From: Archaeoglobaceae archaeon
Lineage (GTDB): Archaea > Halobacteriota > Archaeoglobi > Archaeoglobales > Archaeoglobaceae
Assembly: GCA_027036775.1 (NCBI GenBank)
Contig: JALWDS010000038.1
Location: 1 to 57,153, forward strand
Direction: 5' to 3'
Length of the DNA: 57,153 bases
The position numbers were made by a program, and so were the translations under genes. The notes beneath the pieces are model-generated. The model worked only from the letters and a program-made list of their open reading frames with translations. It searched no databases and was not told the DNA's origin. Shown one piece after another: positions 1-57,153 of the stretch (position 1 is its first letter; every line of letters starts with the position of its first letter).

Positions 1-659
1 CTCGCATGCAGTCCCCTCGTTATCGTTATCTTCGCCATTCTCTTAATTCTTTCCTCCACGTCTTCCAAAGATACGTGGTAACGGTCGTTTCCAACGAGCT
101 CTATCAGTTGAAGTATAACCCCTATACTCCTATCGTTAAACTTCGAAGAGTATTCCAACAAATCGTCGATCTCGTGCTCGTTCACGCCTTTCATTACGAC
201 CATGTTCAGCTTTATAGGTAAAAGTCCCGCGTTGTAAGCCTGCTCGATACCATCCAAAACCCTATCGAGCCCCCTAACCCCAGTTACAAATCTGTAGGTT
301 TCTGGGTTGAGTGTGTCCAAGCTCACGTTGACCCTATCCAATCCGACCTCCCTGAGCTCGTAGGCGTATTTCGATAGGTAGTAGCCGTTCGTAACCATCG
401 AAATCTCATCGAACTTCGGCATCTCCTTAACGATCTCGACTATATCTCTTCTTACGAGGGGCTCACCGCCGGTGATCTTCACCTTCTTAACTCCGAGATC
501 GTAAAACGCTTTACAAATCTTGACTATCTCGTCGACTTCCATGTCATCTTTTGGATCAACCATTCCCTCTCTGTGACAGTAAATGCAGTTCATGTTGCAC
601 TTCGAGGTTACGGAGATCCTCAAATGCCTTACAGGCCTTCCAAATCTATCGACAAGCAT
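1..659 (-). CDS. moaA: GTP 3',8-cyclase MoaA (partial, 3' end off the window)
   Basis: Radical SAM enzyme for the first step of molybdenum/tungsten pterin cofactor synthesis, turning GTP into 3',8-cyclo-GTP. Reading the minus strand from the ATG at 659 gives MLVDRFGRPVRHLRIS, then the radical SAM cluster C21-x3-C25-x2-C28 (CNMNCIYC), a TGGEPLVRRD SAM-binding motif and NVSLDTLNPETYR, all typical of MoaA. About 219 codons are present. The C-terminal part with the second 4Fe-4S cluster lies beyond position 1. The start overlaps the last 31 bases of mobA, so it is the last gene seen in a regulator-fdhD-mobA-moaA operon. The start choice rests on the usual MoaA N-terminus (LxDxxGRxxxxLRIS). Confidence 0.93.
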   Translation of the reverse strand, partial: MLVDRFGRPVRHLRISVTSKCNMNCIYCHREGMVDPKDDMEVDEIVKICKAFYDLGVKKVKITGGEPLVRRDIVEIVKEMPKFDEISMVTNGYYLSKYAYELREVGLDRVNVSLDTLNPETYRFVTGVRGLDRVLDGIEQAYNAGLLPIKLNMVVMKGVNEHEIDDLLEYSSKFNDRSIGVILQLIELVGNDRYHVSLEDVEERIKRMAKITITRGLHA

Positions 660-1237
660 TCTATCATCTCCAAGTCCTTAGGTGTATTTACGTTTGTAAA
701 CGAAATAAGATTTTCGTCGTAGATCCTTAGAAGTTCTATGGGGTAGAAAAGCGTTTTAAGTTTCTCAAGTGGCTTTACGACCCTCTTTATCCCCCTCTCT
801 ATGCTCCTCCTTATTTCTGGTATGGCGTTGGGTGAGTAACACGCCAGTAGGGGTTCTTTTTTTCCGTCACTCCAAGTTGGAATCAGTGCGTCGTAACCTC
901 TCGCCCTCTCGTATATAAATTCGGCCAACCTCCTCTTAACGAAGGGCATATCAACTGCCAAAATCAGGGTGTAATCCTCAAAGTATTCCAAAGCTGAGAG
1001 GATTCCGGCCAACGGACTGTAGTTTCTTACAACGTCCGTTATGACGGTGCATTTAAAAGTTCTCTCGTAAATCTTTGCCTGTTCCTCATCCCTGCAGACG
1101 AAAACCGTGTTGCAATCTCTAAACCTCTCGACGAGTATCTCACCGAACAACCTACCTTTAAACCTGAGAAAACCCTTGTCCATCCCTATCCTTTTACCCC
1201 TTCCTCCAGCCAGAATAGCCACATTCAACGTTATCAC
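629..1237 (-). CDS. mobA: Molybdenum cofactor guanylyltransferase MobA
   Basis: Transfers GMP from GTP to molybdopterin to make the guanine dinucleotide form used by DMSO-reductase-family enzymes such as the oxidoreductase at 15432-17891. The N-terminus carries the nucleotidyltransferase signature LAGGRGKRIGMDKG (residues 9-22), and a metal-binding ILAVDMPFV follows near residue 95. The length of 202 residues is normal for the family. Its start overlaps the end of the FdhD gene by 44 bases and its end overlaps moaA by 31 bases, so the three are probably translationally coupled. The partner MobB is encoded far away at 39165-39626. Assignment is secure; whether it prefers the Mo or W form of the pterin cannot be told. 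Confidence 0.9.
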   Translation of the reverse strand: MITLNVAILAGGRGKRIGMDKGFLRFKGRLFGEILVERFRDCNTVFVCRDEEQAKIYERTFKCTVITDVVRNYSPLAGILSALEYFEDYTLILAVDMPFVKRRLAEFIYERARGYDALIPTWSDGKKEPLLACYSPNAIPEIRRSIERGIKRVVKPLEKLKTLFYPIELLRIYDENLISFTNVNTPKDLEMIECLSIDLEGL

Positions 1238-1751
1238 CGACGATTATCCTGTTCCCGAAGGAAACGAGCGTCATTCCGGACCTTTTACAAACCTCCAAAG
1301 CAAGGTCCGTTACGGACTTCTTGGTGACCAAAACGGGAACCTTGGCCCTACAGCACAAATATGCTAAATCGAAGGTTACCCGCGACGACGTAAGGAGGAA
1401 AACTCTGCTGAGATCAACCGAACACATCCCCAAAACCTTCAGAATTGCGTTGTGCCTGCTCACGTCCGTAGCCCTCGCAACCATCCCATCCTTTCCGACA
1501 ATAACGGCGATGTGATGTGCCTTGGTGGGATCGTTCAGGTCTATCAAACCCAAGTGCCTCTCGATCTCTTCCATCTTCCATCTCTCCCTGCACTCAACCC
1601 TCTCGATCGGAATTTCATCTATGCGAATCTCCTCAACGCCATCTCCAACGTTTTCGACCAACTTCAAACCCCTAAGGAGGGCCTTCAGATTGTCGGGACT
1701 ACACTTTACGATCCTTTCCCCTACCCTGAATATCCTCTCCCTCGCGATCAC
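1194..1751 (-). CDS. fdhD: Short FdhD-like protein (formate dehydrogenase accessory sulfurtransferase family)
   Basis: The C-terminal half matches FdhD: DVSRHNAILKVLG (about residues 96-108), then a TSSRVTFDLAY segment and the VPVLVTKKSVTDLALEV / GMTLVSFG strand-turn pattern. Known FdhD proteins move sulfur from IscS to the Mo centre and bind the bis-MGD cofactor. This protein has only 185 residues against roughly 250-280 in the family, and the CGxCG-type sulfur-transfer motif normally upstream of the DVGRHN region is absent; the nearby cysteines (C17, C54) are isolated. The start is an ATGA overlap with the upstream regulator gene, so a longer N-terminus is not available. It may bind cofactor without sulfur transfer. 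Family is likely, activity uncertain. Confidence 0.72.
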   Translation of the reverse strand: MIARERIFRVGERIVKCSPDNLKALLRGLKLVENVGDGVEEIRIDEIPIERVECRERWKMEEIERHLGLIDLNDPTKAHHIAVIVGKDGMVARATDVSRHNAILKVLGMCSVDLSRVFLLTSSRVTFDLAYLCCRAKVPVLVTKKSVTDLALEVCKRSGMTLVSFGNRIIVGDNVECGYSGWRKG

Positions 1752-2410
1752 CCTATCACCTCTATGAGCGAATCGACGAGAAGCTTTGAAAACTGTATTA
1801 CGCTGTGCCCGTCGCTTAGAATTCCAAGCTTCTCCTCGTTTATGAATATGAACATAACGTATTTGTCGTCCACTATTATCAAACCGTGGGCCTTACCTTT
1901 GAATTCCTTATCAAGTTTGTAAACCTCTTTTGCAGAAACTTCATCCGGATTTGAAGAGATGACTACCTTCTCCGCTTTCGACTCGTTTATCATCCTCGCA
2001 AGCCACTCGGGTATGTATGTCACAAGTATCACGAGCTTCCTCGCGTTTGAGATCAGGAAGGATATCTTCTCTATAACCGTTTCGTTCCTGTAAACCCTCA
2101 CCTCCTCAACCTCCTCACTCTCGAACTTGGGCAACTCCCTCCTAAGTATCTCTATGTTCTTCTCAACCCTCTTGCTCAGTATTCCGACTATCTCCTCTGA
2201 TCTCAAAGCCTTGAACTTCAGGGGCTTACCGAAAGCCTCAACGAGTCCCTTGGAAATTAGAGAGTTCATGACGTCGTAAACGGACGTTCTTGGAATCTTC
2301 GCAATCTCAGCTATCTCCTTAGCGGTTAACGTTCCCCTCGATAGAAGTGCAAGCAAAGCTTTTGCTTCGTATTCACTCAATCCGAACGACTTCAGAACTT
2401 CCACGAGCAT
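1748..2410 (-). CDS. TrmB-family transcriptional regulator
   Basis: A 220-residue archaeal regulator. Residues about 8-65 form a winged helix (LSEYEAKALLALLSRGTLTA, then KIPRTSVYDVMNSLISKGLV), the standard TrmB N-terminus. A short helical linker follows, then a C-terminal effector domain of the phospholipase-D-like type. It heads the fdhD-mobA-moaA operon and overlaps fdhD by ATGA, so a role in Moco gene control is a reasonable inference. A TATA element on its strand lies near 2434-2441, close enough for a leaderless transcript. A perfect 6-4-6 palindrome at 2448-2463 in the divergent promoter is a candidate binding site. The ligand is unknown; TrmB relatives sense sugars, but related proteins sense other small molecules. 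Confidence 0.85.
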   Translation of the reverse strand: MLVEVLKSFGLSEYEAKALLALLSRGTLTAKEIAEIAKIPRTSVYDVMNSLISKGLVEAFGKPLKFKALRSEEIVGILSKRVEKNIEILRRELPKFESEEVEEVRVYRNETVIEKISFLISNARKLVILVTYIPEWLARMINESKAEKVVISSNPDEVSAKEVYKLDKEFKGKAHGLIIVDDKYVMFIFINEEKLGILSDGHSVIQFSKLLVDSLIEVIG

Positions 2411-2430
2411 ATTGAGAAGTCAACTCAGAA

Positions 2431-2463
2431 AAGTATAAATATCATTTCGTAGCTCATGCTACG
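2431..2463. promoter_or_regulatory. Divergent promoter with perfect palindrome (candidate operator)
   Basis: The TATA-like AAGTATAAATATC sits at 2431-2443 and can serve both directions. CGTAGC-TCAT-GCTACG at 2448-2463 is a perfect 6-bp inverted repeat with a 4-bp spacer. For the plus-strand gene at 2476 it lies between the TATA box and the expected transcription start, where a bound protein would block transcription. For the minus-strand regulator it lies just upstream of the TATA box. Binding by the adjacent TrmB-like regulator is inference. Confidence 0.5.
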
Positions 2464-2475
2464 ACAGGTGATACC

Positions 2476-4242
2476 ATGAAGAGGTTACTACCGATTTTGA
2501 TACTGATAGCCCTGACGTCGCAGGTTTCGGCCTTAAGCTACGAGGAGAAACCGAACGTTACAGCCTACGTGGTGGGAAGCGATCATCTGATAAGGGGAAC
2601 AAACGTTCTGAACGTCATAGTTTACAATCCCGCAAAGAGGGTTAAGGTCGACTACTTCGATCAGAAGGAGGCAATGTTCTTCTCAGGTAGGGAGGACATG
2701 CTTTTCACAGCTTACAACGTGAATATAACTCTTGTGGGGAACGATTACATAACCGTGAAAACATCGGAACAGAGAATTCCGGCTCTACCTCCATTCAAAC
2801 CAGTTCGTTTGCAGTTCGTCGTCAAGGTTAAGGATGACGCGAAGGCTGGGAGATACGAGTTGAAGCTCAAGGTGAGTTACGACATCATAGACGACCTCGT
2901 TGACGTCGAAACGCTACCTCAAAGCTGGACGTTCTACCAAAAGCAGGTCGTTGATAACGACGAAGCGAACGCGACGTATATATACAGGTATCAGCCCGTA
3001 ACGGAGTATTACAAGCTTAGATACAAGAGGGTGGAGTTAGAGATACCCCTAACTGTTTTCGTCGATGAGAAGGACGTCAGATTGAAGATTTTGAGCGTAA
3101 AATCTGAAAACATGATAGGAAAGGGCAAGGGAAAGATAACGGTCGAAGTAAAGAACGTGGGTGAGAAAATAGCCAAAAACGCCTACCTCGTTCTGGAAAC
3201 TCCACCAGAATTTAAAGCGGTTGCTCCTCCCGAAACCGCAATGCCACAACCCGCTATGCAGACAACTCTAACAAAGATACCGCAGATGTCAACTCTTCCC
3301 ACTCAAACACCTACCACTCAAACAGCGTTTCAATCCGCTTACTTCGTCGGAGATTTGAAACCCAACGGAACCGCTAAAGCAACCTTCTACGTGAATATCA
3401 ACGCCAAGGACGAGGGAAACTACACCTTTAAGATCAAAGCGGTTTACGTCGACGATTACGGTAGGTTGAGGGTGAGTAACGAAGTTCCCTTCGGAGTTCA
3501 CGTTAGGAAGGCACCGCAGTTCAAAGTAGTTTCAGTTGAGAGTCGCGTTTACGTTAACTCGAAGGGAGACGTAGTCGTAAGGTTGGTTCCAGATACGAAC
3601 TTGAGCGACGTGACTGTCTATCTAACTGCAAGTCCTCCCCTATCGATTTTGAGTTCCGAGTTCTACTTGGGCGATGTAAAGGCCGGGAAAGAATACACTG
3701 CGGTTTTCAAGGTTAAGGCGAGCGACGAAGCCAAGCCCGTAACTTATCCCGCTGAGATCAGAGTGAAGTATAAGAGTATGGACGAATACTTCGAGAGCGA
3801 TCCGATAGAGGTAGGAATCAAGGTCAATCCGAAGATGAGGTTTGAAGTTTACGGGATTCCGAAGGTTCACGCTGGAAGCACAGAAGTCGTTACCTTCGTC
3901 GTGAAGAACGTCGGAAACTTTACGGTTAGAGAGGCGACTGCAAGGTTAACAATAGTCGATCCCTTCAGTTCCAACGACGACACCGCATACATCGGAACTT
4001 TGAAACCCGGGGAATCCGCAGAGGTGAAGTTCAAGGTAAGCGTTGATAGGGATGCGACTCCCAAGAGGTATGGGTTGAACTTGGAGGTCAAATACAAGGA
4101 TCCGGAGGGAGAGTGGGCGATAAGCGAACCGACGAAGGCGGTTATAGAGGTTCTACCGCCTCAGCCACCTTACACCGCAATAGCAATTGCAATCGTAGTT
4201 GCCTTGCTCTCGGTGATTTACCTCAGGAGGCGTAGGAAGTGA
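2476..4242 (+). CDS. Secreted, membrane-anchored CARDB/S-layer-like protein (COG1361 type)
   Basis: A 588-residue surface protein. A signal peptide (about residues 1-19) is followed by repeated beta-sandwich modules with the pattern KVKNVGEKIAKNAYL / GDLKPNGTAKATFYV, repeated as GDVKAGKEYTAVFKV and GTLKPGESAEVKFKV. It ends with one transmembrane helix and an RRRRK stop-transfer sequence. A Thr/Pro/Met-rich stretch (about residues 255-287) is inserted in the first module and looks like a glycosylated linker. The stop overlaps the GTG start of the RND exporter (GTGA at 4239-4242). COG1361-like proteins are often paired with MMPL/RND proteins in euryarchaea, so it is probably the extracellular partner of that exporter. 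Cargo is unknown. Confidence 0.8.
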   Translation: MKRLLPILILIALTSQVSALSYEEKPNVTAYVVGSDHLIRGTNVLNVIVYNPAKRVKVDYFDQKEAMFFSGREDMLFTAYNVNITLVGNDYITVKTSEQRIPALPPFKPVRLQFVVKVKDDAKAGRYELKLKVSYDIIDDLVDVETLPQSWTFYQKQVVDNDEANATYIYRYQPVTEYYKLRYKRVELEIPLTVFVDEKDVRLKILSVKSENMIGKGKGKITVEVKNVGEKIAKNAYLVLETPPEFKAVAPPETAMPQPAMQTTLTKIPQMSTLPTQTPTTQTAFQSAYFVGDLKPNGTAKATFYVNINAKDEGNYTFKIKAVYVDDYGRLRVSNEVPFGVHVRKAPQFKVVSVESRVYVNSKGDVVVRLVPDTNLSDVTVYLTASPPLSILSSEFYLGDVKAGKEYTAVFKVKASDEAKPVTYPAEIRVKYKSMDEYFESDPIEVGIKVNPKMRFEVYGIPKVHAGSTEVVTFVVKNVGNFTVREATARLTIVDPFSSNDDTAYIGTLKPGESAEVKFKVSVDRDATPKRYGLNLEVKYKDPEGEWAISEPTKAVIEVLPPQPPYTAIAIAIVVALLSVIYLRRRRK

Positions 4243-6425
4243 GGGTCTTAGAGGATATCTCCAAGTTCGTGGCTGAGAACTCCAAGCTCGTCCTTGCATT
4301 GACACTCCTAATCGTAATTTTATTTTTGTTCGCATCGTCTCAGGCCAGATTCACGTCTCTCGAATACAAGAACATGTTTCCAGTTGGAGATAGGGTATAC
4401 GAGAGGTATCAGCTCTACCAGAAGGATTTCGGAATAAAAGCGGAGAGGATATACCTGATGATCAAGGGGGACGACGTGATAGACAGGAAGGTTTACGAAT
4501 ACATGCTCGAACTCGAAAGGGAATTGAAGAACGTAGAGGGGGTTGGAAATGTCGTTTCTCCGGCGTCTATAATCGTTAAGGTTTACGGAAAACTTCCGAA
4601 CGACGAAACGACTTTGAAGTATTTAACGGAAACTTACGCCTCTCAACTGGTTCCCAAGAAAACTCTCGCCCTGATTTCAATAACCCTAACTGAAACGAGC
4701 TCTGAAAAAACCAAGGAGATAGCAAGGCAGATAGAGAGGATCATAGAGTTCTCTAACAAGCCGATGGGTATTAGGGTCGAGATGACGGGCTCTCCAGTTT
4801 TGAGGTATCAGATAATTCAGGCAACTCAAAGGGAAACGGGACTTACTACATCCGCATCTATAGTTTTAATGATAATCCTACTCGTTTTAAGCTTCAGCGG
4901 TGTTGTCAGGAAGAAATACACGGTCTTCATTCCCTTAATAGTTTCGATACTTTCCGTCATAGTCGTGGTTGGAGTCCTTTCGATTGCCGGTGTTGAGTTG
5001 GACACCATGATCTCCGCATCTCTACCGATTCTTATAGGTTTGGCCATAGAATACGCCTGTCAGGTTCAGAACAGATACGAACACGAGAGGATGAGGGGGA
5101 TTGATAGGGACCGCTCCGTCGTCATATCGGTTACGAGAACGGGTGTGGCTGTAATTTTGGCAATGCTCACAACCGTTATAGGTTTCATGTCGATGGCCAC
5201 GACTCTAATTCCGGAGTTCATCCTCTTCGCGGTAACGATCTCTTTGGGATTGGTCGTAGCTTACATACTTTCGATATCCTTCCTACCAGCCACCTTAAAG
5301 CTCTTGGATAGAGAGGAGGTCAAAGGAGTTAAAAGGAAAGAGGTTGGAGCTCTTGAAAGGATTCTAACTTCGATAGCTTCCTTCACAGCTTCGAAACCCA
5401 AGCTCATACTTATTTTGGCCCTTGCGGTCGTTTTGGCCGGTGGTTATGCGAACACACTTGTAAAACTCGAAACGGACACGAAGAAGTATTACCCCGAAAA
5501 CCTGCCAGCTATGGTGAGGTTCAAGGAGCTTGAGAGCGTCATGGGAAAACAGTACGTTTACACGATAGTTTTACCCGTTGACGAATTGAGCGTTGACGAG
5601 GTTAGAAAGGTTGACGAACTCGGAAAATACATTATAAACAGGGAGGACATGGTTTACAGGGTCGATTCCCTCTCAACTCTGATAAAGAATTACTTCGGAA
5701 CTCTACCCAAAAACGACTTGGAGCTTTCGGAAATTTTAAGCAGAATTCCGAAGGACGTTTTGAAGAGATACGTTTCTGGACATCTCCTGTCAATATACCT
5801 CTACACTTCCGCTGACACACACGACAAGAGGGTTGAGCTGACGGAACATTTGAAGAGGGACGTTGTATTCTTCGGCTTGCACGAATTCTACGTAACCGGA
5901 GAGCCGGTAATAATGGCTCACCTCGGTGAAACGATGCTGAACAGTCAAACCCAGATGACTCTGGTTGCTTACGTTCTGATAGTTCTCCTTCTCTTCGCGA
6001 CGTATAGGTCTATATCCAAATCCATAGTTCCTCTGGTAGCCATAACGACCGTGATAGGAATTTTGAACTTGTCCATGGTTCTCATGGGTATAAAGCAGAC
6101 CTTCATGTCGGTAGCCATAAACTCCATATCTCTCGGTCTGGGTATAGACTTCTCAATTCACATGACGGAGAGATACATGGAGGAGAGGAGGAGGCACTCA
6201 CCGAAGGAGGCGGTAATGGTATCGATTGAGGAGACGGGGAAGGCGATAGTAACTTCAGCTTTGACGATGGCCGGAGGTTTCGGTGCTTTGATGCTTTCAA
6301 CCTTTCCGATGCTTTGGAACTTCGGATTCCTATCGTGCGTAGCCATACTCTTCAGCCTGATAGGGGCCTTAACCGTTGTCCCAGCTTTCTTAATGATCAC
6401 CGAAAGGTTTTCGACGAAAATCTAA
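4239..6425 (+). CDS. RND/MMPL superfamily exporter (COG1033 type)
   Basis: A 728-residue polytopic membrane protein with the RND layout: one helix near residues 14-32, an extracytoplasmic loop, a block of five or six helices (about 200-355), a second helix near 385, a second loop, and a final helix block (about 565-720). The GLAIEYACQVQNRYEHER and GLGIDFSIHMTERYMEER segments are the paired helix-4 motifs, each with an acidic residue in the membrane, which fits proton-driven transport. Start is GTG, overlapping the upstream gene by GTGA. Pairing with the CARDB-like protein points to export of a lipid or envelope component. The substrate is not identifiable from sequence. Confidence 0.85.
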   Translation: MRVLEDISKFVAENSKLVLALTLLIVILFLFASSQARFTSLEYKNMFPVGDRVYERYQLYQKDFGIKAERIYLMIKGDDVIDRKVYEYMLELERELKNVEGVGNVVSPASIIVKVYGKLPNDETTLKYLTETYASQLVPKKTLALISITLTETSSEKTKEIARQIERIIEFSNKPMGIRVEMTGSPVLRYQIIQATQRETGLTTSASIVLMIILLVLSFSGVVRKKYTVFIPLIVSILSVIVVVGVLSIAGVELDTMISASLPILIGLAIEYACQVQNRYEHERMRGIDRDRSVVISVTRTGVAVILAMLTTVIGFMSMATTLIPEFILFAVTISLGLVVAYILSISFLPATLKLLDREEVKGVKRKEVGALERILTSIASFTASKPKLILILALAVVLAGGYANTLVKLETDTKKYYPENLPAMVRFKELESVMGKQYVYTIVLPVDELSVDEVRKVDELGKYIINREDMVYRVDSLSTLIKNYFGTLPKNDLELSEILSRIPKDVLKRYVSGHLLSIYLYTSADTHDKRVELTEHLKRDVVFFGLHEFYVTGEPVIMAHLGETMLNSQTQMTLVAYVLIVLLLFATYRSISKSIVPLVAITTVIGILNLSMVLMGIKQTFMSVAINSISLGLGIDFSIHMTERYMEERRRHSPKEAVMVSIEETGKAIVTSALTMAGGFGALMLSTFPMLWNFGFLSCVAILFSLIGALTVVPAFLMITERFSTKI

Positions 6426-6624
6426 TACCACTCCATGAAGGTGGCCTTCAAATTACATTGCAAGTTTAAAATGGTTTTAGTCCCTCCCATCTCTCTGAAG
6501 CTTTAATAAAAATTTTATTAAAATATTTGAAAAATTTTAAATTAACTTGCAATTCATTTACGTTACGTCGGTATTTCGTTGATGACTTAATTCTCAACAC
6601 AGCAACGTTCTGTAAAAAATAAGG
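6426..6624. other. AT-rich intergenic stretch between convergent genes
   Basis: About 200 bases between the RND gene and the small minus-strand gene. It has T-runs and A-runs suitable for termination in both directions (around 6500-6545). A loose inverted pair, TTGCAAGTTTAAA (6468-6480) against TTTAAATTAACTTGCAA (6536-6552), brackets the A/T-rich core. I see no convincing reading frame or RNA gene here. Confidence 0.4.
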
Positions 6625-6939
6625 TTAACCCTCTATCTCCTTCCTCAGCTCCTCCATATACTTCTCGATCTCGTCGAGTTCGACGAACTTGAACTCCTTC
6701 TCCCCAACTCCAGCGAGTTTCCAGAAGAGCCTTGCAACTATAGGAATCAACTTCCCCGCGTAGCCCGGGGCGTGGGGGAAGAGCATAGAAGCCAAATCGC
6801 CCAACTTTTCAAGCTGTTCCTTACTCAACTCGTCGAGCTTTTCGCTTGCGGAACTCAGGAGGGCTATACCGTTACCCAAAATTTTCTCCCTCTTCGCGTA
6901 ATACTTCGCAGCATCGCTCGTTACCTTATGCATACCCAT
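6625..6939 (-). CDS. Small helical protein of unknown function
   Basis: Not recognised. A 104-residue, mostly helical, charged protein (start ATG at 6939; an alternative ATG is at 6933). A GAGGTG ribosome-binding-like sequence lies just upstream, and a TATA-like ATATTAAATA at about 6973-6982 lies further upstream. The middle has a less polar patch (MLFPHAPGYAGKLIPIVARL, about residues 57-76) that could be a protein-contact surface or amphipathic helix. The C-terminus is an acidic amphipathic helix. It lies just downstream of glnA on the same strand but has its own promoter-like sequence and is separated by a T-rich terminator. Composition matches its neighbours. No function is proposed. Confidence 0.6.
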   Translation of the reverse strand: MGMHKVTSDAAKYYAKREKILGNGIALLSSASEKLDELSKEQLEKLGDLASMLFPHAPGYAGKLIPIVARLFWKLAGVGEKEFKFVELDEIEKYMEELRKEIEG

Positions 6940-7018
6940 ACGCACCACCTCACTCCAAGTATGGCAGTAAAACTATTTAATATTTTCGTCCTATAAAATT
7001 TGGGAGAGCGGGGGTTTT

Positions 7019-7066
7019 TAAGTAAAGAAAGAAAAATAATTAATTAGAAAAATAATTAATAATTAA
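7019..7066 (-). terminator. T-rich terminator after glnA
   Basis: On the minus strand, the bases just past the glnA stop are repeated TTAATTAATTATT and TTTTTCT tracts without a stem. This is the usual archaeal oligo-T type of terminator. Confidence 0.55.
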
Positions 7067-8509
7067 TTAAATGTCGAAGTATTTCATGTACTCCCACGGA
7101 GTTATGTAGAGGCAATACTGGTTCCACTCGTCAATCTTTATGCTCGTGAATGCGTCGAATATGTGGCTACCGAGGACCTTCTGCAAGACTTCATCGCTCG
7201 CCAGATGGTCTATGGCGTCCCTCAGAGTTGTGGGCAGTTCACCTATTCCCAGTTCCTTCTTCTCCCTCTCGGACAACTCGTAAACGTCCTTCATCACGGG
7301 ATCTCCGGGATCGATCTTCTTCTTTATACCGTCCAAACCCGCTGCGACCATTGCGGAGAATGCCAGATACGGGTTACAGCTTGGATCCGCACCTCTGTAT
7401 TCTACTCTTATTGCGTAGGGCTTCTTGATATACATGGGAACTCTAACCAAAGCGGATCTGTTTCTTGGGCTCCAGCAGATGTATATTGGCGCTTCAAATC
7501 CCGGAACGAGTCTCTTGTAGGAGTTTACGGTTGGACAGCATAGAGCCGTTAAGGCTTTGGCGTGCTCCAAAAGACCACCTATGTAGTATCTCGCGGTCTG
7601 ACTCAAGCCAAATTCGTCATCGGGATCTGCAAACAGGTTCTTACCCTTGAAAGGCTCTCCCTCCCAGAGGGACTGGTGGGTGTGCATTCCGCTCGCGTTG
7701 TCGAGATATAGGGGTTTCGGCATGAAGGTTGCTATCAAACCCATCATCGTCGCCACGTTCTTTGCAGCGAACTTGTAGATGTAGAAAGCATCACCTACCT
7801 GAACGAGTTCCTTCGGTTTAAAGTCAAGCTCGACCTGTCCAGCTGTAGCGACTTCGTGGTGGTGGTATTCGACCGTTACATCCATCTGATCCAAGTAGTG
7901 GACTAAGAGGTTTCTGTATTCAACCGTCGTGTCTTCTGGAGGTGCTCTGAAGTAACCCTCCTTTGGTCTTATTATGTAGTTCTTTCCAGCCATCAACTCG
8001 GGACTCTGTGGCATCACCCTCGGAGGACCCCAGCTGTCACCAGCTCCACCGTTGGGAGAAACCCACAGGTCCCAGTAAACGCACGTAGGGTCTAAGCTCT
8101 CGAAAACGAAGAACTCTATCTCGGGTCCGAATATTACGCTCTGGTTCTTCTCCTTCAACTCTTTCTGCAATCTCTTGGCCACGTAACCCCTTGGATCGCA
8201 AGTTGCAAGCTCTTCACCACCGGCCTCGTAAACGTCTCCGAATATTATTGCGGTCTTTTGTATCGGATCGTCAATCCAAGGGACTATCCTTACACTCTCC
8301 GGATCCGCCCTCCAAACCATGTCGCTCTGCTCTATAGTCTTGAAACCCCTGATGGAAGAGCCGTCGAAACCTATTCCGTCCTCCAAAGCGTTTCCTTCTA
8401 TGAATTCTCTTGCTGGTATCGAAAAAGTCATTAGATACCCCCTAACGTCCGAGAAGGCACAGAGAACCTGTTTGACGTTGTTCTCCTTCAAAATCTCCCT
8501 TACATCCAT
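7067..8509 (-). CDS. glnA: Glutamine synthetase, type I
   Basis: ATP-dependent synthesis of glutamine from glutamate and ammonia; the main ammonium assimilation step. 480 residues, the usual length of a prokaryotic type I enzyme. Visible signatures include GFDGSSIRGF near residue 50, the metal/glutamate region GPEIEFFVFE, the HHEVATAGQVELDF motif (about residues 217-230), SGMHTHQSLW in the ATP region, and NRSALVRVP for substrate phosphate. The adenylylation loop tyrosine typical of bacterial GSI-beta is not obvious. The gene stands alone with its own TATA box (minus strand, around 8530-8540) and a 15-bp imperfect palindrome at 8511-8525, directly before the start, that may be a nitrogen-control site. 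Confidence 0.97.
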   Translation of the reverse strand: MDVREILKENNVKQVLCAFSDVRGYLMTFSIPAREFIEGNALEDGIGFDGSSIRGFKTIEQSDMVWRADPESVRIVPWIDDPIQKTAIIFGDVYEAGGEELATCDPRGYVAKRLQKELKEKNQSVIFGPEIEFFVFESLDPTCVYWDLWVSPNGGAGDSWGPPRVMPQSPELMAGKNYIIRPKEGYFRAPPEDTTVEYRNLLVHYLDQMDVTVEYHHHEVATAGQVELDFKPKELVQVGDAFYIYKFAAKNVATMMGLIATFMPKPLYLDNASGMHTHQSLWEGEPFKGKNLFADPDDEFGLSQTARYYIGGLLEHAKALTALCCPTVNSYKRLVPGFEAPIYICWSPRNRSALVRVPMYIKKPYAIRVEYRGADPSCNPYLAFSAMVAAGLDGIKKKIDPGDPVMKDVYELSEREKKELGIGELPTTLRDAIDHLASDEVLQKVLGSHIFDAFTSIKIDEWNQYCLYITPWEYMKYFDI

Positions 8510-8510
8510 G

Positions 8511-8540
8511 ATGCTGATCGAGCATGAGGAGTTATATAAG
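8511..8540 (-). promoter_or_regulatory. glnA promoter with palindrome
   Basis: CTTATATAAC around 8531-8540 on the minus strand is a good TATA box. ATGCT-GATCG-AGCAT at 8511-8525 is an inverted repeat with 5-bp arms, placed over the expected transcription start. It differs from the GGAA-N6-TTCC site known for methanogen NrpR. A regulatory role is inferred from position. Confidence 0.5.
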
Positions 8541-8604
8541 CCTTACTATTCTAAGTTCAAAAATTTTTAACATCTCTTGCGCGTTTCTTTAAATTTCACA
8601 AAAA

Positions 8605-9240
8605 TTATATAAATTTAATACCAATTTCTTTCAAACCGTTTGCAATCGCCACGTTGATTATGAATGGGGTTAAACGTTCAACTATCCTCGAATTGGATAA
8701 AGGACCTCCATCCAAAGCTCTGAGGTTTTTAACGCTGTTCACGATCTCCATGACGACCTCCTTGGCTCGGGCATCGTCACCACACACGACTATATCGAAG
8801 TTCGGAGTTTCTTCGAGGTTCGAAAATCTCTTGGCCGGAACGTTTTGGAAGGCCGAAACAACCGCTCCTTCAACGATTTCCGCGATTCTTTCTGCCATTG
8901 AACCGTTTTCAAAGGCGTAAACGAAAGAATTTCCCTCCCTCCTCATCGGAACTATAGGTGAGACCACCACCTTTTTGGATAGCGATCTCCTGTGCTCTCT
9001 AACGAAATCGAGAACGTTCTCCCACGGTATGGTTAGAATTGCAACGTCGCAAACTTCTATGGCTTTTTCGTTGCTCGTTCCCTTTATTCGACAACCGCAC
9101 AACTCTTCGTATTCCCTCGCCTTTAAAAAGGCCTTTTTCTCATCCCTCGACCCAACAACGACTTCATAACCAGCCAAGGCGAGTCTCATCGCAAGTCCCT
9201 TACCAAGACTCCCGGTCCCACCAAGTATCGAAATTATCAT
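8605..9240 (-). CDS. fno: F420H2:NADP oxidoreductase (Fno/NpdG)
   Basis: Transfers hydride between coenzyme F420 and NADP; known from Archaeoglobus and methanogens, where it links the F420 pool to biosynthesis. The N-terminal Rossmann motif GGTGSLGKGLAMRLALAG (residues 7-24) is followed by VGSRDEKKA, the NADP 2'-phosphate-binding pattern. AILTIPWENVLDFV and SAFQNVPAKRF are family features. 211 residues matches the characterised enzymes. The start is ATG at 9240 with GGATCGACG before it, and a TATA-like TTTAATATAC lies at about 9263-9272. It probably forms its own unit rather than being read from leuB. Confidence 0.92.
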   Translation of the reverse strand: MIISILGGTGSLGKGLAMRLALAGYEVVVGSRDEKKAFLKAREYEELCGCRIKGTSNEKAIEVCDVAILTIPWENVLDFVREHRRSLSKKVVVSPIVPMRREGNSFVYAFENGSMAERIAEIVEGAVVSAFQNVPAKRFSNLEETPNFDIVVCGDDARAKEVVMEIVNSVKNLRALDGGPLSNSRIVERLTPFIINVAIANGLKEIGIKFI

Positions 9241-9405
9241 CGTCGATCCTTTAAAATAGGAGTATATTAAAGTTCCTTAGGGGATGCAATAATCCTCACG
9301 AATTGGATGATAACATCCTTCATTCATTGGATTAGCTCCTCGACCCGTTCGGGGTGCACCCTCACTTCTATCTCTCCGAAGTTCCTTGCAACTTGTTTAT
9401 CAGAT
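9241..9405. other. Intergenic region between fno and leuB, with a possible micro-ORF
   Basis: 165 bases. The fno promoter occupies about 9241-9275. On the minus strand an open frame of 30 codons (GTG at 9416 to TGA at 9324) overlaps the leuB stop by 11 bases and reads ...GEIEVRVHPERVEELIQ, which looks protein-like. It may be a small gene, a gene remnant, or a frameshifted tail of leuB. No other feature seen. Confidence 0.3.
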
Positions 9406-10386
9406 TCATGGATCACACGCCTTCAAAACCTCCTCTGCAAACTCCATGGTTTTTAAGTTACCTCCCAAATCTGGGGTGGTTTTACCTTCCGATATAACCT
9501 TTTCAACGGCCTTTTCAATCTTCTCAGCCAAGTCTCCGTATCCCAAATGCTTCAACATCATGCACGCGGACAGAATCGTTGCTGTTGGATTTGCAATTCC
9601 CTTTCCAGCTATATCTGGAGCGCTTCCGTGAACTGGTTCGAACAGGGCGTATCTCTCTCCTATGTTGGCTGAGGGGGCCAATCCCAATCCGCCTACGAGT
9701 CCCGCCGTCAAATCCGAAACTATGTCTCCGAAAAGATTTGTCGTGACTATCACGTCGAATATCCATGGCTTAGTGACGAGATACAGACATCCGGCGTCTA
9801 TGTAGTAGTCGTTAACTTCCAAGTCGTAGCCCTTTGCCATCTCGTAGAAAACCTTCTTAAACAGACCGCAAGTCTTTTTTAAAACGTTCGCCTTGTGCAA
9901 GGCGGTAACCCTCTTCCTATTTTCCCTCTTCGCAAGTTCGAACGCAAACCTAACTATCCTCTCGCAACCCCTCCTCGTTATTACTCTGATCGCAATCGCA
10001 TCTTCTCCAACCTCGAACTCGTAACCCTTGTAAAGGCATTCGGTATTCTCCCTAACGACTATGAGATCGACGTTGTCGTATAGGCATTTAACACCCTTGA
10101 TGGACTTTGCCGGTCTCACGTTTGCAAAGAGATCGAGTTCCTGCCTTAGCCTGACTATCACGTCTGCGGCAGTCTCACCAACCGCACCGAAGAGGATTGC
10201 GGAACTCTCTTTGCAAAGCTCAAGCGTTTCCTCGGGTAGGGGTGTCCCATACCTCTCTAAACACTCGTCCCCAGCCTCAGCGTAAACGTATTCGAAAGGA
10301 AGGTCGAAGCTCTGAAGAATCTTCAAAGTCGCCGGAACAACCTCCTTCCCGATTCCGTCACCCGGTATAACGACTATCTTCTTCAT
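9406..10386 (-). CDS. leuB: 3-isopropylmalate dehydrogenase LeuB (beta-decarboxylating dehydrogenase)
   Basis: Oxidative decarboxylation of 3-isopropylmalate in leucine synthesis. 326 residues, normal for archaeal members. [18 protein letters not shown] opens the protein; [33 protein letters not shown] and the [10 protein letters not shown] segment are the substrate and metal sites of the isocitrate/isopropylmalate dehydrogenase family. [20 protein letters not shown] is the coenzyme loop. LeuC is encoded nearby (14084-15337), which supports LeuB over isocitrate or homoisocitrate dehydrogenase, although those cannot be fully excluded. leuD is not in the window. Confidence 0.88.
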
Positions 10387-10431
10387 GCGGTGGAGTTAAG
10401 GGTATGCTTTAATTAACTTTTCATAAGAATC

Positions 10432-11010
10432 TCAACGTTTTTCCCTCGGCATGCATATTATCTCCTTTATCTGCATGTCGAAGAAGTTGTTCATGTGAGC
10501 GGGTCTTACAACGACAGCAGTATCAGCACCCCTACTTCTACCACCAACAGCAACTACCTCCTCGATAGGTATTGCTCCGCTGTCCGCAGCCATTATCGTA
10601 ATCTCAACGCAGACCTTCAACCCGTGCCCAAACAAAGCCCTCAAAGCTTCCGCAACAGCCTCTGTTCTCGACAAACCACCGAACTTTCTCGTAAAACTTC
10701 TCTCCAATCCAGATAGAATGTGGCTCTGCCTAACTATCGTTACACCGTTGTTTCTCAAAAACTCCTCTATCTCTGGTTTCATCGAATTCACTCCCTCCTC
10801 GTAGAATCCGGTGTGATATGTCACAACAACAAGTTTGATTCCCTTGTCTTTTACTAAATCGTAGGCTTTCATCGCAGTCTCTCCGCTCGAAGATGCAACG
10901 ACCAAATACCTAATACCAAGCTCCTCACACCTCTCGACCGCAAGCCTTAGGGTTTCCATCGTGTTGCTGTATCCGGGTCTTTCAAAATAGACTATCTTCC
11001 TCTCAATCAT
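10432..11010 (-). CDS. COG1751 protein with pyruvate-kinase C-terminal-like fold
   Basis: A 192-residue conserved archaeal protein of unknown role. It starts with [20 protein letters not shown] and has [14 protein letters not shown] (about residues 39-52), the phosphate-binding-like pattern of the pyruvate kinase C-terminal domain without any kinase catalytic domain. A homolog from Archaeoglobus fulgidus (AF0103) has a solved structure with this fold, from memory. It overlaps the upstream DUF131 gene by ATGA (11007-11010), so the two are co-transcribed. The C-terminal part has [20 protein letters not shown], a highly conserved glycine-rich stretch. A small-molecule-binding role is inference. 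Confidence 0.82.
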
Positions 11011-11315
11011 ACCCTTATGCCGAGCATTAAGATTATAGAGATTACCATCAATATTATCGTCAGTATCAAGGCGTAGAAAGCGTATCTCGACTCGCCGAAG
11101 ACTATGGGAATAGGGCCTATTAGAACTACTCCTCCAGCCTTAACTTCCTTTCTATCTTTCCTTCTTTTTTCTTTTTCGAATTCTTCAAAGTCTTCTTCGA
11201 ATTCCTCAAGTTTCTCTTCTTTAAGCTCTTCAAATTCCCCGTAACCGCTTAGCATTCCGACAACTATCAAAGCGAATCCCAGAATTATCAGCACTAAACC
11301 GAGCAGTCCCAGCAT
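11007..11315 (-). CDS. DUF131 (TIGR00304) membrane protein
   Basis: A 102-residue membrane protein: an N-terminal helix (residues 3-22), a very acidic then basic charged loop (about residues 26-58), the family signature [16 protein letters not shown], and a second helix (about residues 78-98). The GGVxxIGPxPIVFG loop identifies DUF131, whose function is unknown. It is preceded by GAGGTGGTAGC before the ATG at 11315 and lies one base after a second, shorter DUF131 gene. The charged coiled-coil-like loop is absent in that paralog, so the pair may form a hetero-oligomer. Confidence 0.75.
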
Positions 11316-11316
11316 G

Positions 11317-11526
11317 CTACCACCTCACCAAGATCAACATCAAGACTATCAGCATGACCGCCAAAACCACTCCGAACGTCACCATGTTGAGTGAACTTCC
11401 AAAGACTATGGGGAATGGACCTATTATTATCACTCCTCCATATTCAACGTTTGCTGTGGACATGGCCATCAAAGCTACGCCTATCGTTATCAAGGCTATA
11501 CCCATGAATATCAATTCCATTCTCAT
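11317..11526 (-). CDS. Short DUF131 membrane protein (paralog)
   Basis: 69 residues with two transmembrane helices joined by GGVIIIGPFPIVFGSS, the same signature as the next gene. It lacks the charged insert. The start is ATG at 11526, with an in-frame ATG at 11520. It heads the unit DUF131-DUF131-COG1751 and is divergent from moeA. Function unknown. Confidence 0.7.
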   Translation of the reverse strand: MRMELIFMGIALITIGVALMAMSTANVEYGGVIIIGPFPIVFGSSLNMVTFGVVLAVMLIVLMLILVRW

Positions 11527-11548
11527 AACACCGCTTGGGTAACTGTTT

Positions 11549-11572
11549 TTATAACCATATCCAACTTTCGAT
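11549..11572 (+). promoter_or_regulatory. moeA promoter
   Basis: TTTTTATAACC at 11546-11556 is a TATA box about 21-24 bases before the GTG at 11573, consistent with a leaderless transcript and supporting the GTG start. Confidence 0.5.
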
Positions 11573-12817
11573 GTGGTTAGGCTTAAAGGGTTTAAGGAGA
11601 GGATGTCGGTTGAAGAGGCTATAAAAAGGCTTGAAAACTACGAATTTAAAAGGGTAGATTCCGAAAGGGTTTCGATAGAAAATGCTTGTGGTAGAATCTT
11701 GGCTGAAGAAATCGTTGCGAAATTCGACGTTCCTCACTTCGATAGGAGTGCAGTTGACGGTTATGCGGTGTTCGCTGAGGACACCTTCGGAGCTACTTTG
11801 AACAATCCGATAAAGCTGAAATTAGCTGGGGAGGTTGAAATTGGGGAAAAACCTATTGAAATAAAGAGGGGTGAGGCTGTAAGGGTTTCAACCGGCTCTC
11901 CAATCCCAAAGAACGCAAACGCTGTTGTTATGTTGGAATACACCAATGAGGAAAACGGATTCGTTAACATTTACAGACAGGTAGTTCCTTTAGAGAACGT
12001 TTCGAAGAGGGGTGAAGATGTTAAAGCCGGTGAGGTGGTTTTGAGAAGGGGAGAAATTTTGCAACCTCAGGATGTTGGTATTTTAGCTACATTGGGTTAC
12101 AGAGAGGTTAAGGTTTTGAGAAGGCCTAAGGTTGTGATAATCTCCACGGGAAACGAGTTGGTTGATGTTGGCGAAAGTTTGGATGTCGGTAAGGTCGTGA
12201 ATTCGAACGCTTACATGCTTTCCTGTGCCCTGAAAAAACACAACTGCGATCCCGTAATCTACGGAATAGTTAGGGACGATTTCAACGAGTTAAGGTCGGC
12301 AATTCTTGAGGCTTTAGAGATCGGAGACGTTGTAATTACAACCGGAGGAACTTCAGTAGGTAAGAGGGATTTGGTTCCAGAAATCGTTAAAGAGCTTGGA
12401 GAAATAGTATTCCACGGAATATCTATAAAACCGGGAATGCCAACAGGATTGGGTTCGATAGACGGAAAACCCATCTTAATGCTTTCGGGATTTCCAGTTG
12501 CATGCATAATAGGATTCGAACTGATATTTCCCCACGTTTTGGCTAAGGTTACGGGTGTTAGGATTTTGAAGAGGAGGGGCGAGATCGTTAAAGCGAAGTT
12601 GAAGAGGAGGATTCCTTCAAAGGCTGGAGTGAGAACTTTTGCGAGGGTAATTTACAAGGACGGCTCAGTTGAACCTCTCATGACATCTGGATCGGGTATA
12701 CTGACTTCGATGATAAAGGCCAATGGAATCGTTGTGGTTCCAGAGGATGTTGAGGGTTTTGAAGAGAATGAAGAGGTTGAAGTTGTTTTGATAAGGGATT
12801 TGGTTGAAGTTATCTAA
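11573..12817 (+). CDS. moeA: Molybdopterin molybdenumtransferase MoeA
   Basis: Inserts molybdate (or tungstate) into adenylylated molybdopterin. 414 residues. The N-terminal part has LKGFKERMSVEEAI and FDRSAVDGYAVFAED (about residues 54-68), the MoeA substrate cleft; RVSTGSPIPKNANAVVM follows. The MoCF-binding core includes VVIISTGNELVDVG, NSNAYML, TTGGTSVGKRD and KPGMPTGLG; a C-terminal beta domain closes the protein. The GTG start fits the TATA spacing. An alternative ATG at 11603 has AAGGAGAGG before it. The end overlaps the convergent tiaS gene by 8 bases. No MoaB/MogA gene is adjacent. Confidence 0.93.
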   Translation: MVRLKGFKERMSVEEAIKRLENYEFKRVDSERVSIENACGRILAEEIVAKFDVPHFDRSAVDGYAVFAEDTFGATLNNPIKLKLAGEVEIGEKPIEIKRGEAVRVSTGSPIPKNANAVVMLEYTNEENGFVNIYRQVVPLENVSKRGEDVKAGEVVLRRGEILQPQDVGILATLGYREVKVLRRPKVVIISTGNELVDVGESLDVGKVVNSNAYMLSCALKKHNCDPVIYGIVRDDFNELRSAILEALEIGDVVITTGGTSVGKRDLVPEIVKELGEIVFHGISIKPGMPTGLGSIDGKPILMLSGFPVACIIGFELIFPHVLAKVTGVRILKRRGEIVKAKLKRRIPSKAGVRTFARVIYKDGSVEPLMTSGSGILTSMIKANGIVVVPEDVEGFEENEEVEVVLIRDLVEVI

Positions 12818-14087
12818 AGATGTGCCTCTTCACACCCTTCATCCTTATCAGGGGCTTGGACAAATGCCTCCTCGCACAGGGTGGGACTTCGTAAAAGCCA
12901 GTATCCAAATTCCTCTCAACCTTCCTTCTAACCTTTTCGAAAGCCCTTGTCTTACATTTTTTGCACCTAAAACCCTTACCTCTCCCAGCGGATTCCATTC
13001 TCCTACCGCAAATCGGGCAAGTCGGATTTTCCTCAACCCAAATTTCCGCAACTTCCAAGACGTTTATCTTTTCAAGGTTTATGGTGTTTCTCTTCATAGA
13101 GCCGTAAACCTCAACCAAATCTCCCTCCCTAAGCTCCCTCACAACACTCCTAAACTGCTTCGTAGGTTCAAACGCAACGCACTTGACCTCTCCGAACCTC
13201 GTATCTATGTGAAAGAAAACGTGCCCGCCAGTTATCTCGTAAGGCTCTACGCAAACCCTCCCCCTGAGTATGTAGGAGTGGTAATCTTCCAACTTCTCGA
13301 CCTCGCTCTCGTGAATTAAGTGCATGTCCGTCCCCTGATTGGTTATGAAAACCATATACCTGTCTATCGGCTCGGTCTTTACCATCTCAAAGGCTTTCAT
13401 AACCGCGTTGAAATCGTCACCCCTTATTCCAAACAAAACGGGATCTGGCGAATTTGGGACTGCAACCACAACCTCGTTCATCCAATCGACCGTATCCCAA
13501 GTTAAGGGGTAGGTTTCCCAGTCAGCATCGTAGAACGATTCCTCATCGTATTCCCTTGGTAAGCCAAAGTTCTCTGGCCTTCTGTAAGCTAAAATCTCAA
13601 TCGTCCTATCTTCAAGCTCCAGTCCTATAGAAGCTAGAGCCCCTATGAGGCCTCTACCCTTCTTGAACTTCAAGTGAGGTAGCATGAACTTCCCGATTAT
13701 AAAAAGGGCCGTATCCAAGCTTACGACATCCCTAACGACCTTCAAAGCGTATCTGTGTAGGTAGTCCATCACCTCACCACCATCTTCAACGAAAACGACA
13801 CCCGGATTCGTGTTCTCATCTTCAAGCTCCGCATGGCTTTCAACTACCTCCCTCGCAACGTCTATCAGCTCATCCCTTCTATCTTCCTCAACCTCTAAGA
13901 GAAAAGAAACTGCCCCGTTTCCTCTCGTCTTGTAGGGTATGGTTGGATTCAACCTTATCAATCGGGGAAAACCTAAGAGCTTTCCAATTCCCTCCTTCTC
14001 GATCCTCTCTATCATCAAAACCGATAGGTATGTGGTGCACATTCCCTTTCTTGAATCCGTGTCGTCAATCCCGACCCAAATCCTCAT
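12810..14087 (-). CDS. tiaS: tRNA(Ile2) 2-agmatinylcytidine synthetase TiaS
   Basis: Modifies C34 of tRNA-Ile(CAU) with agmatine, using ATP, so that the AUA codon is read correctly; specific to archaea. 425 residues. The N-terminus [18 protein letters not shown] is the TiaS ATP/metal motif, and [20 protein letters not shown] follows. The middle holds an OB-fold-like region, and the C-terminus a zinc ribbon with CPICGRR and CKKCK pairs (about residues 357-380). It overlaps leuC by ATGA (14084-14087), a coupling of unrelated functions. A homolog from A. fulgidus is the structurally characterised member of the family. Confidence 0.94.
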
Positions 14088-15337
14088 ACCTTCCTCGGAT
14101 CGGTTATCTCACCGTATATGGCTGAAGATGCTGCCGTTGCCGGAGAACACAGGTATATCATGCCCTTGGGACTTCCCTGCCTTCCGACGAAGTTCCTGTT
14201 GGAAGTTGAAAGACTAACTTCTCCACTTGCAATCAACCCAAAGCTACCGCCCATGCAGGGGCCACAGCACGGAAACTCTACTATTGCACCCGCATCGACC
14301 AACTTCTCTATTATCCCGTCCTTCAAAGCCCTAATATAGACTCTCCTGCTCGCAGGAACGACTATAAGCCTCACGCCTTTAGCTACCTTCTCACCCTCAA
14401 GTATTTCACTTGCGATCTTCAAATCTTCGTATCTCCCGTTCGTGCAAGAGCCTATGAAAATCTGATCGACCTTAGTTCCCTCAACCTCCTCCACATCCAC
14501 AACGTTATCAACCCTATGGGGCTTTGCAACCTGAGGTGACATACCAGTAACGTCAAGCTCCACAATCCTCTCGTAAATCGCATCCTCATCGCTCTTAAGC
14601 TCTTCAATATCTTCGAAATCCCTACCCATCTCCCTCAAATATTCGAGCGTAGTTTTATCTGGCTCAACTATTCCCGTTTTTCCTCCCATCTCCACTGCCA
14701 TGTTGCAAATCGTCAGCCTTTCACTAACGTTCAACTTCCTTACAACCTCCCCACCGAACTCGCAGGCCTTGTAGGTCGCACCCTTAGCTGAAACCATCCC
14801 TATGAGCTTTAAAATTATGTCCTTTCCGTAAACGTGCTTACCCAACTTACCCCTAACCTCAAACCTTATCGTCTCTGGAACTTTGAACCAGAGCTTTCCA
14901 CTTGCGAAAACGCATCCCATGTCCGTCGATCCCACTCCGGTTGCAAAGCAACCCAGAGCTCCGTAGGTGCAAGTGTGTGAGTCCGCACCGACTACGAGCA
15001 TCCCCGGTAGAACGTGATTTTCGACCATTATCTGATGAGCTATCCCCTCTCCGACGTCGTAAAATATCACTCCCTCCTCTTTAGCGAATTCCCTCAACAT
15101 CTTGTGGTTCTCCGCAGAGATAACGCTATCCGCTGGTGACTGATGATCCAAAGCTATAACTATCTTTTTGGGATCGAAGACGCCTTTACCCTTTATCTCC
15201 CTGAAAGCCTTGATTGCCAGAGGTGCTGTAATATCGTTTGCCATTGCCATGTCCACCGGAGCGAAAACGAACTCACCAGCTCTAACTTCTCTACCGCAAG
15301 CTCTTGAAAATATCTTCTCGGTTATAGTCTGACCCAT
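14084..15337 (-). CDS. leuC: 3-isopropylmalate dehydratase large subunit LeuC (aconitase family)
   Basis: Isomerises 2- to 3-isopropylmalate in leucine synthesis with a 4Fe-4S cluster. 417 residues, the short archaeal form. Landmarks are DHQSPADS near residue 65, [14 protein letters not shown], the cluster ligands in FIGSCTNGR (about residue 299) and [10 protein letters not shown] (about residues 355-364), and a C-terminal [11 protein letters not shown]. Homoaconitase or methanogen-type HACN substrates are possible, since this subunit type is shared; LeuB in the same window favours leucine synthesis. The start at 15337 sits about 24 bases from a minus-strand TATA (TTTAAATAG near 15358-15366), so it is probably leaderless. 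Confidence 0.9.
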
Positions 15338-15431
15338 GCTTGAAGTAGAGACGGGCTATTTAAAATTTGATATTGGAAATTTTGCAAAACAGCAAAGCAT
15401 TTATCATTATGGTTATTTACAATCAATTTCG

Positions 15432-17891
15432 ATGGTAACGAGGAGAGACTTTATCAAAGCTACCGCACTTGCAACCCTTTCTGCGAGCGTGGGTTTGAAG
15501 CTGAGTTACACAAAAGCGAAAGCGGAAGATTCTCAGGACGTTAAGTTCGTTCCGAACATATGCGGTATGTGTCCGGCGATGTGTAGCATTCGAGTTGAAG
15601 TTAGAGACGGGAAGGTTCACAGAATTCACGGAACTCCAGACCATCCGGTAAACAACGGTAAGATATGTGCGAGAGGGAACTCTGGTGTTGAAAGGCTCTA
15701 CAATCCAGACAGGTTGAAGAAACCCCTAATTAGGACGGGAGAGAAGGGAACTTGGAGCTTTAGAGAGGCGAGTTGGGATGAGGCAATAGACCTGATAGTT
15801 GAGAAGATAAGGGAGTTACACGACATGGGTCATCCCGAATACGTTGGAGTCATAGGAGGATGGTTCGCCTGCGAATTCTACAAACCCTACTTCATGGCCT
15901 TCTTGAGGGCTTTGGGAACTCCGAACGGTGTCGGCGTTCCACCGGCCTTATGTTACTTCGCCAAAGCCTTCGGTTGGAAAACCGTTTACGGGTTTGGAGA
16001 ACATCCAGAAATTCTAACGGACTACGAGAACGCGAGATATCTTCTGATGTTCAGGAGGAACGTCGCTGGAAGTATAAGCATAGTTCACGGATGGAGGTTG
16101 GGTCAGAACAGGAGGAAGTTCAAGCTCGTGGTTGCAGACCCAAGGTTCAGCGAAAGTTCGGCAAAAGCAGATCTATGGATTCCTATAAAACCGGGAACGG
16201 ATTTGGCTTTCGTCCTTGCGATGATGAACGTGATAATAAACGAAAAGCTATACGACTCAGAGTTCCTGTCGAGATACTCCAACGCTCCAATGCTTTTGAA
16301 GGACGAAAAACCTTTCAAAGTTTGGAAGGAGGAGAAGGTAAAGTATCTCGTTTACGATCTCGCTAAGGACAAGGCTGTAGAGCACGACAAAGCCTTGATG
16401 CCGGCTTTGGAGGGGGAATACGAGGTCGAAGGTGAGAAGGTAATACCGGTTTTCGAGGCTTTGAAGAGGAGAGTTAAAGAATACACGCCCGAATGGGCGG
16501 AAAAGGTAACGGGAGTTCCAGCTGAAACCATTAGGGAAGTTGCAAGGGAATTTGCATTGAGAAGGGGGGTTACAGATACGGGGTGGCACGGACCGAAGTT
16601 CCTGAACTCGGGTTTGACTTGGAGGGCCATTGCGATGCTCAACGCCTTGGTTGGATCGGTAAACAGGGATGGAGGAATCCTCTTCACAGGTTTCGCTCAG
16701 TTCGTTTCCGCCAAAGAAGAGACCTTTGAAGCTCCTCCTCAAAGCGTTTTGAGAATGTGGGCGGAAAAGAGGGGGATTGCCACCGCATTTTTGGGTCACA
16801 CCGTTCAAGGCTTCTACGACGCGATAGTTCATGGCGACCCGTATCCAATCAAGATGCTCTTCGTGTTCGCACACAACATGCTCATGAACATGCCAGACAG
16901 AAGGAAGTGGGAAGAGGCTTTGAAGAAGCTGGACTTCATGGTCGCAATAGACATACTACCTCAGGACCACCTCTACTACGCGGACGTGGTTTTACCGGAA
17001 TCGACTTACCTTGAGAAGGACGATCCACTCTTTCCAATAGTTTACGCCCCGGCCTTCGGATTCGAGACGAGGATAAGGGCAATTGACCCTCTCTACGATA
17101 CGAGACACGTTTTGGATATCTTGATCGAGATAGTCAGGAGGTTGGGAAGGGAGAAGGAGTTCTTCCAAGCTTTGGGGAATATTTTGGGCGTTGACTGGAG
17201 TAAGATGATGGAATACTACAACAGGGAGGGTGTAGCCGGAATAAGGAGGGCTCAGGCTGAAGCATACGGCATAAACTACGATGAACTTCTAAAGAGGGGA
17301 TACGTGATACTCGCCAAGAGGGAGGATTTGGTCGGAACGATGCCATACAAAAAGCCTCTCCCAACCCCAACTGGTAAGGTGGAGATATACAGCTTCGTTC
17401 TCGCAAACTTGGCTTCGAAGGTTAAAAACCCATACTGGGACCCCCTGATAAAGTGGGTTCCTCCAAAGATTTGGGAGAGGAAGTTAAACAGGGACGAGTT
17501 CTACATGGTTTACGGTAGGAGTCCATTCACAACCCACTGTTCAACTTCAGACAACCCAGTTCTGGCCAAGCTGATAAGGGATTCTGGTCTTTATTATACC
17601 GGAATATGGATGAACTCAAAGAGGGCGAGGGAGTTGGGAATAAAGAACGGAGACAAAGTTATACTCGAATCTGTTTACACTGGAGAAAAAACACCAGCGA
17701 TAGTTTTCGTCAACGAACTCGTCAGAGAAGACACGATCTTCATGGTTTCTGGATTTGGACAGCAGAGCGAAAAACTGACACACATTCCTCAGAGGGGAAT
17801 GACGATGATGAAGTTGGTTCCATTACAATACGATCCGCTAACAGGAGCAATAATGAGCGAGGAAACGATAGTTAGGGTGATTAAGGGGTGA
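15432..17891 (+). CDS. Molybdopterin oxidoreductase catalytic subunit (PsrA/PhsA-like)
   Basis: Catalytic subunit of a membrane-bound Mo/W bis-MGD enzyme. The start at ATG 15432 gives TRRDFIK, a twin-arginine signal, so it is exported folded; an upstream in-frame start at 15336 would bury it. 819 residues. The FS0 cluster ligands are C44, C47, C51 and C79. The likely Mo ligand is C174 in PALCYFAK. GTPDHPVNNGKICARG and the C-terminal HCSTSDNP are family marks. It is followed five bases later by a four-cluster ferredoxin subunit and then an NrfD protein: the polysulfide/thiosulfate reductase layout. Substrate is not fixed by sequence; thiosulfate, polysulfide and other sulfur or metalloid oxyanions are options. 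Confidence 0.88.
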   Translation: MVTRRDFIKATALATLSASVGLKLSYTKAKAEDSQDVKFVPNICGMCPAMCSIRVEVRDGKVHRIHGTPDHPVNNGKICARGNSGVERLYNPDRLKKPLIRTGEKGTWSFREASWDEAIDLIVEKIRELHDMGHPEYVGVIGGWFACEFYKPYFMAFLRALGTPNGVGVPPALCYFAKAFGWKTVYGFGEHPEILTDYENARYLLMFRRNVAGSISIVHGWRLGQNRRKFKLVVADPRFSESSAKADLWIPIKPGTDLAFVLAMMNVIINEKLYDSEFLSRYSNAPMLLKDEKPFKVWKEEKVKYLVYDLAKDKAVEHDKALMPALEGEYEVEGEKVIPVFEALKRRVKEYTPEWAEKVTGVPAETIREVAREFALRRGVTDTGWHGPKFLNSGLTWRAIAMLNALVGSVNRDGGILFTGFAQFVSAKEETFEAPPQSVLRMWAEKRGIATAFLGHTVQGFYDAIVHGDPYPIKMLFVFAHNMLMNMPDRRKWEEALKKLDFMVAIDILPQDHLYYADVVLPESTYLEKDDPLFPIVYAPAFGFETRIRAIDPLYDTRHVLDILIEIVRRLGREKEFFQALGNILGVDWSKMMEYYNREGVAGIRRAQAEAYGINYDELLKRGYVILAKREDLVGTMPYKKPLPTPTGKVEIYSFVLANLASKVKNPYWDPLIKWVPPKIWERKLNRDEFYMVYGRSPFTTHCSTSDNPVLAKLIRDSGLYYTGIWMNSKRARELGIKNGDKVILESVYTGEKTPAIVFVNELVREDTIFMVSGFGQQSEKLTHIPQRGMTMMKLVPLQYDPLTGAIMSEETIVRVIKG

Positions 17892-17895
17892 TTTT

Positions 17896-18441
17896 ATGGT
17901 TAGATACGCGATGGTTATAGATTTGGGGAAGTGTTTAGGGTGTGGTGCGTGCGTTACCGCCTGCATCGAAGAGAACGAAGTTCCATACGAAGCAGGTTTG
18001 AGAACCCAAGTCAACAGGGTCGTAACTGGAAAGTTTCCGAACGTTTCAACGATGTACATGCACAGAATCTGCATGCACTGCGAAAATCCCCCGTGCGTTC
18101 ACGTTTGCCCTACAGGAGCGAGTTACATATCTGAGGGTGGGATAGTTTTAATAGATTACGACATATGCATAGGTTGCAAGTACTGTATGGTCGCATGCCC
18201 CTACTTCGCAAGATACTTCCATCCAGAAAGACATACACCGGACAAGTGCACGTTCTGCGAACACTTGGTTAGAAAGGGAAAGATGCCTGCTTGTGTTGAG
18301 ACATGCCCGGCCAACGCGAGGATATTTGGAGATTTGGACGATCCGAACAGCGAGGTTGCAAAGATAGTTAAAGAGAACAAGGCGTTTCCAATCGGTGCGG
18401 AGTATGGAACCAAACCCAAGGTGTTTTACGTTAGGGGGTGA
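17896..18441 (+). CDS. Iron-sulfur electron-transfer subunit (PsrB/PhsB/DmsB type)
   Basis: A 181-residue 16Fe-type ferredoxin subunit that passes electrons between the NrfD membrane subunit and the molybdopterin subunit. Four cysteine groups are visible: CLGCGACVTAC (residues about 14-24), CMHCENPPCVHVCP, CIGCKYCMVACPY, and CTFCEH with CVETCPA. This gives four 4Fe-4S clusters, as in PsrB. No signal peptide is seen, which fits piggy-back export with the twin-arginine-tagged catalytic subunit. Start ATG 17896 follows GGGGTGATTTT. Its TGA overlaps the next gene region (GTGA). Confidence 0.92.
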   Translation: MVRYAMVIDLGKCLGCGACVTACIEENEVPYEAGLRTQVNRVVTGKFPNVSTMYMHRICMHCENPPCVHVCPTGASYISEGGIVLIDYDICIGCKYCMVACPYFARYFHPERHTPDKCTFCEHLVRKGKMPACVETCPANARIFGDLDDPNSEVAKIVKENKAFPIGAEYGTKPKVFYVRG

Positions 18442-18446
18442 TTACC

Positions 18447-19358
18447 ATGCTGATTCTGAATCCGAAACACTACTATTTGATTCAACAGCCTTGGTGGGGT
18501 ATTTTGATTGCCCTCTATCTGTTTCTTGGTGGTCTGGGTGGAATGGCATACTGCATAAGCTACTACTTCTGGAGGAAGGAGGGAGATGAGAAGCTCGTAA
18601 CATACGGCTCTCTTTTGGGACTGATTGCGGTCGTAGTGGGTTCGATATTCCTCGTATTCGATCTCGGACATCCCGAGAGGTTTTACTTGGTCTTTATAAG
18701 TCCAAAGCTGAACACGAGGTCGTGGATATTCATCGGTTCAACTCTACTATCGATGTTTATGCTCTTTGATGCGATATTCCTCGCTCCTAGGATACTGAAA
18801 TGGATACCTTGGAGCAAAGATGGCTTAGTTGCAAGGGTTTCTGGACTGATAGCGTTCTTGGCTGGAATAGGTGTTGCAGCGTACACCGGTGTCTTGATAG
18901 GAGTCGTTTACAACATCCCCTTCTGGAACGCACCAGCACTGCCAGTCGTTTTCATGATCTCAGCGTTGTCAACTGGTCTGGCTTCGCTCGTTCTCCTCAT
19001 GATGTTCGTTAACAGAGAGGCCAAGGAGATACACGTCATGGCCAAGACCGACGGATTCGTAATGATAATAGAACTCATAGTTCTATTCCTCTACCTGCTC
19101 ATAAAGAGCTACGGGCCAGTTGGGGCTATAGAGTCGGTTAAAAGCATTCTCTACGGATGGCTCGCACCATACTTCGTCGGCGGAGTCGTTCTGATGGGTC
19201 TTGCAATACCTGTGATGCTGATATTCGGATACGAGGTCAAGAGACCGGGTGTTACCGCGATAACCGCAATTTCGTCGATCTTCGTTTTGATAGGCGGAGC
19301 ACTGCTCAGATACGTTATACTATCCGCCGGGCTGTTGCAGATACCGTGCTGTATCTAA
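18447..19358 (+). CDS. NrfD/PsrC-type membrane anchor subunit
   Basis: Quinone-interacting membrane subunit of the oxidoreductase complex. About 303 residues and roughly eight hydrophobic helices, no heme-ligand pattern. PWWGILIALYLFLGGLGG near the N-terminus and DLGHPERFYLVF after helix 2 are typical of the NrfD/PsrC family. I chose ATG 18447 over the GTG at 18438 because GGGGGTGA ends five bases before it. Menaquinone is the expected partner in this group of organisms. It ends with a 4-base convergent overlap with moaE. Confidence 0.9.
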   Translation: MLILNPKHYYLIQQPWWGILIALYLFLGGLGGMAYCISYYFWRKEGDEKLVTYGSLLGLIAVVVGSIFLVFDLGHPERFYLVFISPKLNTRSWIFIGSTLLSMFMLFDAIFLAPRILKWIPWSKDGLVARVSGLIAFLAGIGVAAYTGVLIGVVYNIPFWNAPALPVVFMISALSTGLASLVLLMMFVNREAKEIHVMAKTDGFVMIIELIVLFLYLLIKSYGPVGAIESVKSILYGWLAPYFVGGVVLMGLAIPVMLIFGYEVKRPGVTAITAISSIFVLIGGALLRYVILSAGLLQIPCCI

Positions 19359-19768
19359 ACCCAGAATTCCCCCTCCTTCGTTTTTTCCTTTTTCCATATT
19401 GGAGCTCTTCTTTTAATTTCATCTATGCAGAACATGCAAGCCTCAAAAGCCTCCTTTCTGTGCACAGCTCCAACTACTATGAGAACTATGTTCTCGTTGA
19501 TACCTATCCTTCCGTATCTGTGAACTATGAAGACATCTGTAACGTCGAACTTTTCAATAGCCTCCCTTCTGATCTCTTCAAGTGTTTCAACGGCCATGTC
19601 CTCGTAAACCTCGTATTCAAGCTCTAAAACCTCCCTCCCCCTCGAAAACTCCCTCGCAACCCCCAAAAACGTTACCACCGCACCGATGTTCTTCGACCTC
19701 CTTTTCATCTCCTCAACCAAATCCTCGACTGAAAAGTCCTCCCTCTGAATCTTTATCATCTCAACCAC
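19355..19768 (-). CDS. moaE: Molybdopterin synthase catalytic subunit MoaE
   Basis: Large subunit of molybdopterin synthase, which adds two sulfurs to cyclic pyranopterin monophosphate. 137 residues. VVTFLGVAREFSRGREVLEL and EYEVYEDMAVETLEEIRRE are family motifs, and HRYGRIGINENIVLIVVGAVHR with EAFEACMFCIDEIKRRAPIW is the active-site lysine region. It overlaps moaD by 8 bases and is downstream of it. The cluster converges on the molybdopterin oxidoreductase operon. Confidence 0.93.
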   Translation of the reverse strand: MVEMIKIQREDFSVEDLVEEMKRRSKNIGAVVTFLGVAREFSRGREVLELEYEVYEDMAVETLEEIRREAIEKFDVTDVFIVHRYGRIGINENIVLIVVGAVHRKEAFEACMFCIDEIKRRAPIWKKEKTKEGEFWV

Positions 19769-20003
19769 CCGAAAACTTGGGCAGAAATGCTACCTCGTCA
19801 TCTCTTTTAACGATCGTGTTCGTATCTCTAACAATCCTGCGGTTCACTGCTAAAAACCCTTCTTTAACGAAATCCCTAACCTTAGGATAGTCCCTTGCAA
19901 GAACTTCGATTAGCTCGTTCAGGCTCAGATTGTCAATGTCCAAGCGAAGGACACCAAAGCCGATTTCCTCCCTAAACTTCGCAAAAAATTTGATGATGGG
20001 CAT
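19761..20003 (-). CDS. moaD: Molybdopterin synthase sulfur carrier subunit MoaD
   Basis: An 80-residue ubiquitin-fold sulfur carrier ending in the required Gly-Gly (LPKFSGG). It is adenylated by a MoeB-like E1, for which the protein at 37405-38103 is a candidate, and then thiocarboxylated. VKRDDEVAFLPKFSGG at the end is typical. Its ATG at 20003 overlaps the stop of the upstream SLOG-type gene by one base, so three genes form one unit. Confidence 0.92.
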   Translation of the reverse strand: MPIIKFFAKFREEIGFGVLRLDIDNLSLNELIEVLARDYPKVRDFVKEGFLAVNRRIVRDTNTIVKRDDEVAFLPKFSGG

Positions 20004-20452
20004 TAAAGTAACCCCTCCAAAGCCTTTTCAACGGCCTCTTCAGCATTCTCCGCTATTATCAGATTTGGTAACACCACTTCGGGCTCTATCGCAACAACTC
20101 TCTTACCAAGCTTAAGGGCTATGGCCATTTCCGAAATAGTCCCGTAACCACCACCTACGGCAATCATTGCGTCGCAACTCTGAGCTATTATCACGTTTCT
20201 CGCATGACCCATGTCCGTGACTATCACTACATCGGTGTATTGGTTTGCGTCCTCCTTCCTATCGCTCGGGATTACTCCGACAGTCAAACCTCCCTTAAGC
20301 TTCGCCCCGGCCGAAGATGCCTCCATAACCCCACCGAGTCCACCGTTTACAACAATACAACCCCTCTCGGCCAAAAGTCTCCCCACATCGTAGGCTATAC
20401 GGTAAAGCCTGTCGTCGCACCTCTCGCTCCCAACTACCGCAACTTGAATCAT
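20003..20452 (-). CDS. TIGR00725/SLOG-type nucleotide-binding protein
   Basis: A 149-residue Rossmann-like protein of the LOG/SLOG superfamily: VVGSER at the N-terminus, VVNGGLGGVMEASSAGAK (about residues 36-53), and VGGGYGTISEMAIAL (about residues 98-112), the GGGxGTxxE phosphoribohydrolase-like motif. Related proteins are annotated as TIGR00725, and some family members cleave nucleotides or bind molybdopterin-like ligands. It heads the moaD-moaE unit, so a role with pterin or nucleotide intermediates is plausible but inferred. A TATA-like GGCTATAAATCG lies at 20470-20482. Confidence 0.82.
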   Translation of the reverse strand: MIQVAVVGSERCDDRLYRIAYDVGRLLAERGCIVVNGGLGGVMEASSAGAKLKGGLTVGVIPSDRKEDANQYTDVVIVTDMGHARNVIIAQSCDAMIAVGGGYGTISEMAIALKLGKRVVAIEPEVVLPNLIIAENAEEAVEKALEGLL

Positions 20453-20558
20453 GAGGTGAATTGCTCGAAGGGCTATAAATCGCTTGTCTTAATTTCGCGT
20501 TTTGGTAGAATTGTCAAAACCGACTAAGGATTTTAAAACGGAGTAGATTTCAAGTCCC
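20453..20558. promoter_or_regulatory. Divergent promoter region
   Basis: 106 bases between the SLOG-moaDE unit and the DUF302 gene. TATA-like GCTATAAATC (20472-20481) and ATTTTAAAAC (20530-20539) are present. GTTTTG (20499-20504) and CAAAAC (20515-20520) form a 6-bp inverted repeat midway between them, a possible shared operator. Confidence 0.35.
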
Positions 20559-20930
20559 ATGGAGCTCGTCAAATGCGTTGAGAGTTGCTACGGATTTGAA
20601 GAGACCGTGGAGAGAATTAAAGATGCAAGCGAGCGTAGGGGTTGGAAGGTCGTAAACGTTTTAGATTTGAGGGAAAACTTGGGTAAGGACATTGTAATCG
20701 TTGAGATTTGTAAGGAGGAGTTTGCAAGAAAGGTTCTGGAAAGCGAAGAGATGTATTGGATTTCGGCAATGATGCCCTGCAGGTTTGGGATTTGCAGGCA
20801 GAAGAACGGTGTTTTCGTTTACGAAGTAAACATGGAGACTTTTGCTCAGATGATCGGCGGTGAAGTTAAAGAGGTGTTGAGCAAGGTTGCGGAAGACGAG
20901 ATAGAAATTTTAAAGGAGATTCAGAAGTGA
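20559..20930 (+). CDS. DUF302 family protein
   Basis: 123 residues of the DUF302 fold: GFEETVERIKDASERRGWKV at the N-terminus, and YEVNMETFAQMIGGEVKEVL at the C-terminus. Function of the family is unknown; members often bind metals or occur near redox proteins. Here the segment MPCRFGICRQ holds a C-x4-C pair in place of the usual conserved stretch. The start is ATG 20559, about 25 bases after a TATA-like ATTTTAAAAC, so it is likely leaderless. No clear operon partner. Confidence 0.8.
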   Translation: MELVKCVESCYGFEETVERIKDASERRGWKVVNVLDLRENLGKDIVIVEICKEEFARKVLESEEMYWISAMMPCRFGICRQKNGVFVYEVNMETFAQMIGGEVKEVLSKVAEDEIEILKEIQK

Positions 20931-20973
20931 AGATTTTCGAAAGAATTTAATACTCCTCCTTTCTTCCCTCTCC

Positions 20974-21342
20974 ATGAGAGACTTGGCAGTGATTGCAATG
21001 ATCTTCGTGGCGGTTCTTTCTATGCACGTTTACTACGGAAAGGACGTTAAAGTCGTCGTTCACTACGACTTGGATGGAGGGGAGAAGTTTGGAGCCTACC
21101 TCTTCGGAACTGAGACGATAAAGGACGACGTCTTGAGGATATTCGAATCGGGCAAATACTGGGTCGAGAAGATAGATTACGACAGGGCCATACTCCACTT
21201 CAAAACAGAACACCTTAAGGACTACTGGTTCTTTGAAGGTGCAAAGCTTAGATATCCCGTCAACATGACCATCCACATCTCGGACAAACTCTGCTTCAAC
21301 GTTACGTCCGACGAGATACCTCAGGCATACATATTCGAATAA
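20974..21342 (+). CDS. Small secreted or membrane-anchored protein, unknown
   Basis: Not recognised. 122 residues: an N-terminal hydrophobic helix (about residues 4-20) that could be a signal peptide or anchor, then a beta-rich domain with aromatic residues and one cysteine. One N-glycosylation sequon (NMT) lies near residue 97 and another (NVT) near 109. It has a TATA-like AATTTAATAC at about 20943-20952 and starts at ATG 20974. It is followed by the diadenylate cyclase gene, which has its own TATA element. Confidence 0.65.
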   Translation: MRDLAVIAMIFVAVLSMHVYYGKDVKVVVHYDLDGGEKFGAYLFGTETIKDDVLRIFESGKYWVEKIDYDRAILHFKTEHLKDYWFFEGAKLRYPVNMTIHISDKLCFNVTSDEIPQAYIFE

Positions 21343-21374
21343 GGTTTAAAACTTGACACCTCAAAGACTACTTG

Positions 21375-22211
21375 ATGTTGAAAACGCTGATAGAGTTGGC
21401 AAAGGAACTCGCCAACAAGATAAACACGGACAAGATACTCGTAGTAACGAAGGAAGATGTAGAGATTGAGGACGACGAATTTTCAATTATCTTCGCACCC
21501 AAGAGGTTCGTTACCATACTCGAAAGCACGTTCTTCACGATAGCTGAAGAGGAGTTGAGTGGTAAGGACATATTTGAAAGGTCGTTGGCATTTCTCCAAA
21601 TTCACGAGATTTCCCCCCTTCACATGTATTTGAAGGGTATAGAGCTTAAGGGAGGTGTTGTTGGCGTTATAGACTTGGACACCTTGAAGGGGTTGATGGT
21701 TATAGACTTGGAAAGGAGTAGGGTCCAAAAGGCCTTGTGCGAGTGTGCGGAAAGGGTAAATCCGAACGCTTTGAAGGCGGTTTTAAACGTCGCAATAAGC
21801 ATAGCCCAGAAGGGGAGGGAGGGTAAGAAGATAGGAACCGGTTTTATAATAGGAGACGTTGAGGAGGTTTTGAAGAGGTCCAAACCACTCGTTATAAATC
21901 CCTACGAGTGCTACGGTATCGAGGAGAGAGACATAAAGAATCCAGCCAACTGGGAGAGTGTAATGGAGTTCGCCCAGCTCGATGGAGTGTTCGTATTGGA
22001 CGAGGATGGCATAATAGTTTCAGCTGGGAGGTATTTGGAGGTTTCCGTTAAAGATTTGAAGATTTTGAAGGGTTTGGGGGCGAGGCATTTGGCGTGCGCT
22101 GCGATAACGAGAGAAACAGAAGCTATAGCTGTTGTCGTTTCCATGAGCGGTGACATAAGGATATACAAGGACGGTGAGGAGATACTCGTAATAGATTCGA
22201 CATTCATTTAG
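21375..22211 (+). CDS. dacZ: Diadenylate cyclase (DacZ-like, DisA_N domain)
   Basis: Predicted to make cyclic di-AMP from two ATP. The DAC domain is C-terminal (about residues 165-278) and has DGVFVLDEDG (203-212) and GLGARHLACAAITRETEAIA (233-252), matching the DGA and RHR motifs; alanine is replaced by valine and the second arginine by leucine. The N-terminal 160 residues match the pattern of the extended archaeal enzymes. I chose ATG 21375 over TTG 21372, since TTTAAAAC at 21347-21354 is correctly spaced. The 3' end overlaps the aspartate kinase gene by 8 bases, tail to tail. c-di-AMP in euryarchaea is linked to osmotic control. Confidence 0.8.
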   Translation: MLKTLIELAKELANKINTDKILVVTKEDVEIEDDEFSIIFAPKRFVTILESTFFTIAEEELSGKDIFERSLAFLQIHEISPLHMYLKGIELKGGVVGVIDLDTLKGLMVIDLERSRVQKALCECAERVNPNALKAVLNVAISIAQKGREGKKIGTGFIIGDVEEVLKRSKPLVINPYECYGIEERDIKNPANWESVMEFAQLDGVFVLDEDGIIVSAGRYLEVSVKDLKILKGLGARHLACAAITRETEAIAVVVSMSGDIRIYKDGEEILVIDSTFI

Positions 22212-23592
22212 AGAGCTTGAACTCTTCGTGTATAACCCTAACCGCCCTCTTTCCCTCTTCTCTCTTAACCGCAAAGGACACGTTAAATTCCGAACAGCTC
22301 TGGCTTATCATTACGACGTTTATCCCCTCCCTTCCCAAAGCGGAGAATATCCTTCCCGCTACACCGGGTGTTCCTGCCATTCCAGCACCGACTGCACTCA
22401 CAACCGCAACGTCGTCCCTTCTGTCTATCTTAACGTTGTCCTCATCCAAGTCCTCCAAGGCGTCAAGAGCCTTTGGCAGATCGGATTTCTCCACAACTAT
22501 GGATAAGTTCAACTCGGAGGAGCTCTGTGCAACCATTATAACGTTGACTTTGGCGTTTGCAAGCCTTCTGAAAACCTTGGCCATTATCTCTGCGAAATCG
22601 AAACCTGCACCACTGACGTTAACTATCGCAACCTTCTCTATCAAGCTCAAAGCTTTAACTATGTCTTCGCTCGATTTCGTCGATTCACATATAACCGTTC
22701 CCTCAACATCTGGGTTGAAGGTGTTCTTTATCCTTACGGGAATTTTCTTCCTCATTACTGGCTCCAAAGCTTTTGGATGGAGTATCTTCGCCCCGAAGTG
22801 TGAAAGCTCCATGGCCTCCTGATAGGATATCTCTGGAATTACCCTCGCGTTCGGAACTATTTTGGGATCTGCGGTCATTATACCGTCAACCTCCTTCCAC
22901 AACCACACCTCATCCGCATCTATTGCTGAAGCTATTAAAGTGGCTGTCAAATCGCTCCCTCCCCTTCCAAGGGTCGTTATTATCCCATCTTCAGTTGAAC
23001 CTATGAATCCCGTAACGACTGGCACAACCCTATTTATCTTTATCAGAGGTTCGATTCTGCTCCTTATTAAGTTGTAGGACTTCGGTAATGGCTTGGCCCT
23101 TCCGAAGTTTCTGTCCGTTACGATTCCAGCATCTCCACCGGTTAAGGCTAAAGAGTTGACACCTAAGGAAATCAAACATGCTGAAAAGATTGGTGCGAGA
23201 AGTCTCTCACCGAAAGAAAGTATGTAATCCCTACTTCTGTTTGTAAGCTCACCCAAATAACTTATCCCCAACAAAACCTTCTCAAGTTCGTCGAAGAGCG
23301 AGCTTAAGGTTGAGTAGACCTTACTCTTCATCTCCTCGTTCCTTACCGCAATTTCTACCGCTTCGTAATGCCTCTTCATCATATCCGCAATGAAGAGCTT
23401 TATGTGTCCGTGCGATCTCTCCTCGCAACACTTCTCAGCAACGTTTAAAAGTGAATCTGTCACACCGGCCATTGCGGAAACTACAACAACGACCTCGTTA
23501 TCGTTCGAATACCTCTTGACGAGCTTCGCACAGTGCAGTATGTTCGATCCGTCTCTCACGCTCGTCCCACCGAACTTCATCACGATTCTCAT
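22204..23592 (-). CDS. lysC: Aspartate kinase
   Basis: Phosphorylates aspartate, the entry step to lysine, threonine and methionine synthesis. 462 residues. The N-terminus MKFGGTSVRDGSNI is the signature, ALTGGDAGIVTDRNFG and TTLGRGGSDLTATLIA form the kinase active site, and two C-terminal ACT domains (IVNVSGAGFD and VVSAVGAGMAGTPGVAGRIF) give feedback control. Single transcription unit with divergent Pus10. The start is ATG 23592. Confidence 0.95.
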   Translation of the reverse strand: MRIVMKFGGTSVRDGSNILHCAKLVKRYSNDNEVVVVVSAMAGVTDSLLNVAEKCCEERSHGHIKLFIADMMKRHYEAVEIAVRNEEMKSKVYSTLSSLFDELEKVLLGISYLGELTNRSRDYILSFGERLLAPIFSACLISLGVNSLALTGGDAGIVTDRNFGRAKPLPKSYNLIRSRIEPLIKINRVVPVVTGFIGSTEDGIITTLGRGGSDLTATLIASAIDADEVWLWKEVDGIMTADPKIVPNARVIPEISYQEAMELSHFGAKILHPKALEPVMRKKIPVRIKNTFNPDVEGTVICESTKSSEDIVKALSLIEKVAIVNVSGAGFDFAEIMAKVFRRLANAKVNVIMVAQSSSELNLSIVVEKSDLPKALDALEDLDEDNVKIDRRDDVAVVSAVGAGMAGTPGVAGRIFSALGREGINVVMISQSCSEFNVSFAVKREEGKRAVRVIHEEFKLSK

Positions 23593-23664
23593 CCATCAGG
23601 CCAAGACGCTCATGGGTAATAACTCTTTCCACAACGATTTTAACAGATCGCCATAATTGTTTAC

Positions 23665-24756
23665 GTGATAGAGGTCTGCGAGATATGTTACAACGCCATA
23701 AAAACTGGTAAGGTCGTTAAAAGCGAGGAGTGCATGATTTGCTCCGGAATTTTAAGCAGAGTTGATGAAATAGCTGAAGAAATCCTGAAAAAACTCAAGG
23801 ATTACGAGTTCGAGACGTTTTTAGTGGGAAGTAGGGTTTACGGTAGCTTAAAGGCTTTGGAGGACTATCTCAACTTGGACGATAGAAAGAGGCTGAAGTT
23901 CAGATTCAACAGAATGCTCTCAAAGGCCATAGAGAGAAGGGGAAAGAGGTTTTCCACAAATCCAGATGTCGTTGTAACCTTCGATTTGGAAAACATCGAC
24001 TTCAGCTTTCAGATAACGCCTCTCTACATCTACGGCAGATACAAGAAAAGGGTAAGGGGTTTATCACAAACGAGGTGGATCTGTAAGTTCTGCGGTGGGA
24101 AGGGATGCGAAATCTGCAACTGGACTGGAAAGAGGTATCTCTCGGTTGAAGAACTCATAACTGAACCCATGAGGGAGTTCGTAGGTGGGAGTTTTGCAGT
24201 TTTGCATGGAGCTGGTAGGGAGGATGTAGATGCGAGGATGTTGGGAAACGGCAGACCGTTCATAGTGGAGATTCAAGAGCCTAAGAAGAGAAAGGTTGAT
24301 TTGAAGGAGCTTGAGAGATATGTTAACGATTTTTGCAGAGGGAAGGTTGTCGTCAGCGATCTGAAGTTTGCGAAATCGAAGGACGTTGAGTTCATAAAGT
24401 CCGCAAAGTTCACCAAGGTTTACAGAGCTAAAGTCGTTTTCGAGAGGGAAGTTAGCAGGGAGGAGCTTGAGAAAGCTCTATTCGAGCTTAAGAAACAACC
24501 GATACATCAGAGAACACCTTTGAGGGTTCTTCATAGGAGGGCGGATTTGGTTAGGGTTAGGAGGGTTTTAGATGCGGACGTAGTTTTGCATAGGGGTAGA
24601 GTTGCAGTAGTAAGGTTCGTTGCGGAGAGCGGTTTGTACATAAAGGAGCTTGTGAGCGGTGATGAGGGTAGGACTAAGCCGAGCTTGAGCGAGCTTTTGA
24701 GTGTTAAATGCTGGGTTGAAAAGTTGGACGTTATAGAAGTTAGGGGAGGTCTTTAG
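23665..24756 (+). CDS. pus10: tRNA pseudouridine synthase Pus10
   Basis: Makes pseudouridine 54 and 55 in archaeal tRNA. 363 residues, start GTG 23665. The N-terminus has CEICYN and CMICSG pairs (about residues 5-28), and a second zinc pair is CKFCGGKGCEICNWTGKRY near residue 137, flanking a THUMP-like region. The catalytic motif GREDVDARMLGNGRPFIVEI is at about residues 184-203, with the catalytic Asp in DVDAR. The C-terminal QPIHQRTPLRVLHRRADL completes the family pattern. Archaeal enzyme length is normal. Confidence 0.94.
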   Translation: MIEVCEICYNAIKTGKVVKSEECMICSGILSRVDEIAEEILKKLKDYEFETFLVGSRVYGSLKALEDYLNLDDRKRLKFRFNRMLSKAIERRGKRFSTNPDVVVTFDLENIDFSFQITPLYIYGRYKKRVRGLSQTRWICKFCGGKGCEICNWTGKRYLSVEELITEPMREFVGGSFAVLHGAGREDVDARMLGNGRPFIVEIQEPKKRKVDLKELERYVNDFCRGKVVVSDLKFAKSKDVEFIKSAKFTKVYRAKVVFEREVSREELEKALFELKKQPIHQRTPLRVLHRRADLVRVRRVLDADVVLHRGRVAVVRFVAESGLYIKELVSGDEGRTKPSLSELLSVKCWVEKLDVIEVRGGL

Positions 24757-24813
24757 AAAAATAATTCCAATCCAAATTAAAATTAAATACTAAAAAATTA
24801 AATAATTAAATAA
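24757..24813. terminator. Bidirectional A/T-rich terminator
   Basis: 57 bases between the convergent pus10 and dockerin genes made almost only of A and T, with AAAAATAA, TTAAATAATTAAATAATTAA and similar tracts. Either strand offers oligo-T tracts for termination. Confidence 0.5.
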
Positions 24814-26535
24814 TTAAGAAGACATCCAAGCGTCGAAGACGAGTATGAACTGGTCTGTAGATATATTGCCTGATATCCAGTCATCGAAGGCGTTTATGAG
24901 TTCATCGATTGAAATTTTACCGTCGTGGTTTTTGTCGTAGGAGTCTATGATGGATTTGGAGATGAAGATTGTTAATGAAGAGGGTGGTATCGTTATCAAG
25001 TTACCGTTGGTATCTTTAACTGTGATATTGGATAGATTTATTGTAGCGTTACCTTCAGATAGGGCTTTGAATTTGAGTGTTAATATTGTTGCTCCGTTTG
25101 TTGTGTCGATTGCTTTGCTACTATCCATAGTGAACACTCTTATCGGATTGTCTGACAACTTAATCCATCCATCAGGATACTTCTCTACCCCTATATAATC
25201 TACATTACTCGTATTAACCACATCCGCCGTCATCGCCATTATACTACCAGCATTCTTTACAACTACGTCCACCGTAAACGTATCGTTGACCTTCGGACTA
25301 TTGGTGCTCGGTTCCATCTTCAAAATCCCTAATCCACCCCCTCCCCCAAGCTTTATTACCCACGCATCTTGGTTATCTGAAACTACACAATACCAGCCAG
25401 CGACTATGTAACCTCCATCTTTTGTCTGTTGAATTGAATTGGCACCATCGAAACAGTTATCACCGAGTTTTTTCTCCCAAACAACGTTTCCATTTGAATC
25501 CAACTTTATTATCCATGCCTGCGTATCCAACCATATCACACTGGTGTTGGTCCATACCCCAGCGACTACGTAACCTCCATCCTTTGTCTGCTGAACCGCA
25601 TTAGCTCCATTCATTTCACCTTCTCCGAGTCTCTTTTCCCAAATTATATTTCCATTTGCATCCAACTTCACTATCAACGCACTCGAATTGAGGTTTCTAT
25701 GATCATATATCTGACCAACAACAATGTAACCTCCATCGCTCGTCTGTTTAACGTCGTTAGCATACCACCACACGCTTTCATTGCCACCGAGTTTCTTCTT
25801 CCAAACAACGTTTCCGTTGGAATCCAACTTTATCACCCACGCCTCGTCGTGGTGTATGTCGTTCTCCACACATTCGTAAACTCCTGCAACAATGTAACCA
25901 CCGTCGCTCGTCTGCTGAATTGCATTGGCGTAGTCCATGTAAGGTCCACCAAGCTTCTTCTCCCACACAATGTTTCCATTTGCGTCCAGCTTTACGATCC
26001 ACATGTCGTAATCCTCGGAAGGTATGTATGGCGACAATCTTTCGTGGTTGTAGGTTCCAGCGAATATGTAACCTCCATCTTTTGTCTGCTGAATTGCACT
26101 GGCACCATCACTACCGTTACCACCGAATTTCTTCTCCCAAATTACGTTTCCATTTGCGTCCAACTTCACTATCCAAGCTTGAACGTCTAAATTGTCACTC
26201 TCGTTGGTATAGGTTCCAGCGAATATATAACCCCCATCACTTGTCTGCTGGATAGCATTGGCATTGTCCCAATTGCTACCACCGAATTTCTTCTCCCAAA
26301 TTACGTTTCCGTTAGAATCCAACTTTATTATCCACGCATCGGTGTCTTCTCCATTATAAGTCTCACCAGCAACAATGTAACCCCCATCGCTCGTCTGTTT
26401 AACATCGTTGGCTGTATCGTATTTGTCGTATCCAAACTTTTTCTCCCACTCTACCTTAGGGGCAATAGATGCAGATGCAGTTCCCAGTATCAACAGCACG
26501 AAAAGAGCCAGAACAACTACTCGCAAACCTTTCAT
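24814..26535 (-). CDS. Secreted seven-repeat beta-propeller protein with cohesin and dockerin domains
   Basis: 573 residues from ATG 26535 (a GTG start at 26544 is possible). Signal peptide about residues 1-24. Then seven repeats of 50-58 residues, each with WEKKxGG, A-N-A/D-x-x-QQTSDGGYIVAG and AWIIKLDSNGNV, predicted to form a seven-bladed propeller (to about residue 400). A glycine run leads to a cohesin-like domain (about 410-530; LKMEPSTNSPKVNDTFTVDV at its start). The last 40 residues are a dockerin with the calcium loop DKNHDGKISIDE; the second loop is degenerate. Archaeoglobus is among the few archaea known to encode cohesins and dockerins. Its own cohesin could bind its own or another dockerin. 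Ligand and role are unknown. Confidence 0.85.
   Translation of the reverse strand: MKGLRVVVLALFVLLILGTASASIAPKVEWEKKFGYDKYDTANDVKQTSDGGYIVAGETYNGEDTDAWIIKLDSNGNVIWEKKFGGSNWDNANAIQQTSDGGYIFAGTYTNESDNLDVQAWIVKLDANGNVIWEKKFGGNGSDGASAIQQTKDGGYIFAGTYNHERLSPYIPSEDYDMWIVKLDANGNIVWEKKLGGPYMDYANAIQQTSDGGYIVAGVYECVENDIHHDEAWVIKLDSNGNVVWKKKLGGNESVWWYANDVKQTSDGGYIVVGQIYDHRNLNSSALIVKLDANGNIIWEKRLGEGEMNGANAVQQTKDGGYVVAGVWTNTSVIWLDTQAWIIKLDSNGNVVWEKKLGDNCFDGANSIQQTKDGGYIVAGWYCVVSDNQDAWVIKLGGGGGLGILKMEPSTNSPKVNDTFTVDVVVKNAGSIMAMTADVVNTSNVDYIGVEKYPDGWIKLSDNPIRVFTMDSSKAIDTTNGATILTLKFKALSEGNATINLSNITVKDTNGNLITIPPSSLTIFISKSIIDSYDKNHDGKISIDELINAFDDWISGNISTDQFILVFDAWMSS
25340..26460 (-). repeat. Seven in-frame tandem coding repeats (150-175 bp)
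   Basis: DNA-level repeats within the propeller gene: a segment coding QQTSDGGYI or QQTKDGGYI, followed after a variable loop by one coding KLDSNGNVxWEKK, recurs seven times. Loop lengths differ between units, so the repeats vary in size, while the shared blocks remain close at the nucleotide level, which suggests recent duplication or gene conversion. Confidence 0.75.
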
Positions 26536-26575
26536 ATACACCACTCACCCCTCTAATACTTCCGTCTATCGACAG

Positions 26576-26588
26576 CCCTATATATACC
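26576..26588 (-). promoter_or_regulatory. TATA box of the cohesin-dockerin gene
   Basis: GGTATATATAGG on the minus strand is a strong TATA box about 45 bases upstream of the ATG, giving a short leader of about 20 bases. Confidence 0.45.
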
Positions 26589-27578
26589 TTACCATGTTAG
26601 CAAAAACTCGTTCCCAATATTAACCCTCTTCAAATACCTCTTAGCTGTTCTATAACACCTCTCAACATGTCTCTTGGGTGTTATCGGTAGATCGCTCAAT
26701 CTGTAATCTGGATGGAAGATTAGAAGGCTGTAGGGAATTTCATCATCCAAACTCGCCAAAAACTTGGCTATTTCCCTAACCTCATCCTCATCCACGTAGT
26801 AAGGCACCAACAGGGTTGTTGCGGACAAAACGTTCGGATACCTCTCGAAAATCTTTTCGAAATTTTTGAGGGTTTGCTCGTTACTCCTCCCAGTCAAAAT
26901 CATGTGGAGATAGGGATTCCAAGCCTTTAAATCGAACTTCACAGTTCCACCGCTCTCGTAACTCAACTTGGAGGCTTTCAATGCTAAAGAGGTTCTTCCG
27001 GCACCGTTCCACTCCCAACATATCATAACCTTTCTCCTCTTCAAAACCTCTTTACTGAACTTTATCGCAAACGGTAGTTGTGGTTCGGGAGAGCCTCCGA
27101 AGTGGCATATACATTTAACTCTTTCTGGCATAGCCCTCTCGACCATCTCTTCAACTCCAACAACTCTTCCTTCACCAACGTTTTTGTGACTCCAGTTCTG
27201 GCAGAAGAGACAGTCGAAGTTACAGCCGTAATAGAAGACCGCCAAGTTGGTTCCCTTAAGTTTAGAACCTTCGCAAAACCAAGTGTTGCAACAGTTCGTC
27301 GGCAAAGGGTCTTCGTAAGCGTAGAGGACAGCTTTATCTGAACTTGAGAGTGAAATCAATCTATTGTCTTTGGCAAATCTCAAACCGCACAAACCGTAAT
27401 CGTCGAAACCGCACTCGTTGGAACAGAGCTTGCACTTGAACATTCCTTTTCCCTTAATCTTATCAACTTCCTCGTGTATCCTACAAACGTAATCCAAAGC
27501 CTTCTCGGTTTTCGCACACTTGGGGCATATTGGTATGGCTTTTGTGTAGGTTTCACTTCCACATATTTTACACTTCAC
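26589..27578 (-). CDS. Radical SAM protein, PflA/PflX-like (COG1313 type), with N-terminal zinc-binding segments
   Basis: A 329-residue radical SAM protein. The cluster motif is CNFDCLFC (about residues 119-126; C-x3-C-x2-C), with HFGGSPEPQL as the SAM-contact strand and GTVKFDLKAWNPYLHMILTG later, typical of activase-like proteins. The N-terminus has extra cysteine pairs (CKICGS, CPKC, then CKLCSNECGF and CGLR), the last pattern as in COG1313 proteins. The substrate is unknown: it could activate a glycyl radical enzyme or modify a protein. It has its own TATA-like sequence in the divergent gap before the HsdR_N-like gene. Confidence 0.8.
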   Translation of the reverse strand: MKCKICGSETYTKAIPICPKCAKTEKALDYVCRIHEEVDKIKGKGMFKCKLCSNECGFDDYGLCGLRFAKDNRLISLSSSDKAVLYAYEDPLPTNCCNTWFCEGSKLKGTNLAVFYYGCNFDCLFCQNWSHKNVGEGRVVGVEEMVERAMPERVKCICHFGGSPEPQLPFAIKFSKEVLKRRKVMICWEWNGAGRTSLALKASKLSYESGGTVKFDLKAWNPYLHMILTGRSNEQTLKNFEKIFERYPNVLSATTLLVPYYVDEDEVREIAKFLASLDDEIPYSLLIFHPDYRLSDLPITPKRHVERCYRTAKRYLKRVNIGNEFLLTW

Positions 27579-27625
27579 ATCGATAGTAGGGGTAAAGACT
27601 TATACGTTTTCATCGAAGGTCTATC

Positions 27626-28132
27626 ATGTTCATAGTCGACAAGGTCACTGGAAAGGCTGTGTTCGATACTCCCGTTGAAAGGGCGAGGCAGAGGGCTGAA
27701 GAAGTTTTGCTCAAAAAGGGATACTCGAAGGATGAAATTTTGGTCGATTACGTTTTTGAGGTGGAACTTCCAGAGGGAACAGCTATGGCGATAGCGGATT
27801 TGCTTGTGAGAATAAACGATAAAAACGCAATGGTGATAATGTGCGCCCCTCCTACCGCATTAGTTCCCTACGAGAGAATGGCTCTGGCATGTGCGAGAGT
27901 TTTAGGAGCGAGTTACGCCGTAGCCTTAAACTTGGATGAGGTGACGGTTATGAAAGCTAAGAACGGTGAAGTTATAGGTAAAGATTTGGATGCAATTCCA
28001 GAAAGGGAAAAGTTCGAATTTGACGAATACGAGTTACCTCAAGATAGGCTTGAGAAGGAGAAGAGAATTTTAATAACTTATTTGAACATACTGCACTGCG
28101 TTGGGTGTAGAATTGAAAGGAGAAAAGATTAA
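27626..28132 (+). CDS. HsdR_N-like protein with degenerate nuclease motif
   Basis: 168 residues resembling the type I restriction HsdR N-terminal domain (a PD-(D/E)xK fold): TPVERARQRAEEVLLKKGYS (about residues 13-32) is the usual first helix, and MAIADLLVRINDKNAMVIM the core strands. The first acidic residue (D in ADLLV) is kept, but the ExK pair expected in the next strand is replaced by IMCAPP, so nuclease activity is doubtful. The protein ends with a CVGCRIERRKD tail. It precedes the ferredoxin and geranylgeranyl reductase genes with a 22-base gap, so it is likely co-transcribed. Function unknown. Confidence 0.6.
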   Translation: MFIVDKVTGKAVFDTPVERARQRAEEVLLKKGYSKDEILVDYVFEVELPEGTAMAIADLLVRINDKNAMVIMCAPPTALVPYERMALACARVLGASYAVALNLDEVTVMKAKNGEVIGKDLDAIPEREKFEFDEYELPQDRLEKEKRILITYLNILHCVGCRIERRKD

Positions 28133-28154
28133 AATTTATCCTACAACTCTCGTC

Positions 28155-28349
28155 ATGCCAAGGAAGGTAGCGGTAGTTAACAGATACAGGTGTGCCTACT
28201 GCGGTGCGTGCGTTTCCGTCTGTAAGTTCAACGCAAACGAGCTGATAGAAACCTTTCTCCAAATTTACGAGGACAGATGCAACGGTTGTGGGATGTGCGT
28301 TAAGGTATGTCCCATGAACGCTTTAGAGGTGATCGAATGTTCGACGTAG
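28155..28349 (+). CDS. Two-cluster ferredoxin next to geranylgeranyl reductase
   Basis: 64 residues with two 4Fe-4S motifs: [15 protein letters not shown] and [16 protein letters not shown] chose ATG 28155; a TTG at 28101 would overlap the previous gene by 32 bases and add an unconserved head. The end overlaps the geranylgeranyl reductase start by 13 bases. In Methanosarcina a ferredoxin encoded beside geranylgeranyl reductase is required for full saturation of archaeal lipids, so this one probably feeds electrons to its neighbour. Note that the first motif ends in C-K instead of the usual C-P. Confidence 0.88.
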
Positions 28350-29497
28350 TAGTGGTTGGGGCTGGACCGGGAGGTAGCATTACCGCAAAGACCTGTGCGG
28401 AAAACGGTTTAAACGTTCTTTTGGTTGAAAAAAGACAGGAGATAGGAGTTCCAGTCAGATGTGCCGAAGGAATAAGTAAATCCGCTTTGGAGAGGTTTGT
28501 TGAGCCTAAGAAGTTCTTCATATCGAGGGAAGTTGTGGGTGCGAAGATTTACGCACCTGATGGGACTGAAATAACTCTGAGTGAAGAGAGGGCTGGTAAC
28601 GAGGTAGGATACGTCTTGGAGAGGAAGGTCTTCGATAGGTATCTGGCAAAGCTTGCATCCAACGCTGGGGCTGAGGTTTTGGTTAAAACGACAGCCTACG
28701 CTTTTGAGAGGAAGGATGGGATCGTTAGGGTTAAGTTGAGGAGGATGGGTGAGGAGTGGGAGGTTGAAACGAAAATTGTCGTTGGTGCGGACGGTGTTGA
28801 AAGTAGGGTTGCAAAGGCCTTCGGAATAGACACGACACTCAAACCGAACGAGTTGGAGAGTTGCGTTCAGTATCTGATGACGAACATCGACTTCGATCCA
28901 GACTACTGCCACTTCTGGTTGGGAAAATCCATTGCTCCAGGGGGTTACATATGGTTGTTTCCCAAAAAGGTTGGAGCCAATGTTGGGATTGGCGTGATGC
29001 CCTCGTTAGCAAAGAGATCACCCAAGGAGTATTTGGACGATTTCGTTTCTGAAAGATTTCCAAACGGTAGAATAGTTGAACTCGTAGCTGGTGCGGTCCC
29101 GGTTTGTGGTGAGATAGAGAGTGCAGTCGCTGATAACTTGATGCTCGTGGGTGATGCGGCAAGACATGCAGATCCTATAACTGGTGGAGGAATTGCAAAC
29201 GCCATGAAGGCTGGCTACTACGCTGGGAAGGTTGCTGTTGAGGCTGTTAAAAGGGGAGATTTCAGCAAAAATTTCCTCAAGAGATACGATAAGCTCTGGA
29301 AGGATGACTTCGGCAAGGATTTGGCCAGAAAGAGGAAGTTACAGCAGAAACTTATAAAGATGGATGACGAAACCCTCAACAAGATTTTCCGTAGTATTCC
29401 GAAGAACATCAAAGAGTTGAGCGTTAGGGCGATAGTTTTGGAGATATTCAAAAAGCATCCAAAGCTACTTTGGGATATTAAGGATTTGATACTTTGA
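28337..29497 (+). CDS. Digeranylgeranylglycerophospholipid reductase
   Basis: Flavoprotein that saturates the geranylgeranyl chains of archaeal lipids. 386 residues from ATG 28337 (AGAGGTGAT before it). FAD motif [20 protein letters not shown] at the N-terminus, [11 protein letters not shown] (the C/G loop), [15 protein letters not shown] and the second FAD motif [20 protein letters not shown] (about residues 271-290) are family hallmarks. It overlaps the ferredoxin gene, its likely electron donor. The stop codon abuts the hairpin array at 29498. Confidence 0.93.
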
Positions 29498-29625
29498 CCT
29501 CCTCCCCATCTAAGGATGGGCCTCCGACACGGAGAACTCGGCAATGCCGAGCGAGGTTGCGGTTGAACCGCATAAAGGGACGGTCAAAGCCCCCGACGGA
29601 GCTATCCATTGGATGGCTCCGTCAA
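29498..29625 (+). mobile_element. Hairpin array resembling an IS200/IS605 right end or omega-RNA remnant
   Basis: 128 noncoding bases, beginning right after the reductase stop, hold five stems: CCCATC-TAAG-GATGGG (29505-29520), CTCCG-ACA-CGGAG (29522-29534), CTCGGC-AAT-GCCGAG (29537-29551), TGCGG-TTGAA-CCGCA (29558-29572) and a 13-bp stem with one G-U pair (29595-29623). TCAA follows the last stem. A TGA followed by CCTCCTCCCC and a stem, then the GCGAGGTTGCGGTTGAACCG block, resembles the region after tnpB in IS605-family elements. No tnpA or tnpB is present. A stand-alone structured RNA is the alternative. Family link is from memory. Confidence 0.45.
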
Positions 29626-29644
29626 AAAAAGAGGAACTGAAAAT

Positions 29645-29706
29645 GTATTTAAATCATTCCGTGCTTTTCTCCGCTTTGAAAAGCGAGGTTTTCGCACGGA
29701 GGTGAT
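29645..29706 (+). promoter_or_regulatory. Promoter and structured leader of the SPASM radical SAM gene
   Basis: TATA-like GTATTTAAAT is at 29645-29654. TCCGTGC (29658-29664) pairs perfectly with GCACGGA (29694-29700), and CGCTTT-GA-AAAGCG (29672-29685) stands inside. GCTTTTC (29663-29669) can instead pair with GAAAAGC (29678-29684). The right arm runs into the ribosome-binding sequence GGAGGTGAT (29698-29706). Either a DNA operator or an RNA switch is possible, depending on where transcription starts. Confidence 0.45.
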
Positions 29707-29709
29707 ACT

Positions 29710-30849
29710 ATGATGGACTTCAAGAAAAAACCCTTCATAGTCTTTTGGGAGGTTACGAGGGCCTGTCTGTTAGCCTGTAAGCACTGCAGAGCCAAAGCTC
29801 AAACAAAACCCCATCCCGACGAGCTTAAGCTTGAGGAGTGCTACGATTTGATAGATCAGCTAAGGAGATGGAATCCACTCGTAATAGTAACGGGTGGCGA
29901 TCCCCTAATGAGGAGAGACCTCTTCGAAATACTTGAGTATCTCGACGGAATGAGGGTTGCAATAGCTTTCAGTGGAACCAAGTTGGCTACGAGGGAAAAG
30001 CTTGAGAAGATGCACGATTTGGGAGTTGCGAGGATTGCGGTAAGCATAGATGGGAGCAATCCAGACATCCACGATCACTTTAGAGGGAGAACTGGAACCT
30101 TTGAGATGAGCATGAAGATACTGGATTTGGCGAGGGAAATAGGTTTATCGACCCAGATAAACACGACCGTAACTAAACACAACATCTTTGACTTACCGAA
30201 CATCATGAAAATCTGTTTGGAGAAAAAAGTAGATATGTGGGACGTGTTCTTCGTAGTTCCGACTGGAAGGGCCAAGCCAGAGTTGATGCCTTCCGCAAGG
30301 GATTTCGAGGACGTCATGTGCTGGCTTTACGATGTAAGTAGGAGAACCCCCTTGAACGTTAAGAGTTCGGCTGGTTGCCACTTGAGAAGGATAGAATTCA
30401 TGAGAGACAAGAATATCTACGACATTCCCCACGGCAAAACGTATTACGAGCTTTCAAAGAGCTTGGAAGGTTTGAAAGAGGAATACGATAGGAAGATAGT
30501 GGCTGGAGCTTATGGAAGAAGCATGGCGTTGAAGAGGATTCCAGGGATTACCGATGGTAGAGGAATGTTCTTTATAAGTCACGTCGGTGACGTTTATCCG
30601 AGTGGATTCTTGCCTTTGAAGGCCGGAAACGTGAGGGAAAAAAGTTTAGACGAGATTTACAACGAGAGCAAGATATTTCAGGATTTGAAAGACCCGAACA
30701 ACCTCAAGGGTAAGTGCGGAAGGTGTCAGTTCAAGGAGATTTGTGGAGGGAGTAGGGCGAGAGCATATGCTGTATTTGGTGATTACCTCATGCAGGAACC
30801 TAAGTGTATATACACTCCGAGCAAATATTTTGATAAAGTAGTTAAATAA
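29710..30849 (+). CDS. Radical SAM/SPASM protein (TIGR04053/AhbD-like)
   Basis: 379 residues. FWEVTRACLLACKHCRAKA (about residues 12-30) holds the radical SAM cluster C-x3-C-x2-C, TGGDPLMRRDL the glycine-rich SAM motif, and the C-terminal SPASM region has CGRCQFKEICGGSRARAYA and a later cysteine. The wording FWEVTRAC...HCRA is shared by the heme-synthesis proteins AhbC/AhbD and the TIGR04053 group of unknown function. Without neighbouring heme genes I cannot separate them. It has a GGAGGTGAT ribosome binding site and a leader that can fold in two ways. An ATG follows directly at codon 2. Confidence 0.8.
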   Translation: MMDFKKKPFIVFWEVTRACLLACKHCRAKAQTKPHPDELKLEECYDLIDQLRRWNPLVIVTGGDPLMRRDLFEILEYLDGMRVAIAFSGTKLATREKLEKMHDLGVARIAVSIDGSNPDIHDHFRGRTGTFEMSMKILDLAREIGLSTQINTTVTKHNIFDLPNIMKICLEKKVDMWDVFFVVPTGRAKPELMPSARDFEDVMCWLYDVSRRTPLNVKSSAGCHLRRIEFMRDKNIYDIPHGKTYYELSKSLEGLKEEYDRKIVAGAYGRSMALKRIPGITDGRGMFFISHVGDVYPSGFLPLKAGNVREKSLDEIYNESKIFQDLKDPNNLKGKCGRCQFKEICGGSRARAYAVFGDYLMQEPKCIYTPSKYFDKVVK

Positions 30850-30884
30850 ATTTTTCAAAATGGAAGATTAAGCCTGAAATTGTT

Positions 30885-30933
30885 AAAATGGGATCATAAG
30901 TATTATAAACCTTAATAGCCAAAATGGGATCAT
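30885..30933 (+). promoter_or_regulatory. Direct repeats framing the restriction-island promoter
   Basis: AAAATGGGATCAT occurs exactly twice, at 30885-30897 and 30921-30933, 36 bases apart. TATTATAAAC (30901-30910) lies between them. The second copy covers the expected transcription start and the ATG at 30932. A weaker copy, AAAATGGAAGAT, is at 30858-30869. The layout resembles operator pairs for restriction-modification control proteins. Confidence 0.55.
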
Positions 30934-31147
30934 GTTTAGGATAGTTGTCGATTGTGATTTGGCTGGCATTTCAAAAATTCAGAACGGTTGGAGAATAAAA
31001 ATTGCCAGAAACAAGCGAAACGCATGGAGTTGGAGAGAAGGCGATGAGGCGGTTCAACTTGCGGATGACAAGGATGAGATACTTATCATTATTAAAAAAG
31101 ACAAATTCGATCAGCTTGTAAAGAACGGAGTTATTAAAATCGTTTAA
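30932..31147 (+). CDS. Small protein upstream of a DNA methylase, possible regulator
   Basis: 71 residues, not firmly recognised. The middle part (RNAWSWREGDEAVQLADDKD, about residues 31-50) has the look of a SpoVT/AbrB-like swapped-hairpin domain: a basic strand, then WREGDEAVQL and a hydrophobic ILIIIKK strand. It is 12 bases upstream of the methylase start and framed by operator-like repeats, the position of a control gene in restriction-modification systems. The helix-turn-helix of classical C proteins is absent. A role as autoregulator is inference; a toxin-antitoxin antitoxin is another option, but no toxin is seen. Confidence 0.6.
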   Translation: MFRIVVDCDLAGISKIQNGWRIKIARNKRNAWSWREGDEAVQLADDKDEILIIIKKDKFDQLVKNGVIKIV

Positions 31148-31159
31148 AGGTTAGATAAT

Positions 31160-32086
31160 ATGATCGCCTCAACCGAGATAAAGACGGTTCACAAAATCAT
31201 TATCGGAGATTCAAGGAGAATGGAAGAACTTGAAGATGAGTCCGTTCACCTTGTGGTGACATCTCCACCTTATCCGATGATAGAGATGTGGGATAAGCTG
31301 TTTCGAATGTTGGATGAAAGGATAGACAAAATTTGGACTAAGATGGAAGTTGAAAGCAGTAGAAAGTTGAGAGAAAGATACGTTAAGGAAATTTACAATT
31401 TGATGCACGAAAATCTTGCTGAAGTTTGGAAAGAATGTTACAGGGTTCTCATTGACGGTGGAATTGCCTGCATAAACATAGGAGATGCAACTCGAAGCAT
31501 AAACGGCATGTTTAGATTGTTTCCAAATCACTCCAAAGTGATAGAGCATTGCGAAAGCATTGGCTTCGTTACATTGCCTTATATCCTCTGGAAGAAGCCC
31601 ACAAACAAACCGAAATATAAGGGTAAGGGGGCTTTCTTAGGTTCGGGATTTCTTCCCCCAAACGCCTACGTAACTTTAGATTGCGAGTTCATTCTAATAT
31701 TTAGAAAGGGAGAACCCAGAAAGTTCGAACCGCACGATCCATTAAGATACGCAAGTGCATACACCAAAGAGGAGAGAGACAGATGGTTTACTCAGATTTG
31801 GGAGATAACTGGAACCAAACAAACGATCGAAGAGAGAAGAGTTGCATCGTTTCCCGAAGAGATACCGTATAGACTTATAAGGATGTTCTCAATAATTGGA
31901 GATACCGTTCTCGATCCATTTTTGGGAACGGGAACGACAATGAAGGTTGCAATAGAGCTAAAGAGAAATTCCATAGGTTACGAAATCGACGAAACACTTT
32001 TACCGATAATTAAGGAAAAGGTTGGGATAACGCAAAAACTTTTAACGTCCGATTACTCAGTAGAAATCTTCAAGCGAAGGCCTTAG
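31160..32086 (+). CDS. DNA methyltransferase, beta class (MjaI/MthZI-like, probable CTAG)
   Basis: 308 residues. Catalytic motif TSPPYPMIEMWD (about residues 34-45) precedes the SAM motif DPFLGTGTTMKVA (about residues 253-265), the beta-class order used by N4-cytosine and some N6-adenine methylases. The neighbouring endonuclease fragments look like the RE_MjaI family, which cuts CTAG, so this is probably the cognate N4-cytosine methylase. ACINIGDATR and LPYILWKKPTNKPKYKGKGA are other strong blocks. The 3' end overlaps the endonuclease gene by 30 bases, tail to tail. Confidence 0.85.
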   Translation: MIASTEIKTVHKIIIGDSRRMEELEDESVHLVVTSPPYPMIEMWDKLFRMLDERIDKIWTKMEVESSRKLRERYVKEIYNLMHENLAEVWKECYRVLIDGGIACINIGDATRSINGMFRLFPNHSKVIEHCESIGFVTLPYILWKKPTNKPKYKGKGAFLGSGFLPPNAYVTLDCEFILIFRKGEPRKFEPHDPLRYASAYTKEERDRWFTQIWEITGTKQTIEERRVASFPEEIPYRLIRMFSIIGDTVLDPFLGTGTTMKVAIELKRNSIGYEIDETLLPIIKEKVGITQKLLTSDYSVEIFKRRP

Positions 32087-32736
32087 AACTTTCTTGATCT
32101 TTTTAACAAGCTCTTTTCCCTTATCGGTTAACTCCTCGATTTCTGAAATAACTATCTCATTGCCCTTCTTTTCGTAATATACGACAACATCACCGCTTGG
32201 ACGGATTTCGGCTATACCTATCTTCTCCTTGAAAGTCGTAGGCTTGATAGATACGCTGTATTCTCCAATGAAACCGTCAATACCCTTTGCCTCTTCCTCT
32301 GGTGTTGCAAGCCTATAATTTTCGTCTAACTTTTTGGAGATGAATGCGAGAATTGGCTCTTGAACCATTAACCCCACAACGTTTTAACCAAAACCAAATC
32401 TTCAACCCATTTTCGCACTGTTTTTTCATCGATCTTTTCCAAAGCTTCTTTGAAGTTTTTGAGCATGTTCATTATTTTGTTTGTCGCCTCCTCGATAGAC
32501 TTTGGATACCTTTTGAGATACCACCTTTTCCAACCTTCAAAACTCTTGTAGGGGCACTCTTCAATTAGTTCAGACATTTGACCGACAACCCTTGGTCTTG
32601 TAGCACCAGCAAGCTGGTTTGCAAGGTTTATTAGCGGTGATACATACTTGGGATATTCATATTTTACACCAAGCATGTCCCTGATATCGTCGAAAGCCAA
32701 CCTTAAATTGAGTTTAATTGGCATAAAATTTGCCAT
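32057..32736 (-). pseudogene. MjaI-like type II restriction endonuclease, frameshifted
   Basis: Two reading frames together make one RE_MjaI-type protein of about 220 residues. The first, 32368-32736, gives NLANQLAGATRPRVVGQMSE and ends at DLVLVKTLWG. The second, 32057-32377, continues with GLMVQEPILAFI, YRLATPEEEAKGIDGFIGEY and SIKPTTFKEK, the catalytic PD-(D/E)xK part. The frames meet at AAAACGTTGTGGGG around 32375-32385; one more base in the A-run would restore a single frame. This may be a true mutation, a sequence error, or two separately made chains (a GTG at 32377 could start the second). The remainder is intact, so any inactivation is recent. Confidence 0.78.
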
Positions 32737-32786
32737 TGAATAAGGCTATATAAAGTTTCTAATGAAGGGTTAACCGTAAAACGACT

Positions 32787-33392
32787 ATGAAAAAATCGCT
32801 TGAAATTCTACTCGAAAGACTTAAGGGCTTTGAGAAACCGAAGATCGAGTTGGAACAATACGTAACTCCCCCACCTTTAGCGAGCGAAATAGTCGTCAAT
32901 GCGAAACTAATGGGCGATTTGGAAAGGATCGTGGTCGATTTGGGGTGTGGAACTGGAATTCTGTCCATAGCCTCCTCCATCTTAGGAGCAGAATCTGTAG
33001 GCTTTGATATAGATTTAGATGCTTTGAGGGTTGCAAGGTTGAACGCAAAGGCTGTAGATGCAAATGTCGATTTCGTTCTCAGCGATGTGAAGCACGTAAC
33101 TCTAAGGGTCGATCCTAAGGACGTTACCGTTATCATGAACCCCCCATTCGGAATTCAAAGGAGGTATGCAGACAGACCTTTTCTTTTCAAAGCCATGGAG
33201 ATAGCCAACACGATTTGGACGATACATTCCGCGGGAAGTGAAAGGTTCATTAAGAGGGTTTGCGATGAGAGGGGATTTAGCGTAACCCATCTGTTCAAAC
33301 TCAAAATTCCGCTTAAGAGAACCTACCTCTTTCACGAAAAGCCCTACAAACTCATTCCAGTTGAAGTTTACAGGCTCGAACGCTACGTTTAA
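32787..33392 (+). CDS. METTL5-like RNA methyltransferase (COG2263)
   Basis: 201 residues with a class I methylase fold: the SAM motif VDLGCGTGILSIASSILGAE (about residues 51-70), FDIDLDALRVARLNA, and the catalytic NPPFGIQRRYADRPFL (about residues 116-131), typical of N6-adenine methylases acting on RNA. LEQYVTPPPLASEIV near the N-terminus is also conserved. Archaeal homologs of METTL5 probably modify small-subunit rRNA; that target is from family knowledge. It is 24 bases upstream of rpo11 in the same direction, although rpo11 has its own TATA-like sequence. Confidence 0.85.
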   Translation: MKKSLEILLERLKGFEKPKIELEQYVTPPPLASEIVVNAKLMGDLERIVVDLGCGTGILSIASSILGAESVGFDIDLDALRVARLNAKAVDANVDFVLSDVKHVTLRVDPKDVTVIMNPPFGIQRRYADRPFLFKAMEIANTIWTIHSAGSERFIKRVCDERGFSVTHLFKLKIPLKRTYLFHEKPYKLIPVEVYRLERYV

Positions 33393-33416
33393 ATAACCCC
33401 TACATACCTTTCATCC

Positions 33417-33677
33417 ATGGAAGTTAAGGTAGTTGAAATGTCCGAAAATTACGTCAAGCTTGAGATAAGGGGTGAGGACCATACATACCTCAATCTGCTT
33501 CAACATTATCTGCTTGAGGATGAGGACGTTGAAATTGCGAAGTATACTATTCCCCACCCACTTCAAGATAGGGCCGAGTTGATAGTTAAAACGAAAAACA
33601 AGAATCCGCTTGAGGCGATAAAGGAAGCAAACGAAAAAATCGTTAAGGCTTGCGACGATCTTCTATCTCAGCTTTAA
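33417..33677 (+). CDS. rpo11: RNA polymerase subunit Rpo11 (RpoL)
   Basis: 86-residue subunit that pairs with Rpo3 in the assembly platform of archaeal RNA polymerase. RGEDHTYLNLLQHYLLEDEDV (cut here to HTYLNLLQHYLLEDE, about residues 22-36), YTIPHPLQDRAEL and NPLEAIKEANEKI are family signatures. A TATA-like GTTTAAATAAC at 33387-33397 lies about 25 bases before the ATG, overlapping the end of the methylase gene. Confidence 0.95.
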   Translation: MEVKVVEMSENYVKLEIRGEDHTYLNLLQHYLLEDEDVEIAKYTIPHPLQDRAELIVKTKNKNPLEAIKEANEKIVKACDDLLSQL

Positions 33678-33679
33678 TA

Positions 33680-36163
33680 TTAAATTAAATCGATTCTAAT
33701 TGCATTTCCGTTCTCAACATCTTCATCGCTCAAGCTGAAGGTTTTGGTCACGTTTCCGGCCTTTATAGTGTAAGGGGTTATTGCTTTAACTGGCCACTTC
33801 GTGTTTTGGGCGTAGGGAACCACTATCTCGTAAGTTCCATTGACAACCTTGGCAATATTTGAATACGTGAAGATCCTTCCCTGATTCGTCTTAACCTTGA
33901 CCTCAACTGTTACGACACTCGAATTGGCCTTACCGTATATCTTTGCTCCCTTAACCCTCTCGAATATCTTGACGTATCCGCTCGTCGTGACGTTCACGGG
34001 TTTCAATCCAAACTTCTTGGCGTATCTCTGATTGAACAACCGCTTGTACATCCTCTCCTGAAATCCCATCCAGCTGAACTGCGATACCGGCTTTGACTCG
34101 TATATGAGTCTGTAGTGCGAAAGTCCAGAGCAGTCCAAGAGGTGTAACTTAGCTTCTGTTGTCTCAAACCACTTCTCGCTCGGAATTGGTATCGTCTCAA
34201 CTATTCTGGCATTTAATGGAACCTCATCCCGATTCGGTGCAATTCCCAAGCCGTAAGGTGTTGCATAAACAAACCAGTATCCGTCGTAGTATATCTCGCT
34301 CGCCCTCTTTAAACTACCCTCAGCCCAGACGGCCATCGCGTAATATTTACCGGTTAACATCTCTACATCGCTTACAACGAACTTAACGTTCAAAACCTTA
34401 GCTACGTATTCGCTTTCACTCTCGTTGAAAGCTGTGAAGAACCAAGACGCCCCAGGAACTCTGTTGTATTTGTTTCCGATTCCCTGCTGGAAGGGGTTTG
34501 CGTTGGGCATTCTATGGGCTATCGCCTCTATCCAGTGGCCGTAATCCCACCAGCTCATAACACCGTAGGTTTTGAAGGGATACGGATAGGGTTTGCTCAG
34601 GTTTTGGGAGGGTTTGTAAAGCTGGTAGTAGTAGTCGTCGTAGTTTCCGTCTGGAGTGTTGTTCTTCATCCAAGTTAATGCGTTCCACCACTCCTTGTTA
34701 GGGCCACCGGTGTATCTGCTCTGATCGTTTGCCAGGGCGAAGGTTGGATATATTAACACGACTATCAAGATCAACGAAATTGCAACCTTCGTGTAACTAA
34801 TTCCCCTACTCTTACCGTTTACTGCGTTTTGAAGGAATTCGTAAAATCTCAGCTTTTCGAGAAGTCCATCGAGAATTAAACCTGATGTGACCGCACAAAC
34901 CAGGGCGAAGTAGTATGCAAACCTGTTCTGTCCCCAAAGGGCTATGAACATCACTACGCTCCAGAGGACTATCAGGAGCAGGTTCGGCTCTCTCCTCTTG
35001 TAAAGCAGGTAGCACAGGTATAGAAATCCGAAGAACCCGAAGAAAAAGGTCATTCCGAAGTGTATATAAGCGGGAGCCAAGCTAAAACTACCTCCCATGA
35101 AGAAGAACGGCTGAACTTCCGCTATCGTTAAAGCTCCTCCCTTCGGCTGTATAACACCCGTAACTCCAACTATCATCCTTAGAACCTGAGGTGCGAGTAT
35201 TGCGAGAACGACTATCGATAGAAACACGAGAACGACGAAGGTTATCGGATACGCCAAGTGCTCCCTTATTCCAAACCTCGCGTAGTGCGGTTTCAAGAAC
35301 TCAACTACTTTGAAGACTCCGAGCAAAACCAAACAGCCCAAGAGTATGAGGAGTTGGAAGGGTGAGTAGTATGTAGTGCTGAAGAAGGGTGTTTTGAACG
35401 CGAAGGGTAGGTATAAGAGGGATGCTACCGCTACCGTTATCGCTGTAACCTCTATCAAACCCTTTGTGTTTATGTATCTCTCAAATATCAAGGCTATCGC
35501 CACGAAGGTCGTTAGAAACATCGCGAATACGAAGCTTGGAGCCCAAGTGTCCAGATACATGCCGTAGGCTATTCCAGCAAGTATCGCGGAAATTATGGCT
35601 TTCCTACTTTTTAAAGGATAATCTAAACTTCTCCAAAAGTTCAAGGCGTAAACGTATAGGGCCAAGGTGGTTATCATCCAAAAGGTCTCCCAGCAGTGGT
35701 GATCGTTGAAACCCAAGATGGAACGTTGTAGATACTGGCCGGGAATTATCGCTATCAGAATTGCGGATATCACACCAACCCTCCTGTTGAAAACCCGACT
35801 CGTAAGGAGATACATGGGTAAAACCGCGAGAATCCCAGATATTGTGGGTATGAAAGCCAAAACGGACCTCAAAGCTTCACCCTTCAGATGACCGGTTGCA
35901 ATGGCTAAGATGGAGCTGAAGTAAACCAAAAAGGGTCCGAAGTGCGTGAAGGTTCCGTATGGGTAGTTAGTGAATGGGTCGAACCAGATTCTGTTGGGGA
36001 AGTTGTGAACGCAGTTCTCTATTAGTCTGTAATAGAACCACGGATCGTTTCCGCCCAATCTTACAGTCCACGTGAAAACGCCGTTCCAAGGATTGAGGAT
36101 TCTCAGGTATGCACTGATTATCATTGCGGTTATTAAGAAGGGCAGTGGCCAATACCTTCTCAT
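33680..36163 (-). CDS. aglB: Oligosaccharyltransferase AglB (STT3 family)
   Basis: Transfers lipid-linked glycans to Asn-X-Ser/Thr on exported proteins. 827 residues from ATG 36163 (MRRYWPLPFLI); a longer frame to 36274 would overlap the divergent rio2 gene. About a dozen helices fill the first 500 residues. GGNDPWFYYRLI (near residue 37) is the first acidic metal motif, and SWWDYGHWIEAIAHR (near residue 540) is the invariant WWDYG catalytic signature. The C-terminal soluble domain is short, like the A. fulgidus AglB-S forms. Substrates probably include the sequon-rich surface proteins at 2476 and 52025. Confidence 0.94.
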   Translation of the reverse strand: MRRYWPLPFLITAMIISAYLRILNPWNGVFTWTVRLGGNDPWFYYRLIENCVHNFPNRIWFDPFTNYPYGTFTHFGPFLVYFSSILAIATGHLKGEALRSVLAFIPTISGILAVLPMYLLTSRVFNRRVGVISAILIAIIPGQYLQRSILGFNDHHCWETFWMITTLALYVYALNFWRSLDYPLKSRKAIISAILAGIAYGMYLDTWAPSFVFAMFLTTFVAIALIFERYINTKGLIEVTAITVAVASLLYLPFAFKTPFFSTTYYSPFQLLILLGCLVLLGVFKVVEFLKPHYARFGIREHLAYPITFVVLVFLSIVVLAILAPQVLRMIVGVTGVIQPKGGALTIAEVQPFFFMGGSFSLAPAYIHFGMTFFFGFFGFLYLCYLLYKRREPNLLLIVLWSVVMFIALWGQNRFAYYFALVCAVTSGLILDGLLEKLRFYEFLQNAVNGKSRGISYTKVAISLILIVVLIYPTFALANDQSRYTGGPNKEWWNALTWMKNNTPDGNYDDYYYQLYKPSQNLSKPYPYPFKTYGVMSWWDYGHWIEAIAHRMPNANPFQQGIGNKYNRVPGASWFFTAFNESESEYVAKVLNVKFVVSDVEMLTGKYYAMAVWAEGSLKRASEIYYDGYWFVYATPYGLGIAPNRDEVPLNARIVETIPIPSEKWFETTEAKLHLLDCSGLSHYRLIYESKPVSQFSWMGFQERMYKRLFNQRYAKKFGLKPVNVTTSGYVKIFERVKGAKIYGKANSSVVTVEVKVKTNQGRIFTYSNIAKVVNGTYEIVVPYAQNTKWPVKAITPYTIKAGNVTKTFSLSDEDVENGNAIRIDLI

Positions 36164-36174
36164 GCTCCGAAGGT

Positions 36175-36196
36175 CTTTAAAAGATTTATAAGCCTT
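36175..36196. promoter_or_regulatory. Shared divergent TATA region of aglB and rio2
   Basis: TTTAAAAGATTTATAAGC at 36176-36193 reads as a TATA box on both strands (TTTATAAGC plus, CTTATAAATC minus). It is 12 to 28 bases from both ATG codons (36163 and 36204), so the two genes start from one compact element, leaderless at least for rio2. Confidence 0.5.
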
Positions 36197-36203
36197 TTCA
36201 GTT

Positions 36204-37067
36204 ATGCTTGCGGAGAAGTTCAAAAGCGTTAGGGAAGTAGCTTGGAGGGTGATGGACGGCATTTTCAAAAACATGTGGGATTACAAGTTCGTTCCAGTTG
36301 AAATAATTGCGAGAGATTCGAAGGTTGAAGAGCACAAGGTCGAAAGGGTTTTGAAGGGTCTTGCGGATGAGAAACTGGCTGAAGTTAAGCAGACCGAATA
36401 CTTAGGTGGAGCCTTCACGTTTTTAGGTTTGTCGCTCTACTCACTCCACAGGTTCGTCAGGAGGGATTTTGTCACCATGCTGGGAAAGAAGATGGGCGAG
36501 GGAAAGGAGAGCATGATCTACAACTGCATGTCCAAGTGGGGCGAAGCGGTGATAAAGTTTCACAAGGTCGGTTACCCGAGTTTCAAAAAGGTTAGGGAGA
36601 AGAGGGATTACGGGGATTTGCACTACACCGTTCTGATGGTCAGAAGTGCCAGAAACGAGTTCAACGCTTTGAAGAAACTTCACGGTAGGGTCAGCGTTCC
36701 GAAACCATACGGGTGGGAGGGAAACGCTGTCTTAATGGAGCTTATAGATGCGAAGGAGCTATACAAGGTTAGGTTGGAGAATCCTAAGGACGTTTTGGAT
36801 TACGTTTTGGAAGAGGTAAGGGAGATGTGGAAGCTCGGAATAGTTCACGGCGATCTGAGTCAGTTCAACATACTCGTAAGCCCTGAAGGGGTTTGGATCA
36901 TAGACTTCCCACAGGCAATAGATCTGAACGAATTGGAAAGCGACGAGGAGCTGAAAATGGCTGAGGAGGTTTTCAGGAGGGATTTAAGGAATTTGCTGAA
37001 TTACTTCAAGAAGACCTACGGCCTAAAGGTGGATGAGAGGGTTATCGACGATATTGCGAGGTCTTAA
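36204..37067 (+). CDS. rio2: RIO2 serine/threonine kinase
   Basis: 287 residues. An N-terminal winged helix (about residues 10-85) precedes the RIO kinase domain. LGKKMGEGKESMIYN is the flexible loop and ATP site, AVIKFHKVG holds the lysine, HGDLSQFNILV (about residue 214) the catalytic loop, and WIIDFPQAI (about residue 231) the metal-binding Asp segment. Rio2 acts as an ATPase/kinase in late maturation of the small ribosomal subunit. The A. fulgidus enzyme is a structural prototype and has the same length class. Confidence 0.95.
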   Translation: MLAEKFKSVREVAWRVMDGIFKNMWDYKFVPVEIIARDSKVEEHKVERVLKGLADEKLAEVKQTEYLGGAFTFLGLSLYSLHRFVRRDFVTMLGKKMGEGKESMIYNCMSKWGEAVIKFHKVGYPSFKKVREKRDYGDLHYTVLMVRSARNEFNALKKLHGRVSVPKPYGWEGNAVLMELIDAKELYKVRLENPKDVLDYVLEEVREMWKLGIVHGDLSQFNILVSPEGVWIIDFPQAIDLNELESDEELKMAEEVFRRDLRNLLNYFKKTYGLKVDERVIDDIARS

Positions 37068-37137
37068 AATTTTTCTCAGATTTTAATATTTTCAGGTTTG
37101 AGTCAAAAGATTTTTATTTTAGAGTATACCTAATAGT

Positions 37138-37413
37138 ATGAGCAAGGCTCCCTACGTTAGGGAGTATAAGCAGAGTAAGGCGAGAGGAAAGGACTACATG
37201 GTTAGGTGTGATGGATGCGGTAGAAAGGTCCCTCGCTTCAAAACGTTTACCGCTTACAGGGGAATGAAGCTCGATTACGATATAGTCAAGATGGTGGGTA
37301 GGAAGAACATATCCGTGACGAGGGTTAAGGCCTACTACTGCCCCAAGTGCGCGAGATATCTCGGAATAGTCAAGCCAGGTAAGCTTGGAAGGAGAAAAGA
37401 CAACTTAATCTAA
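37138..37413 (+). CDS. Small zinc-ribbon protein, eS26-like
   Basis: 91 residues with CDGCGRKVPRFKTF (about residues 22-35) and CPKCARYLG (about residues 63-71), a four-cysteine zinc ribbon. The basic N-terminus and the CDxCG-x-xVP pattern recall ribosomal protein eS26, but similarity is partial and the second cysteine pair is further away than I expect for that family. Its position after rio2 (small-subunit maturation) fits a ribosomal role. A TATA-like TTTTTATTTTAG (about 37110-37121) precedes it. It ends with a 9-base convergent overlap with the E1-like gene. Confidence 0.7.
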   Translation: MSKAPYVREYKQSKARGKDYMVRCDGCGRKVPRFKTFTAYRGMKLDYDIVKMVGRKNISVTRVKAYYCPKCARYLGIVKPGKLGRRKDNLI

Positions 37414-38103
37414 TTTTTTCTTACACAACGGGCATTTCGGCTGATACTCAACTTCGAAGAACTCCATGCTCCTCAAATCGAACCTCAAAAGCCTCCCCTT
37501 AAGCGTTTCCATTCCCAACAAAATTTTTACAACTTCCGCACATTGAATGCTCCCAGCCACACCGCACGTAAATCCCATTATGGGCTGTTCCCCTCCTTCC
37601 TGCTTGGGGAAGCTTGAATAGAGGCATCTGTAACACGGACTTCCTAAAACAGTAGTCACTTCACCCTCAAAACTGTAAACCGCTCCGTGAACGAAGGGGA
37701 TGTCGTTTCTAACGCAGAAATCGTTGACGATCAAACGGGTTTCGAAGTTGTCCGCACATAAAGCGATAACGTCGTAGTTCTTGACTATTTGAACGTTCCT
37801 CTCGTTCAAGTTGAAGGGATAAACTTCCACTTCAACATCGGGATTCAAACGCTCAACAAATTCCATTGCAGATACCGCCTTGTTTTTGCCTACGTTGCCA
37901 ACGTGAATGAACTGCCTTTGAAGGTTGTGCTCCTCAACCACATCCCCGTCAACTATCCCAATCTTTCCGATTCCAGCACTTGCCAAATAAGTTACAACCA
38001 CGCTTCCCAAACCTCCAGCCCCAACTACCAGAACCTTCGATTCCATCAACTTTTCCTGCCCATCCTCACCTATTGCCAAAATCTGCCTGACGTATCTATC
38101 CAT
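37405..38103 (-). CDS. moeB: MoeB/ThiF/HesA-type E1-like adenylyltransferase
   Basis: Activates the C-terminal glycine of ubiquitin-fold sulfur carriers such as MoaD (19761-20003). 232 residues from ATG 38103, chosen for the AAGGTGATT before it. VVGAGGLGSVVVTYLASAG is the ATP-binding Rossmann motif (about residues 26-44), DGDVVEEHNLQRQFIH the Arg finger/metal region, CADNFETRLIVNDFC the catalytic area, and CYRC with CPLC the structural zinc pairs. It may serve several carriers (MoaD, SAMP or ThiS types); no other E1 is in the window. Confidence 0.88.
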   Translation of the reverse strand: MDRYVRQILAIGEDGQEKLMESKVLVVGAGGLGSVVVTYLASAGIGKIGIVDGDVVEEHNLQRQFIHVGNVGKNKAVSAMEFVERLNPDVEVEVYPFNLNERNVQIVKNYDVIALCADNFETRLIVNDFCVRNDIPFVHGAVYSFEGEVTTVLGSPCYRCLYSSFPKQEGGEQPIMGFTCGVAGSIQCAEVVKILLGMETLKGRLLRFDLRSMEFFEVEYQPKCPLCKKKLD

Positions 38104-38152
38104 AGCAATCACCTTTCGAAACCGTTTTTAATTTTTAGATACAACCCATATT

Positions 38153-39175
38153 ATGAAAGTTAGGGTTGCAATTAACGGCTATGGAACGATAGGCAAGAGG
38201 GTTGCAGACGCTGTAAGCAGGCAGGATGACATGGAAGTTGTAGGTGTTACAAAGACAAAACCCGATTTTGAGGCCAAAATGGCAATAAAAAAGGGATACA
38301 GGCTATACTGTGCGATTCCCGAGAATTTAAAGCTTTTTGAAGATGCTGGAGTGGATGTTGAAGGAACTGTGGAAGAGCTTATAGAGAAGGCGGATATAGT
38401 TGTGGACTGTTCACCGGGAAAGGTCGGGGCGAAGAACAAGCCCATGTATGAAAAAGCTGGTGTCAAGGCGATATTTCAGGGTGGAGAGAAGAAGGACGTT
38501 GCTGAGATTTCATTCAACGCTCTGGCAAACTACGAAAAGGCTGTGGGTAAGAGATACGTTAGAGTCGTTAGCTGTAACACAACGGGACTCGTTAGGGTCC
38601 TTTACCTCCTCGACGAGAACTTCGGAGTTGAGAAGGTTAGGGCGGTGATGATAAGGAGGGTGGTCGATCCGAAGGAGGACAAGAAGGGTTTGGTCAACGG
38701 TATAACGCCCGATCCTGTTAAGCTACCTTCCCACCACGGCCCGGACGTTCAAACGGTTTTACCTCACATAAACATAACGACCGTAGCTTTCAAGGTTCCC
38801 ACAACGCTCATGCACGTTCACTCCCTAAACGTTCAGTTAAAGGACAAGGTTAGCGAAGAAGAGGTGATAGACGTTTTTGAGAAGGAACCGAGGATTATAC
38901 TCGTTTCGAGCGACGAAGGCTTCACTTCAACGGCAAAGATAGTAGAGTGGGCAAGGGAGCTTAGATTGAGATACGACCTGTTTGAGAACGTTATCTGGAG
39001 GGACTCGATAGCGGTAGTTGGAAAAGAACTCTACTTCACGCAGGCCATACATCAAGAAGCCATAGTGGTTCCAGAAAACGTAGATGCAATCAGGGCGATG
39101 CTCGAGATGGCCGAAAAGGACGAGAGCATAAGGAAAACGAACGAGAGCCTTGACATAGGAAAGTTCAAACTTTAA
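38153..39175 (+). CDS. gap: Glyceraldehyde-3-phosphate dehydrogenase, archaeal type
   Basis: 340 residues. [19 protein letters not shown] is the nucleotide fold, [12 protein letters not shown] and [13 protein letters not shown] hold the active-site cysteine region (about residue 140), and [13 protein letters not shown] is the archaeal phosphate-binding stretch. This is the class II archaeal enzyme, usable with NAD or NADP and mainly gluconeogenic in autotrophs. A TATA-like GTTTTTAATTTTTAG at 38122-38136 serves this gene and probably the divergent E1-like gene. Its last 11 bases overlap mobB, tail to tail. Confidence 0.96.
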
Positions 39176-39626
39176 TTTTTTTTATTATGAAGTCTGCGAC
39201 GCCCTCGTAGTCGTCCCTTCTGAACCTCGGATCGAAATCCACTTCGAAGTCTGACACGACCGCCACCACGTTTTCTAATTTCGGTATCTCCCTTTCATCC
39301 TTCAAAACGACTATCTTCGGATAGTTCGAACTCTTGAAACCCTCCACTATCACGACGTCGTAAAGTCTTCCGAAGATTTCGAGCAGGAATTCCAAATTGT
39401 CGGGAAATCTCGATACATATGCGGTTGTCTCCTTCGAAGTTATTATCACGTCCGCACCACTTCTGAACAACCTCCAAGAGTCCTTCCCCTCCCTATCCAC
39501 TTCGAATCGTCTTGCGTGCTTTATAGCCAAAACACTCAAACCCCTCTCCCTCAAAATGGGGATCACTTTCTCTATTAAAGTTGTTTTACCCGAGTTGGAA
39601 TATCCCACAACGCAGAAGACCTTCAT
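39165..39626 (-). CDS. mobB: MobB, molybdopterin guanine dinucleotide adaptor
   Basis: 153-residue P-loop GTPase-like protein starting [20 protein letters not shown] (Walker A). [29 protein letters not shown] and [17 protein letters not shown] are MobB marks. I chose ATG 39626, which gives an ATGA overlap with the upstream aCPSF1 gene and the right family N-terminus; a frame reaching 39710 lies inside that gene. MobB supports MobA (629-1237). Its place downstream of a ribonuclease and proteasome subunit is unusual for Moco genes. Confidence 0.9.
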
Positions 39627-41518
39627 ACGAACCTTATCGTTTCCAGATTCATCGGTGCCCTCGTTTCGATTCTGTAGGTCTTGTATATGCTCGAAGCCAA
39701 ATCTATGCACTTGCTCTCCTCACCGTGAACGGTTATGACCTTCTCAGGCCTATCGCTCAAAGCCTTCACGTAGTTCATAAGCTGTCTCCTATCGGAATGT
39801 CCAGAGAAACCGTCAACTGTCTCAACCCTCATGTTGACCTTAATAACCTCCCTCCTACCGTCCACCGTGAAGGGGATTTCCTTCCAACCCTTCTGTATCC
39901 TCCTCCCCAAAGTCCCTTCAGCCTGATAACCAACGAATATCAACGTGTTCTTCTCGTCCCCGGCCAAAGCTCTGAAGTATTCCATAACGGGCCCACCGTT
40001 GAGCATACCCGACGTTGAAATTATTATGCAAGGTTCAGCGGAATCTATGACCTCCTGCCTCTTAGATGGAGAATCTACTCTGACGAAGCTCTCGCTTATG
40101 AAGGGATTTAGGCCTTGATGGAATATCAGATCCCTCAGGTGGGAGTTGAGATACTCTGGATATGCGGTGTGTATTGCCGTAGCTTCGTATATCATCCCGT
40201 CTATGTAAACGGGAACCTCGTCTATCTTCTTCTCTCTTATGGCCTCTTCAAGAACTATCATGACCTCCTGACTTCTACCCACAGCAAAAGCAGGAATCAA
40301 GACCTTCCCACCCCTGCTTATCGTTTCGTTTACTATTCTGAGTAGGTTTTCCTCGGCCTCCTTCCTCGAGGGTTGGAAGTCCTGACTCCCTCCGTAAGTT
40401 GCCTCCATTATCAAAGCTTCTAACCTTGGAAAGTTTGTCTCAGCCCTGTCGAAGAGCCTCGTCCTCTCGAACTTGAAGTCGCCCGTGAACGCTATGTTGT
40501 AAAGTCCCTCACCTATGTGGAAGTGGGCAATTGCAGAACCGAGTATGTGGCCTGCGTTGTAAAACGTGAGCCTAACGTCTGGAGTTATGTCGGTAACGAC
40601 TCCGTAATCGAGGGTTATGCAGTGCTTCAAAGCGGTTCTAATCCACTGCGATTCGTATGGAACAGCGTTTCCCTCTCTGCTCGCAACCTCTATGAAGTCG
40701 AGTTGAAGGAGGACCATCAGATCCCTCGTTGGCGGTGTCAGGTAAACTGGTCCCTTGTAACCGTATTTGAAGAGTATGGGTATGAGTCCGCAGTGGTCGA
40801 GGTGTGCGTGAGTCACGACTACGGCATCTATGCTGTCCAATGGTTGAACCTCCGGAACGTATAGGTAGGGTGGCTGGTTTCCACTCACGTTTATCCCGCA
40901 TTCGACCAAAATCTTACTGTTCGGAGTTTGAAGGAGGTAACAGCTCCTACCGACTTCCCTCGCACCACCCAAAAAGGTTACCCTAACCCACTTGTCCGCG
41001 TGCAAAACGGGTCTGTTTATGTTTTCTCCTATCCTTTTGAGAATCTCCTTTCTCTCCTCTCTAACGCTGAGCAGGTAACTTCTGATGCTGTCTATTATCT
41101 TGGATTTCAATGGAGGTGTCCTTACAACCCTTGGACTCCATCCCGTTTCCTTTAAAATCTTTCTGAATGTAGCTCCGCCTTTCCCTATAACGACGCCGGG
41201 CTTTTCGGCCTCTATTATCACTTCGCAGTTCTCCTCGTCGAAGAATACGTTCGTGATGTTCGCATCCTTGGGAACTATCTCCTTAATTATCTTCTCCGCC
41301 TCTTCCTTGGGCTTCAAACTCTTTGGGTCCGCCCTTATTATTACCCTCTTCCTCAAATCCTTGGCCAACTTTTTGACTATATCCGCGTTGGCTATCTCTT
41401 GCGGATTTTTGACGTAAACGACCAAGAAGGGTCCTTCAAATTCGACGTCCTTTACCTTTACCTTCTTCGGTAACGAAGAAACTACCTTCTCCTTAATCTC
41501 CTTAAGTCTCTCCTTCAT
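39623..41518 (-). CDS. aCPSF1, archaeal beta-CASP ribonuclease with KH domains
   Basis: 631 residues. Two N-terminal KH-like domains (about residues 1-150; [14 protein letters not shown] is the KH loop) precede a metallo-beta-lactamase domain with THAHLDHCG (HAHLDH at 237-242), [14 protein letters not shown] and the beta-CASP part with [13 protein letters not shown] and [11 protein letters not shown]. It is the archaeal relative of CPSF73 and acts as a transcription termination factor and 5'-3' ribonuclease. It is translationally coupled on both sides (ATGA with psmB at 41515-41518 and with mobB). The psmB-aCPSF1 pairing is common in euryarchaea. Confidence 0.95.
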
Positions 41519-42165
41519 CTCCTGACCTTCGACAGCACGCTCTCCACGTCCTCCCTACCCAACTCGAAGTAACCCTCTTCGGTAATCTTGACGACGTCTA
41601 TCCCGTCTCCGGATGCGGAATCCCTCCTCATTGCGGAATGTATGGCCCTAACTGCCAACTCCACTCCCTCGTCGACTGTCATCTCTGGTGAGTATCTGTC
41701 CTCAAGCACACCGTAAGCTGTGGGGCTTCCCGATCCGGTTGCTACTATGTCTATCTCCTCTATTGCACCTCCGAGGAGGTCTATCGAATATATGCTCGGT
41801 CCCCTCTTATCTATTCCTCCCACGAGGAGCTGGACGAAATAGGGGAACCACCTCGTCGAGTTCAGTATGTTTGAAAGTAGGGTTGCAATGGCCTTTATCG
41901 TAGGTTTCTCCTCCTTTCTAACCTCGTATAGCTTGATCTCAACCGCTATCAACCTCGCAAGGAACTGGGCATCTCCAACGGCTCCAGCGGTAGTCATTGC
42001 AACTCTGTCCGCAATTCTGTAAATCTTCTTCGCTCTCCTACTTGCTATGAAGTTGCCCATCGTTGCTCTCTTTTCGGTAGCCATCACGACTCCGTCTCTG
42101 CACACCAATCCGACCGTTGTAGTTCCCTTATACACCTTGTCCTGTATCTCCCCAAACATCCTCAT
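41515..42165 (-). CDS. psmB: Proteasome beta subunit PsmB
   Basis: Proteolytic subunit of the 20S proteasome. A short propeptide ([14 protein letters not shown]) is removed to expose the catalytic threonine in [20 protein letters not shown] (Asp and Lys of the active site are present). 216 residues from ATG 42165; an ATG at 42159 with GGTGATGAGG before it is also possible, and a TTG at 42171 is less likely. [13 protein letters not shown] and [15 protein letters not shown] are family features. No alpha subunit or PAN is in the window, but the AMA ATPase at 56008-57090 may work with this proteasome. Confidence 0.95.
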
Positions 42166-42203
42166 CACCAAAAAATTTCAGATGAAGTGGAGGGAAGAAG
42201 TAT

Positions 42204-43394
42204 TTAAACCTTTACCTCCGCAAGCCTCTCGAACCACTCCTTCAACATCACGAACTGTTCGTGGGTGTTTACGACATCCGTTTCCATTGGACTCTTGAAG
42301 AAGAAGGCCATCTCCTTAACGACACCGCTTACCCCCATCTTCTTTGCGAAGAGCAAAAACCTCGCTATGTCTAGTATGAGCGGAGCTGCGACTATCGCAT
42401 CTATCCCGTCCCAGATGAAGTAGAACTTCATCCTCGTTCCCAAGAACCCCTCGAAGTGTATGAAGTCGAAGGCGGTTTTGTTGTCCACCAAGCTCGGGAA
42501 GTAGTCTATTTCAGTTATAGTGTATGGAGAGTATCCCATTATCTTTTCGAGAACCTTGTCCTTACTTATAACCTTGCTCTCCTTGTTCTCCCTGTGACTC
42601 AAAACCTTTCCGTCGTAATCTCCGAGTATGTTGTAGCTCATCCATCCCAGTATCTTTAGATTTCTGTATGCGAACATGGGAGCTAAGGTCGTTTTTACCA
42701 ATGTTTCTCCAGTTTTACCGTCGTTTCCGGCGTGAGGAACTCCGTTCTCTAAGGCCAACTGCTTTAGGGCTGGTAAGCTTGAACCCACGCTCGGGGTGAA
42801 GTTTCCGTATGGTAGCTTGAGCTTCAATGCAACGTAGGCGTAGAGCATGCTCGCCGTTGCATACTCCTTAACGTCGTTGTCTATCATCTCTTCAAAGCCC
42901 TCTATGGTGGAGTGATACTTCTCGTTGAACTTCGGAAGTGGCTCCGTAGATGCAACGTTTATAACCACTGTCTCATCGTCCGCAAAGGACTTTACGTCTT
43001 TCTCAATTCTATCGACTATCTCTCTAAGCGTTAATCCCTCGTCTTCGAGAGTTTCAATCCTACCCAGCTCCTTAATTCCCTCTCCACAGTTCAAAGCTGT
43101 CCCCTTACACGCCTTTACCTTCTTCAAGTCCTCTCCCACCTTGTCGAGTAAACTCCTATCGAAGTGCCTGTTCATCTCCCAGTGCTCCATTATCGCGTCG
43201 TATGCTGTGGGGAGGGGTCTGATGTCGTGACCGCCGAATTCGAAGCGGAGGGGGACGTATTCCGATATCTTTCTGAAGGGAGGTAGTTCCGAAACCAATC
43301 CGGTCTTGTCTATCAATCCCCTCTCGAGAGCCTTCGCCCCCACCATCGCCGTCGTTGAAACTATACCGTATGCTCCTATCAGCCAAACCTTCAT
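42204..43394 (-). CDS. ino1: myo-Inositol-1-phosphate synthase
   Basis: Converts glucose 6-phosphate to inositol 1-phosphate, used for archaeal phosphoinositol lipids and for di-myo-inositol phosphate, the thermoprotective solute of Archaeoglobus. 396 residues from ATG 43394 (MKVWLIGAYGIVSTTAM). NVASTEPLPKF, GNDGKTGETLVKTTLAPMFA and WMSYNILGDYDGKVLSH are the NAD and substrate motifs, with the catalytic lysines in GKTGE and the KMKFYF-like RMKFYFIWDG segment. The A. fulgidus enzyme is well studied and similar in length. Confidence 0.95.
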   Translation of the reverse strand: MKVWLIGAYGIVSTTAMVGAKALERGLIDKTGLVSELPPFRKISEYVPLRFEFGGHDIRPLPTAYDAIMEHWEMNRHFDRSLLDKVGEDLKKVKACKGTALNCGEGIKELGRIETLEDEGLTLREIVDRIEKDVKSFADDETVVINVASTEPLPKFNEKYHSTIEGFEEMIDNDVKEYATASMLYAYVALKLKLPYGNFTPSVGSSLPALKQLALENGVPHAGNDGKTGETLVKTTLAPMFAYRNLKILGWMSYNILGDYDGKVLSHRENKESKVISKDKVLEKIMGYSPYTITEIDYFPSLVDNKTAFDFIHFEGFLGTRMKFYFIWDGIDAIVAAPLILDIARFLLFAKKMGVSGVVKEMAFFFKSPMETDVVNTHEQFVMLKEWFERLAEVKV

Positions 43395-43456
43395 ACTCTT
43401 CACCTCCAAAAATTTTGAAAAATCAGTAGGTATCAACTGTTTTTAATCGAAACGTT

Positions 43457-44860
43457 TTAAAAATGTTTCGCGAACCATCTCGTGCCCTTAGGTGTGTCTA
43501 TCAGTGTTATACCCTTCTCTCTAAAGATTTCCCTTATCTTGTCCGCTCTATCGAAATCCTTCTCCTTTCTCGCCCTCTCCCTCTCCTTCACGAGTTCGAC
43601 GAGCTCTCTTGGAAGTATCGGAACCCTCCGATATCTCTCGAAAAGTCCTAAAATCCTTGAAAACGTCGTGAATACGTTGAAGCAATCCTCAAGCTCTTTA
43701 AGGCTCATATCGTAGAGGTTTCTGTTTACTGCCCTTGCAAACTCGTGGAATACCGCCAAAGCTTTCGGAGTGTTTAGAACGTCCATCGCCCTTTCAAACT
43801 CAGCAACGTAATCGCCCGAGTTAAACCCAACACCGTCTCTGTCCTCTCCAAATGACTTCAGGGCTGAAATTTCCATGTCCAGATTTATTAGAGTGTTTTT
43901 GAGGTAGTTGTAGGACTTTTTAGCCTTTTCGAGTGAGTTTTCACTGTAGTTCAGGGGGCTTCTGTAGAACGCGGTTAACAGGAAGTATCTCAAGGCCTCT
44001 CCGTAGTGTATGAGGTCTCTGATCCTCACTATGTTACCCAGACTCTTGCTCATCTTTTCACCCCTTATCACAACGAAATCGCAGTGTATCCAATACCTGA
44101 CGGGTTCAACTCCAAACAGTGCGTAGCTCTGAGCCCTCTCGTTCTCGTGGTGGGGGAATATCAAATCCTTACCACCGCCGTGAATGTCGAAGGGGACTCC
44201 CAGATATTTCGCGGACATTACGCTACACTCTATGTGCCATCCCGGTCTTCCGTAACCCCAAGGAGATTCGAAAACGGCTTTAGCTTTAAAGTCCTCCTCC
44301 TTCGCGGACTTCCAGAGAGCGAAATCCTTTACATCCCTCTTTTTCGGATTGGGCTCAATTCTGTGCCTGTTTAACTCCTCCAAGCTCATCCCCGATAGTT
44401 TACCGTAGCTCTCGAAGGATGGAACGTGGAAGTAAACGTCCTTTCCGTTCTCGTTTTCGACCTCGTAAGCGTATCCCAACTCTATCAGTCTCTCAATTGC
44501 CCTAATTATTTCGCCGATGTGATCCGTAACCTTAGGCATGTAATCCGGAGTTTTAACGTTCAAGGCGGACATGTCCTTCAGAAACTCACATATAAACCTC
44601 TCCGCTATCTCCCTCTGTGTCCTCCCTTCGCTGATCGCCCTCCTAACTATCTTGTCGTCAACGTCCGTAAAGTTTTGAACGTATATCACCCTATGCCCCT
44701 TGTATTCGAGATACCTCCTAAGAACGTCGAAGAACACGAAGGTTCTCGCGTGTCCTATGTGCGAGTAATCGTAAGCGGTGATTCCGCAAACGTAAATCTT
44801 AACGGTTTTTCCAAGCTTTAGCTCCTCGAAACCCTTAGTTAGGGTGTTGTAAACCTTCAT
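43457..44860 (-). CDS. cysS: Cysteinyl-tRNA synthetase
   Basis: Charges tRNA-Cys with cysteine. 467 residues from ATG 44860; a frame to 44905 would overlap the upstream methylase further. HIGH motif as SHIGHARTFVFFDV, the zinc cysteine/histidine sites in YVCGITAYDY and WHIECSVMSAKYLG, and EKMSKSLGN are all present. Archaeoglobus can also make Cys-tRNA through the SepRS/SepCysS route; those genes are not in this window. A tRNA-Cys gene is 2.9 kb away at 47763-47833. Confidence 0.96.
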   Translation of the reverse strand: MKVYNTLTKGFEELKLGKTVKIYVCGITAYDYSHIGHARTFVFFDVLRRYLEYKGHRVIYVQNFTDVDDKIVRRAISEGRTQREIAERFICEFLKDMSALNVKTPDYMPKVTDHIGEIIRAIERLIELGYAYEVENENGKDVYFHVPSFESYGKLSGMSLEELNRHRIEPNPKKRDVKDFALWKSAKEEDFKAKAVFESPWGYGRPGWHIECSVMSAKYLGVPFDIHGGGKDLIFPHHENERAQSYALFGVEPVRYWIHCDFVVIRGEKMSKSLGNIVRIRDLIHYGEALRYFLLTAFYRSPLNYSENSLEKAKKSYNYLKNTLINLDMEISALKSFGEDRDGVGFNSGDYVAEFERAMDVLNTPKALAVFHEFARAVNRNLYDMSLKELEDCFNVFTTFSRILGLFERYRRVPILPRELVELVKERERARKEKDFDRADKIREIFREKGITLIDTPKGTRWFAKHF

Positions 44861-44864
44861 GTGT

Positions 44865-45863
44865 TCAAGAGAATCCGTCGAATATATATCTGTTCTTGAC
44901 CTCATCGAACTTCGAGTTCTTCAAAACGTATTCCAACCAATCGTCGTCCAGAACGAGGTAGCGGAGTTCACTGCAGACCTCGTAGAAGTCCTTAGGCCTA
45001 ACGTTCAACCAGTCGAAGTTTTTTATTTCAGACTTCCTCACGACCCTGAAGGGTCTTCCCTTGACGTCTATCCTAACCGTTCTCTTTGGCAACTCCTTCC
45101 TCAACCTCCACTTCGCAACCAAAGGGGGTTGAACCGCCCTAATTGCACTTTCAACGTCTTCCCCATCCAAGACGACCCTCAGGAGGATTTCGACGATAGT
45201 GTTCAATCTATCTGGGACTCCTATCACGTCACCCCTAAGCTCAATCCTCACCGATCTGACGTTTACACCGTTCCTTCTCAATCTCTCCCCGATCTTAGAC
45301 GTCCACCCCCTCTTGTTTCCAACCTTGTCAACTATACCTCCTATCACGTAGCACATCGATCTCTGACCTTTGAACACCTCTTCACCGTTCGGATCGAGTA
45401 GGATTACCTCTTCAAATCCCATATCCTTCACGAAGTCCTCGGTAGAAGGATAAAAGACGCCAACTCCGAAGTCTCTGTGCGTCACCACCAGCCTCTCGTC
45501 CCACATGAACCTTCTAACAACCCCAAGGCTCTGCTGAATCTGCAACTTGAGCTTCTTCTTCTCCTTTTCCGTGTGAAGGTCGTAAAAAGAGCAATCTATG
45601 ACTACGTAGGGAAAATCTTTGACCCTCTCCAATAAAGTTTCCCTTGAAAGAACTGGATTCTCGCATTTACCAACGTAAACGGGCTTTTCGCAATTTTCCC
45701 TCAACTTCAAAACGATCTCACCCTTGATCCCCCTGCAAACGTTGGCCTTCCCCATGATCACATTTCGGGCTACGGATTGGAGGGAATCTTCTCTCTTCTC
45801 CGTTGAAATGCAATCAACGTCCATTTCCTTTAGAGCTTCTAAAAACACGTCTTTGAGCCTCAT
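44865..45863 (-). CDS. trm10: Archaeal Trm10-like tRNA N1-methyltransferase (position 9)
   Basis: 332 residues of the SPOUT class (COG2419). The C-terminal half has VIGGIVDKVGNKRGWTSKIG (about residues 170-189), the trefoil-knot SAM site of Trm10, with DLHTEKEKKKLKLQIQQSLG and VVTHRDFGVG before it. Archaeal Trm10 proteins make m1A9 and/or m1G9; which base is used here cannot be told. Its 3' end lies 4 bases from the cysS start and its 5' end overlaps the membrane-protein gene by 50 bases (or 10 if the ATG at 45824 is used), so a four-gene operon is likely. Confidence 0.85.
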   Translation of the reverse strand: MRLKDVFLEALKEMDVDCISTEKREDSLQSVARNVIMGKANVCRGIKGEIVLKLRENCEKPVYVGKCENPVLSRETLLERVKDFPYVVIDCSFYDLHTEKEKKKLKLQIQQSLGVVRRFMWDERLVVTHRDFGVGVFYPSTEDFVKDMGFEEVILLDPNGEEVFKGQRSMCYVIGGIVDKVGNKRGWTSKIGERLRRNGVNVRSVRIELRGDVIGVPDRLNTIVEILLRVVLDGEDVESAIRAVQPPLVAKWRLRKELPKRTVRIDVKGRPFRVVRKSEIKNFDWLNVRPKDFYEVCSELRYLVLDDDWLEYVLKNSKFDEVKNRYIFDGFS

Positions 45864-46491
45864 GGAGTATCCTACGATGTATGCGATATTTCCTTATCGA
45901 TCTGGCTATCAAACCGAGAAGAACCACGAGTCCGACTACGATCAAAACTGTATAGTCTTTAAAGCGTTCGCTCAGATAGATAGATATCAATGCTATGAAG
46001 AGTGAACTCGTAAAAGATGCGGAGGTTATTGTTAAAAAGAGTTTGAGTTTATCTAAACCCAGCAACCTACCTATCAGGCTTGCGGTCGTGCTTCCAGTTC
46101 CCTGAAACGGTATGAAAACGAACACGAAGAGACCGAAGTATGTGTTCTTTGAGAGTTCGTATTCCCTTATGAAAGCCCTCGCCTTCTCCTCAAGTTTGAG
46201 TATGAGCTTTCCAACCTTCGGAATTAAAAGTATGATGTCGAAGTTCCAGATGACGAAGAAAGCGGTAAAGGCATCCGTTGCGGTTATGAGCAAAACCGTA
46301 ACCGTAACGCCGTAAAGACCGTCTTTCAGATAGGTTACCATTAGGGGGACTACGCTCTCCTTACCCGCTGGTGGAAGGAAGTATGCAACGAGAAAACCCG
46401 CAATGTAGTATCCGAAAAACTTCATCACAGCGTAAACGAAGGTTATGTAAAGGAAGGGAGGCAAAATTAAAAAAAGGATTCTCTTTACCAA
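45814..46491 (-). CDS. Sm_multidrug_ex (COG2426) membrane protein
   Basis: 225 residues with about five or six transmembrane helices. PPAGKESVVPLMVTYLKDG and FIPFQGTGSTTASLIGRLLG (about residues 129-148) match the small multidrug export family, a DedA-like group with a conserved re-entrant loop. Transport of drugs is not established for archaeal members. The C-terminal tail is very basic (about 30 residues) and overlaps the Trm10 gene. It starts ATG 46491 with a 7-base overlap with the upstream UPF0146 gene. Confidence 0.8.
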   Translation of the reverse strand: MVKRILFLILPPFLYITFVYAVMKFFGYYIAGFLVAYFLPPAGKESVVPLMVTYLKDGLYGVTVTVLLITATDAFTAFFVIWNFDIILLIPKVGKLILKLEEKARAFIREYELSKNTYFGLFVFVFIPFQGTGSTTASLIGRLLGLDKLKLFLTITSASFTSSLFIALISIYLSERFKDYTVLIVVGLVVLLGLIARSIRKYRIHRRILHEAQRRVFRSSKGNGR

Positions 46492-46862
46492 TCTCTACAC
46501 CTCCAAAGGTAAAACCTCTCACCCTTGTAGTTTATCAGCCTCCCGTCGTAGAACTCGTTTCCGAAGGGTCTAACTATGACGTCCGATTTAACGACTTCGG
46601 CAATTCTGAGGACGTATGGAACTATTTCGGGAGGAGGTCTTATGGTGTATATCAGACTCGCACCCTCGTAGATCTCCACCTTCGGATCGGTCACGTCGTC
46701 AACGTAAAACTCTACTGGGACGTCTATGGGCTTTAAATCCGTCGCGACCACTTCGAAACCCAAATCCTTCAACCTCAGAGCGACCTTCCAGTTGTATCCT
46801 ATGCCCACCTCAACGACCTTTCCGCTGTAAAACTCGGATACGTATTCCGCGATGGGTAACAC
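46485..46862 (-). CDS. UPF0146 family protein (methylase-like fold)
   Basis: 125 residues. VVEVGIGYNWKVALRLKDLG (about residues 16-35) is a SAM-type glycine motif, followed by VVATDLKP, VDDVTDPK and TIRPPPEIVPYV, the pattern of UPF0146. No catalytic NPPY motif is seen, so any methylase activity is uncertain. First gene of a unit running through the membrane protein and Trm10 to CysS. Divergent from rimI with a 35-base gap. Confidence 0.82.
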   Translation of the reverse strand: MLPIAEYVSEFYSGKVVEVGIGYNWKVALRLKDLGFEVVATDLKPIDVPVEFYVDDVTDPKVEIYEGASLIYTIRPPPEIVPYVLRIAEVVKSDVIVRPFGNEFYDGRLINYKGERFYLWRCRDW

Positions 46863-46897
46863 AAGTTTTTTTAACTTGTTTGGTGTTATAACGTTTT

Positions 46898-47368
46898 GTG
46901 TTGAGTGTAATTGTTAGGGAATACAGCACCAAGGACTTCAGAGACGTGATGGAGATTGAAAGGGAAGCGTTTTCACCTCGCAATCTGATTTACGACGTTT
47001 ACATATACGTGACATACGGTAGCGATTTGCTCGTTGCGGACATAGGCGGTAAAGTCGTTGGTTACATAGCGGTCATGGATTTGGATAGGGAAACGTCGAA
47101 GATCGTCTCTTTTGCGGTTAAAAAGGAGTTTAGAGGTAGGGGTATAGGGAAGAGACTTCTATCGACAGCAATAGAGAGGTGTAGGGAGAGGGGTAAGAAG
47201 AAGGTTCTTCTCGAAGTCAGAGTCTCTAACTACGTAGCTCAGAGGTTGTATAAAAAAATGGGGTTTGAAATCGTAAACGTCATACCAAACTACTACCACG
47301 ACGGTGAGGACGCTTACCTCATGGCTTTGGACTTGACTCGATCGAATCGAGGAGCTCCCTTATCTTAG
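46898..47368 (+). CDS. rimI: RimI-like N-terminal acetyltransferase
   Basis: 156-residue GNAT enzyme. VREYSTKDFRDVMEIEREAF at the N-terminus, FAVKKEFRGRGIGKRLLSTA as the acetyl-CoA (R/Q-x-x-G-x-G/A) motif, EVRVSNYVAQRLYKKMGFE and NYYHDGEDAYLMALDL are typical of RimI/archaeal Ard1 proteins, which acetylate protein N-termini. The start is GTG 46898 with TTG as the next codon. Its last 50 bases overlap the UPF0058 gene on the other strand, an unusually long coding overlap. Confidence 0.9.
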   Translation: MLSVIVREYSTKDFRDVMEIEREAFSPRNLIYDVYIYVTYGSDLLVADIGGKVVGYIAVMDLDRETSKIVSFAVKKEFRGRGIGKRLLSTAIERCRERGKKKVLLEVRVSNYVAQRLYKKMGFEIVNVIPNYYHDGEDAYLMALDLTRSNRGAPLS

Positions 47369-47597
47369 GGTTGTTCAACAGCTCGCTTGCGTGCCTGTCC
47401 TTAAATATCTCGTATATGCCCTTGCACAACAGCAGTATGGCCCTTTTGTGATCCGCTTTGCTCTTGTGGATGTGCACGGGTTGGACACCGAGCTCGTCAT
47501 ACAACTTGAAGTGGCCGTTCGCTACACCGGCACTTTCGAAGAACCTCTTGACGTTGAACAGTGCCAAATGTAACAAAACCATCTCCTCCTTGTGCAT
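47319..47597 (-). CDS. UPF0058 family protein
   Basis: 92 residues, helical, starting MHKEEMVLLHLALFNVKRFF, the family opening. ATG 47597 is chosen because GTGGTGATACCC precedes it and because it gives the usual N-terminus; two upstream in-frame ATGs (47627, 47660) add unconserved residues. HIHKSKADHKRAILLLCKGI and ELLNNPKIRELL follow. UPF0058 proteins form helical dimers of unknown role. Confidence 0.82.
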   Translation of the reverse strand: MHKEEMVLLHLALFNVKRFFESAGVANGHFKLYDELGVQPVHIHKSKADHKRAILLLCKGIYEIFKDRHASELLNNPKIRELLDSIESSPKP

Positions 47598-47724
47598 GGG
47601 TATCACCACTGTTCGAAGGTATGGCATACGATAAAAAAATTTGTTGCTCGAAAAATTCATCTATATACGATGAAATACATATTCATATGTATCAAACCTC
47701 ACGATTTTTCATAACCTTTGCCTC

Positions 47725-47762
47725 CAAAACTCTTAAATATCAGTCTCGTGTAGTATGGTCAG
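47725..47762 (+). promoter_or_regulatory. tRNA-Cys promoter
   Basis: CTTAAATATC at about 47731-47740 is a TATA box 25-30 bases before the tRNA 5' end. Confidence 0.5.
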
Positions 47763-47833
47763 GCCAGGGTGGCAGAGGGGCCATGCGGGGGACTGCAGAT
47801 CCCCTGACCCCGGTTCAAATCCGGGCCCTGGCT
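47763..47833 (+). tRNA. tRNA-Cys (GCA)
   Basis: Folds as a 71-nt cloverleaf: acceptor GCCAGGG (47763-47769) pairs with CCCTGGC (47826-47832), the T arm is CCCGG-TTCAAAT-CCGGG, and the anticodon loop CTGCAGA gives GCA on a GGGGA/TCCCC stem. The discriminator base is T (U73), the identity base for cysteine. CCA is not encoded and no intron is seen. The thiolation-family gene on the minus strand ends at the next base. Confidence 0.96.
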
Positions 47834-48691
47834 CTACCTCTTTAACCTGAGCTTGCAGAACGAACATACCTCGTCGTTCGAAACTTCACCGCAAATCTTG
47901 CAGTGCTTAAACTCCCAGCTTTCGGTTTCAACGCTTTCAGACAGCTTTGCAATTCCCCTAACGAAGTTCTGCTTAAACCCCCTCTTTCTCAGTTCTATGT
48001 CGTAGATTATCTCCTTCCAAACGTCTTGAGGGGCGAAGGGGCATTCTACTGGTGTGAAGGGTAGGTTTAAAGATAGAACAAGGACCGCGTTTTCTTTCTC
48101 GGTCCTTTCAAAGAGCGGTTTTGCCTTCGCAACCAGCCTGTCGTGTCCCTCAATTCTCGGCCTGAGTTTGGCTACATACTCGACGTTTCCGCTCAGAACG
48201 TTCTTTATGAAGAAAAGTATTATGTCCTCACTTGTGTGTGCGGTTGAAACGACATCGAAACCCCTTTCCCTCGCAAACCTGTTCATGAGGTATCTCTTGG
48301 CAATTCCGCATGCTGAGCACACCTTCCTTCTGTTGGCGTCTTTGATCGTGAAACCGTAGTCACTCAACTTTACAACGTTTAGGTTAACGTCGAGGACTTG
48401 GGAGAGCTCTTCCACCGCTTTGAGAGACTCCTTGGAATAATCGTCTATGCCCAAATCCACGTGGAAGAGTTCAAAATTGTAGCCGAGTTCTTTCAAAGCG
48501 TAGGCCATTGCGGTGCTATCCTTTCCACCTGAAACGCAGGCTAAAATCTTTTCCGAGCTTTTCAAAATCCCATACCTCTTGACACTCCTCTTGACGAGGT
48601 TAACGTAGAATTTGGAGTAACAGTCCTCGCAAAGCGTGACCCTGTAAACCTTCGAGTGGAATACCGCTCTCTTACCGCATCTACACTTCAT
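47834..48691 (-). CDS. tRNA-thiolation ATPase, TtuA/Ncs6-like (TIGR00269)
   Basis: 285 residues. PP-loop motif CVSGGKDSTAMAYAL (about residues 52-66), the CSACGIAKRYL motif (C-x2-C, about residues 129-139), ending with a third site, and two zinc fingers: CRCGKR...CEDC at the N-terminus and CKICGEVSNDEVCSFC at the C-terminus. This layout is shared by TtuA, which makes s2T54 in thermophile tRNA, and by Ncs6/Ctu1, which makes s2U34. Choice between them is not possible here; the order of the CxxC cysteines and the iron-sulfur cluster suggest TtuA-like. A ubiquitin-fold carrier would supply sulfur. Confidence 0.85.
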   Translation of the reverse strand: MKCRCGKRAVFHSKVYRVTLCEDCYSKFYVNLVKRSVKRYGILKSSEKILACVSGGKDSTAMAYALKELGYNFELFHVDLGIDDYSKESLKAVEELSQVLDVNLNVVKLSDYGFTIKDANRRKVCSACGIAKRYLMNRFARERGFDVVSTAHTSEDIILFFIKNVLSGNVEYVAKLRPRIEGHDRLVAKAKPLFERTEKENAVLVLSLNLPFTPVECPFAPQDVWKEIIYDIELRKRGFKQNFVRGIAKLSESVETESWEFKHCKICGEVSNDEVCSFCKLRLKR

Positions 48692-48764
48692 AAAGTTCGA
48701 TTCGTTTCAACGTTAAATCAGTTACCAATCAAAAAGTTTAATAGATGAGCGTATCGCCAATTCC

Positions 48765-50177
48765 GTGTTACCGCCAAAGGACAGCTTTTCGGAATGGTAT
48801 CACGAACTGATCCAGCAGGCGGAGATAATGGACATAAGGTATCCCGTTAAAGGCCTATACGTCTGGCTACCGTTCGGATTTAAGATCAGACAGCTCGTCT
48901 ATTCTAAGCTTAGGGAGATACTGGATAGGGACCATCAGGAGGTTTACTTCCCCACTTTGATTCCAGAAGACATGCTTATGAAGGAGAGCGAGCACATAAA
49001 GGGTTTTGAAGATGAAGTTTACTGGGTTACCCACGGAGGTTTGGAGCCTTTGGAAGTCAAACTCGCCTTGAGGCCTACAAGCGAAACCGCAATCTACCCG
49101 ATGTTCAAGCTTTGGATAAGGAGTCACGCGGATTTACCCATAAAAATTTACCAGATAGTGAACGTTTTCAGATACGAAACTAAGCACACCCGACCCCTGA
49201 TAAGGCTCAGAGAGGTGACTTCATTTAAAGAGGCACACACGGCCCACAGAACATACGAGGAGGCTGAGGAACAGGTTAAGTCCGCAATAGAAATCTACAA
49301 GGAGTTCTACGACTTCCTCATAATTCCCTACCTCATATTCAAACGCCCGGAGTGGGACAAGTTTCCGGGTGCGGATTACACGATAGCCTTCGATACCCTA
49401 ATGCCCGACGGGAGGACTTTACAGATTGGGACGGTTCACAACTTGGCGGATAACTTTGCAAAGACATTCGATATTAAATACGAAACCCCAGAGGGAGATC
49501 ACGCCTACGTCCATCAGACCTGTTACGGGATATCCGAGCGGTGCATTGCATCTCTCATAGCCATTCACGGCGACGACTTGGGTTTGATACTACCCTTCGA
49601 GGTCGCACCCGTCCAGATAGTTATAATTCCAATACTCTACAAGGGAAAGGAGGAGGGCGTTTTGGAGCTTTCGAGAAGACTTTACGAGAGGTTGAAGAAC
49701 TTCAGAGTGGTTCTGGACGAGAGCGATGAAAGACCGGGAGCAAAGTATTACAAGTGGGAGCTGAAGGGTGTTCCCATAAGGTTCGAGATAGGCCCCAAGG
49801 AATACGAAAACGATGAAGTGGTCGTATCTTTCAGAGACGAAAGGAGGAAGTTCAGAGTTAAGTTCGATGAAGTCAGCGACGATCTAATTTTGAAGTGGGC
49901 GAAGGAGATGAGGGAAAGGTTAAGGTCGAGGGCGATAGAGAGCGTGAAGGGGAAGGTGGTCTTTTGTGAGAGCTTGGACGACGTCGCAAAGTCTGTGGAG
50001 GGTAGAAGGTTGGCTTTGGTTCACGTTTGCGAAAAGTGCGAGAGGGAGTTGGAAAGTTACGGTAGCGTTTTAGGACAAATGCAGGAGAAACCAGATTGGT
50101 TGAATGTAGAGCTGGAAGGTGAATGCGTCGTTTGCAGGGGTAAGGGTTATCTCGTGGGAGTCGCAAAGACTTATTGA
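48765..50177 (+). CDS. proS: Prolyl-tRNA synthetase (archaeal/eukaryotic type)
   Basis: Class II synthetase, 470 residues, start GTG 48765, about 30 bases after a TATA-like [26 protein letters not shown] at the N-terminus, [16 protein letters not shown] (motif 2 region), [20 protein letters not shown] (motif 3) and a C-terminal zinc-binding region with CEKCERELE and [12 protein letters not shown] and terminal tyrosine are all features of the archaeal form, without the bacterial editing insert. It is followed by a small gene with a one-base stop-start overlap. Confidence 0.96.
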
Positions 50178-50419
50178 TGAGGGAGATAGTCGTTGACGTG
50201 AGGGGGATAGATTTGGATTTCGAAAAGGCCAAGGCGATAGCGGACGTTCTCGTTGGAGGAACCCTCATTTCCTGGTCGGATGGAAGGAGGAGCTATCCAG
50301 AGGTGAGTTGCGGAGACAAACCGGGATGGATTTCCTACGGCGAAACGAGAGGGAACGTAAAGGTTAAAATAAACAACTTCACGTTCTACTACTTGAGTGA
50401 TGAGGAGGCTGAGCACTGA
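50177..50419 (+). CDS. Small conserved-looking protein downstream of proS, unknown
   Basis: Not recognised with confidence. 80 residues from ATG 50177, which overlaps the proS stop (TGATG). The sequence alternates beta strands and short turns: IVVDVRGIDLDFEKAKAIAD, GGTLISWSDGRRSYPEVSC and NVKVKINNFTFYYLSDEEAE. The compact hydrophobic pattern and aromatic C-terminus look like a folded domain, perhaps of the DUF5619 kind, a guess from memory. Tight coupling to proS suggests co-expression. It ends one base before the convergent prs gene. Confidence 0.65.
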   Translation: MREIVVDVRGIDLDFEKAKAIADVLVGGTLISWSDGRRSYPEVSCGDKPGWISYGETRGNVKVKINNFTFYYLSDEEAEH

Positions 50420-50420
50420 C

Positions 50421-51266
50421 TCATGATGAAGATCGGGACTCTGAAATTGCTTTAGCCAACATTTCAGCCACGCTAACAACGCTAACGGATTTCTCCACGG
50501 TATCGGTTGCAATGACTTTACTCACACCGGCGTTGAATAGCTTGTTTAAGGCATCTCCGGCCAAAACCGCGTGAACGCACGCACACTCAACGGATTTAGC
50601 TCCCAACGATTTAAGAACCTTCGTAGCCTCAACTATCGTCCCCCCGGTCGATATTATGTCGTCAACTATAACGACATCTCTACCTTTAACGTTCAGGCTC
50701 TTGGGTTTGATCTCCACTTTTTCGGCACTGATTCTGACCTTTTCAAGGTAGTCGAACTCACATCCAGCATGCTTCGATGCTGTTTCAACCCTCTTCAAAG
50801 AACCCAGATCGGGTGAAATCATCACGACATCCCTACCTCTGTAATGTTCACCTATAAGGGGCATGGCATCTACCTCAACGAGCTTCCTGAAGTAACTTTT
50901 CGCCTTTTCGCTGTGTATGTTGACCGTGAAAACCCTATCAGCGTAGCTTTCTATCGTCCTTGCAATTGCCCTTACACTCACAGCCTCACCCTCGTTGAAC
51001 TCTCTATCCTGCCTTGCGTATCCCATGTAAGGAACTACCGCGGTTATTTCCGCATTTCCCAAAGCGTCGAAGATGAGCATGAGCTGAACCAAGTCGTCGT
51101 TCGAATTCAGGCTCTGAACCACTACAGCCTCATCAACCCTCTCAACCCTAACGTAGAGCTCTCCATCTGGAAAAACCTTGTAGGTCGTTTTTGCAAGCTC
51201 GCATCCCAACTTCTCTGCAATTCTCTTGGCCAGAAGGGGTGAAGACTTACCCGCCACGACCTTCAT
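50421..51266 (-). CDS. prs: Ribose-phosphate pyrophosphokinase
   Basis: Makes PRPP from ribose 5-phosphate and ATP. 281 residues from ATG 51266 (MKVVAGKSSPLLAKRIAEKL), the archaeal class, shorter than the bacterial one. YMGYARQDREFNEGEAVSVR (ATP site), the VNIHSEKAKSYF histidine region and DVVIVDDIISTGGTIVEATK (PRPP-binding loop, about residues 203-222) are clear. Upstream in-frame start at 51281 adds five residues and is less likely. Confidence 0.95.
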   Translation of the reverse strand: MKVVAGKSSPLLAKRIAEKLGCELAKTTYKVFPDGELYVRVERVDEAVVVQSLNSNDDLVQLMLIFDALGNAEITAVVPYMGYARQDREFNEGEAVSVRAIARTIESYADRVFTVNIHSEKAKSYFRKLVEVDAMPLIGEHYRGRDVVMISPDLGSLKRVETASKHAGCEFDYLEKVRISAEKVEIKPKSLNVKGRDVVIVDDIISTGGTIVEATKVLKSLGAKSVECACVHAVLAGDALNKLFNAGVSKVIATDTVEKSVSVVSVAEMLAKAISESRSSS

Positions 51267-51335
51267 GAATTTAAGTCTCAAAGAGTTTTTAAAGAACTTA
51301 CGAAAACAGATAAATTTCCAAATCCAACTGAATCC

Positions 51336-51983
51336 ATGCTTTCTCCAATGGACGTCATCGCTTTGATCGTATTTCTAATTTGCTTTGTCGGTTACCACGG
51401 CACATACCTAATACTCGCGGAAAAATATCCAAAGAAGGCGGTAAAAGCCTACGTCAGGGTTTTAAGGGAAAGGGGAATAGCAAATCTGCTTGAGAGGGAG
51501 GAATACGAAACCGTAATACAGCAGTTGAGGGACCTTATAATGGTTTGTAACGTCTTCGCGTCATCAACGCTCATATTCATCGGACTTCTACTCAACCTCC
51601 TCATAAACATCGACAAAGTTGTCAAGAATCTCAAGATTTTGAACGTGCATTCCTTCGAGTTTAAGGTTATCTTCGTTATCTCCCTCCTCGCCCTCTCCTT
51701 CATGTTCTTCGTATCATCGATAAGATACTACAGAATGCTGAGCCTTTTGGTTGCAACACCTCCAGAGGAGATAATGAGAGTTCTTGGAATTACCGCAGAA
51801 AAGTTCTACGCACAGCTGTTGGATAGGGGATGCTCATACTACACTCTGGGAAGTAGAGCTTTGCTTTACAGCATGATTTCCCTATCTTGGTTCGTGCATT
51901 CTATTATATTCATCGTTCTAACCGTAGCTACGACTTTCCTGCTCGCAAGATATAGAGACTTTACAAAAATTCAGGAGGTTTAA
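51336..51983 (+). CDS. DUF599-like membrane protein
   Basis: 215 residues with four predicted helices: about residues 5-27, 70-92, 105-128 and 180-205. DLIMVCNVFASSTLIFIGLL and GSRALLYSMISLSWFVHSII fit the DUF599 pattern (a helix after an RxxxM/N motif and a late GxRxLYF-like helix). Function unknown. A TATA-like ATAAATTTCC at about 51310 sits 26 bases from the ATG, so it is probably leaderless. The large surface-protein gene follows after 41 bases with its own promoter. Confidence 0.7.
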   Translation: MLSPMDVIALIVFLICFVGYHGTYLILAEKYPKKAVKAYVRVLRERGIANLLEREEYETVIQQLRDLIMVCNVFASSTLIFIGLLLNLLINIDKVVKNLKILNVHSFEFKVIFVISLLALSFMFFVSSIRYYRMLSLLVATPPEEIMRVLGITAEKFYAQLLDRGCSYYTLGSRALLYSMISLSWFVHSIIFIVLTVATTFLLARYRDFTKIQEV

Positions 51984-52024
51984 AAAGGAACATTTATTAA
52001 GTTCCAATTTACCAAAAAACAATC
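51984..52024 (+). promoter_or_regulatory. Promoter of the large surface protein, with inverted repeat
   Basis: GGAAC (51987-51991) and GTTCC (52001-52005) flank a TATA-like ATTTATTAA (51992-52000), 25-30 bases before the ATG at 52025. A protein binding the arms would cover the TATA box. Confidence 0.4.
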
Positions 52025-55000
52025 ATGGACATCAAGTTGTTCGCAACGTTGGCGTTGATCTCCACTCTGATTTTGTTGATACCTGCTAACGCTCAATACA
52101 CAGTGCAATACGATCCAAACACGCACATACTCGTTCTCAGGAACTCCACTTACTTTGAATTGAAAATATACTATATTTATAATATTAGTAAAAGCTACAA
52201 CGTGACGAGAATTCTTTACGATCCAGCCTCAAACACATACAACAACACGACCCTTGGAAAGGTCTCCGTAAATTACGAGGCTGTGAATTACGTGACGATA
52301 GAGAACGTTTGGAGTAACGGAACGTTAACCTTGGAAATGTATCCAAGCTTCAGAAGGGATTTGTTTTCTAAAAAAGTTACTTTAAACAAAAACGAAAAGG
52401 TCGTGTTGCCGAGGGACGTTTACGGCTATCCCGGAATTTACAACATAACCGTGAGGGTAGGCGGTGTCGAGTTTAAACCCTTCATACTCGAAGTGGAAAA
52501 GACACCCGAAAGGATTAAAATAGACTTGGATACGGGAAAGATTTACGACAACAGCGTTGTGATAGGAGACAACGCATACATAAAGATAAACGCACTGGGA
52601 CTTAAATCGTTTAACTGGGAAATTCTCGGATTGTTCCCACCACTTAACGGAACCTTGTCTTTGAACAGTCCCAACGACGAGGTCTGGTTCATATTTAACA
52701 CATCTTGGCTCAGTAGCAGTTACAACCTTCAGCCGAAAACGTACACGTTCCACATCTTTACGGATAAGTTGAACTCATACAAAACCATCTGCGTTTCCGA
52801 ACCGACAGTTCAAGTATCGATCGAAGATGACAAGATCACATCGGGTAAGAAGCTTACTTTTGATATTAGAACCAACGTGTTGAATACGAACTCAAGCTTA
52901 GACGGAACAGAAAACAGACTCTACGTTGCCATAGTTAGGGGCATATACACGGGCTCCGTAAACGTTACGAAAGATAACTTGACACTACCCGACTCCAATG
53001 CGGTTCCGATGTTCATGCTTTACAAGAAAGAATCTATGAACGTCAGCGTTGACGAGAGTGGAGTGATGGAGTTGAAGTATCTCATAGACGCACCGGGATT
53101 CGAAAACGTGACGTATTGGACTGTTGTAGCTGTCGTAGTAACAAACGTATCCGCTGGAACTAAGGGCTACTTCTACGGTGTTGCATACGGATCTTTCAGC
53201 CTTGTAGTTCCTAAGATTGAAGTTTACTCAGTTCTTTATAAAAATGGAGAATACGTAAATGAGACCAACTTCCTCAGATGCGACAAGTTTCAGATAAGGG
53301 GATATGCGGAGCTACCGTTTAAGGCCGGACTTCTAACTCCAAACTACGTTTGGATATTCGTGGAAAGGGGGAGTGAACTTGGAATATCCGCCAACCAATA
53401 CAGGCTCTTCGGATTGAAAGGAACGCTTGAGAAGGTTTACGTTCAGAACGAAGAGGGTTACTTCGAAAGTTCCATTTGGAGCGTAAACTGCAACGCACCC
53501 TTCGGTTGTTACAGGGTGTTCGCAATAATAACGGACGGAGGGAAACCGAGGGAGGACAACATAATGAACATGACTTGGATAAACGTGACGGTAGTAAGGC
53601 CTAAGATAAGCGTCAATATCGAGGAAAAGGTCCCACCGGGTTCGACTCTCGTAATTCACGGCTACTCGCAATCGAAGTACGTTTACGTTTATGCGAGCGA
53701 TGACGTCTTTGAAAACATCCCAGACAGTCCGTATAAAGCTTTAAAGATAAAGACGTTCGAGAGCGGAAAGGGTAGGGAGTTCAAATTCGTAGGTATAGTT
53801 AAAGAGACTGCAGATTTCGGAAACTACTCTCTGTTCTTCTACGCATCTGATCAGGAAACTTTCGACGTTAGAACGTGTTTAGATGAGGCGGTTGCGAAGT
53901 TCCAAATCGTTCCGTTGGAGGTCAAACCCGAGAATCTCACAGTGATTAGAGGTGAGAACGATCTGCTGGTATTTCACTTGAACGGTGAGATGAGGTGTAA
54001 GGTGAAGTATAAGTTCAAGGTTACAACGGGTTTCACATATTCAAATTTAACATATCCGTTTGGAATGGTTTACGAGGGGGAGAAATACGTTTGCGGTAAG
54101 ACGTTTATAGTTCCCATTCCAACGCACTACAACGATCGTGGATTAACGTTTAACATGGGTGAAAGATCAATTCCGCCCGGGAAGTATCCCTTAAAGATAT
54201 GGGTCTATTCAAACAGAACGAACAGGCCGATGTTCAAGAAGACGTTCTACGTAAACGTTGTTGATCCCGTTTACAACGTATCAACATCGAATCAAGTTAT
54301 AAACGGTGAAATAGTCGTTTACAGGGGAGAAAAACTTAACGTAACTATAAAGACCAATAGAAAATGCCATTACGACTGGCTTTTCTTCGCACTCGAAAGC
54401 GAGTTTGGTCTGCAAAAGTATGGATGGCTCGAAATCGTAAACGGAATAAAAAAACTTGAAATTGAAACGGACGAATTGGAAGGTAGTAATTTCACGTTTT
54501 ACCTGATAGACCTTATGGGTAGCGGGAACAAAACCCAGTTCGTAAAGAGGTATTGGCTCATACCGGCGAGTGGCTACGAGAAAATTCTGATGAACGGAAT
54601 ATTAGTAAAAATACATCGTGGTAACCCTTACACGAGGTCCGAAAAGGGTGACGACGACCTGATAATGGTATTTAAAGTGAAGGTAATAGAGAACGTAAGT
54701 CTGAACTTGGGTAACTACACTTACTGGTTCCCCCTCGTCGTAAACGATTCCAAAGTTTACGTCCACGCAATTTACGACGACACCGATTTGTTCGTAGATT
54801 TAAACTACAACGGACTTCTGGATCAAAACGAACCCAGATACAAAATCGACATAAAAGATGGTTGGAAGGAGATAAGAGTCATATCCAACTGCATAAAGTT
54901 GGTTTCGGATAAGCCGATAGTTACCTTCTACCGCTTTAGCAAACCAGATAAATACAAAGATTTGGCATTCGAATACTCTCCGTCGAGTCCCGGAAAGACG

Positions 55001-56002
55001 TTTGTAGTTCCCAAAGACGGCTACGCGTATATAACCGCTTGCGATAAAAACACATCTGCCGAAGTCATATACGGAAAGACGCACCACGTGAAATTTGACG
55101 TAAAGGTTGGAGACGTCTTAAAACTTCGTGTTTTGAAAGGTATGATACTAAAGAGTGCTGATAACATCTCTGTTGTTCTCGCGGACTACGATCTTGAAAA
55201 CGGAGATTACAGCTGGGCCACCTCGCTCATTCCAACTTCGGAATTCGGCAACATACTTTTCCTACCGCCCAAAATTGACGCTCGTTATTCCGACTACAAA
55301 TACTTGAAATGCTCCGCTTACGTAACCTATTCGGACGGAATGGTTAAGGTCGTTGAGTTGAAAGATGAAGTTCAAAAAATTAAAACTGAGAAACCTGCGG
55401 TGGCTTACGTATTTTTCGATGCGTATGCGAGGGATTTCGGCAGTGAGGTTTACAGACTCAAACACTACACCTTTGCGTTTAAGGTTTATCCCCTATCGGA
55501 ACTTGGGACTAAGGGTATAGCCTTTACGTTAATATCTACATTGGATGGGAACGTTGTTTGTTTGGACACGAATCGCGATGGTGCATTCGACAAGACGGTT
55601 TTTCTCAACGAAAGCGAAACCTACAATCCACCAACAGAAACAAAAAGCGGTATTCACTCTCTCGGCGAGGGACTTTTCAAGTCGAAATACCCTGTGTTCG
55701 TTTACAGCGTATCTGTCTTTAATGAAAACGGTAGCGGTGGAGAGACATCCGCCTTCGCATACAAACCCTTTGAGAAAGTTAAAATAGTCTTACCAGTTAA
55801 GAGCCATACCATTAAAACCCCTTCTCCGACGGTCGTTGCAACAATACCAACGACGATACCCACACAAACAAGACCGACACCAACTCCAGTCAAATCTGAC
55901 AAAATATACGTTGTCATGGTATCCTTCGAAGACCTTCAAAAGTTGATAGAGAGATACATAGAGAAGTTGGTTGAAGAAATACTCAAGCTGTTTCACCGTT
56001 GA
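52025..56002 (+). CDS. Large secreted surface protein (1325 residues) with Ig-like modules
   Basis: Signal peptide about residues 1-23 (ends ANAQ). The rest is beta-rich with dozens of Asn-X-Ser/Thr sequons, as expected of an S-layer or large cell-wall glycoprotein. Several modules have FVVP or FEVE/VKPE-type strand edges. Two calcium-loop-like segments occur late: DLNYNGLLDQNE (about residue 927) and DTNRDGAFDKTVFLNE (about residue 1182). Near the C-terminus a Pro/Thr linker (about residues 1262-1292) leads to a charged amphipathic helix (FEDLQKLIERYIEKLVEEIL) that ends the protein; no transmembrane anchor is present. Attachment may be by helix oligomerisation or to another surface protein. 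Not assigned to a family. Confidence 0.8.
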   Translation: MDIKLFATLALISTLILLIPANAQYTVQYDPNTHILVLRNSTYFELKIYYIYNISKSYNVTRILYDPASNTYNNTTLGKVSVNYEAVNYVTIENVWSNGTLTLEMYPSFRRDLFSKKVTLNKNEKVVLPRDVYGYPGIYNITVRVGGVEFKPFILEVEKTPERIKIDLDTGKIYDNSVVIGDNAYIKINALGLKSFNWEILGLFPPLNGTLSLNSPNDEVWFIFNTSWLSSSYNLQPKTYTFHIFTDKLNSYKTICVSEPTVQVSIEDDKITSGKKLTFDIRTNVLNTNSSLDGTENRLYVAIVRGIYTGSVNVTKDNLTLPDSNAVPMFMLYKKESMNVSVDESGVMELKYLIDAPGFENVTYWTVVAVVVTNVSAGTKGYFYGVAYGSFSLVVPKIEVYSVLYKNGEYVNETNFLRCDKFQIRGYAELPFKAGLLTPNYVWIFVERGSELGISANQYRLFGLKGTLEKVYVQNEEGYFESSIWSVNCNAPFGCYRVFAIITDGGKPREDNIMNMTWINVTVVRPKISVNIEEKVPPGSTLVIHGYSQSKYVYVYASDDVFENIPDSPYKALKIKTFESGKGREFKFVGIVKETADFGNYSLFFYASDQETFDVRTCLDEAVAKFQIVPLEVKPENLTVIRGENDLLVFHLNGEMRCKVKYKFKVTTGFTYSNLTYPFGMVYEGEKYVCGKTFIVPIPTHYNDRGLTFNMGERSIPPGKYPLKIWVYSNRTNRPMFKKTFYVNVVDPVYNVSTSNQVINGEIVVYRGEKLNVTIKTNRKCHYDWLFFALESEFGLQKYGWLEIVNGIKKLEIETDELEGSNFTFYLIDLMGSGNKTQFVKRYWLIPASGYEKILMNGILVKIHRGNPYTRSEKGDDDLIMVFKVKVIENVSLNLGNYTYWFPLVVNDSKVYVHAIYDDTDLFVDLNYNGLLDQNEPRYKIDIKDGWKEIRVISNCIKLVSDKPIVTFYRFSKPDKYKDLAFEYSPSSPGKTFVVPKDGYAYITACDKNTSAEVIYGKTHHVKFDVKVGDVLKLRVLKGMILKSADNISVVLADYDLENGDYSWATSLIPTSEFGNILFLPPKIDARYSDYKYLKCSAYVTYSDGMVKVVELKDEVQKIKTEKPAVAYVFFDAYARDFGSEVYRLKHYTFAFKVYPLSELGTKGIAFTLISTLDGNVVCLDTNRDGAFDKTVFLNESETYNPPTETKSGIHSLGEGLFKSKYPVFVYSVSVFNENGSGGETSAFAYKPFEKVKIVLPVKSHTIKTPSPTVVATIPTTIPTQTRPTPTPVKSDKIYVVMVSFEDLQKLIERYIEKLVEEILKLFHR

Positions 56003-56007
56003 GAAAG

Positions 56008-57090
56008 TTAGACGAACATCTGCTTCGGAGGTTGCTTTACGGGTTTTCTAACCTTTTCGACAGCCTTTATCAAATCTTCCGTTTCTATGCTATCTCTCTC
56101 CTCCGCAATGGCCCTATGAAGTGCGGACTTTATCACCTTTTCAACCAAATCCCTACCGCTGAATCCCTCAGTCATCTCCGCAACGACCCTCAAGTTGGCT
56201 TTGACCTTTAGAGGAAACTCCCTGAAGTTGTTTTCAAGTATCTTCATTCTCTCCTCCAAACTCGGCAGTTTGAATTCTATCTCCTCCTCAAATCTGCTTC
56301 TAATTGAGGGATCGAGAAGTTCTATCCTATTTGTGGCAGCTATCGTGCATATACCTTCGTTCCTCTCTATACCGTCCAACTCCGTAAGCAGTGCATTGAC
56401 GACTTCGCTTACATCTCCTCTCAAATCTTGGTAGCTCCTGTCCAAAGCTATCGAATCGAACTCGTCCAAGAAGACTATGCAGGGCTTTACCTGCCTCGCC
56501 CTCTCGTAGAGCTCGTGGATTCTTCTCGCACCATCTCCTACATGCTCTCCGATCAGCTTCGTGGACTTTACGGATATGAACGGGACGTTTGCCTCATTTG
56601 CCAAAGCTTTTGCGGTCATCGTTTTACCTGTTCCCGGTGGACCGAAGAACAGAACGTTTTTGGGTGCCCACTTACCGAACTTTTCGGGGTTTTTGAGATA
56701 CTTCAAAATGACCTTCACCTTTCTCTTCGCCTCCTCCTGCCCAACGACGTCGTCTATTCTGACGTCCTTAACTATCTCGGTCTCGACAACGCTTTTCGGA
56801 TTTTCAACGAGAATGCGGGTTGAATCGGTAATTATCCCCTCAGGCTCGGCACTAACGACTTCGAAAGCGAAATCTGGGAACATGCGGTAATCAAACAACA
56901 TCTTACCCTTAGAAACGAACTCCCCCTTCCACTGATCCTTAGCGTATCTTTCAAAAACCCTTGGATTGTCCACTACGGGATACTCGTGATAGCTCGCCCT
57001 GAGCGGGTATCCTAAAGGCCTGAGTATGAGATACTTAACCTCCTGAACCTCCCTCACAAACGGTTGTTGTTTGAAGTGATATAAAATCAT
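56008..57090 (-). CDS. ama: AMA-type AAA ATPase (CDC48-related)
   Basis: 360 residues with a small N-domain (about residues 1-110, not the double CDC48 N-domain) and one AAA domain: VVGQEEAKRKVKVIL, Walker A FFGPPGTGKT (149-158), Walker B CIVFLDEFDS, and sensor motif AATNRIELLDPSIRSRFEEE. This layout fits AMA, a CDC48-related ATPase known in Archaeoglobus and methanogens. The last residues are PPKQMFV. Proteasome-activating ATPases end in hydrophobic-Tyr-X; here it is M-F-V, a possible aromatic variant. A TATA-like ATTATAAATT (about 57105-57113) lies upstream. Substrate unfolding for the 20S proteasome is inferred. Confidence 0.85.
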   Translation of the reverse strand: MILYHFKQQPFVREVQEVKYLILRPLGYPLRASYHEYPVVDNPRVFERYAKDQWKGEFVSKGKMLFDYRMFPDFAFEVVSAEPEGIITDSTRILVENPKSVVETEIVKDVRIDDVVGQEEAKRKVKVILKYLKNPEKFGKWAPKNVLFFGPPGTGKTMTAKALANEANVPFISVKSTKLIGEHVGDGARRIHELYERARQVKPCIVFLDEFDSIALDRSYQDLRGDVSEVVNALLTELDGIERNEGICTIAATNRIELLDPSIRSRFEEEIEFKLPSLEERMKILENNFREFPLKVKANLRVVAEMTEGFSGRDLVEKVIKSALHRAIAEERDSIETEDLIKAVEKVRKPVKQPPKQMFV

Positions 57091-57109
57091 TACTTCGACT
57101 CTAATTTAT

Positions 57110-57153
57110 AATAATCTATTATTTTGTTATAATAATCTATTATTTTGTTATAA
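57110..57153. repeat. AT-rich 21-bp tandem repeat, continuing past the window
   Basis: AATAATCTATTATTTTGTTA plus T (21 bases) occurs twice without gap (57110-57130, 57131-57151), and the next two bases begin a third copy. There are no spacers. It lies directly upstream of the AMA promoter. Confidence 0.75.

Follow-up and report, generated by a model that had tools for sequence, protein, structure and literature searches.

A probable minus-strand mini-element of IS200/IS605 type, carrying an HgcC-like RNA, next to a reductase gene in an Archaeoglobaceae genome

Main finding

The segment from 29494 to 29701 of the window, by which we mean the whole 57,153-nucleotide stretch of Archaeoglobaceae DNA analysed here, is probably a minus-strand, non-autonomous mini-element of the IS200/IS605 type; it has no tnpB, it carries both ends, a promoter-like box and a complete HgcC-like, omegaRNA-like scaffold, and TnpA and TnpB would act in trans. 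This reading builds on what sequence comparison shows, namely the copies, the ends, the target rule and empty sites in relatives, the structure and strand of the RNA, and the inversion of tnpB. The features are as follows.

29494..29701, minus strand: whole mini-element, 208 bp, left to right end (copies in C18, 85%, and C37; boundary rule from relatives' filled/empty pairs)
29659..29701, minus strand: left end with subterminal hairpin CCTCGCTTTTCAAAGCGG at about 29669-29688 (motif common to the left ends of same-genome canonical tnpB elements)
29646..29653, minus strand: TATA-like box TTTAAATA, 30 bp before the first stem (spacing kept in C18, C37 and G041)
29494..29623, minus strand: putative omegaRNA scaffold, HgcC-like, about 130 nt (HgcC 28.6 bits, below gathering; model R1 24.1 bits; class covariation)
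29595-29623, minus strand: first stem of the scaffold; 29494-29597, HgcC core; terminal GGTCAA closing at 29494
29474..29493, minus strand: putative guide flank AGTATCAAATCCTTAATATC, antisense to the reductase 3' end (from its position past the right end)
29702..29705, minus strand: target site TCAC (plus strand GTGA), outside the element (TCAC/CCAC at the left-end flank of inspected copies)
29698..29705, plus strand: Shine-Dalgarno-like GGAGGTGA, GGAG from the element and GTGA from the target (sequence; junction repeated in C18, C37 and G041)
28307..29497, plus strand: geranylgeranyl reductase family gene (Pfam GGR_cat, NCBIfam TIGR02032)
29495-29497, plus strand: reductase stop codon TGA, inside the element
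29710..30849, plus strand: radical SAM/SPASM gene directly past the element (NCBIfam TIGR04053, 437 bits)

Extent of the element and its copies

The first-pass annotation had described stems directly 3' of the reductase stop codon (29498-29625), and they are located there: folded as RNA, positions 29498-29640 reach a minimum free energy of -71.2 kcal/mol versus a shuffled mean of -43.5 (z = -6.4), which 0 of 200 shuffles equalled. The 13-bp stem and the TCAA that it had noted at 29623-29626 are present; this TCAA is, however, not a conserved right-end mark, as the plus-strand motif at 29623 reads TCAT in C37 and TCGG in G041, and the conserved TCAA is that of the minus strand at 29497-29494. 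The repeat is larger than the hairpin array, extending over 29494-29701 and including, besides the stop codon, one more palindrome near 29669-29688.

The copy search that had been proposed turned up additional copies in this genome, including one that flanks an intact tnpB. The stretch C18:105057-105270 is an 85% copy spanning window positions 29494-29704, and in C37 the repeat is in two halves, separated by 1.1 kb that hold the intact tnpB. Copies were likewise found in related genomes, among them G041 and G029, two genomes from another genus of the family. The G029 copy is shortened and still holds a piece of the tnpB 3' end (GGAATATCGCTCTCCGTGCTCC), which identifies it as an internal-deletion derivative of a tnpB element; no close TnpB of the inverted clade described below was found in G029, so some copies may be relics. 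This truncated copy (L011:1500-1674) sits amid phage-like structural genes, with a major capsid-like gene upstream, and such elements may therefore travel with viruses.

Among the copies listed for G000, seven exceed the HgcC gathering score; L120-L123 and L125 are TnpB-less with a left end about 80 bp upstream of the RNA, and L119 runs off its contig. TnpB-less elements of canonical layout with an omegaRNA-like right part also occur (L127, L128 and L129 in G002, L022 in G000), and the stretches shown for the G002 elements are nearly identical in three copies. Units made of a left end, a TATA-like motif and an omegaRNA, again with no tnpB, were observed in Desulfurococcaceae, Ignisphaera and Thermosphaera bins (L151, L152, L154, L156, L160, L167, L169, L170, L191, L194, L196, L204, L207, L209 and L214); from these similar units, guide-only mini-elements seem to be widespread among hyperthermophilic archaea.

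Ends, target rule and mobility

In the same genome, a canonical tnpB element (L027) has the left end GAAAGCCCCGCTTTTCAAAGCGGGGATGAATT before tnpB, and another (L030) has a right end ...CTTTAGGGCGGGGAGGATGTCAAG after tnpB. Read on the minus strand, the window element carries both canonical motifs, with the left-end hairpin at about 29669-29688 and a right end ...CCTTAGATGGGGAGGAGGTCAA closing at 29494. Subterminal palindromes, a hallmark of IS200/IS605 elements, lie at both of its ends and are common to the tnpB-bearing elements; with its 208 bp, the absence of tnpB, the palindromes near its ends and ends shared with tnpB-bearing elements, it has the properties by which PATEs are recognised.

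Filled and empty sites in relatives define the boundaries. At psmA-SBDS, G000 carries an element (GGGGAA|CTGACC...AGGAGT|GTGATGAATTATG) and G002 has the vacant site (GAGGAAGTGATGGATTATG); at the L086 site it is G002 that carries the element (TATTG|CTGACC...GGTT|GTGATACTATGG) and G000 that has the vacant site (TACTGGTGATGGTATGG). These pairs show entry 3' of TCAC on the minus strand, no duplication and a right end TCAA or TCAG; a fixed short target without duplication, as in the IS200/IS605 family, is thus found in the relatives. In the copies inspected, the window copy included, the left-end flank is TCAC or CCAC. For the window copy no strict empty site was found among relatives, where the gene order around the reductase differs, and the empty reductase/radical-SAM junction is predicted to read GATTTGATACT|GTGATACTATG. 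The C18 mini-element, the closest relative of the window copy, is absent from its locus in G001 and G002, the junction not being alignable base by base. A Pop5/RNase P-like gene of the psmA-SBDS operon has a second mini-element at its 5' end (L024:3760-3965), the left end of which may encode the first residues of the protein.

No TnpA (PF01797) was detected in this draft genome; PF01797 is present in G002, G041 and others. The missing TnpA speaks for a dead scar, that is, an IS605 element that has lost its interior, with hairpins that are just DNA structures formerly used by the transposase and with an RNA that is absent or useless, as do the tnpB remnant in the truncated G029 copy and the known DNA role of right-end and left-end palindromes. 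We consider this explanation unlikely, since in many TnpB-less copies compensatory changes have preserved an internal RNA domain and not just the end palindromes, and since both the strand bias of the wobble pairs and a promoter-like box at a fixed distance, described below, argue against it.

Insertion point and flanking genes

In the window, the GTGA of the target forms the second half of GGAGGTGA ahead of the radical-SAM ATG and the GGAG belongs to the element, while the TGA stop of the reductase comes from the element's TTGA. Judged by eye, the same GGAG|GTGR-ATG junction is found in C18, C37 and G041, and several further copies are near a start codon. The upstream stop and the downstream ribosome site stay usable because TCAC complements the Shine-Dalgarno GTGA and the tips of the element supply GGAG and TTGA. 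As TCAC is the complement of the ribosome-site GTGA, the pattern may require merely the target rule and survival.

Half of the next gene's ribosome site comes from the element and the predicted RNA is antisense to the 3' end of the reductase, as would suit a regulatory role in which the element had been domesticated, as RNA or DNA, to serve its neighbours as a mobile promoter, a ribosome site or an antisense RNA. We hold domestication to be quite improbable, given that the neighbours differ from copy to copy and that the site is not conserved in relatives. That the array is simply the 3' UTR or the terminator of the reductase gene, as its start at the stop codon would suggest, can practically be discarded: copies adjoin unrelated genes and the plus strand has no T run afterwards. 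Conservation only with the reductase, which the first-pass annotation had named as the sign of a plain 3' UTR, was not what we found, as the stretch is absent from the relatives' reductase orthologues; together with the same-genome copies, these stretch-free orthologues rule out the 3' UTR or terminator.

Structure and strand of the RNA

An Rfam scan of the window at gathering scores returned a single tRNA and nothing else. The best Rfam family for the array is HgcC (RF00062), matched on the minus strand over the full model with 28.6 bits (E = 7.7e-5 in a 401-nt search); as this is below the HgcC gathering score of 50 bits, we name the window copy HgcC-like and not a member. The tnpB-bearing relatives and the TnpB-less copies of a second subfamily score 65.8-94.5 bits against HgcC, above the gathering score. 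A covariance search had been proposed, and it bears the RNA out: R1, a model built from 14 HgcC-type RNAs with zero window-type copies, and so without the window's subfamily, recovers the window with 24.1 bits (E = 0.0016 over 190 kb). This match and those to the window's four sisters fall where expected and on the expected strand, and the model also picks canonical omegaRNAs on the tnpB strand.

In a covariation alignment of 22 sequences, 93.5% of cells are paired and both sides change in 14 of 27 pairs, the alignment being fitted to the model, which favours it. The covariation score was reached by 0 of 500 shuffles, a test that relatedness inflates, and was lost on sliding. When the distinct helices, picked by a strand-neutral rule, are read on the HgcC strand, 14 G.U pairs are counted versus 2 A.C; this test rests on the HgcC core helices, and the helices of related copies are not fully independent. 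The first stem (29595-29623) gave no strand signal in a hand count. Four window-type copies have a TATA-like motif 30-31 bp ahead of their first stem, and in 10 of 14 other HgcC-type copies such a motif lies 28-32 bp ahead of the RNA.

The last 36 nt of an HgcC-type copy match the right end of an annotated tnpA-tnpB element of Saccharolobus solfataricus pMGB1 (100%) and that of another in Sulfolobus islandicus pHVE14 (97%), both sense to tnpB. In a distant BLAST of a mini-element against plasmids the match was limited to the last ~35 nt; short Klebsiella matches were also returned. By its sequence and model matches to canonical right ends, the RNA has the form of an omegaRNA, with a 3' hairpin and right end followed by a putative guide derived from the flank.

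A plus-strand omegaRNA ending at the TCAA at 29623 is excluded by the end rule, by the non-conserved TCAA and by the minus-strand HgcC and R1 matches. The first-pass annotation's proposal of an IS200/IS605 omegaRNA-like RNA with its right end, in a small non-autonomous element without tnpB, was thus borne out in kind and reversed in orientation; the bases after 29625, which it had taken as the guide, are not, the RNA being on the minus strand with its right end at 29494 and the putative guide running from 29493 downward.

An inverted tnpB lineage

In C37 (L023), L024, L031 and L035, tnpB lies opposite to the RNA, starting on the side of the RNA and right end and pointing to the left end. A Thermococcus bin (L208) has this inverted tnpB too, as have two genomes that belong to a different family of the phylum (L131, L134). 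The seven inverted TnpBs, from three archaeal lineages, group into a single clade (100/100 support) in a tree of 21 TnpBs. Beyond this clade, the RNA is sense to tnpB at its 3' end in L190, L212, L219, L130 and L135, the outgroup members for which the RNA layout was located. OmegaRNAs typically sit at the tnpB 3' end, on the tnpB strand; this placement is not seen here: the window has no tnpB and in the seven full-length relatives the layout is inverted. The full inverted-tnpB element at L031:1300-2700 (G002) appears to break a PIN-domain-like gene.

P0001, the TnpB encoded in C37, is complete (167 bits to NCBIfam guided_TnpB), and in an alignment with solved homologues its catalytic D, E and D positions coincide with theirs. 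A search of the Genome_contigs set with the TnpB protein as query gave no matches.

Discussion

The window RNA resembles HgcC in its full-length minus-strand match, in the same core helices and in the GGAGGAGGTCA end, and differs from it in the score below gathering and in an extra 5' stem. With the omegaRNA (reRNA) of IS200/IS605 TnpBs it shares the 3' hairpin and a terminal TCAA/TCAG followed by flank, to which the 36-nt near-identity of an HgcC-type copy with annotated tnpA-tnpB right ends is added. Known reRNAs/omegaRNAs, however, come from the tnpB 3' end and right end, overlapping and on the same strand (PMC8612924, PMC10640517), whereas the RNA of the full-length relatives lies upstream of tnpB on the opposite strand. 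PATEs are transposase-free IS605 derivatives with near-end palindromes and no target duplication (PMC3119063), as is the case here; terminal-only PATEs are fused ends of ~52 bp (PMC3119063), unlike the window element, in which a promoter-like box and an entire structured RNA are retained. A weak match to sot0042 (RF02656) overlaps the HgcC match at same-genome canonical tnpB 3' ends; sot0042 differs in being sense to tnpB, and no match to it was reported in the window copy.

We favour the mobile mini-element, for which we propose the following course of events. A Y1 transposase (TnpA) provided in trans would have moved the element as single-stranded DNA to a position 3' of TCAC. Its own promoter, the TATA-like box, would drive the RNA, whose 3' end would run into the flank to yield the guide AGTATCAAATCC..., and the TnpB of the full-length C37 sibling may bind this RNA; the inverted layout differs from that of characterised TnpB systems, so that this pairing is putative. 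TnpB might then cut the empty donor site (TCAC + guide AGTATCAAATCC...) and so favour retention; cutting of empty donor sites by TnpB has been proposed for ISDra2 (PMC8612924).

More broadly, HgcC could be the omegaRNA of a TnpB lineage with a flipped tnpB, in which the uncoupling of guide transcription gave rise to guide-only transposons that use TnpB in trans and insert at ribosome sites while leaving stop and ribosome site usable; we regard this proposal, drawn from the HgcC-type copies described above, as evenly balanced. The function of HgcC was described as unresolved in 2017 (PMC5732400). No link between hgcC and TnpB was found in the literature searched, which mostly left out subscription journals, so that an earlier mention is possible. 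We read the window element as a guide-only mini-element of an inverted-tnpB lineage, the main new point being the HgcC link.

With this link, an orphan archaeal RNA family would gain a function open to testing. The findings also point to a lineage of TnpBs in which guide RNA and tnpB mRNA lie on opposite strands, so that the guide cannot be excised from that mRNA, in contrast to the processing reported for other TnpBs (PMC10278001). Through guide-only mini-elements that bring their own promoter, the action of TnpB guides in trans would become directly testable, and likewise the retention of elements that have no nuclease of their own.
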